Shown here piece by piece: positions 1 to 29,997 of a stretch of DNA of 29,997 nucleotides (the stretch's first letter is position 1; every line of letters begins with the position of its first letter). The notes beneath the pieces were generated by a model, which ran no database searches, was not told the origin of the DNA, and saw only the letters and a program-made list of their open reading frames with translations. Made by a program: the position numbers and the translations under genes. Source of the DNA: a virus; the IMG/VR virus record IMGVR_UViG_3300024229_000021, positions 1 through 29,997 of that record, one strand, 5' to 3'.

Positions 1-1791
1 ATTAAGTACAGATTCTAATTGTGTAGTTACATTTCCAAATCCATCTGTTACTGTTGAACTAGGATCTTTCAAATATCTACTAGCTGTGCCAGGTTTAAGA
101 TATCCTGTTTCTTCAAGTTGTTTAGCTGACAGTCCGTATGTGCCTACTCCTTTGTCTACACTTAGCTCAGTTGATTCTTGACCAACGTCTTTGGCTTTTT
201 GTGCCATTAATCCTTTAACCTGGTCTTCGTTTAAGCTACCAACTGAATTACTAGGAGTTGGTGTGTTTACAAAGTCACTTTCTGTTATTTGGGTCTCAGG
301 TAGTTTTTCACCTACTGCTGTTGCTAGTGCTGGAGTTAACTCGCCTGCTTCTGTTGTTCCAAATTGTACTGAGTTTTCAACACCAAGATTGTGATATGGC
401 CAAGGTTCATGTGTAGGTACTCTAGTAGCAATAGTTTCTAACTTACCAAATTCAGCTTGCCAGCCAGTTGGTGTAAATTTAGCATCAGCAACTTTATTTT
501 TCTTCATCAGTGGAGGAGCACTTACAGGAACACCACCGCCATTATTAAGGTTAATAGTGCCTGCATTAAAATCCATTCTGTCGCCACCTTTCACACTGCT
601 TATTTTTCCACCTTCAAGTGCCGCGGTGTTATCACTTTTTAACCCAGCAAACTGTTTACTATACAGTCTTGATGATGCTAATCCTGTTCCTACAAAAGAT
701 GTTTTTGCTTCTAAGTTCATTGAACTTTCTGAATATGCGTTTAGTTTTCCACCAGCATACATATTAATATCTTTATCAGCGTGTAAGTTAATAGTGCCTT
801 GTGTTCTTACGTTAACTGAGTTTGTAGAAAATACATCTACTGTTCCTTCCTGACCAAACTCTAACCACGACTGTCCACTAGCATGTATAATATGAAAACA
901 GTTTCCGTCATCACTCATTATAATTTGATGACCTTTTGCTGATCTAATTCTTACTAGCTGATCTTTACCTTCGATTGTTCCGTCATCAAGTACTATTGAA
1001 TGTCCACCTTCACGCCCAATTACTTTTACCTGTTCTGGTTTTAGTTCTCCATTTTGTAGTTTTGTTCTTATCTGTGATTGGTCAGAGCCTTTAACACCAT
1101 TGTATATAGGTTTACCTGGAGTGCTTAGTCCAAATACGTTACTTGGCGACTCTCTCTGTGCTGATGATGTAATAGGTCCTCTGATCGTGTCTGTTAACAG
1201 TCCTTGACCAAACATGGTTCCTGCTACTGCATTATGTACAGGTTTAGCTTTTTTAAAAAACTCAGGACTATCGTTTATTTCACTGTCTGCATTGTTGATT
1301 TCTGTTACAGGTAATTGACTTGCTCCAGATACAAATGAGTCAGCGGCGCCACCAGCTTTGTATGTTGTTGCTGATCCAATAGCAGGCACCATATGATTAA
1401 GACTGTCTTCTGGAATACAACCCACATAGTATCCGTTGTTAGGATCACCTGTTACAAAGAAACATAATACTTTTGTTCCAATGTCGGGTGGAGTAAACCA
1501 CATACCGTATGAATGTTTATTACCAACAAAGCTACCAGTTCCTTGAAGACCTGAACTTTCTGTTGATCCAAAGAATGGGGGAAGATAATTTATTGTTCTC
1601 CAGTTTGATTCATCATTTTCATCAGGACCTGCAAACTGTTTAATGTATACTTGTAGTCTAGCCGCACGTGTTGGATCGATATTGTTTTTAACAATACCTA
1701 TAAATGGCCCCGACTCAGTTGGTAAATTATTTCCTGATCCAACCTTATAGTTTCTTGGGGTGCCTCGTCCTCTTATGTGTTCTTCTGCCAT
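1..1791 (-). CDS. 5: gp5-like baseplate hub/spike protein, 3' end missing
   Basis: This frame is open for 597 codons from an ATG at 1791 to the left edge, so the C-terminus is missing. The first 100 or so residues look like the OB-fold domain of gp5/VgrG proteins (FIGIVKNNIDPTRAARLQVY, then a WRTINYLPPFFG stretch). Near residues 270-360 there is a run of short beta repeats (VRIRSAKGHQIIMSDD, LEFGQEGTVDVFS, INLHADKDINMYAGGKL) typical of the triple-stranded beta-helix that forms the puncturing spike. I see no T4-lysozyme domain between the two parts, unlike T4 gp5. After the beta-helix comes a Ser/Thr/Gly-rich linker and a domain with GVGTYGLSAKQLEETGYLKP near residues 545-565. It starts 6 bases after the preceding hub gene and closes the minus-strand baseplate operon in this window. 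The family assignment is good; the role of the C-terminal part is unknown. Confidence 0.75.
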   Translation of the reverse strand, partial: MAEEHIRGRGTPRNYKVGSGNNLPTESGPFIGIVKNNIDPTRAARLQVYIKQFAGPDENDESNWRTINYLPPFFGSTESSGLQGTGSFVGNKHSYGMWFTPPDIGTKVLCFFVTGDPNNGYYVGCIPEDSLNHMVPAIGSATTYKAGGAADSFVSGASQLPVTEINNADSEINDSPEFFKKAKPVHNAVAGTMFGQGLLTDTIRGPITSSAQRESPSNVFGLSTPGKPIYNGVKGSDQSQIRTKLQNGELKPEQVKVIGREGGHSIVLDDGTIEGKDQLVRIRSAKGHQIIMSDDGNCFHIIHASGQSWLEFGQEGTVDVFSTNSVNVRTQGTINLHADKDINMYAGGKLNAYSESSMNLEAKTSFVGTGLASSRLYSKQFAGLKSDNTAALEGGKISSVKGGDRMDFNAGTINLNNGGGVPVSAPPLMKKNKVADAKFTPTGWQAEFGKLETIATRVPTHEPWPYHNLGVENSVQFGTTEAGELTPALATAVGEKLPETQITESDFVNTPTPSNSVGSLNEDQVKGLMAQKAKDVGQESTELSVDKGVGTYGLSAKQLEETGYLKPGTASRYLKDPSSTVTDGFGNVTTQLESVLN

Positions 1792-1797
1792 ACTCTA

Positions 1798-3987
1798 TTA
1801 ATTACCTTTATCTTCTCTTTGGTCTTTAGTTTTTTTAGGAAACTCTCTCAATACACCTCTCATTGTCTGTGTCATTTTTCCCTGACTGAATAAACTGTTA
1901 ACATGTGTTAGTTTGTATATTAATCCTCTTGTAGATTCTGTTCCGTCAGTAAACAAAGGATCTAATAATTTTGCACCACCGGTTTGTGCATCATAGTCTT
2001 CCATAGTTCTAAAGTTAACTCCGACTAATACGTCTTGACTGTCATAGTTAATAGAACCATCTGGCATAAATGCTCCAAACGTATTTCCACTGTCGTACAT
2101 TATATCATTTTGCATAATATAATCTGGATCACCCATAACTGTCATTTCAAATGTTGCAAAATCAACTGTTGAATAAATTACCTCTGCGGCCTGTTCTGCA
2201 GGACTTGCAATAGCATCTGGTTGGCCCAAACCTGTTGTGTCTTGATTAACAAATGACTTAGGTGTGCTGTTTTCTATTTCAGGACCAAACTCCTGTTTGT
2301 CCAATGGTATCTTACCATCTACTGGAACAAAGTATGTCGCATTTAGATCTTGTTGATAATCTAACACTTCTGTATTCTCTCCAGTAAACCAATAGTTATA
2401 TGCTTTGTGTACTCCAGTAAAGTCTGATTTATTAAAATAAGGAGAGTAAGTTTCAACTACTTTTTTTGGTGATACTACGTATTCTATTTCGTAAGCATAG
2501 TCACCTCTTTTCTCGTCCCAGGCTATAGGACTAACATTTACACCTACGTGCCACCATTTCAATGATTTAGAATAATCAGTTGATTGAGTCTGCGTACCAT
2601 CGGGATTCTCAACCCATTTTTGTTGTTTCTGTGTCCACTCACTTGCCCTAAGTAGTATGTCAATCAGTTGAGGAATTTGTTGTCCTGCAGGTATTGAAAA
2701 TATTTGTCTTGTTTTATCCATCGATGTATTGTTCAACAGTGCATTTGCTGATCTACCCGAAGATTGATTCATTGCTGTTCTATTCTTAAATGCTTTTTCT
2801 GCAACACCGGCTATAATTCTCTGTTTACCAATGTCACCTTTAAACGTAACTCGATATCGATCTGCTTGTTCAAATTGTCCTTTAGTTTTTAACTTGTCGG
2901 CTTGCTTGTTCAGTTCAACCATAATACCTTTAGTGATAGCTGAGCCGCCTGCTGAGTCTCGTAGTATACCTGGAGTAACTTTTCCTGGTTGTGGTCGTCC
3001 ACCAAATGCTTGCGGGTAGTTATACACAGGTTCTTCTGTAATTGTTTGATCAAAGCTACGTTGTGTTTCAACAGACTTAGCATTAAAAATGTCTTCCATT
3101 GATTGCCCAAGTACTTCAACGTTGAAAGGAACTGTTGCTCGCTTTGCTGAAAGAGCTATGCCATGATTAATTGCTATTGCTTGACAGTCGTATGTGATTG
3201 CTCCTGTAGCTACTTTTGAATTTATTTTTTGAAACATAAATGGAATAAACTTTGTCATTCTATCGTCCATTTCGTCACTGACTTGTTTACCGTTTTCATC
3301 ATAACCTTTATACTTAATAACCATGATGTAGTGCTGTCTTACAAAGTCTTTAAGACCGTTGTCTGCACATAAGTTTTTTAATTTAGTAAGAAATGTATAT
3401 CCCATTGGCTCAATGATCTTAAATGACATTGTTAATACATTATGTGGTGCGGAATTTGCCGCTGGCATTAATCCTTGTATTTCTAAATCATCAATAAAAA
3501 GATCAGGAAAGATTGCGTCTTCGTTCACATTGTTTCCACCACTTTGTAATATCTTACTAAGTCCCTGTGTTGTTTTTTTACCTTCTGCTCTTAAACGACT
3601 ATACTGTTCAGGACTTGCTAGATATAAACCAATGTTATACGTTAGCTGTGCATACTTAGTTGTTGGATTATCACTAGGATCAAACGCTTGTTCAAACGCT
3701 TGCTCAAAATTTACAAAGTTAGTACCACCAACAACTGCTACTGTTTCAGCTTTGTCGTCACTACTGGCGGAACTACCATTTTCTAAAACACCGTCTGTTA
3801 ACGGATTTAAATTACCAACTTCCGCGGCGTCGTTGCGAATCTTAACAGTATCAGCATTTGCCTCTACTACAGTTTCTCCTGGAGGTGATCCTAAATGACT
3901 AGGATAAGGAGTTTGTGTTCCTGCTCCTTCTTTTTTTGCAAGAGCTTCACTGTCAACGATTGCACCAGATGATGTACGTTCGGCCAT
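1798..3987 (-). CDS. large baseplate hub protein, gp27-like candidate
   Basis: This 729-residue protein has an N-terminal 75 residues that look disordered and rich in Ala, Gly, Ser and Thr. The remainder is mixed alpha/beta with no signal peptide or membrane segment. Conspicuous stretches are DLFIDDLEIQGLMPAANSAP, the YTFLTKLKNLCADNGLKDF segment, WWHVGVNVSPIAWDEKRGDY, and a C-terminal LTHVNSLFSQGKMTQTMRGV. That last ending resembles the beta-strand end of gp27/tail-tube-type hub proteins, which form the platform for the gp5 spike. Its place directly before the gp5-like gene, as in the T4 27-5 pairing, supports a hub role. It starts one base after the gp53 stop, with an AGGA ribosome site inside the end of gp53. 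It is larger than T4 gp27 (391 residues), so the assignment rests on context and general fold impression rather than a recognised motif. Confidence 0.55.
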   Translation of the reverse strand: MAERTSSGAIVDSEALAKKEGAGTQTPYPSHLGSPPGETVVEANADTVKIRNDAAEVGNLNPLTDGVLENGSSASSDDKAETVAVVGGTNFVNFEQAFEQAFDPSDNPTTKYAQLTYNIGLYLASPEQYSRLRAEGKKTTQGLSKILQSGGNNVNEDAIFPDLFIDDLEIQGLMPAANSAPHNVLTMSFKIIEPMGYTFLTKLKNLCADNGLKDFVRQHYIMVIKYKGYDENGKQVSDEMDDRMTKFIPFMFQKINSKVATGAITYDCQAIAINHGIALSAKRATVPFNVEVLGQSMEDIFNAKSVETQRSFDQTITEEPVYNYPQAFGGRPQPGKVTPGILRDSAGGSAITKGIMVELNKQADKLKTKGQFEQADRYRVTFKGDIGKQRIIAGVAEKAFKNRTAMNQSSGRSANALLNNTSMDKTRQIFSIPAGQQIPQLIDILLRASEWTQKQQKWVENPDGTQTQSTDYSKSLKWWHVGVNVSPIAWDEKRGDYAYEIEYVVSPKKVVETYSPYFNKSDFTGVHKAYNYWFTGENTEVLDYQQDLNATYFVPVDGKIPLDKQEFGPEIENSTPKSFVNQDTTGLGQPDAIASPAEQAAEVIYSTVDFATFEMTVMGDPDYIMQNDIMYDSGNTFGAFMPDGSINYDSQDVLVGVNFRTMEDYDAQTGGAKLLDPLFTDGTESTRGLIYKLTHVNSLFSQGKMTQTMRGVLREFPKKTKDQREDKGN

Positions 3988-3988
3988 A

Positions 3989-4288
3989 TTAGATTCCTAA
4001 TGCAGTATTAAGTGTTGATTGTTTTGGAAGATATATTTTTAACCCGGCTTTAAAGTCCCATATTGGGTCTTTAATAGCATTAGGATTACGTGAAGCAAAT
4101 ACCCACCATAGACCTGGGTCACCATACAAGTCGTTGGCTAATAAGTCTGGACGGTATTGGTATGTTTGATTAAGTTCAACTATTTGGTCGTCTTCTTCTT
4201 TTGGAATATTACGATTAACCATAATGTCTAAGTATCCATCTGCCATTGCAGTTTCAAAATAAGGTGATGTTTGTTGATAAGTTGCCAT
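3989..4288 (-). CDS. 53: baseplate wedge subunit gp53
   Basis: The protein is about 99 residues. It matches the gp53 baseplate wedge family, which joins neighbouring wedges into the hexagonal baseplate around the hub. The recognisable pattern is a short N-terminus (YQQTSPYFETA), then YQYRPDLLANDLYGDPGLWW and VFASRNPNAIKDPIWDFKAG, ending in a LysM-like LKIYLPKQ strand. T4 gp53 is longer (196 residues); the compact form is common in marine relatives. I start it at the ATG at 4288 rather than the ATG at 4294. The AGAGGA ribosome site is 8 bases before the former but only 2 before the latter. The chosen ATG overlaps the stop of the upstream gene by one base (TAATG), implying translational coupling inside the baseplate operon. 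Confidence 0.85.
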   Translation of the reverse strand: MATYQQTSPYFETAMADGYLDIMVNRNIPKEEDDQIVELNQTYQYRPDLLANDLYGDPGLWWVFASRNPNAIKDPIWDFKAGLKIYLPKQSTLNTALGI

Positions 4289-5454
4289 TACCATTGTCCT
4301 CTCTGTGATAGTCCTTGACCGCTAGCATAATCCTTAAGACTGAATTGTCTACTTTGTTCTTCTCTTGTTACTATTGGTAATAATATTATGCTTAATTCTA
4401 TTTTTGTAGGAACATAAGTTGCTCCTGATTTTGCTAGATTTGTTCCTTCATTTGCTGTTCGAAATCCTTGTTCAGCACCAACATCAGCACCTATACCAAA
4501 TAGTCTGCCAATACGTGATGCAATTCCAAACATACCATAATTGCCTGAACCACCATTTAGTCTTGCTCTTGTTTGTTGTGCCTCAATACTTCCATACCCT
4601 GCTACACTTGTTCTGATGTAGTCCACATTATCTGGCAGAGAATAGTTAAATTGACTTACTACTGCTTTATGATAGTTAAATTGATCAGGACCAAATCCTG
4701 TAACACTTAATAGTGGAGGAGGTGTTCCTTTATTTTGATCTTGTCCATAAAACATTTTTGACGCAGATTTAAAAAAGTGTATGACTGCCATTAGATAATC
4801 TGCTTCTTCTGTTGACTGTGCTGTAAATGTAGCATTAATTTGTACGTCACTTATCTCACTGCTTTGATAAAAGTAAGTAGGATAATTAGAATGTGTTGGT
4901 GTTGTTTTATCATAGTTTGCACGATAGTTAACTAACACATTTGGTGTATATGGAAATATTACTCCATCTGTTTTTATTAACGGAGCAAGTATACTGTACT
5001 CATCGCCGTCTTTATATAATACATCACTGCCAGGCATCAGCCCAACTTTAAATCGCCAATCTTCAGAAAATGCTTTATTGCTAGCAGAAACATTTACAGT
5101 ATCAGTTACTGATCCTAATTGTTTAATTTGTTGATTAGTTCCGGCTTGATCTGGGCCTGTTCCAGTAGGAGTACTAAAGTTTGGGCCTATCTGGTCACTT
5201 GGTGATATTGCACGGTCACCCGGAACCTGACTGCCTGTACCAACTCCAGTAAAGTCTGGCTGTGGTGCAGGTGCCGTAATAGCACGACTACCTGGTACTT
5301 GACTGCCTGTAGCAACTCCAGTAAAGTCTGGCTGTGGTGCAGGTGTCGTAATAGCACGTTCGCCTGGCACTTGACTACCTGTAGCAACTCCAGTAAAGTT
5401 TGGAGCAACAGGTGCAGTGTTTACTTTCTTTTCATTTATTGGATCTTGAGCCAT
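4288..5454 (-). CDS. tail-tube cap/initiator, gp48/gp54-type
   Basis: The first roughly 110 residues are low-complexity and include three copies of a 24-residue repeat (core FTGVATGSQVPGERAI). The rest looks like a tail-tube-related baseplate protein: RFKVGLMPGSDVLYKDGDEY, LIKTDGVIFPYTPNVLVNYR, and DVQINATFTAQSTEEADYLM followed by a helix AVIHFFKSASKMFYGQ. This pattern is what I associate with T4-like gp48/gp54 proteins, which cap the baseplate hub and start tube polymerisation; I cannot decide between the two. The C-terminus is hydrophilic and ends QRGQW. I prefer the ATG at 5454 because AGAGGA sits 6 bases before it; the in-frame ATG at 5475 has no ribosome site. It is the first gene of the minus-strand baseplate operon, 24 bases below a late-type promoter. 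Confidence 0.65.
   Translation of the reverse strand: MAQDPINEKKVNTAPVAPNFTGVATGSQVPGERAITTPAPQPDFTGVATGSQVPGSRAITAPAPQPDFTGVGTGSQVPGDRAISPSDQIGPNFSTPTGTGPDQAGTNQQIKQLGSVTDTVNVSASNKAFSEDWRFKVGLMPGSDVLYKDGDEYSILAPLIKTDGVIFPYTPNVLVNYRANYDKTTPTHSNYPTYFYQSSEISDVQINATFTAQSTEEADYLMAVIHFFKSASKMFYGQDQNKGTPPPLLSVTGFGPDQFNYHKAVVSQFNYSLPDNVDYIRTSVAGYGSIEAQQTRARLNGGSGNYGMFGIASRIGRLFGIGADVGAEQGFRTANEGTNLAKSGATYVPTKIELSIILLPIVTREEQSRQFSLKDYASGQGLSQRGQW
5171..5410 (-). repeat. 72-bp in-frame tandem repeat in the gp48/54-like gene
   Basis: The sequence CCAGTAAAGT recurs (plus strand) at 5246, 5318 and 5390, exactly 72 bases apart. The copies between are nearly identical, and a decayed partial unit lies near 5171-5245. 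Each unit encodes 24 residues with core FTGV.TGSQVPG.RAI and a Pro/Ala-rich spacer. The repeat leaves the frame intact and lengthens the N-terminal arm. Confidence 0.9.
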
Positions 5455-5477
5455 TCTATTTCCTCTGTTATACATAC

Positions 5478-5485
5478 TATTTATT
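5478..5485 (-). promoter_or_regulatory. late-type promoter for the baseplate operon
   Basis: On the minus strand this reads AATAAATAGT, close to the T4 late consensus TATAAATA and to the other copies in this window. It lies 24 bases upstream of the ATG at 5454, the first gene of the leftward baseplate operon. Confidence 0.55.
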
Positions 5486-5526
5486 TAAATAATTAACCCC
5501 CAATATAATAGATAAACCAAAAAAGG

Positions 5527-5554
5527 TTGACAGGGGCCTGTTTGGCTGTATAAT
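5527..5554 (+). promoter_or_regulatory. sigma-70-type promoter for gp55
   Basis: TTGACA at 5527-5532 and TATAAT at 5549-5554 are both perfect consensus hexamers, with a 16-base spacer. Transcription would start near 5560, about 20 bases before the GTG of gp55. This is the clearest host-type (early) promoter in the window and fits production of the late sigma factor before late transcription begins. Confidence 0.85.
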
Positions 5555-5583
5555 TAATAGTAACTAATAAGGAGAATTGTGCA

Positions 5584-6492
5584 GTGGCTGAACAAAAAAT
5601 TATGAGAGGTGGACGTAGAGTCAACTATCTTAACAACCGAGACATTCTTGCAGAAATACACAAAAGTAAGAAAACATATTGCAAATATCTTAACAAAGAA
5701 ACAGATTCAGATTTTGATATTATTGTAGATGACGTTAAAAAGATTAACAAGACACGTATCAAAGAAGCTAGAACAAATAAAATTACTCGTGCTAAAAAAA
5801 TTGACGGAGTTATTTTAGAACCTAAAGATGTTAGTGATCAAGAATTAGTATTTCGTGTTATGACTTGGGAACATATCCCAATGGTTGATAAAAAGCCAAC
5901 TAAAGCACAGTTAAAAAAACGTGCCAAGATAGAAGATATGTTTGACGACATTGAAGAAGCCAGAGAACAAGAAGATTATGGTATCACTGACCAGGTGCAT
6001 ACTAAATGTAATTTTCCTCCATTCAAACACTACAAAGTTGATGAAGAAGGAAATCCTGTGCTAGTAGGCAAAAGTCATTGGAAAGGTGATTTAGAAACAG
6101 GTAAGTTTTCAAAAGATCACGGTGAAATGACTATGAAACTAGCTAACATGTTTATTAAACTATGTGAGCGTTATGCTACTAGATCAAACTGGCGTGGTTA
6201 TACATACAATGAAGAAATGCGTGGACAGGCGTTATTGCAACTAAGTCAAATTGGTCTACAGTTTGATGAATCAAAATCAGATAATCCGTTTGCTTACTAC
6301 ACAGCGGCCATTACTAATTCGTTTACTCGTGTACTTAATATTGAAAAGAAAAACCAAAGTATCAGAGATGACATTTTAGAAATGAATGGATTGAATCCAA
6401 GTTGGACTAGACAAAACAGTGGTCCAGATAAAGCAGATCCAAATGGACAAGCTAAAGTAACAACTACTAAGCCAAAAGAGTCGACAAAGTAA
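5584..6492 (+). CDS. 55: late-transcription sigma factor gp55
   Basis: gp55 is the phage sigma-like subunit that directs host RNA polymerase to late promoters of the TATAAATA type. The recognisable sigma-region-2-like part is residues 183-266 (LANMFIKLCERYATR, SNWRGYTYNEEMRGQALLQL, NPFAYYTAAITNSFTRVLNI). Residues 1-110 form a basic N-terminal part (RRVNYLNNRDILAEIHKSKK). At 302 residues it is longer than T4 gp55 (185); I recall similarly long forms in marine relatives. The C-terminus is Lys/Thr-rich and lacks an obvious hydrophobic-acidic tail of the kind T4 gp55 uses to touch the sliding clamp. I take the GTG at 5584, with AAGGAG 9 bases upstream; the next in-frame ATG is at 5605. It stands alone behind a strong early promoter and is followed by a weak hairpin with a T-run. 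Confidence 0.9.
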   Translation: MAEQKIMRGGRRVNYLNNRDILAEIHKSKKTYCKYLNKETDSDFDIIVDDVKKINKTRIKEARTNKITRAKKIDGVILEPKDVSDQELVFRVMTWEHIPMVDKKPTKAQLKKRAKIEDMFDDIEEAREQEDYGITDQVHTKCNFPPFKHYKVDEEGNPVLVGKSHWKGDLETGKFSKDHGEMTMKLANMFIKLCERYATRSNWRGYTYNEEMRGQALLQLSQIGLQFDESKSDNPFAYYTAAITNSFTRVLNIEKKNQSIRDDILEMNGLNPSWTRQNSGPDKADPNGQAKVTTTKPKESTK

Positions 6493-6503
6493 ATTTAGGT
6501 CTG

Positions 6504-6525
6504 TATACTTTAAGTATATTTTTTT
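6504..6525 (+). terminator. weak hairpin plus T-run after gp55
   Basis: TATAC (6504-6508) pairs with GTATA (6514-6518) and is followed by seven T (6519-6525). The stem is short and A/T-only apart from one G-C pair, so it may be only partly effective between gp55 and gp47. Confidence 0.35.
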
Positions 6526-6541
6526 ATTCATAAAGGAAGGT

Positions 6542-7558
6542 ATGAGTAATTTATTTAAAAAGGCCGCAATCCTTACAGATATACATTTTGGATTAAAGTC
6601 TAACTCAACAACACACAACGAAGACTGTTTGAATTTTGTCAAATGGTTTATTACTAAAGCAAAACAAGAGAATTGCGATACCTGTATCATGATGGGTGAT
6701 TGGCACAATAACCGTGCCGCAATTAACATTGTTACTTTAAACTATAGCTTACAAGCAATTGAGTTACTAGGCGAAGCATTTGACAGAGTGTTTTTTATTC
6801 CTGGTAATCACGACTTATACTACAGAGACAAGCGTGATATTCAATCTGCATCATGGGCTAAACATATCAAAAATGTACACATCATGAATGACTTTCATTC
6901 AGAAGGTGATGTACAGTTTATACCTTGGCTAGTAGGCGACGAAGCTAAAAAGATTAAAAAAATGGAAGGACGCTATGCGTTTGGACATTTAGAACTTCCT
7001 CACTTCTTTATGAATGCAATGGTACAAATGCCAGACACTGGCGAAGTACAGAGAGAAGACTTCCAAGGCTTAGAGTCAGTTTATACAGGGCACTTTCATA
7101 AAAGACAAAGTCATAATAATATTATCTATACTGGTAATTGCTTTCCTCACAACTATGCAGACGCAGGTGATGATGACAGAGGTATGACTATATTAGAATG
7201 GGGAGAAAGTCCTACATTCCATTCATGGCCAGATCAACCTAGATATAGAGTATATAACTTAGATGAAATGTTGGCTAAACCAGATGAACTGTTATTAGAA
7301 AAAATGCACATTCGTGTCAATTTAAATATTGATATATCATATGAAGAAGCTAGTTTTATCAGAGAAGAATTTGTAGGCAAATACAAATTAAGAGAACTTA
7401 CACTTATTCCTGTTAAAAAAGATATTATGGATTCGGTTGCAGAACCTGGAGAATTAAAGTTTGAATCGGTTGACACTATTGTAACAAATCAGTTAACTTC
7501 AATTGAATCAGATCACTATGATCCTAATATGTTATTAGAAATTTACAGAGATTTATGA
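6542..7558 (+). CDS. 47: recombination nuclease gp47 (Mre11/SbcD type)
   Basis: This is the catalytic partner of the gp46/gp47 complex that resects DNA ends for recombination-dependent replication. The calcineurin-type metallophosphatase motifs are all visible: DIHFG (D13, H15), GDWHNN (D53, H55), GNHDLYYRDK (N89, H90), FGHLELP, and a final TGHFHKR. The length of 338 residues is almost that of T4 gp47 (339). The ribosome site AAAGGAAGG lies directly before the ATG. The stop overlaps the ATG of the following SGNH-like gene (ATGA), and gp46 follows that, so the three genes form a coupled unit. All active-site ligands appear intact. Confidence 0.95.
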   Translation: MSNLFKKAAILTDIHFGLKSNSTTHNEDCLNFVKWFITKAKQENCDTCIMMGDWHNNRAAINIVTLNYSLQAIELLGEAFDRVFFIPGNHDLYYRDKRDIQSASWAKHIKNVHIMNDFHSEGDVQFIPWLVGDEAKKIKKMEGRYAFGHLELPHFFMNAMVQMPDTGEVQREDFQGLESVYTGHFHKRQSHNNIIYTGNCFPHNYADAGDDDRGMTILEWGESPTFHSWPDQPRYRVYNLDEMLAKPDELLLEKMHIRVNLNIDISYEEASFIREEFVGKYKLRELTLIPVKKDIMDSVAEPGELKFESVDTIVTNQLTSIESDHYDPNMLLEIYRDL

Positions 7559-8289
7559 TCTTATATTCTAACTCATGTAGTTTTGGTGCTAGTGGGCAAG
7601 GACACAAAATTTATCCAGAAGTAGTTGCCGAATCATTATCTGCTGAACTACACAACAATGGCCGTAACGGAAGTTGTAATCGAAGAATAATACGAAGTAG
7701 TTTGCGTTCATTAATTGAACTTACAAAAACTAACAAAAAAATAACAGCATTGATTGGATTAACGTTTCTTAGTCGAACTGAACTATGGCAACCTCACTTA
7801 TCTGCTGTTGACAATGATGGTGACTTTCATAGCATTAGCAACCAAAAAATAATAGATTTAGATTGGAGTAAAGGAATTAATAAAACAATTAATCCTAATG
7901 TACATGAATATGCAGACGACGAAGTAAAAGATTACTACAAGCATTGGTTAATTCATTACAGCAAAGAAGGTGCTATAACTGATTTAATATCTGATTTAAT
8001 AATGTTACATAGTTTTGCCGTTAACAACAACATTAATATTTTAATATTTTCTAATTGTGAACGCTTTCCTGGGCATCCTGATGTAGATCGGCAAAGTCCT
8101 TTCTTGGCAAGTTTGTTAGACTATGTTAAACTAAACACTAATATTATAGATCCATGGGATTTTTCTTTTGCTGACTTTGCTTTAGAATTAGGACACACTC
8201 CTAAAGATGCTAAACAGTTTGGTCTCAATGGACATCCCGGTAAACAGGCTCATGAGGATTTTGGAAAGTACTTACTAAAATATGTTTAA
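7555..8289 (+). CDS. SGNH/GDSL-hydrolase-like protein inserted between gp47 and gp46
   Basis: The protein has 244 residues. The N-terminus SNSCSFGASG resembles block I of SGNH hydrolases (nucleophile Ser in a GDS-like turn). NNGRNGSCNRRI could supply the Gly/Asn of blocks II-III, and the C-terminal FGLNGHPGKQAHEDFGKYL resembles block V, where the catalytic His sits; the usual Asp two residues before His is Asn here. There is no signal peptide or membrane segment. SGNH proteins are usually esterases or acylhydrolases acting on carbohydrates or lipids; the substrate is unknown. The ATG overlaps the gp47 stop by four bases, and its 3' end overlaps gp46 by eight bases (8282-8289). It is therefore fully embedded in the 47-46 operon, where T4 has only small unrelated ORFs. 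Activity is not assured, given the divergence of the motifs. Confidence 0.6.
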   Translation: MILYSNSCSFGASGQGHKIYPEVVAESLSAELHNNGRNGSCNRRIIRSSLRSLIELTKTNKKITALIGLTFLSRTELWQPHLSAVDNDGDFHSISNQKIIDLDWSKGINKTINPNVHEYADDEVKDYYKHWLIHYSKEGAITDLISDLIMLHSFAVNNNINILIFSNCERFPGHPDVDRQSPFLASLLDYVKLNTNIIDPWDFSFADFALELGHTPKDAKQFGLNGHPGKQAHEDFGKYLLKYV

Positions 8290-10051
8290 ATTAAAAACAC
8301 TTACAGTTAAAAACTTTATGAGTGTGGGTAATGCCACACAAGCAGTTAACTTTGACCGAAATGATTTAACACTAGTACTTGGTGTTAACATTGACCTTGG
8401 AGGCGATGATAGTGGTGCTAGGAATGGTACAGGTAAAACCACTATCATTAACGCCCTTTCATATGCACTGTATGGTCAAGCATTAACAAATATCAAACGT
8501 GATAACTTGATTAACAAAACTAATTCAAAAGGCATGCTAGTTAGTTTAGAGTTTGAGCATAACGGTGTAACACATAAAATAGAACGTGGACGTAAAAAGA
8601 ATGTAATGCGTTTTTATGTAGGCGATGAAGAGCAAGATATCACTGACATGGCACAAGGTGATAGTAGAGAAACACAAAAATATATTGAATCAATGCTTGG
8701 TATGAGTCATGAAATGTTTAAGCATTTAGTTGCATTAAACACTTATACTGATCCATTTTTAAACTTACGTGCCAACGATCAAAAAGATATTATTGAGCAG
8801 TTGCTTGGTATTACAATGCTAAGTGAAAAAGCAAACAATCTTAAAGAACGCCTTAAAGAAACTAAAGATAAGATTAAAGAAGAAGAAATAAGAATTGATG
8901 CTGAACGTGATGCCAATGAAAAAATGAAAGAACAAGTAGAAAGTCTCAAACGTAGACAAACAATGTGGGCTAATAAAAAGAAAGAAGACGTAGATAGCTT
9001 TACAATAGCAATTACAAACTTAGAAAAAATTGATATCGATAAAGAACTTGATAGTCACAAACAACTTGCTATACACAATCAAAACAAAAAAGATCATGAT
9101 GATCTTACTGATGCTGTCAATCGTGCTAATCGTGATATTGCTAAAGAGCAAGGTAATGTTGACAAACTAGAACAAGACATTGTGTTACTTAAAGAACATA
9201 AGTGTCATAGCTGTGGACAAGAAATACATGACGAAAAGCATGAGGAACAGTTAAAGGATAAACAAGATACTTTAGTTAGAGTGCAAGATGATATTACAAA
9301 GCACACAGAGACCTTACAACAGCTTACAGACGCATTAAATGAACTAGGTGACGTTGGCTTTGCTCCAGAAGTATTTTACACAAACGAGTCAGATGCTTTT
9401 GAACATAAGAATTCAATTACTACGCTAGAAGCACAGTTAAAATCAAAACAAGACGAAGCTGATCCTTATGTTGAGCAAATTAAAGAAATGGAAGAAAGTT
9501 CAACGCAAGAGCCTAGCTACGAAACAATTAACGAACTTACTAAATTACGAGAACATCAAGAGTTCTTACAAAAACTATTAACTAATAAAGATTCATTTAT
9601 TAGAAAACGAATAATTGATCAAAATCTAAGTTATCTTAACGCACGACTAAGTTATTATCTTGATAAGATCGGACTGCCACATACAGTCACCTTCCTTAAC
9701 GATCTATCAGTAGAGATTACAGAACTTGGTCGTGAGTTAGATTTTGACAATTTAAGTAGAGGCGAGCGTAACAGATTGATACTTTCGCTGTCATGGAGTT
9801 TCCGAGATGTTTATGAAAGTCTCTACGACCCTATTAACTTACTATTCATTGATGAATTGATTGATTCGGGCATGGACGCCAGTGGTGTAGAAAGTGCCCT
9901 TGCAATTCTTAAGAAAATGAGTCGTGAGCAAAACAAGTCAATTTGGTTAGTGTCACACAAAGATGAATTATCAGGACGTGTCAATAACATTATGACTGTT
10001 ACAAAAGAAAACGGCTTTACTACATACGGTACAGACGTAGAATCGGTATAA
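8282..10051 (+). CDS. 46: recombination ATPase gp46 (Rad50/SbcC type)
   Basis: This is the SMC-like ATPase subunit that works with gp47 in end resection. Motifs in order are Walker A GARNGTGKT (residues 45-53); two coiled-coil arms (about 185-300 and 315-440) around a zinc hook CHSC (308-311); the ABC signature LSRGE (491-495); Walker B LLFIDELID (about 520-528); and a switch His in VSHKDE near residue 560. The length of 589 residues is slightly above T4 gp46 (560). The ATG lies inside the end of the SGNH-like gene, so translation is probably coupled. No defects are visible. Confidence 0.95.
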   Translation: MFKLKTLTVKNFMSVGNATQAVNFDRNDLTLVLGVNIDLGGDDSGARNGTGKTTIINALSYALYGQALTNIKRDNLINKTNSKGMLVSLEFEHNGVTHKIERGRKKNVMRFYVGDEEQDITDMAQGDSRETQKYIESMLGMSHEMFKHLVALNTYTDPFLNLRANDQKDIIEQLLGITMLSEKANNLKERLKETKDKIKEEEIRIDAERDANEKMKEQVESLKRRQTMWANKKKEDVDSFTIAITNLEKIDIDKELDSHKQLAIHNQNKKDHDDLTDAVNRANRDIAKEQGNVDKLEQDIVLLKEHKCHSCGQEIHDEKHEEQLKDKQDTLVRVQDDITKHTETLQQLTDALNELGDVGFAPEVFYTNESDAFEHKNSITTLEAQLKSKQDEADPYVEQIKEMEESSTQEPSYETINELTKLREHQEFLQKLLTNKDSFIRKRIIDQNLSYLNARLSYYLDKIGLPHTVTFLNDLSVEITELGRELDFDNLSRGERNRLILSLSWSFRDVYESLYDPINLLFIDELIDSGMDASGVESALAILKKMSREQNKSIWLVSHKDELSGRVNNIMTVTKENGFTTYGTDVESV

Positions 10052-10118
10052 AATTTTCCAGGGGGTAGCATACCTGACTAAATGTATTATGCTACACAAT
10101 TCTAATAAAGGAACTATA

Positions 10119-10562
10119 TTGTCATACGAAAATCCATGGATGTATCAGGATGCTGTCTTTGAAACAGAAGACATTGGTGAGATGTACGGTTTCGTTTATA
10201 GAATTACAAATACCACTAATGGGCATGACTATGTTGGGAAGAAGTTTTTCTGGACAGTAAAGAAACGCCCACCACTCAAAGGCAAGAAAAATAAAAGAAG
10301 ATCAACTGTTGAAACGGACTGGAAGACCTACTGGGGATCTAGTGACCGTTTGACCCGCGATATAGAAAACTTAGGCAAAGAAAAATTCTCAAGGCAAATA
10401 ATCCACTTATGTAAGGCAAGAGGTGAAACAAATTACATGGAAGCCTATTATCAGTTTAAAGAAAATGTATTACTACGTGATGACAATTACAATGGTATTA
10501 TAAACATTAGACTTGGTATTGGCAGTGTAAAGAATATACTCGTAGAAGACTTAAACAAATAA
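10119..10562 (+). CDS. GIY-YIG-type endonuclease
   Basis: A GIY-YIG core is readable: GFVYRITNTTNGHDYVGKKF (the FVY and YVG triads), then YWGSSDRLTRDIENLGKEKF and a catalytic-Glu candidate in NYMEAYYQFKE, followed by YNGIINIR. Such proteins are nicking or cleaving endonucleases, and free-standing copies in T4-like phages often act as homing endonucleases or in host DNA degradation. Starting at the ATG at 10089 would give 157 residues but has no ribosome site. The in-frame TTG at 10119 has AAAGGA 6 bases upstream and gives a start followed by SYENPW, so I prefer TTG (147 residues). It follows gp46 and is immediately upstream of the structured non-coding region at 10.58-11.08 kb. Confidence 0.72.
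   Translation: MSYENPWMYQDAVFETEDIGEMYGFVYRITNTTNGHDYVGKKFFWTVKKRPPLKGKKNKRRSTVETDWKTYWGSSDRLTRDIENLGKEKFSRQIIHLCKARGETNYMEAYYQFKENVLLRDDNYNGIINIRLGIGSVKNILVEDLNK
10513..10540 (+). promoter_or_regulatory. possible sigma-70-like promoter ahead of the structured RNA
   Basis: TTGGTA (10513-10518) and TATACT (10535-10540) are separated by 16 bases and match four and five of the six consensus positions. They lie in the end of the GIY-YIG gene. Transcription would start near 10547, just before the structured region. Confidence 0.3.
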
Positions 10563-10581
10563 TCAGCCAATGATGCAGATG

Positions 10582-11081
10582 TGTTCTGTGTCCTAAGAGG
10601 TAATCACGTAACAGCGTGTGGAACTTACAAGAATAGACTTGTAAACGGGACGGCAAACAACAACTAAAGAATAAAAGCTAAATGATGTAGGCTCTGAGAA
10701 AAAGCAACCTACGTGCTTAGATAATTTCGCTAACTAGGGATTATCAAGCATCCGCCAGATGAATCTAGAGTAAGGGGTACCGGCTGACCGCCTCTGTGTA
10801 GTATATTACAATCTCTTTTAGTTAGTATGACGTCAGTACTCGGATAATGTACTACGGACATGATTTGCCTGCGGATAGGTGAATTATGACTGTATCTGGA
10901 TAATGCACGTAAGGGTTTATACTAGCATTGTTTATTATCGTTTATAGATTAAAAGAAAAACAACTTCGAGTGTTAACGAAGAAGTTAGATGTCGCAGACA
11001 TCTTTAATAAGCCCAAAGAACTATGGTTTAATTGTTTTATTAGCAGTAACTATGACTTGACTATCTGTTAGGTTATCACTG
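10582..11081 (+). ncRNA. candidate large structured RNA, family not recognised
   Basis: No reading frame of useful length exists here on either strand, yet many stems can be drawn. They are: GTCC/GGAC (10590-10593, 10648-10651) enclosing CACG/CGTG (10605-10608, 10615-10618) and TTACAAG/CTTGTAA (10625-10631, 10638-10644); ATGTAGG/CCTACGT (10685-10691, 10708-10714); an 11-bp stem with one bulge (10714-10725, 10740-10750); AGTAC/GTACT (10835-10839, 10849-10853); a 12-bp hairpin (10859-10870, 10877-10888); and AGATGTC/GACATCT (10987-10993, 10997-11003). The loop bases CTAACTA (10730-10736) could pair with TAGTTAG (10819-10825) as a pseudoknot. G-U pairs in the 12-bp hairpin favour the plus strand as the transcript. 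A terminator-like hairpin follows at 11093-11118. It could belong to a giant phage RNA class such as GOLLD, but I cannot match it by eye. Confidence 0.6.
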
Positions 11082-11092
11082 AACGTGAATCC

Positions 11093-11118
11093 AAAAAAAA
11101 GCACCCCTTGAGGTGCCT
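11093..11118 (-). terminator. Rho-independent terminator, possibly bidirectional
   Basis: Read on the minus strand, GCACCT (11116-11111) pairs with GGGTGC (11106-11101) around a CAAG loop and is followed by eight T (11100-11093). It ends the transcript of the small membrane protein. On the plus strand the same stem is followed by a pyrimidine-rich CTTCTTCTTATT and could also end the structured RNA. Confidence 0.85.
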
Positions 11119-11155
11119 TCTTCTTATTCTGTGGAAATGGTGTAAGGATATTCTC

Positions 11156-11386
11156 TTACTTCTTATTCCAAATTGTGTATAAAACCCACACTGCAATTAA
11201 ACCAACTAAGCCTTCAGCTCCTAAAGATTTAACTACTCCAGTTACGTTACCAATTACGTTAACTTCTGGAAAAAACGGTATGTTACCTACGCCAAGTAGT
11301 TCTAATACGATAAACATCGCCATTAGTGATACAGCTACGTCAGCTATAGATGAACTCCATTTCTGAATGTTTTTTAATACTTCCAT
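11156..11386 (-). CDS. small two-helix membrane protein
   Basis: The protein has 76 residues. One hydrophobic segment is at about 16-35 (ADVAVSLMAMFIVLELLGVG) and a second at about 55-72 (GAEGLVGLIAVWVLYTI), separated by a short turn with EVNVIGNVTG, ending in NKK. Two helices, small size and late expression would suit a holin-like or other inner-membrane role, but no lysis enzyme is next to it and I do not recognise the family with certainty. The ribosome site AGGAGG lies 6 bases before the ATG and is the strongest in the window. Upstream are a late-type promoter (11490-11496) and a host-type promoter (11597-11625), so it may be made throughout infection. A strong terminator lies 38 bases after the stop. 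Confidence 0.7.
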   Translation of the reverse strand: MEVLKNIQKWSSSIADVAVSLMAMFIVLELLGVGNIPFFPEVNVIGNVTGVVKSLGAEGLVGLIAVWVLYTIWNKK

Positions 11387-11489
11387 TTTACTTCCTCCTG
11401 GGATTTTGTCCCGGTTATTACAGCGTTGGTACTACATTATTGTAATACTACGCTATTATTACTACACATAAATTCTGCATAGTAACTAG

Positions 11490-11496
11490 TATTTAG
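11490..11496 (-). promoter_or_regulatory. late-type promoter for the small membrane protein
   Basis: The minus strand reads CTAAATACTAG, sharing the TAAATACT core with the other late-type elements. It gives a leader of about 95 bases that contains an inverted repeat TATTACA/TGTAATA (11416-11422, 11441-11447) before the AGGAGG ribosome site. Confidence 0.5.
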
Positions 11497-11596
11497 GTCC
11501 GTTTACTGCTATAATATACACTGTTATTAAAAAAATGTTAGTTTGTATAACTACAACCATTCATTAACTACGCATATTACTCTGAACCTAATTAGT

Positions 11597-11625
11597 ATAT
11601 TAACATAAATGCTAATATTTGTCAA
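11597..11625 (-). promoter_or_regulatory. host-type promoter upstream of the small membrane protein
   Basis: On the minus strand TTGACA (11625-11620) is followed after 17 bases by TAATAT (11602-11597), with a TG extended -10 immediately before it. It would drive leftward transcription into the membrane-protein gene. The 11387-11644 interval holds this and the late-type promoter and no gene. Confidence 0.5.
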
Positions 11626-11644
11626 GAGATCAAACACCAAAAGC

Positions 11645-11875
11645 CTAAAAGAAAGGCATTTTGGTTTTCTTTGTTGTCTCCATGTTATCTTTGATTATGT
11701 CGGAAATAATATCTCTTTCCTCCATTGATAAGTGCATTGCCTCAGTGTAACTCAGGCCCCCTCTCATGTACCAAGCCAATTTTAAACTTTCTTGTTTGAT
11801 TGATTTTGTTTCTTTTTCCATACCATCAACCAACTGTTCAATTTCTTCAGGGCTTGCGGTCAGGAGCCTTATACG
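11645..11875 (-). CDS. -1 frame extension of gp26: tail assembly chaperone-like domain
   Basis: This frame is open from inside the end of gp26 to 11645 and encodes 76 residues after the proposed slip: a start of RIRLLTASPEEIEQLVDG, then a helical part (SIKQESLKLAWYMRGGLSY, MSMEERD-type turn, IISDIIKDNMETTKK) ending KMPFF. Possible internal starts are a TTG at 11833 and an ATG at 11821, but neither has a ribosome site, and coding-like sequence continues upstream of both. This suggests synthesis by -1 frameshifting at 11875-11884, giving a 355-residue gp26 fusion. A short product plus a frameshifted long product is the pattern of tail assembly chaperones (lambda G/GT). The LAWYMRGGLSY...MEER pattern resembles such domains. 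Independent initiation cannot be excluded. Confidence 0.65.
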   Translation of the reverse strand, partial: RIRLLTASPEEIEQLVDGMEKETKSIKQESLKLAWYMRGGLSYTEAMHLSMEERDIISDIIKDNMETTKKTKMPFF

Positions 11876-12711
11876 AAAAAATTTGACATATCCAAGGTAA
11901 ATGGCTGTTCAAATCCTGTGTTACATTCTCTACATGTAATCTGTAATGGCTTCATTTCGCTTTGTCCACGAATACTTGTTAAATGATCCTGTATCTTTTT
12001 AAACAGCTTACGATCAATATTCTGCATAAACTCATTGATCTGTTGTCTATCTTCTACTACCTGGCCGCCAATGCTGATACTTTGTACACTTTCATTCATA
12101 GTGTTCATTGTCATCTTAGTTACTTCTGTTAGTGCCTCACTCATTGCTTTGAGTTTCTGCTCGTCTGTAACATTTTCTGCTTCACTAGTTAACTGAATAC
12201 GTTTTTGTTGCTCGAACTGTTTCTGTGCTGACTCGCTTATTTCGTGATAGTTAAGCGGCTTAAAAAATATCTCTAGATCATCAATGATAAGTTTTTTTGA
12301 AAAGTCTGGACTTCCATACTGATCAATAACATTTCGCAAGTCAAGTGCATAATCCTGTGCTTCATTACAATGTGGACAACTCACTGTCATTTCCATTTCA
12401 TGTCCATAACTAGCAATACGAATTGCTGTAAACAACATGTCAATGTCAACCTGTGGTATTACCCACGGGTCTTTGATATTTGGTACACAACTTTGAAATA
12501 GCTGTGCTACTGCTGATCCATTAAAAAGTGCATCAGGCGTTCTAGTAATGATTTCGTCCATAGCTGTCATAGGAAAGATAGGTATCTCGCCGTTGCTAGG
12601 AATATCAATACTGTCTTTTGGATAGTACTTACCCTCACTAGGCAGTTTAACATAAATGCTAGGCTGTCTAAAGTACTTTTGTAACGGGTTAGAACTTGTA
12701 TTTTGTACCAT
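11869..12711 (-). CDS. 26: baseplate hub assembly protein gp26-like
   Basis: This 280-residue protein belongs to the T4 gp26 baseplate hub assembly family. It begins SSNPLQKYFRQPSIYVKLPS and continues with GKYYPKD and IPIFPMTAMDEIITRTPDAL, a run I recognise from this family. It carries two Cys pairs, CPHC (112-115) and CREC (260-263), which together could bind one zinc ion, plus a helical middle part (157-215). I start it at the ATG at 12711. The frame is open to a GTG at 12744, but that would lie at the proposed transcript start. It sits 30 or so bases below a TATAAATA promoter and diverges from the tape-measure candidate. The last codons form a slippery run, so part of the product may be extended into the -1 frame. 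Confidence 0.8.
   Translation of the reverse strand: MVQNTSSNPLQKYFRQPSIYVKLPSEGKYYPKDSIDIPSNGEIPIFPMTAMDEIITRTPDALFNGSAVAQLFQSCVPNIKDPWVIPQVDIDMLFTAIRIASYGHEMEMTVSCPHCNEAQDYALDLRNVIDQYGSPDFSKKLIIDDLEIFFKPLNYHEISESAQKQFEQQKRIQLTSEAENVTDEQKLKAMSEALTEVTKMTMNTMNESVQSISIGGQVVEDRQQINEFMQNIDRKLFKKIQDHLTSIRGQSEMKPLQITCRECNTGFEQPFTLDMSNFFV
11875..11884 (-). promoter_or_regulatory. slippery site for programmed -1 frameshift
   Basis: On the minus strand the end of gp26 reads TCA AAT TTT TTC GTA TAA. It contains two overlapping X-XXY-YYZ heptamers, A-AAT-TTT (11884-11878) and T-TTT-TTC (11881-11875). Seven bases downstream GGCT (11868-11865) can pair with AGCC (11854-11851) as a possible stimulating hairpin. 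The zero-frame stop is only one codon beyond the site. Confidence 0.65.
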
Positions 12712-12722
12712 GGTTTTTTTCC

Positions 12723-12730
12723 GATAAATA
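12723..12730 (+). promoter_or_regulatory. late-type promoter for the tape-measure candidate
   Basis: GATAAATA reads rightward, 50 bases before the ATG at 12781. It lies between the gp26 start and the minus-strand TATAAATA at 12748-12755, so the two promoters face each other. Confidence 0.6.
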
Positions 12731-12747
12731 TTGTTACGTAACACTAA

Positions 12748-12755
12748 TATTTATA
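12748..12755 (-). promoter_or_regulatory. late promoter for gp26, perfect T4 consensus
   Basis: The minus strand reads TATAAATA exactly, followed by TTAG. It predicts a start near 12740 and a leader of about 30 bases before the gp26 ATG. Confidence 0.7.
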
Positions 12756-12780
12756 TACACATAAAACCAGGTTAAAATTA

Positions 12781-14784
12781 ATGGCAGATGAACAACAAGC
12801 ACTAGAAGAATTTACCAGAAAGATACAAGAAGCGGGCGGTGCCACGGATGGAATGATTAAAAATCTCAAAGACGCAGAAAACAGTCTTGGGAATTTTGCT
12901 AAAAAATCTGTAGCAGATGTAGCTAAAGGTGTGCAAAGCTTTGGTGGATCAGTTATTAACGGTAGTAAAAACTTTGATGCTTTACTGCCTGTAGTAGATG
13001 CTCTTGGATCAGCTATGGCTGGACTAGCAGGCGCAATTCCATTTGTCGGAGTTGGTGCCGCAAAGTTTGTTGAAGGTGCAACAGAAGCAAGTAAATTTTT
13101 AATCGGTGAGCTAGGTAAACAGGTAGGAACATTCCAAGAAGTCAGTAAGTCCGGTGTAATTGCCGCAGGCGGAATGACTGAATTTTCAAAACAAGCATTT
13201 GGTTCACGTTTAACTCTACAACAATTTAGTCGTGTGGTAACAGATAACAGCAAAGCATTAGCCGCAATGAGTGGTAGTGCATATGATGGAGTATCTGCAT
13301 TTAGTGAAGTAACTAGTGTGCTAACCGATGATCAGGGAATGTTTGCTAGACGACTAGGTATGTCAGCTGAAGAAATTAATGAAATGACAGCTGGATTCAT
13401 GAAACAACAAACTAGACTAGGTCGTACTCAAGGTAGAGGAACAGAACAGTTACTTGGAACAACCACAACATATATTAAAGAGTTAGATTTACTATCAAAA
13501 ATTACAGGTGAAAATAGACAAGAATTACAAAAACAACAAGAAGCAACACTGAGAGAAACTAGATTCTCTGCTATGGTTGCAGGCATGAAAGAAGAAGAAG
13601 GTAAAAAATTATTAGACTTTGTTAGTGTAATTGGTAGTTCAAGTCCAAGAATTGCCGCTGGTATGAAAGACTTACTAACTGCCGGAACTGCTACAACAGA
13701 AGAAGGTAGACAGTTAATGATGTTGAGTGGTGGTAGAGCACGAGACATTGCTAAACAACTACAGTCAGGAGCAATTGATCAAGTAACTGCAACTAAAATG
13801 TTGCAAGACGCAGTAGGACCAAACCTTGAACGATTTAGAGGTTTGTCAGCAATTTTAGGTGACTCAAACGAAATGACAGCAGGCTTTGCTGAAAACTTAG
13901 CGTTTGCAACAAGGGAACTTACTTCATATGCTGAACTAGTAGAACAATCCAATAAACAAATGGGCGGGTCAGACCCACTAATTGTTGATATGACGACAGC
14001 ACAGAAAAACATTGAAGACTTTGCAATGAGCCTAAACAAAGTCATTCTAGACATGATGCCTGCCACAGGCGAAATAGTAACTGTGTTAACAGACGGGTTG
14101 AAAAAAGTTACCAACATGGTAGACACTGGGTTTAAGATAGCAAAGGGTGAGATTACTGTAGCTGAAGCAGTGTTTCATGAGGTAAGTGGCAAAACAACTC
14201 CAGCAGAGTATCAAGAAAAAGCCAGACAAGAAATTACACAAAAAATTACTGAAGTAACACAACAAAGAAAAGATAACTTTTTAAAATTGGGCAAAGAATA
14301 CACTGCTGAAGACGAGGCTAAATCAAAACAGTACGCAATCAATAAGGTTAAATCTCAATATAGATTTCGTAATAGTAATATGATGGATGCTATTGATATA
14401 GTAAAAGACTCTTTTGCTCGAGGAGGAATTGCAAACTTTCCAAATACCGGTGCTCTAGCAATGTTGCATGGCACAGAAGCAGTAGTACCGTTACCAGACG
14501 GCAGATCAATACCAATCAGCATTAACACAGACGAAATGGCAAAAGCACTTAGTCCAACAGGAGTCGCAGGTGCTAATTCATCAACTCTACCAGGTGGCAT
14601 TACAGCAGATGCACTAACACCTGCAATGGCTACAGCAGTAAATGAAGTAAAGTCTGAAGCTAACACTTTAGCAAGTGCTGACAATGAGTTAATGCAAAAA
14701 CAAAATATCAAACTAGATGAACTAATTAGATTAATGGGCAAACAGGTATATGTGTCTGAGCAAACTCGCTCTCAATTAATGTAA
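12781..14784 (+). CDS. tail tape-measure protein candidate (gp29 position)
   Basis: This 667-residue protein is helix-rich with Lys/Glu/Gln/Ala composition. It has one hydrophobic stretch at about 68-95 (LLPVVDALGSAMAGLAGAIP onward), as tape-measure proteins often have. Near residues 545-580 it carries ARGGIANFPNTGALAMLHGT followed by EAVVPLPDGRSIPI, a motif typical of phage tape-measure C-terminal regions. Tape-measure proteins fix tail length and pass into the host with the DNA. T4 gp29 is 590 residues, a similar size. The neighbouring divergent gp26 and its frameshift extension would be its chaperones. It is expressed from the GATAAATA at 12723-12730. The assignment rests on composition, the C-terminal motif and context rather than clear homology to gp29. 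Confidence 0.65.
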   Translation: MADEQQALEEFTRKIQEAGGATDGMIKNLKDAENSLGNFAKKSVADVAKGVQSFGGSVINGSKNFDALLPVVDALGSAMAGLAGAIPFVGVGAAKFVEGATEASKFLIGELGKQVGTFQEVSKSGVIAAGGMTEFSKQAFGSRLTLQQFSRVVTDNSKALAAMSGSAYDGVSAFSEVTSVLTDDQGMFARRLGMSAEEINEMTAGFMKQQTRLGRTQGRGTEQLLGTTTTYIKELDLLSKITGENRQELQKQQEATLRETRFSAMVAGMKEEEGKKLLDFVSVIGSSSPRIAAGMKDLLTAGTATTEEGRQLMMLSGGRARDIAKQLQSGAIDQVTATKMLQDAVGPNLERFRGLSAILGDSNEMTAGFAENLAFATRELTSYAELVEQSNKQMGGSDPLIVDMTTAQKNIEDFAMSLNKVILDMMPATGEIVTVLTDGLKKVTNMVDTGFKIAKGEITVAEAVFHEVSGKTTPAEYQEKARQEITQKITEVTQQRKDNFLKLGKEYTAEDEAKSKQYAINKVKSQYRFRNSNMMDAIDIVKDSFARGGIANFPNTGALAMLHGTEAVVPLPDGRSIPISINTDEMAKALSPTGVAGANSSTLPGGITADALTPAMATAVNEVKSEANTLASADNELMQKQNIKLDELIRLMGKQVYVSEQTRSQLM

Positions 14785-14839
14785 TTTGGTTATATTTCCA
14801 TTGACATCCTAAACTTTATTTGCTAAAGTTTGTAATAGC

Positions 14840-14847
14840 GATAAATA
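14840..14847 (+). promoter_or_regulatory. late-type promoter for gp20
   Basis: GATAAATACT lies 28 bases before the gp20 ATG. Just upstream is an inverted repeat AAACTTT/AAAGTTT (14811-14817, 14825-14831) without a clear T-run, and a TTGACA (14801-14806) lacking a good -10 element. Confidence 0.65.
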
Positions 14848-14874
14848 CTATCCATAAGCAAAAAGGTTAACTAA

Positions 14875-16560
14875 ATGGCAAGCTGGAAAAAATATTTTAA
14901 AGTAGCAGATCGTACTGACGGATCAATGAGTCCAATCAGTGGTTCAAATCAACCACAGGGCAGTGTTGGTAACGATATCTCATATAAAAACTATCAATCA
15001 AGTTTACCAGAAGTATATTCTGGACATCCTAATCGTGTTGAAAGATATAACCAATACGAAGCAATGGATATGGACTCAGAAGTCAATGCTTGTTTAGATA
15101 TTATTGCAGAATTTTCAACACAGACCAATGATCAAAATGGTACAGCCTTTGAAATAGACTTTACAGATAAGCCAACAGACAACGAAGTTGAAATAATTAA
15201 AACACAGTTACAACAATGGAATAAACTAAACAAGTTTGATCAACGTGCATTTAAAATGTTTAGAAACACAATCAAATACGGTGATCAGGTATTTGTTAGA
15301 GATCCAGAAACATTTGAACTATATTGGGTTGACATGACAAAAGTGTCAAGAGTTATTGTTAACGAAGCTGAAGGTAAAAAACCTGAACAGTATGTAGTAA
15401 GAGATATTAATCCAAACTTTGAAAACTTAACAGTTGCGGCTAAAACAGCACAAGATGCACAAATGAATCCACCAACACAGGGCGGATATACTGCACCTAA
15501 TCAATATTCAGCACCAAACGCACAAGGCGCAGGTCAAGGTAGATTTGGTCAGTCAATTAACGAAAGTGCATTAGAAGCACAGCACGTAGTTCATTTATCA
15601 TTGTCAGAAGGATTAGACTTTAAATGGCCATTTGGTACTTCGGTATTAGAGAACATTTACAAGGTCTACAAGCAAAAAGAACTGTTAGAAGATGCTATAT
15701 TGATATACCGTGTGCAACGTGCACCAGAGCGTAGAATCTTCAAAATAGACGTAGGTAACATGCCAAGTCATATGGCAATGGGTTTTGTTGAGCGTATTAA
15801 AAATGAAATACATCAAAGACGTATTCCTACACAACAAGGCGGAGGCCAGAGTGTAGTAGATGCTACGTACAATCCATTATCAATAAACGAAGATTACTTC
15901 TTTCCAGTAACAGCAGATGGTAGAGGATCTAGTGTTGATACATTACCAGGCGGACAGAACCTAGGTGAGATTGACGACTTAAAATACTTTAACAATAAAT
16001 TGTCTAGAGGATTAAGAGTACCAAGTTCATACTTGCCAACTGGACCAGATGAATCATCACAAGCAATGAATGATGGTCGTGTTGGAACAGCACTAATACA
16101 AGAATATAGATTTAACCAATACTGTATGCGTATGCAGAATCAACTAGTGCAAAAACTAGATGACGAATTTAAAATGTTTTTACGTTTTAGAGGATTTAAT
16201 ATTGATTCATCATTGTTTAATATTAAATTTAATCCACCACAAAACTTTGCAAGTTACAGACAAGCAGAGTTAGACACTCAACGTGTTAATGTATTCACAG
16301 CGTTAGAATCATTACCATATGTGAGTAAACGATTTGCAATGAATAGATTCTTAGGACTAACTGAAGAAGAGCTAAGACAAAATGAAGAACTTTGGGAAGA
16401 AGAAACAGCAAATCAAGAATCAACACCAGCTTCAGGCAGTGATCTTAGATCAGTTGGTATCAGCCCAGGCGATATTGAAGCTGATATGAACACTGGTAGT
16501 GATCTAGAAGCGGAACTAGAAGCACCTGATGATATAGATGCAGGTGACGAAGAGATATAA
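14875..16560 (+). CDS. 20: portal vertex protein gp20
   Basis: This is the dodecameric portal through which DNA is packaged and to which the neck attaches; it also nucleates prohead assembly. The 561 residues compare with 524 in T4. Characteristic stretches are AMDMDSEVNACLDIIAEFST, FKMFRNTIKYGDQVFVRDPE, YRVQRAPERRIFKIDVGNMP (the conserved clip/wing region) and DYFFPVTADGRGSSVDTLPG. The last 50 residues are acidic. A late-type promoter lies 28 bases upstream, and a second, perfect late promoter overlaps its stop codon. The following order of small core genes, gp21, gp22 and gp23 is the standard T4 head module. Confidence 0.97.
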   Translation: MASWKKYFKVADRTDGSMSPISGSNQPQGSVGNDISYKNYQSSLPEVYSGHPNRVERYNQYEAMDMDSEVNACLDIIAEFSTQTNDQNGTAFEIDFTDKPTDNEVEIIKTQLQQWNKLNKFDQRAFKMFRNTIKYGDQVFVRDPETFELYWVDMTKVSRVIVNEAEGKKPEQYVVRDINPNFENLTVAAKTAQDAQMNPPTQGGYTAPNQYSAPNAQGAGQGRFGQSINESALEAQHVVHLSLSEGLDFKWPFGTSVLENIYKVYKQKELLEDAILIYRVQRAPERRIFKIDVGNMPSHMAMGFVERIKNEIHQRRIPTQQGGGQSVVDATYNPLSINEDYFFPVTADGRGSSVDTLPGGQNLGEIDDLKYFNNKLSRGLRVPSSYLPTGPDESSQAMNDGRVGTALIQEYRFNQYCMRMQNQLVQKLDDEFKMFLRFRGFNIDSSLFNIKFNPPQNFASYRQAELDTQRVNVFTALESLPYVSKRFAMNRFLGLTEEELRQNEELWEEETANQESTPASGSDLRSVGISPGDIEADMNTGSDLEAELEAPDDIDAGDEEI

Positions 16561-16563
16561 ATA
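16556..16563 (+). promoter_or_regulatory. late promoter, perfect TATAAATA, overlapping the gp20 stop
   Basis: TATAAATACT matches the T4 late consensus fully. It overlaps the TAA of gp20 and sits only 6 bases before the ATG at 16569. Transcripts from it would begin at or inside that small ORF, so it may mainly serve the genes further downstream. Confidence 0.65.
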
Positions 16564-16568
16564 CTATT

Positions 16569-16787
16569 ATGATACTTAACGAACTATACAACAAACAACC
16601 AGGCTATCAAGACGCAGACGAAGATAAAAGCAAAGCTCGTATTGGTGACTTGCGTAAGACAAAGTTAACTTTAAAACAGTTAAACAAGTTACGTGTTATG
16701 AATGACGTAAGAACATACGAACAAGCAATGAAAGCAAAGCGTATTCAACTACAGTACGGAACACAAGAAAACGACGTACAATTATAA
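16569..16787 (+). CDS. small basic protein at the gp67 position (prohead core candidate)
   Basis: The protein has 72 residues, is highly charged and has no hydrophobic segment: Asp/Lys-rich N-terminus (YNKQPGYQDADEDKSKARIG), then a helical KLTLKQLNKLRVMNDVRTYE. It lies between the portal and the next prohead genes, where T4 has the prohead core gene 67. It begins 9 bases after gp20 and is followed by a terminator-like hairpin. I do not see clear homology to T4 gp67, and it has no strong ribosome site, so it may be translated by coupling to gp20. Confidence 0.5.
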   Translation: MILNELYNKQPGYQDADEDKSKARIGDLRKTKLTLKQLNKLRVMNDVRTYEQAMKAKRIQLQYGTQENDVQL

Positions 16788-16807
16788 GAATTCCTTATAA
16801 TTTCTCA

Positions 16808-16838
16808 AAAAAGGCTCAAAAAGGCGCCTTTTTGCCTA
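16808..16838 (+). terminator. probable Rho-independent terminator or attenuator
   Basis: AAAAAGGC (16808-16815) pairs with GCCTTTTT (16826-16833) around a 10-base loop. The T-run is within the stem arm. It separates gp20 and the small ORF from the following genes, which have their own late-type promoter at 16866. Confidence 0.6.
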
Positions 16839-16865
16839 GAAAAACTCCTATATTAAGAAAAAGTG

Positions 16866-16873
16866 TGTAAATA
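16866..16873 (+). promoter_or_regulatory. late-type promoter for the gp68-like, gp21, gp22, gp23 group
   Basis: TGTAAATA carries the TAAATA core and is part of the inverted repeat GTGTAAATACAC. It lies 33 bases before the ATG at 16907 and just after the preceding terminator, giving the capsid genes a separate late transcription unit. Confidence 0.5.
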
Positions 16874-16906
16874 CACGCACGAAGAGATATATGGAGAAAA
16901 AATATC

Positions 16907-17671
16907 ATGGAAAATAAATTTGAACAACTTATCGAATACATCATTAATGATGAAGAAGATAAAGCAAAAGAATTATTTCACGATGTAGTGGTTGAAAAAT
17001 CACGTGACATCTACGAAGAATTAATGTCAGAAGAAGAAGCAGAAGTTGCTGAATCAACTGAAGAAGAAGTATCAGAATCTACAGACGAAGAAGTTGCTGA
17101 ATCAACAGAAGAAGTTGAAGAAGCTATTGAAACTGAAGAAGAAGTAGGCGGCGACCAAGCAGAAGACTTAATTGCTGATGTTGAAGCTGACGAAGAAGGT
17201 ATTTCAGAAGATGACTACGATGAAGACGGTGAAATGGATGATCACGAAGAAGATCACGAAGAACTAGAAGATCGTGTTGTTGACTTAGAAGACAAGCTAG
17301 ACGAGTTAATGGCTGAATTTGAAGACGCTATGAAACCAGAAGGCGAAGAAGAAGCTCCAGCTGACGAAGCTGAAATGGAACCAGAAGCTGAAATGGAAAT
17401 GGAATCAACAGAACAAGCAACTGACGAAGTTGTTGAAGCTGAAGAAGAAGTTACTGAAGAAGCTTTAGAAGAAGGTGCAGAGCTTAAAGCGGCACCAAAA
17501 CCAGAAACAAAAGAAGGCGCTGATCAAACTAAATCACCAGTAGCGGCTAATGCCGGTGCTAAAGGTGCAGAGGCAAAACCTCAAGCATCAAAAGGTGAAG
17601 AAAAAGGTTCAGCAACACCTAAAGCAGAAGATCAAGGCGGAACTACTGAGCCAGATCTTAAAAAAGTTTAA
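16907..17671 (+). CDS. very acidic prohead core protein, gp68-like candidate
   Basis: The protein has 254 residues. The first 45 (KFEQLIEYIINDEEDKAKEL, then VVEKSRDIYEELM) resemble the N-terminus of T4-like prohead core proteins. The rest is dominated by Glu and Asp in irregular repeats (ESTEEEVSESTDEEV type), then an Ala/Lys/Gly-rich C-terminus. It has no Cys, membrane segment or enzymatic motif. T4 gp68 is 141 residues, so this is extended by an acidic low-complexity region. Such proteins are internal scaffolding that is usually cleaved by gp21; LIE near residue 9 and similar sites fit the gp21 preference for [L/I]-x-E. The ribosome site GGAG lies 10 bases before the ATG. The name rests on position, composition and the N-terminal match. 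Confidence 0.6.
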   Translation: MENKFEQLIEYIINDEEDKAKELFHDVVVEKSRDIYEELMSEEEAEVAESTEEEVSESTDEEVAESTEEVEEAIETEEEVGGDQAEDLIADVEADEEGISEDDYDEDGEMDDHEEDHEELEDRVVDLEDKLDELMAEFEDAMKPEGEEEAPADEAEMEPEAEMEMESTEQATDEVVEAEEEVTEEALEEGAELKAAPKPETKEGADQTKSPVAANAGAKGAEAKPQASKGEEKGSATPKAEDQGGTTEPDLKKV

Positions 17672-17702
17672 TTTAAACTTTATTATATAGGTACCTTACA
17701 TT

Positions 17703-18332
17703 ATGTCAAACATATACTTAAAAGAGAATCTTAACTACAGCATGGCCAACATGGTTGTTGAGTCAAGCCAAGATGGTAAAGATTTATATATGAAAGGTAT
17801 CTGCATCCAGGGTGGTGTAAAAAACGCTAACGAACGTGTGTATCCAGTAACTGAAATTGAAAGTGCAGTGGCAACACTGAACGAACAAGTAACAGGTGGA
17901 TATAGTGTTTTAGGCGAAGTTGATCACCCAGATGATTTAAAAATCAACCTTGACCGTGTATCACATATGATTGAAAATATGTGGATGGATGGTCCAAATG
18001 GATGCGGTAAACTAAAGATTCTACCTACACCAATGGGTCAGCTAGTTAAAACTATGCTTGAGTCGGGTGTGAAGTTAGGAGTTTCGAGTCGAGGTAGCGG
18101 TAACGTTAACGAAGGCTCAGGACAAGTCAGTGATTTTGAAATTATCACTGTCGACATTGTGTCACAACCAAGTGCTCCAAATGCTTATCCTACAGCAATT
18201 TATGAAGGTCTCATTAATATGAGAGGCGGTCATAATGTTTTAGAGATGGCACGTGAAGCAAGTGGCGACGCTAAAGTACAACGATATTTGAAGAGTGAAG
18301 TATTAAGACTCATCAAAGATCTTAAGGCTTAA
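17703..18332 (+). CDS. 21: prohead maturation protease gp21
   Basis: This serine protease cleaves scaffold and capsid proteins inside the prohead and then itself. The 209 residues are nearly the T4 length (212). The N-terminal region has YMKGICIQGGVKNANERVYP. The catalytic His is in GEVDHPDDL (H75), the Ser in GVSSRGSG (S128/S129) and a third acidic position in VDIVSQPSAPNA (D151), all in the expected order. It lies between the acidic core protein and the scaffold, as in T4. The ribosome site is weak (TAGGTACC about 12 bases upstream), which would keep protease levels low compared with the capsid gene. Confidence 0.95.
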   Translation: MSNIYLKENLNYSMANMVVESSQDGKDLYMKGICIQGGVKNANERVYPVTEIESAVATLNEQVTGGYSVLGEVDHPDDLKINLDRVSHMIENMWMDGPNGCGKLKILPTPMGQLVKTMLESGVKLGVSSRGSGNVNEGSGQVSDFEIITVDIVSQPSAPNAYPTAIYEGLINMRGGHNVLEMAREASGDAKVQRYLKSEVLRLIKDLKA

Positions 18333-18346
18333 ATAGGAGATTTAGC

Positions 18347-19441
18347 ATGCTAGATGTACTAAAACCATTATTAGATAGCGATCTCGTTAATGAAGAAACT
18401 CGTGCTGAAATAACTGAAGCATGGGATTCTAAATTAGAAGAGGCTCGTGAGAGTGTGCGTACTGAACTTCGTGAGGAGTTTGCACAAAAGTACGAACATG
18501 ATAAAAAATCAATGGTTGAAGCAATCGATCGCATGGTAACCGAAAGTCTAGAAACTGAAATGGCTGAAATGAAAGATGAAAAAGCCAAATTAGCAGAAGA
18601 TCGTGTTAACCAAGTTAACAAAATGAAAGAATCAGCAGAAAAATTTAATAACTTTATGGTTACTAAGTTAGCTGAAGAAATCAAAGATCTTCGTTCAGAC
18701 AGAAAAGTACAGACTGAAACAGTTGCAAAACTAGAACAGTTTGTGGTTAAAGCATTAGCAGAAGAAATTAAAGAATTTGCACAAGACAAACAGGACGTTG
18801 TAGAGACTAAAGTTAAACTTGTAGCAGAGGCTCGTGAGAAACTAGAACAACTTAAAACTAAGTTTGTTACAGAATCAAGTGAGAAAATGACTAATGCCGT
18901 TGCCAAGCATTTGAAAGCAGAACTTTCGCAGTTGCAAGAAGATATCAAAGTTGCTCGTGAGAACACCTTTGGTAGAAAAATCTTTGAAGCATACGCTAGT
19001 GAATTTGGTGCAACTCATTTAAATGAGAACGCAGAGATTCGTAAACTAGCTGACGCAATTAAAGATAAAGATCAGCAAATTGCAGAAGCAACCGATAAAC
19101 TCAATGAAACTACACAGTTGGTTGAGTCAAAAGAACAAGAGATTGTTGTAATTAAAGAGTCTAATGAGCGTCAAGCAAAATTAGATGAACTACTTTCTAA
19201 TCTTAATGATGAGAAAGCAGAAGTTATGACTAATTTATTAGAAGGCGTAAATGCTAAGAAATTAGAAAACGCTTTTAACAAATATCTCCCAGCGGTTCTT
19301 AACGAGAATGTAGTGAAGTCTAAAAAAACAACACTTACAGAATCTGTTAAGGAAGTAACTGGAGATAAAGACAAGCAAGTTGAAGCAACACAAGATGAGA
19401 ATGGAAACATTATCAACTTACGTAAACTTGCTGGTATTTAA
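18347..19441 (+). CDS. 22: prohead scaffold protein gp22
   Basis: This 364-residue protein is almost wholly alpha-helical and coiled coil (long Glu/Lys/Ala heptad-like stretches from about 20 to 300) with no globular motif, as expected for the major internal scaffold around which gp23 assembles. T4 gp22 is 269 residues, so this version is longer. Several [L/I/V]-x-E sites (for example in EITEAW near residue 22) suit cleavage by gp21. The C-terminus ENGNIINLRKLAGI resembles the conserved end that contacts the capsid shell. The ribosome site AGGAG lies 8 bases before the ATG, and gp21 and gp23 flank it closely. Confidence 0.9.
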   Translation: MLDVLKPLLDSDLVNEETRAEITEAWDSKLEEARESVRTELREEFAQKYEHDKKSMVEAIDRMVTESLETEMAEMKDEKAKLAEDRVNQVNKMKESAEKFNNFMVTKLAEEIKDLRSDRKVQTETVAKLEQFVVKALAEEIKEFAQDKQDVVETKVKLVAEAREKLEQLKTKFVTESSEKMTNAVAKHLKAELSQLQEDIKVARENTFGRKIFEAYASEFGATHLNENAEIRKLADAIKDKDQQIAEATDKLNETTQLVESKEQEIVVIKESNERQAKLDELLSNLNDEKAEVMTNLLEGVNAKKLENAFNKYLPAVLNENVVKSKKTTLTESVKEVTGDKDKQVEATQDENGNIINLRKLAGI

Positions 19442-19464
19442 GTAAGACATTAGGAGAATTAATC

Positions 19465-20640
19465 ATGTCACAAGAACTACTTGAAAGCCGTTGGGGTGAG
19501 ACCAAAGACGCATTATTAGAAGGTCTACAAGGTAACAAAAGATCCTCAATGGGTGTTATTTTAGAAAACACAAAGAACTACTTAGCTGAAGCGGCTGGTA
19601 CAGGCGCAACTGCGGCTGGTAACGTAGCTACTCTAAACAGAGTTATCCTTCCTGTAATTAGAAGGGTTATGCCTACAGTTATTGCTAACGAAATCGTTGG
19701 TGTACAACCAATGACAGGCCCAGTAGGTCAAATTCATACATTAAGAGTACGTTACGCTGAAACATTAAACGCAACAGGTACTGCAAATGATACAACAGCA
19801 GGTGATGAAGCACTATCACCATTCCAGATCTCAACAGCATATGCTGGTGACGGTACTGCTGGAGACGCTGATGCAACAGCAGGTAAAGAAGGTACAGGTG
19901 GTCGTAAGATTTCAGTACAAATTCTTAAACAAGCTGTTGAAGCAAAAACACGTAAATTACAAGCACGTTGGACATTTGAAGCGGCTCAAGACGCTCAATC
20001 ACAACACGGTATCGACGTTGAAGCTGAAGTAATGGCGGCATTAGCACAAGAAATTACTGCTGAGATCGACCAAGAAGTTCTAGCTTCACTAAGAGCTTTA
20101 GCGGCAACAGAATTTACATACAACCAAGCAACTGTATCTGGTACAGCTACTTTCGTTGGTGACGAGCATGCGGCACTTGCTGTTCTAATCAACAGAACAG
20201 CTAACTTAGTTGCACAACGTACACGTAGAGGCGCAGGTAACTGGGCTGTTGTATCGCCAGCGGCGTTAACAGTACTACAATCTGCTACAACTTCAGCGTT
20301 TGCACGTTCAACTGAAGGTACATTTGAAGCTCCAACAAACACTAAGTTTGTAGGTACTTTAAACTCAGCTATGAAAGTTTATGTTGATTCATATGCGGCT
20401 GATACAACACCAGTACTAGTTGGTTATAAAGGTTCATCAGAAGCTGATGCGGCGGCATTTTACTGCCCATATATCCCACTAATGTCTTCAGGCGTTGTGT
20501 TGGATCCAGGTTCATTCGAACCAGTAGTATCATTCATGACACGTTATGGTTATGTTGAGTTAACAAACAGTGCTTCATCGTTTGGTAACGCGGCTGACTA
20601 CGTGGGTGAAATTGCAGTTTCTAACTTATCATTCTCGTAA
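19465..20640 (+). CDS. 23: major capsid protein gp23
   Basis: This HK97-fold shell protein has the typical N-terminus SQELLESRWG, then NYLAEAAGTG, where gp21 would cut after E42 (L-A-E before A43) to give the mature form. Conserved runs include ATLNRVILPVIRRVMPTVIA, MTGPVGQIHTLRVRYAE, ARWTFEAAQDAQSQHGIDVE and the C-terminal SFMTRYGYVELTNS. At 391 residues it is shorter than T4 gp23 (521), consistent with a reduced or missing insertion domain. AGGAG precedes the ATG at good spacing. A very strong terminator follows 44 bases after the stop, matching a highly expressed last gene of the head unit. Confidence 0.97.
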   Translation: MSQELLESRWGETKDALLEGLQGNKRSSMGVILENTKNYLAEAAGTGATAAGNVATLNRVILPVIRRVMPTVIANEIVGVQPMTGPVGQIHTLRVRYAETLNATGTANDTTAGDEALSPFQISTAYAGDGTAGDADATAGKEGTGGRKISVQILKQAVEAKTRKLQARWTFEAAQDAQSQHGIDVEAEVMAALAQEITAEIDQEVLASLRALAATEFTYNQATVSGTATFVGDEHAALAVLINRTANLVAQRTRRGAGNWAVVSPAALTVLQSATTSAFARSTEGTFEAPTNTKFVGTLNSAMKVYVDSYAADTTPVLVGYKGSSEADAAAFYCPYIPLMSSGVVLDPGSFEPVVSFMTRYGYVELTNSASSFGNAADYVGEIAVSNLSFS

Positions 20641-20683
20641 GAGCAGTAAGTTATTAACAGTAGTTACTACTACAGTTAGATTT

Positions 20684-20712
20684 AAAAAGCACTCTTCGGA
20701 GTGCTTTTTTTT
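20684..20712 (+). terminator. strong Rho-independent terminator after gp23
   Basis: AAAAAGCACTC (20684-20694) pairs perfectly with GAGTGCTTTTT (20699-20709) around a UUCG tetraloop, followed by a T-run to 20712. This is the most stable hairpin in the window. Confidence 0.95.
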
Positions 20713-20742
20713 GACTTGCAGTTCTAGATAATAAGTAACTGT

Positions 20743-21459
20743 ATGCGACAATTAGATTTTAAACTATTCTCATCACAGTTCGACACAGCGTGGAAACAAG
20801 AACTATTTTTTAGTAAGTATCCGCCTAATGAAACGTATGATTGGGTAGACACAGACACACCAGAAAATGCTAGTAATCAAGATGAGATAACTTATCAATT
20901 TAACGAACACGGATTTAGATCAGATAGTTTTAATCAACGCACAGACTTTAACATATTAACATCAGGATGTAGTCTAACAGTAGGTATAGGTGTTAAGTAT
21001 GAGAACACATGGACCCAACAGCTTAAGACACATTTTAACCAACCTACAACAGTTTGGAACCTAGCACAGAGTAGTACGAGCCCAGACTATGTTGTGCGTT
21101 CAATATACAAGACTATAGACATATTAAAACCAAACTTGGTAGCAGTGTGTTGGCCAGCAGAGTCTAGAATTGAGTTACCCCAAGATAAACATTTACTAAC
21201 AGACTATCAACTAGATACTGCAGAATATCCTAAACTATTAGAAAATCCAAATTGGGCATATCACAATTTCCAAAAGAATATAATATTACTAAAACAAATT
21301 TGTCTAGTTAGAAATATTCCTCTAGTACATGGCCCTGGAGAATATACAGACTTCGGTATTGATCCTGATACTACAGCAAGAGATGGAAGTCACCCTGGTA
21401 ATCCATGGCATCGAGAGTTTGCTGAGCTTGTTTTTCGACACTATTCAGATAAATACTAG
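20743..21459 (+). CDS. second SGNH/GDSL-hydrolase-like protein
   Basis: This 238-residue protein has ILTSGCSLTVGIGV (block I-like, Ser nucleophile candidate), WNLAQSSTSPDYVVRSIY (block II/III region), LVAVCWPAESRIE, and a C-terminal RDGSHPGNPWHREFAELV with an Asp-x-x-His arrangement close to the SGNH block V. The Asp is kept here, unlike in the copy at 7555. There is no signal peptide. The N-terminal 55 residues (FDTAWKQELFFSKYPPNETY) look like an added domain. Possible roles are deacylation of host surface glycans or a virion-bound enzyme; neither can be decided. It lies just after the gp23 terminator with no good ribosome site (TAAGTA only). A late-type promoter for the next gene overlaps its 3' end. 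Confidence 0.6.
   Translation: MRQLDFKLFSSQFDTAWKQELFFSKYPPNETYDWVDTDTPENASNQDEITYQFNEHGFRSDSFNQRTDFNILTSGCSLTVGIGVKYENTWTQQLKTHFNQPTTVWNLAQSSTSPDYVVRSIYKTIDILKPNLVAVCWPAESRIELPQDKHLLTDYQLDTAEYPKLLENPNWAYHNFQKNIILLKQICLVRNIPLVHGPGEYTDFGIDPDTTARDGSHPGNPWHREFAELVFRHYSDKY
21448..21455 (+). promoter_or_regulatory. late-type promoter for the small virion protein
   Basis: GATAAATACT lies within the last codons of the SGNH-like gene, about 97 bases before the ATG at 21553. The leader contains GTGG/CCAC pairing before an AAGGAG ribosome site. Confidence 0.65.
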
Positions 21460-21552
21460 TGCTAATTACACGGGGTAGTTAGTTTATGCTGTTTAACCAT
21501 ACCAGCGTAGTGGCTAGAACCCACAATGGACTTCTATAAGGAGAAATATAAA

Positions 21553-21912
21553 ATGGGTAGACCAATAGACAAATACTTTTTAGGCGCAACAGGCGGAGCA
21601 CCAGCAACAATTCCAGTAAGAGCGGACATTGGTGGTACAGACTTTGAAGGATATATTATATCACAAAAAGGTCGCGATACATTCAAAGTATCAAACGATG
21701 GTGATACAGTACAAGGTGAATGCACTTTAGTTAACAAACTTACAGGACATGACGACGGTGAAATGTCTATAGTAGGTATTGCTGACGGTGGTGATGCAGT
21801 TGCTATTCAAAAAATTACAGCTCATAGAGCAGTTGGATACAATGGCACAGTTTACACTTGGGCAGTTGCAGATGACTCATCTGAATCATTACTAAGACTT
21901 ACAGCTATATAA
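21553..21912 (+). CDS. small probable virion protein, function unknown
   Basis: This 119-residue protein begins GRPIDKYFLGATGGAPATIP and is predicted by eye to be all beta (VRADIGGTDFEGYIISQKGR, TVQGECTLVNKL). It has no catalytic motif or membrane segment. The size and composition would suit a capsid decoration or tail accessory protein, but I do not recognise it with certainty. I choose the ATG at 21553 because AAGGAG lies 9 bases before it; the in-frame ATG at 21526 has no ribosome site. It has its own late-type promoter and is closed by a strong terminator, so it forms a single-gene late unit that is probably well expressed. Confidence 0.6.
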   Translation: MGRPIDKYFLGATGGAPATIPVRADIGGTDFEGYIISQKGRDTFKVSNDGDTVQGECTLVNKLTGHDDGEMSIVGIADGGDAVAIQKITAHRAVGYNGTVYTWAVADDSSESLLRLTAI

Positions 21913-21931
21913 TTTTTAAAATTATACGGTC

Positions 21932-21970
21932 AAAAATCCCTTGTGTTAAATACAGTACAAGGGATTTTTT
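21932..21970 (+). terminator. terminator with an embedded late-type promoter and ribosome site
   Basis: AAAAATCCCTTGT (21932-21944) pairs perfectly with ACAAGGGATTTTT (21957-21969), ending in six T directly before the ATG at 21971. The loop carries TTAAATACA (21946-21954), a late-promoter-like core. The right arm contains AAGGGA, 6 bases before the ATG, which can serve as ribosome site for RNA starting after the loop. Confidence 0.85.
21946..21952 (+). promoter_or_regulatory. late-type promoter inside a terminator loop
   Basis: TTAAATA sits wholly in the loop of the 21932-21969 hairpin. A start some 6-8 bases downstream would leave only the right arm in the RNA, freeing the AAGGGA ribosome site for the gene at 21971. 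Confidence 0.45.
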
Positions 21971-22540
21971 ATGACTATAGGTATTGCATTAGGTAACGGC
22001 AAAAGTAGAAAAGGAATAGATGTACAGCATCTTAGATCCTATGGGCTAGTTGCCGGCTGTAATAGAATATATCAAGAAGAAGAAGTTGACATACTAGTAT
22101 CAACAGATAGACAAATGGCCGCTGAAATAGAAGACAGTGGTTATGCAAAAAGACACGAATTTTGGACTAGACGCCCAAGACCAGACACAGGGTCAAGAAA
22201 GTTAGAAAGACCAACATATGGTTATTCATCAGGCCCTGCGGCTATTGCTCAGTTATGTGAAAAAGGTTGTAAAGAAATATACTTTATTGGATTCGATCTA
22301 GGATCAACTGACCAGTATGTTAATAATATATATGCAGGCACAACATGGTATAAAACTCCGGATATGAAACCTACTTACTACGGTAATTGGGTTAATCAAT
22401 TAAAACAAGTATCTGAAAGATGGAGTAATAATATATTTTATAGAGTACTTGGAGAATATAGTACTGCATATGATTTTGAAAGACCAAACATTTTAGACAT
22501 TAATATAACTAACTTTAAAAGAAAGATAAATAGTTTATAA
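21971..22540 (+). CDS. Rossmann-like protein, possibly MptE/glycosyltransferase-29-like
   Basis: This 189-residue protein opens with IGIALGNGKSRKGIDVQHLR, a GNG(P/K)S nucleotide-binding-like turn. It is followed by YGLVAGCNRIYQEEEVDILV and STDRQM, the order seen in DUF115/MptE-like and sialyltransferase-29-like proteins (GNGxS, then gCN, then D near a second strand). Later KEIYFIGFDLGS is another core strand followed by a conserved Asp. Relatives act on sugar or pterin nucleotides, so a role in modifying virion or cell-surface glycans is possible but not shown. Translation depends on the unusual composite element just upstream. The next fibre gene begins 19 bases after its stop. Confidence 0.5.
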   Translation: MTIGIALGNGKSRKGIDVQHLRSYGLVAGCNRIYQEEEVDILVSTDRQMAAEIEDSGYAKRHEFWTRRPRPDTGSRKLERPTYGYSSGPAAIAQLCEKGCKEIYFIGFDLGSTDQYVNNIYAGTTWYKTPDMKPTYYGNWVNQLKQVSERWSNNIFYRVLGEYSTAYDFERPNILDINITNFKRKINSL

Positions 22541-22559
22541 CTAGGAACTAGATAAAACT

Positions 22560-23162
22560 ATGAGTACAACTAAAAAAATTAACGGTGATTATAAAGTTAT
22601 AGCAGACAATGTTACTATAACTGGAAACCTCACAGTATCAGGAACACAAACAACTGTTAACTCTGTAGACACTGCAATCAATGATAGAGTTATCGTACTT
22701 AATGACGGTGAGTCAAGTGCAGGAGTCTCAGGCGGAACTTCTGGGATTGAAGTTGATAGAGGCACATCAACAAATGCTCGATTTGTATATGACGAAGTAA
22801 CAGATGCTTGGCAACTAGATGACGGGTCTGGATCGTTAGTTCCAGTAGTACAATCGGTTACAGGACTTACTGAAGTTGTAGATGATACTAGTCCACAGCT
22901 AGGCGGAGACTTAGATGTTAATGGAAACAATATTGGCCAAGCAAGTGCAGACGTAACAATACTAGCAGAAGAAGTCAATTTAGATGCAGACGCAGTTAGA
23001 ATTTTAAACAACCCAGGTACTCCTAGTTCTGAAGCAGGATATAACAAATTATATGCCGCAACACCAGCAAGTGGCGGAACAGGATTATTTGTTACTAATA
23101 GCACTGCAACCGAAGAATTAGTAAGCAAATCAAAAGCCATAGTATTTGGCATAATATTTTAG
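22560..23162 (+). CDS. tail-fibre-like structural protein
   Basis: This 200-residue protein is beta-rich, with NVTITGNLTVSGTQTTVNSV and TAINDRVIVLNDGESS near the N-terminus. The same unit, GNLTVNGTTTTVDTVNTTID and then DPILLLG, appears in the fibre gene at 28953. The middle has LGGDLDVNGNNIGQASAD, a typical short beta-helix repeat. It lacks the long repeat shaft of a full fibre. It may be a short fibre, a connector or a fibre-tip accessory. It leads the group of virion genes at 22560-23910, spaced by 6-20 bases and with poor ribosome sites, suggesting coupled translation. Confidence 0.65.
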   Translation: MSTTKKINGDYKVIADNVTITGNLTVSGTQTTVNSVDTAINDRVIVLNDGESSAGVSGGTSGIEVDRGTSTNARFVYDEVTDAWQLDDGSGSLVPVVQSVTGLTEVVDDTSPQLGGDLDVNGNNIGQASADVTILAEEVNLDADAVRILNNPGTPSSEAGYNKLYAATPASGGTGLFVTNSTATEELVSKSKAIVFGIIF

Positions 23163-23172
23163 GAAATAATAA

Positions 23173-23487
23173 ATGGCACTTACAACCAATTTAATAGCAG
23201 ATTCAGCAACCACAGTATACACATCAAGTGGAACAACAGCGTTGACTTATCTATCTATTACAAACTATACAGCATCTGCAGTGGATGTAGATTTACATAT
23301 TGTACCTAGTGGTGATTCAGCAGGAGATGCAAATCTTGTTGCAAAAGAATTAACAATTGATGCAAAAGATACATTTTACTTTTATGGTGGCGGAGAAAAG
23401 TTGTTATTAGATGCTTCGGACTTTATTAGTGCGACAGCAAATACAGCTACGTCATTAAACTGTGTAGTTTCATATACAACAATTTAA
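23173..23487 (+). CDS. small beta-rich virion protein, function unknown
   Basis: This 104-residue protein is all beta by appearance: TTVYTSSGTTALTYLSITNY, a VDVDLHIVPSGDSAG turn, and KDTFYFYGGGEKLLLDASDF, with a C-terminal CVVSYTTI. This strand pattern resembles small phage structural proteins with an immunoglobulin-like or jelly-roll sandwich. It has no enzymatic motif or hydrophobic helix. AGGA lies about 8 bases before the ATG. It lies between two fibre-type proteins, so a tail or fibre role is likelier than a head role. No named family is recognised. Confidence 0.6.
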   Translation: MALTTNLIADSATTVYTSSGTTALTYLSITNYTASAVDVDLHIVPSGDSAGDANLVAKELTIDAKDTFYFYGGGEKLLLDASDFISATANTATSLNCVVSYTTI

Positions 23488-23493
23488 TACATA

Positions 23494-23910
23494 ATGGGAA
23501 GATTTTTAAAAATTACAAAACCCTTAGGAGGCACATTAGCCCAGGCTGTAGAAATACCATCTGGTGCAAGTGCGTCAAGACCAGTAACACCTAAGTCAGG
23601 TTCAATTCGATTTAATACAGAACTAGCCCAGATTGAATTGTTTAACGGAACTGAGTTTGTAACACAAGCAAAAGTAGGTGAAGTAGATCTAACCATTGAC
23701 AAATTTACAGGTGACGGAACAACAACAACTTTTACAATGGCTCAAGAGCCAAGCCATGCAAGACAGATTATGGTATTCATTGGATCTGTTTTTCAAGACT
23801 ACACAACAGCATACACAATACTAGAAGATGACATTACATTTACATCAGCACCTCCTACAGGTGAAACAATTAATGTTATACACGGTCTTGGTAGTACAGA
23901 CACTGCTTAA
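23494..23910 (+). CDS. fibre-associated protein with a two-part module shared with the gene at 27461
   Basis: This 138-residue protein has two visible parts. Residues about 20-55 (ASRPVTPKSGSIRFNTELAQ, then IELFNGTEFV) match the pattern ERPGSPTTGQLRLNSSTGDL, EFYDGANWE in the 415-residue protein at 27461. Residues about 68-132 (DKFTGDGTTTTFTMAQ, VFIGSVFQDYTTAYTI, DDITFTSAPP) match FDGDNTTTAFTLSNS, VSLNGVIQLPTTAYTV, TLTFTEAPG there. Both proteins thus share the same two beta modules, which I interpret as fibre or attachment domains. It starts 6 bases after the previous stop without a clear ribosome site. A late-type promoter for the next gene lies 8 bases after its stop. Confidence 0.65.
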   Translation: MGRFLKITKPLGGTLAQAVEIPSGASASRPVTPKSGSIRFNTELAQIELFNGTEFVTQAKVGEVDLTIDKFTGDGTTTTFTMAQEPSHARQIMVFIGSVFQDYTTAYTILEDDITFTSAPPTGETINVIHGLGSTDTA

Positions 23911-23918
23911 TCAATTCA

Positions 23919-23926
23919 GATAAATA
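23919..23926 (+). promoter_or_regulatory. late-type promoter for the PKD fibre gene
   Basis: GATAAATAAAC lies 91 bases before the ATG at 24018. It gives a leader of about 80 bases that contains small hairpins, including TCCGTG/CACGGA (23988-23993, 23997-24002). Confidence 0.6.
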
Positions 23927-23984
23927 AACACATAAACAACATTTCGTTGTGGACAAACCGAGGTAAACCTGCGATTGTACAAGG

Positions 23985-24017
23985 TTATCCGTGAAACACG
24001 GAGGATAAGGAGACAGT
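23985..24017 (+). promoter_or_regulatory. structured ribosome binding region of the PKD fibre gene
   Basis: Two mutually exclusive stems are possible: TCCGTG/CACGGA (23988-23993, 23997-24002) or TTATCC/GGATAA (23985-23990, 24003-24008). The second would hold bases next to the AAGGAG ribosome site (24007-24012), which is 5 bases before the ATG. A second GGAGG lies in the stem. This may tune translation of a very large protein. Confidence 0.4.
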
Positions 24018-27000
24018 ATGGCTATAGGCCGCATATCTGGACGCATGCTCAAGGACGATCTTGCTCGTGACACCAGTCTAACATTTGACACAGATACACT
24101 AGCTATCGACTACACCAATGATCGAGTTGGAGTAGGCACGGCTACACCTAGTACTCCGTTAGAAGTAGTTGGCGATTCAAAGCTGGCTAACATTTCAATA
24201 TCAGACAACACAATTTCATCAACAGTAACAGACGCACATATTGTATTATCGCCTGACGGTACAGGCAATATTAGTGTTGCTACAAATATTATTAATAACT
24301 GTGTTGACCCAATTCAAGATCAAGATGTAGCTACAAAGATATATGTTGACAATGCTGTAGGCGGAGCGGCTCAGATTGGTAACGCAATAAACTTAGGTAC
24401 AGCCGCAGATGGCTCACTAACAACAGACGGTGCATATATTAATTGGACAACATCAACCAAAGTTACTGATGCTATAGATGATTTAAATGAAGTAGTTGAA
24501 AATGTAAGAAATGATACATTTGTCAAAGACGTAGATTTTACAGCTGATACAACCAGTGGCGGTGCCGGGACAACAGTAACACTAACTATCACAGCAACAG
24601 GAAACGCCAACAGATATACCATTGTTTGGGGCGATGGAGACACTACTACAGCTACTACAGATTCAACACCAACACATACATACGCAACAAACACAGGATC
24701 ACCTTTTGATGTTACAGTAACAGCATTTAACAATTCAGGTTCGGGTACAGGTTCAACAGCAAGTAAAACTAGAGAAGATTATATCACAATTTACACAGCA
24801 GACCCTGTAGTAAGTTTTGCTATATATTCTGCTTCAAGTGGCGGATCACCAATAAACTATTGGGACGATGGTGCTACAGTTTATCTAGACAATAATACAA
24901 CAAACATCGGTGGAGCAACTGTACAATATACAATTGATTGGGGCGATGGCTCTAGTGATGATGTTATAACTGATGATACAGCAGACGGTGGATCACAAGG
25001 TGGCAGACTAGCACATACATTTACAGCATCAACAGAACAAGAACAACAAAGAACAGTTACAGTTACACTAGACAGTCACTCAACAGCATTGCCAAGTGCA
25101 GTTCCAACTAACAGTACAGACGCAGTAGAAATATATGATACACATACACCAACTGTGTCGTTAGATGATAACTCAGGGGTTAACGAAGAAGGAACTTCAG
25201 GACACGTTGTTACGTTTACAAATAATACAGAAAGTACAATTGGTAGTTATTCAACATACGGAATACAATATCAATATCAATGGGGAGATGGAACATCTTC
25301 AACAACAGTAAACACAGGTAGTGGAAGTAGTGGGGATACTGGCGGAACAATTAATCATACATTTGGATTAAGTTCAAGTGACCAAGCAAATGGAACAGCA
25401 AGAGATTATACAGGTAATATCAGAGTTATCTCAAATCACACAAGTTCACCTTTTGTAAGTTCAGACTTTACAGTTCATGTTGAACCAGATGTTAGAGCAA
25501 ACATATCAGGAACAGCAGTTACAACATCAGACAGAAGCGGTGACAACATTTATGATTTATATGACGGAGTAGATTACAACAGTGTTAACCGTGCTATAGC
25601 AAGAGTAACAAATACTTCACAGAATGCAGATAGCTATACATATGATTGGGCAGATACTAGTTCAAACGATTCAGTTACTGAAGATGGAAGTTCAGCAGGA
25701 TCAATAGGTGCTACTCTAGATCATGACTTTAGTGGAGAATCAATAGGTAATTATAACCTAACATTTACGGCCGCAGGTACACCAGACATTACAGCACAAA
25801 CAGATGTTGACACAGGAATAACATTCCAACTAAACGCAGTACCAAGTGCTCCTACTAGCTTATCAGGATTTAGTTTAAGTCTAGCAGATAGTTATCAAGG
25901 TACCAGTCCTCGACTGACAGCAGGCTTTACAGATAATTCAGATGCTAACGAATTATCAGCAGGTGACAGTTTAACGTCATCTACAGTAAGAAGATATACA
26001 TCAGGTACTATTGACACTAATGTAGTTAATAATGCGTACAACGGGCTTACAGGCACGTTAACAGCAAAAGTAAATGGTATTGATAAAGGTAATAAAACAT
26101 TTACAACCGCAACAGGTGAGAACGGAACATTTACAAGTCTGGTAGTATCAGGACAGCTTGATGCTAATGACAGTATATCAAGTTCAACTTATCCAACAGG
26201 ATTCTTCCAAACATTTGATGCTAAAATTACACAAGCATTATCAAGTTATACAGTAGGTGCCAATGACGAAAGATTGGAACATTCAACTACAGGTAATACA
26301 AACTATGTTAATGTAGTTTATGATGACGTTACAGCAACACCAACAATTACATCATCAGGAACATTAGTAGAAGGTACTGGTGGTACTAAACGTTATATCT
26401 CAGGTATACCATATTACAATTCAGGATCACCAACAATTACATTACAAGGTGTAACAGTAAGTGACCTAACAGGACAAGCATATACAGATCAATCAAACAT
26501 TGTAGAAGTTGACAACGGAACTAACCAGGAATCAACATCATCATCAGGTACTACTAATAAAGACTTTAGCTATGCTAATATTGATGGTGCGTCAACGATG
26601 TTAACAAGCGGTATCCCAAATGTAGATGTAGGCGTAGCTAGCGATTATACATTAGGTGATTTATCAGTTAACATTACTTCAAGTTCAGTGAGAACAATTG
26701 ATAGAGTTAAAGTCAGAGCAAGAAACTGTAATGGTGTAGGTAGTTATGTAGAAAATACAACAAACATACAGGTACACAAATCAGCACAGTCAGGCATATC
26801 AGAAATATTAATACCAGTAAGTGATAGTTTAGGTGCTGGCTTTGATGATGACGGCGTAAGAATATTTGACTTTAGTGGAGATACTACAGACACACCAAGT
26901 TACACAGGGTCAACAAACTTTTACACAAGCTCGCCGTATACTGAAGCAAGTGATCCAGGTGTTGAAGGAACAAAAGAAGCAACTATACGTTTAGGTGTAT

Positions 27001-27461
27001 TGGAACATAATGTTGTTGATTACTCAACAGGATACTTACCAGTAGGCCCAGACAGAAGCGGAGACACAGGAACACAATACTTTACGTTTGCATTCAGAAG
27101 AACAACAATGGCTAACTTTGATTTAAACATTACATCATCAGGGGTAGCAGGTGTTTGGATAGCGGCTCCAGGAACTGGAATTGATTCAGCTTCAGGATTA
27201 AATGGCTGGGTACGTGCAGATACTACATATGGCGGCTCAGGTGTACCAGGATCAAACACAGGTGCTGGAGGTAACGGCTCAGATGGCTGTGCGTTTACTT
27301 CAGGCGATAGAATAGCAACAGGAACAAGTTTATCAGGTGGTTATACAATGACACTAGGTAGTGAGAACGGAACAAATGCTACAGGCAATGTTGTACTAGT
27401 CCGTATAGCACTAACATCAGGGCAAAGTGTAACAGCATTATCAGTGGGGGTAGCTAGCTAA
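24018..27461 (+). CDS. giant PKD-repeat tail fibre/adhesin
   Basis: This 1147-residue protein has an N-terminal 120 residues that look like a fibre attachment part (VGVGTATPSTPLEVVGDSKL; DQDVATKIYVDNAVG). Four PKD-type Ig-like domains follow, marked by WGDG near residues 204, 308 and 421 and a degenerate WADT near 544, each with a later HTY/HTF/HDF strand. The middle (600-950) is a Ser/Thr/Gly-rich series of further beta domains. The C-terminal 200 residues (YFTFAFRRTTMANFDLNITS, glycine-rich GGSGVPGSNTGAGGNGSDGC) resemble a receptor-binding tip. PKD domains commonly mediate surface or glycan binding, so host attachment is the likely role. It has no signal peptide. Its stop overlaps the next ATG (TAATG). 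A late-type promoter and a structured ribosome region precede it. Confidence 0.8.
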   Translation: MAIGRISGRMLKDDLARDTSLTFDTDTLAIDYTNDRVGVGTATPSTPLEVVGDSKLANISISDNTISSTVTDAHIVLSPDGTGNISVATNIINNCVDPIQDQDVATKIYVDNAVGGAAQIGNAINLGTAADGSLTTDGAYINWTTSTKVTDAIDDLNEVVENVRNDTFVKDVDFTADTTSGGAGTTVTLTITATGNANRYTIVWGDGDTTTATTDSTPTHTYATNTGSPFDVTVTAFNNSGSGTGSTASKTREDYITIYTADPVVSFAIYSASSGGSPINYWDDGATVYLDNNTTNIGGATVQYTIDWGDGSSDDVITDDTADGGSQGGRLAHTFTASTEQEQQRTVTVTLDSHSTALPSAVPTNSTDAVEIYDTHTPTVSLDDNSGVNEEGTSGHVVTFTNNTESTIGSYSTYGIQYQYQWGDGTSSTTVNTGSGSSGDTGGTINHTFGLSSSDQANGTARDYTGNIRVISNHTSSPFVSSDFTVHVEPDVRANISGTAVTTSDRSGDNIYDLYDGVDYNSVNRAIARVTNTSQNADSYTYDWADTSSNDSVTEDGSSAGSIGATLDHDFSGESIGNYNLTFTAAGTPDITAQTDVDTGITFQLNAVPSAPTSLSGFSLSLADSYQGTSPRLTAGFTDNSDANELSAGDSLTSSTVRRYTSGTIDTNVVNNAYNGLTGTLTAKVNGIDKGNKTFTTATGENGTFTSLVVSGQLDANDSISSSTYPTGFFQTFDAKITQALSSYTVGANDERLEHSTTGNTNYVNVVYDDVTATPTITSSGTLVEGTGGTKRYISGIPYYNSGSPTITLQGVTVSDLTGQAYTDQSNIVEVDNGTNQESTSSSGTTNKDFSYANIDGASTMLTSGIPNVDVGVASDYTLGDLSVNITSSSVRTIDRVKVRARNCNGVGSYVENTTNIQVHKSAQSGISEILIPVSDSLGAGFDDDGVRIFDFSGDTTDTPSYTGSTNFYTSSPYTEASDPGVEGTKEATIRLGVLEHNVVDYSTGYLPVGPDRSGDTGTQYFTFAFRRTTMANFDLNITSSGVAGVWIAAPGTGIDSASGLNGWVRADTTYGGSGVPGSNTGAGGNGSDGCAFTSGDRIATGTSLSGGYTMTLGSENGTNATGNVVLVRIALTSGQSVTALSVGVAS

Positions 27462-28708
27462 TGGCAATTCAAGATACCCAGAAAATTGATTACCTTTGGA
27501 AGAAGCTAGGTTACGGTGCTACTAAAACTGATACTAACACTAACAAAAAAGCACCTAACGAAGCTATAGCATCACCACTAATACTGCGTGGGGATAAAGT
27601 ATGGCAACAAGCAGGCGATATTCCATCAGTTATGCCAGGCTCGTCAGCAGGAGTAGTTACAGTATATCCTACGTCAGCACCAGACGAAACAACACTTGAC
27701 GGAACAGCTACAGCAAATAGATCTTGGAAGACAGGACTAACAGATTGGATACCACCAGAGCTAGGATCCACATATCAAGCAAAAGTTTACATACATACTT
27801 CAGGTGATGCCGCAGGTGCATCAGGCGGCGACCAAGTGTTTGCTACAGGCTCAGGCAATGATGACGAATGGTTCTTTGACTATCAATCAGGTGTCTTACA
27901 CTTTATTGGTGATAACTTACCCGATGGTATTAGCTTTACAGGTAAGTCAGTTTATATATCAGGTGCTAGATATACCGGTACATTTGGAGTAGGTGCAGTT
28001 GCTGGAGAAGATGCTAATATAGGCAATTTAACTGTCTCAAATAACACAGTAACATCTACAACGCCTGAAGATGACATTACACTAGATGCTGAATCAGGAA
28101 CTCTTATAATATCTGGAACAGACGGATTTGTAATACCAGTAGGAACAACAGGAGAAAGACCTGGCTCACCTACAACTGGACAACTACGTCTTAACTCATC
28201 CACTGGTGATTTAGAATTTTACGATGGTGCAAATTGGGAAGGTGCTAATGACAACTCGTCAGCAATTACTAGTGAAAAGTTTGACGGAGATAATACAACA
28301 ACAGCATTTACCTTATCAAACTCTGCAACAACAGAAACAGTTTTTGTAAGTTTGAATGGTGTTATTCAACTACCTACAACAGCTTACACAGTGTCAGGAA
28401 CAACACTTACTTTTACAGAAGCTCCTGGATCTAATGATAAAATTGAAGTTAGACAAGTAGCACAATCACAAACAGTGTCGGCATTAACTAACAGTGGGGG
28501 CACTGCATACGTTGAAACAAACAGTGATGCAACAGTTGATATTGTAGGAACAGAAGTAAATTTAACAGGCATTATTAAACAACCACAGGCAACTAAGGCC
28601 GCAGACGCCACAGGAACAACAGGGCAAATTGCTTGGGATTCAGATTATATTTACATTTGTACTGCTACAAATACTTGGAAAAGAGTTGCATTAACTGGCG
28701 GATATTAA
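27461..28708 (+). CDS. tail-fibre/baseplate-associated structural protein
   Basis: This 415-residue protein begins AIQDTQKIDYLWKKLGYGAT and continues with APNEAIASPLILRGDKVWQQ, an N-terminal domain I associate with structural proteins of marine T4-like phages. The DDEWFFDYQSGVLHFIGDNL segment and a short beta-repeat part (IGNLTVSNNTVTST) follow. The C-terminal half carries the two beta modules shared with the protein at 23494 and ends DYIYICTATNTWKRVALTGG, a strand pattern common at fibre C-termini. The ATG overlaps the stop of the PKD gene by one base, and GGGGG just upstream can act as ribosome site, so the two are made together. It probably joins the fibre to the baseplate or forms part of the fibre; which one is open. 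Confidence 0.7.
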   Translation: MAIQDTQKIDYLWKKLGYGATKTDTNTNKKAPNEAIASPLILRGDKVWQQAGDIPSVMPGSSAGVVTVYPTSAPDETTLDGTATANRSWKTGLTDWIPPELGSTYQAKVYIHTSGDAAGASGGDQVFATGSGNDDEWFFDYQSGVLHFIGDNLPDGISFTGKSVYISGARYTGTFGVGAVAGEDANIGNLTVSNNTVTSTTPEDDITLDAESGTLIISGTDGFVIPVGTTGERPGSPTTGQLRLNSSTGDLEFYDGANWEGANDNSSAITSEKFDGDNTTTAFTLSNSATTETVFVSLNGVIQLPTTAYTVSGTTLTFTEAPGSNDKIEVRQVAQSQTVSALTNSGGTAYVETNSDATVDIVGTEVNLTGIIKQPQATKAADATGTTGQIAWDSDYIYICTATNTWKRVALTGGY

Positions 28709-28710
28709 TA

Positions 28711-28736
28711 AGTTATAATATACCTACATTATAACT
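28711..28736 (+). repeat. perfect 9-bp inverted repeat after the fibre gene
   Basis: AGTTATAAT (28711-28719) pairs with ATTATAACT (28728-28736) around an 8-base loop, directly after the stop. There is no T-run, so it may be an RNA end-stabilising hairpin or weak terminator rather than a classic terminator. Confidence 0.55.
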
Positions 28737-28819
28737 CCAATCTGTATTACAGACGCCATAAACACTGATTCCTAAAAAATTCCTAGAAAAATACCAAGAT
28801 AACAAATTTAATCATTTGC

Positions 28820-28827
28820 GGTAAATA
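28820..28827 (+). promoter_or_regulatory. late-type promoter for the last fibre gene
   Basis: GGTAAATACAT holds the TAAATAC core, 125 bases before the ATG at 28953. It is the longest leader of the late-type units seen here. Confidence 0.5.
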
Positions 28828-28837
28828 CATGCAAAGA

Positions 28838-28927
28838 AAGAGTATTCGCTCTTCTTTTACTTCGAAGTAGAAGATGTATGTCTTCTGAAAACGGAGCACA
28901 TACACAACATGAGCCCAAAAAGCTCAT
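28838..28927 (+). promoter_or_regulatory. structured leader of the last fibre gene
   Basis: Successive stems are AAGAG/CTCTT (28838-28842, 28849-28853), a 9-bp hairpin with a TCGA loop (28853-28861, 28866-28874), AGAAGA/TCTTCT (28869-28874, 28881-28886) and ATGAGC/GCTCAT (28909-28914, 28922-28927). The second and third overlap and cannot form together, so the leader could switch between two folds. An in-frame ATG at 28878 lies in the loop of the third. Confidence 0.45.
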
Positions 28928-28952
28928 AACACATTTTATAGGAATATACAAA

Positions 28953-29997
28953 ATGGCAGTTACAAGAATACACACTAACCAAATGGCAGATAGTATTGTT
29001 ACTAACGACAAAATTGTAGACGCAACGATTCAGGGCGGTAAGCTAGCAACAAACTTTACTTACGGTTCGAACTTAACAGTGTCTGGTAATTTAACAGTTA
29101 ATGGTACAACTACTACTGTTGATACGGTTAATACAACAATTGATGATCCAATTTTATTATTGGGTGCCAACCAAACTGGTTCAGGCGCAGTTGATTTAGG
29201 TGTTTTAGGTGAACGTGGCGATGACACTAACGTGTTTATCGGTTATGACGAGTCAGACGACGAGTTTGTTGCGGCACTTACATCATCAGCAGATTCATCA
29301 ACAACAGTTACAATTACTGACTATGCAAACATGCACGTTGGTGGCATAGAAGCTGACGACAATGCAACAATTGGCGGAACAGCAACAGTAACAGGTAATA
29401 TTACAGGTGGTAACTTACTAACAGGTGGTGATGTTGAAGCAGTAAACGTTGACGCTTCAGGAACAGCTACAGTAGGTACACTAACAGACGGTACAGCTAC
29501 ATTAACAAGTGGAGCACTTTCAGGTGCAACAACTATTGCGGCAAGTTCAACAATTACAGCAACAGGTAATATCCAAGGTGGCAACATAATCACCACAGGA
29601 AAAGTTGATGCAGATATAGTTACCGCTGATGATTACGTAGACTCTGACAATGGTTATACTGTAGCCGGAGTTCAAGTTATTAACAGTAGTAGGAACCTTC
29701 TTAACGCCGGCACTGGATCATTTACTGGCCAAGTTGAAGCTGGTTCACTTACAACAGCTGGTGCTTTAAATGCAGATGGTGCTACAACACTAGGTGACTT
29801 AACAATTGATGCTTCGAGTACAGTTGACATGGGTGCTAATAAAGTAACAAATTTAGCTACTCCAACTGCAACAGGTGATGCAACAACTAAAGGTTATGTT
29901 GATGGTTTACTATCTTCAGGTTTCACAGTTAGTGATTCAGAAGATACACCAAACACTTCAGTAATATCACAAGGCGATACTTTAACATTCGCTGGTG
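28953..29997 (+). CDS. tail-fibre protein, 3' end missing
   Basis: This frame is open to the right edge (348 codons visible). The N-terminal AVTRIHTNQMADSIVTNDKI and then NLTVSGNLTVNGTTTTVDTV form a fibre base domain shared in part with the protein at 22560. A long shaft of short beta repeats follows (GNITGGNLLTGGDVEA, GTATVGTLTDGTATLTSGAL). Then comes the unit MGANKVTNLATPTATGDATT with KGYVDGLL, which occurs in many phage fibres. No receptor-binding tip is visible yet. I start it at the ATG at 28953, with TAGGAA about 8 bases upstream. An in-frame ATG at 28878 would add 25 residues (SSENGAHTQHEPKK...) but has no ribosome site. It has its own late-type promoter and a structured leader. Confidence 0.8.
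   Translation, partial: MAVTRIHTNQMADSIVTNDKIVDATIQGGKLATNFTYGSNLTVSGNLTVNGTTTTVDTVNTTIDDPILLLGANQTGSGAVDLGVLGERGDDTNVFIGYDESDDEFVAALTSSADSSTTVTITDYANMHVGGIEADDNATIGGTATVTGNITGGNLLTGGDVEAVNVDASGTATVGTLTDGTATLTSGALSGATTIAASSTITATGNIQGGNIITTGKVDADIVTADDYVDSDNGYTVAGVQVINSSRNLLNAGTGSFTGQVEAGSLTTAGALNADGATTLGDLTIDASSTVDMGANKVTNLATPTATGDATTKGYVDGLLSSGFTVSDSEDTPNTSVISQGDTLTFAG

Follow-up and report, generated by a model that had tools for sequence, protein, structure and literature searches.

The 3' end of gene 26 in the window (the whole stretch of viral DNA analysed here, 29,997 nucleotides of IMG/VR record IMGVR_UViG_3300024229_000021) carries a programmed -1 frameshift, which was confirmed as real by comparison with related phages, and by which a fusion of 355 residues (279 + 76) would be made besides the shorter gp26. 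These two products are very probably the short and long tail assembly chaperones for a probable tape measure protein, which is encoded head-to-head with gene 26. The features concerned are listed in Table 1.

Table 1. Features of the gene 26 region of the window, with strand and the basis of each assignment.
Feature	Position	Strand	Basis
Slippery heptamer T TTT TTC, -1 frameshift site	11881-11875	-	TTT TT(C/T/G) in 74/74 non-redundant loci; TTTTTTC in 80/80 cyanophage-type loci
Second, overlapping heptamer A AAT TTT	11884-11878	-	Sequence
Zero-frame stop TAA of gp26	11871-11869	-	Sequence
gp26, putative short tail assembly chaperone (TAC-N), 280 aa, T4_baseplate family	11869..12711	-	PF12322, phrog_150, AF2 model
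-1 frame extension, 76 codons + stop, putative C-terminal domain of the long chaperone (TAC-NC), predicted all-helical	11645..11875	-	tblastn, open frame, hhalign, AF2
Tape measure protein (probable), 667 aa, divergent from gp26 in head-to-head orientation	12781..14784	+	Homologous divergent ORF in most relatives; PA5oct copy recorded as detected in virions; phrog_14121
Late-promoter-like TATAAATA towards gp26	12748..12755	-	Motif towards gp26 in 36/42 loci
Late-promoter-like GATAAATA towards the tape-measure candidate	12723..12730	+	Motif towards the divergent gene in 38/42 loci

Slip site, -1 frame and their conservation

On the minus strand gene 26 ends with TCA AAT TTT TTC GTA TAA, and the -1 frame (RIRLLTASPEE...) runs without interruption between 11875 and a stop at 11647-11645, so that the slippery run, the open frame and the 355-residue fusion of the original prediction are read directly from the sequence. 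The extension protein has 76 residues (RIRLLTASPEEIEQ...KMPFF), and gp26 itself contains two CxxC motifs. The original prediction allowed the downstream ORF only one internal ATG, which was wrong, as in-frame ATGs are located at residues 19, 37, 47 and others. Its further point, that this ORF has no usable ribosome site, was borne out by the first possible starts, TTG (residue 15) and ATG (residue 19), both without a Shine-Dalgarno sequence. Coding likewise continues upstream of the internal starts, as judged by the substitutions in the initial stretch of the extension, ahead of the first start in the window, which favour third positions of the -1 frame (229/174/354), and by tblastn matches from extension residue 1 onwards. 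Downstream of the extension and on the same strand, a 76-aa ORF with hydrophobic stretches and no family match is located at 11156-11386.

Searches by tblastn with gp26 matched 65 phage records, nearly all of jumbo myophages (PA5oct, Atu_ph07, GAP32, RaK2, 121Q, SCTP-2 and others). With the 76-residue extension, matches were obtained in Atu_ph07 (4e-10), Phosso (2e-9) and, weakly, SCTP-2 (E 0.8), each of which starts at residue 1 and lies in the -1 frame with respect to gp26. The extension matches begin upstream of any start codon in hundreds of cyanophages as well as in Atu_ph07 and Phosso. The loci were collected as a same-clade set of 42 non-redundant loci (mostly from jumbo phages, with gp26 identity of 23-100%, from sources including 41 and further IMG/VR contigs) and a distant set of 32 loci (cyano-, pelagi-, methylophage, rhizobiophage, Vibrio and Aeh1), the two sets together comprising 74 non-redundant loci.

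TTT TT(C/T/G) was present near the end of gp26 in 42/42 same-clade and 32/32 more distant loci, and in the same clade TTT TTC or TTT TTT was located 0 to 14 codons before the gp26 stop in all 42. The first phenylalanine codon of the slip site is TTT in 74/74 genes, with TTC making up 24-39% of the phenylalanine codons elsewhere in gp26. Within the first 50 codons of the -1 frame no stop was found in the 74 loci, and the other two frames of the same stretch held 195 and 202 stops, respectively, in the 42-locus clade; a single 50-codon open stretch would be expected by chance at about 3% at the composition of the clade. Same-clade extensions are 70-80 residues long where complete. HTVC008M (Pelagibacter), Melnitz, pf16, Rhizobium IC12 and RL38J1, Ochrobactrum ORM_20, Vibrio K571 and Aeromonas Aeh1 carry T TTT TT(C/T/G) together with a -1 frame that is open for 55-65 codons past the gp26 stop, the run being of seven T and not six in HTVC008M and a few others. 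Among the cyanophage-type contigs, 80/80 contain TTTTTTC. The alignment check on relatives was thus passed by every locus of both collections, and the conservation of the slip site and of the open -1 frame is far beyond chance.

Several variants were observed among these relatives. In the Straboviridae member Aeromonas phage Aeh1, gene 26 has retained TTT TTC, and its stop is followed by 56 codons of -1 extension that are unannotated in the record region. Cygsa01, Vibrio K469 and the Kuttervirus (Salmonella phage) Mutine have a -1-frame extension after gp26 and no heptamer; a stop-start overlap (TAATG or TAATGATG) is found in Cygsa01 and Vibrio K469, and Mutine has no nearby ATG, GTG or TTG start. 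All of the cyanophage-type contigs inspected keep an ATG two bases past the gp26 stop in the -1 frame, and a free C-terminal domain might therefore be made there besides the fusion.

Folding downstream of the slip site was estimated for the 60 bases from five bases after it, with control windows of the same genes for comparison. The GGCT/AGCC hairpin of the original prediction was rejected as a stimulator: a 4-bp stem is possible on paper, but the downstream minimum-energy fold does not contain it, and it is not conserved in close relatives. The window's own downstream folds gave z values of -0.8 to +0.2, with no significant hairpin at the slip site. As a group, the loci have more downstream structure than the controls (mean z of -1.33 and -1.74 versus -0.28 and -0.37), and about 40% of them fold below z -2. 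RNA structure may help the slip in some members and is not a fixed part of the site.

Protein families and the relation to T4 gp26 and gp51

The window's gp26 matched the PF12322 profile with 67.9 bits (curated cut-off 24.5; E 1.3e-18) and phrog_150 with E 3.8e-23; a PDB sequence search with the gp26 profile returned nothing, and NCBIfam gave nothing above its cut-offs. The AF2 model of gp26 (pLDDT 87) matches predicted T4-type gp26 structures in BFVD (best E 5.5e-25). Among solved structures no PDB match to this model was found at E <0.3, tail chaperones (HK97 gp13 and relatives) included, which does not exclude a chaperone function because the known tail chaperones are highly diverged, as stated by Pell et al. 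(2013). The extension was modelled with pLDDT 86.7 as two long helices (9-38 and 51-71) and two short ones, for which a BFVD fold search returned nothing significant. The gp26 fold also matches uncharacterised proteins of 384-686 aa from the giant phages Erwinia Special G, phiEaH2, Ralstonia RSL1, RSF1 and RP12 (BFVD, E 1e-7 to 1e-4), and on these predicted models they are possible unrecognised tail chaperones.

T4 gp26 (208 aa) and gp51 (249 aa) both match PF12322, so that gp51 can be described as a gp26-like domain followed by its approximately 48 extra C-terminal residues. The family phrog_634 matches gp51 at residues 147-246, and it also matches the -1 extensions of cyanophage Sf-FS3 (4e-26) and HTVC008M (5e-19); cyanophage records label the downstream piece gp51 (hub assembly catalyst). 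By hhalign, cyanophage-type extensions were aligned to the gp51 C-terminus at 97% (E 1.8e-10, a single comparison) and window-type to cyanophage-type extensions at 80% (E 1.4e-5, also a single comparison), with reversed controls below 1%. The direct alignment of the window-type extension to the gp51 C-terminus is weak (45%), and the two are linked mainly via the cyanophage-type extensions. Compared at the sequence level, T4 gp26 and gp51 are paralogues, and the gp51 C-terminus is a homologue of the extension family.

In a tree of 49 sequences, drawn with a midpoint root and containing two long gp26 branches, gp26 and gp51 of T4-like phages form one group (97/91), although the gp26 side alone is weakly supported (66/54). 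The duplicated pair is nested beside the frameshifting Aeh1 and Vibrio K571 (88/90), and all other frameshifting lineages fall outside. This topology is consistent with a single duplication within Straboviridae, by which the frameshift was replaced. The arrangement of the pair varies, the gp51-like and gp26-like genes of RB43 (2501-3794 of the fetched region) being in tandem on one strand and those of T4 divergent.

It appears rather probable, on balance, that the T4-type superfamily as a whole, jumbo phages included, started out with a single frameshifted tail-chaperone gene, that this arrangement was replaced by duplication (26 + 51) in the T4 branch of Straboviridae and by overlapping start codons elsewhere, and that the gene and the tape measure are conserved as a divergent pair with back-to-back late promoters in the jumbo clade. 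The tree agrees with this in placing the T4 pair beside Aeh1, its root being a midpoint root only.

The divergent neighbour gene

A large divergent ORF is located near gp26 and head to head with it in most loci of the clade (632-974 aa where complete), Atu_ph07 and Vibrio 2.275.O being among the exceptions, and many of these ORFs are homologous to one another. The window's copy, starting at 12781, matches phrog_14121 (virion structural protein). No sequence match to the divergent ORFs was obtained with T4 gp29 or tape-measure profiles, and Pfam gave no match; homology to gp29 or to the HTVC008M or IC12 candidates was sought as an identification and not found. Hydrophobic segments were discarded as tape-measure evidence since they are present in some members only. 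HTVC008M has a clear tape measure two genes downstream, the genes following one another as gp26, extension, small ORF and tape measure.

The 798-aa copy of the divergent ORF in the PA5oct record is flagged as detected by mass spectrometry, and gp26 is not flagged. A tape measure protein accounts for 0.15 nm per residue. At this value the PA5oct copy corresponds to about 120 nm, compared with a reported tail of 136 nm (PMC3936114).

Both late-promoter-like motifs were found back to back in 33/42 loci, and in the window they lie within the 69-bp gap between the two genes. Motifs of this form are T4 late promoters. As the window also encodes a late sigma factor homologue, the paired motifs point to a shared late promoter region. 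The divergent neighbour (the 12781 product of the original prediction) is likely to be the tape measure, on the grounds of position, variable length, virion presence (PA5oct) and co-regulation and not of homology with gp29.

Two other features of the window were recorded. A freshwater-2 RNA (Rfam RF02980, 63.8 bits versus a gathering score of 49.9) is located at 21464-21555 in the + orientation, in and over the start of the ORF at 21526. The protein encoded at 4288-5475 (-) has QPDFTGVATGSQVPG-type repeats near its N-terminus and belongs with the virion structural proteins of phrog_12050.

Proposed two-form chaperone, alternatives and known systems

In the mechanism that we propose, most ribosomes would end at 11869 and release the 280-residue short form, and a minority would slip back one base on T TTT TTC, bypass the stop and add the 76-residue helical domain to give the 355-residue long form. 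The tape measure protein, which is probably the 667-aa product of the divergent gene under the back-to-back late promoter, would be coated by the short and the long form alike, and the added domain of the long form would bring in tail tube subunits in the manner of lambda GT. Straboviridae of the T4 branch would obtain the equivalent pair from separate genes, 26 for the short form and 51 for the long one. Slippage at a useful rate and all of the binding functions in this scheme are what we infer from the comparisons above, and by analogy the proteins may work like lambda G/GT. The assignment of gp26 and the fusion as short and long chaperones, already made in the original prediction, is supported by the conserved slip site and -1 frame, by the homology between the extensions and the C-terminus of gp51 and by the paralogy of gp26 and gp51; on the latter two grounds, gp26 and the fusion would be the counterparts of the short and long forms that have been proposed for T4-like phages.

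The extension could instead be a separate small gene, whose translation begins close to the stop of gp26 through reinitiation or translational coupling, as its annotation as a separate small ORF in many records, the ATG kept two bases after the stop in cyanophages and the TAATG or TAATGATG overlaps of the heptamer-less Cygsa01 and Vibrio K469 would suggest. In the window, however, the first start codon lies at residue 15 and lacks a Shine-Dalgarno sequence, starts scatter over residues 1-36 among relatives and are missing from PA5oct, the residues before the starts are conserved as protein, and the invariant heptamer would be unnecessary, all of which make such a gene very unlikely. Extremely improbable is slippage of the RNA polymerase on the T6 run, by which a share of the transcripts would be in the other frame: the run of six T, or seven in HTVC008M and a few others, is what speaks for it, but six bases are short for transcriptional slippage, and what is kept is the phase XXXYYYZ ending in C and not a longer homopolymer.

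A real frameshift would also be compatible with two forms that are parts of the baseplate hub and not chaperones of the tape measure. The family is named after the baseplate hub, and earlier genetic work assigned gp26 to the hub of T4 (PMC3004832). However, gp51 is needed for T4 assembly yet absent from the particle (PMC3004832), the mass-spectrometry flag in the PA5oct record is on the neighbour and not on gp26, and the architecture of two forms related by a -1 shift is that of tail chaperones; two hub components are accordingly considered unlikely, and the short and long chaperones remain the preferred reading.

This kind of system is already known, and the window's frameshift adds to it. 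In a review of the T4 tail, gp26 and gp51 are described as hub assembly chaperones, gp51 being essential, of unknown function and absent from the virion (PMC3004832). The tail chaperone genes of T4-like phages were identified by Vladimirov, Gautam and Davidson (2022), as cited in PMC10274946 and PMC12846349; in the summary given by the former, some T4-like phages do not frameshift but have one short gene and one long fusion gene, and the latter credits the same work with the poly-T slippery sequences in their TAC-N genes. No report tying a frameshift to gp26 of jumbo phages or cyanophages was found in the open-access literature searched, and the same holds for the frameshift of the jumbo clade, for the nested tree and for the divergent gene pair with its shared late motifs; the papers on jumbo-phage tails that were consulted make no mention of gp26 or a tape measure. 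T4 is the stated exception to the rule that long-tailed phages frameshift in the tail chaperone gene (PMC5009743); the frameshift is intact in T4's relatives, including Aeh1 of T4's own family, and many jumbo phage and cyanophage genomes gain a hidden C-terminal domain that is usually left without annotation or entered as a hypothetical gene of its own.

Compared with T4 gp26 (short) and gp51 (long fusion), the window's products share PF12322, phrog_150 and, in frameshifting relatives, the C-terminal family phrog_634, whereas T4 uses two genes and the window's phage one gene with a -1 frameshift. The cyanophages, with gp26 and a small gp51 (baseplate hub assembly catalyst), have the same TTTTTTC before the stop and a -1 extension homologous to the gp51 C-terminus, but differ in the conserved ATG after the stop, by which a separate start is also possible, and in a co-directional gene order. 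The tail chaperone frameshift of Vandenendeviridae and Andersonviridae (GTTTTT; PMC12846349) is alike in the contractile tails, the poly-T -1 slip and a -1 frame open for more than 200 bp; these phages are of a different lineage, and the likeness drawn here is one of tail, slip and frame. Lambda gpG/gpGT likewise has a short and a long form from one gene with a -1 shift near the 3' end, adjoining the tape-measure gene (a probable one in the window), although the slip and protein sequences are unrelated and the tape-measure candidate of the window is divergent where that of lambda is downstream.
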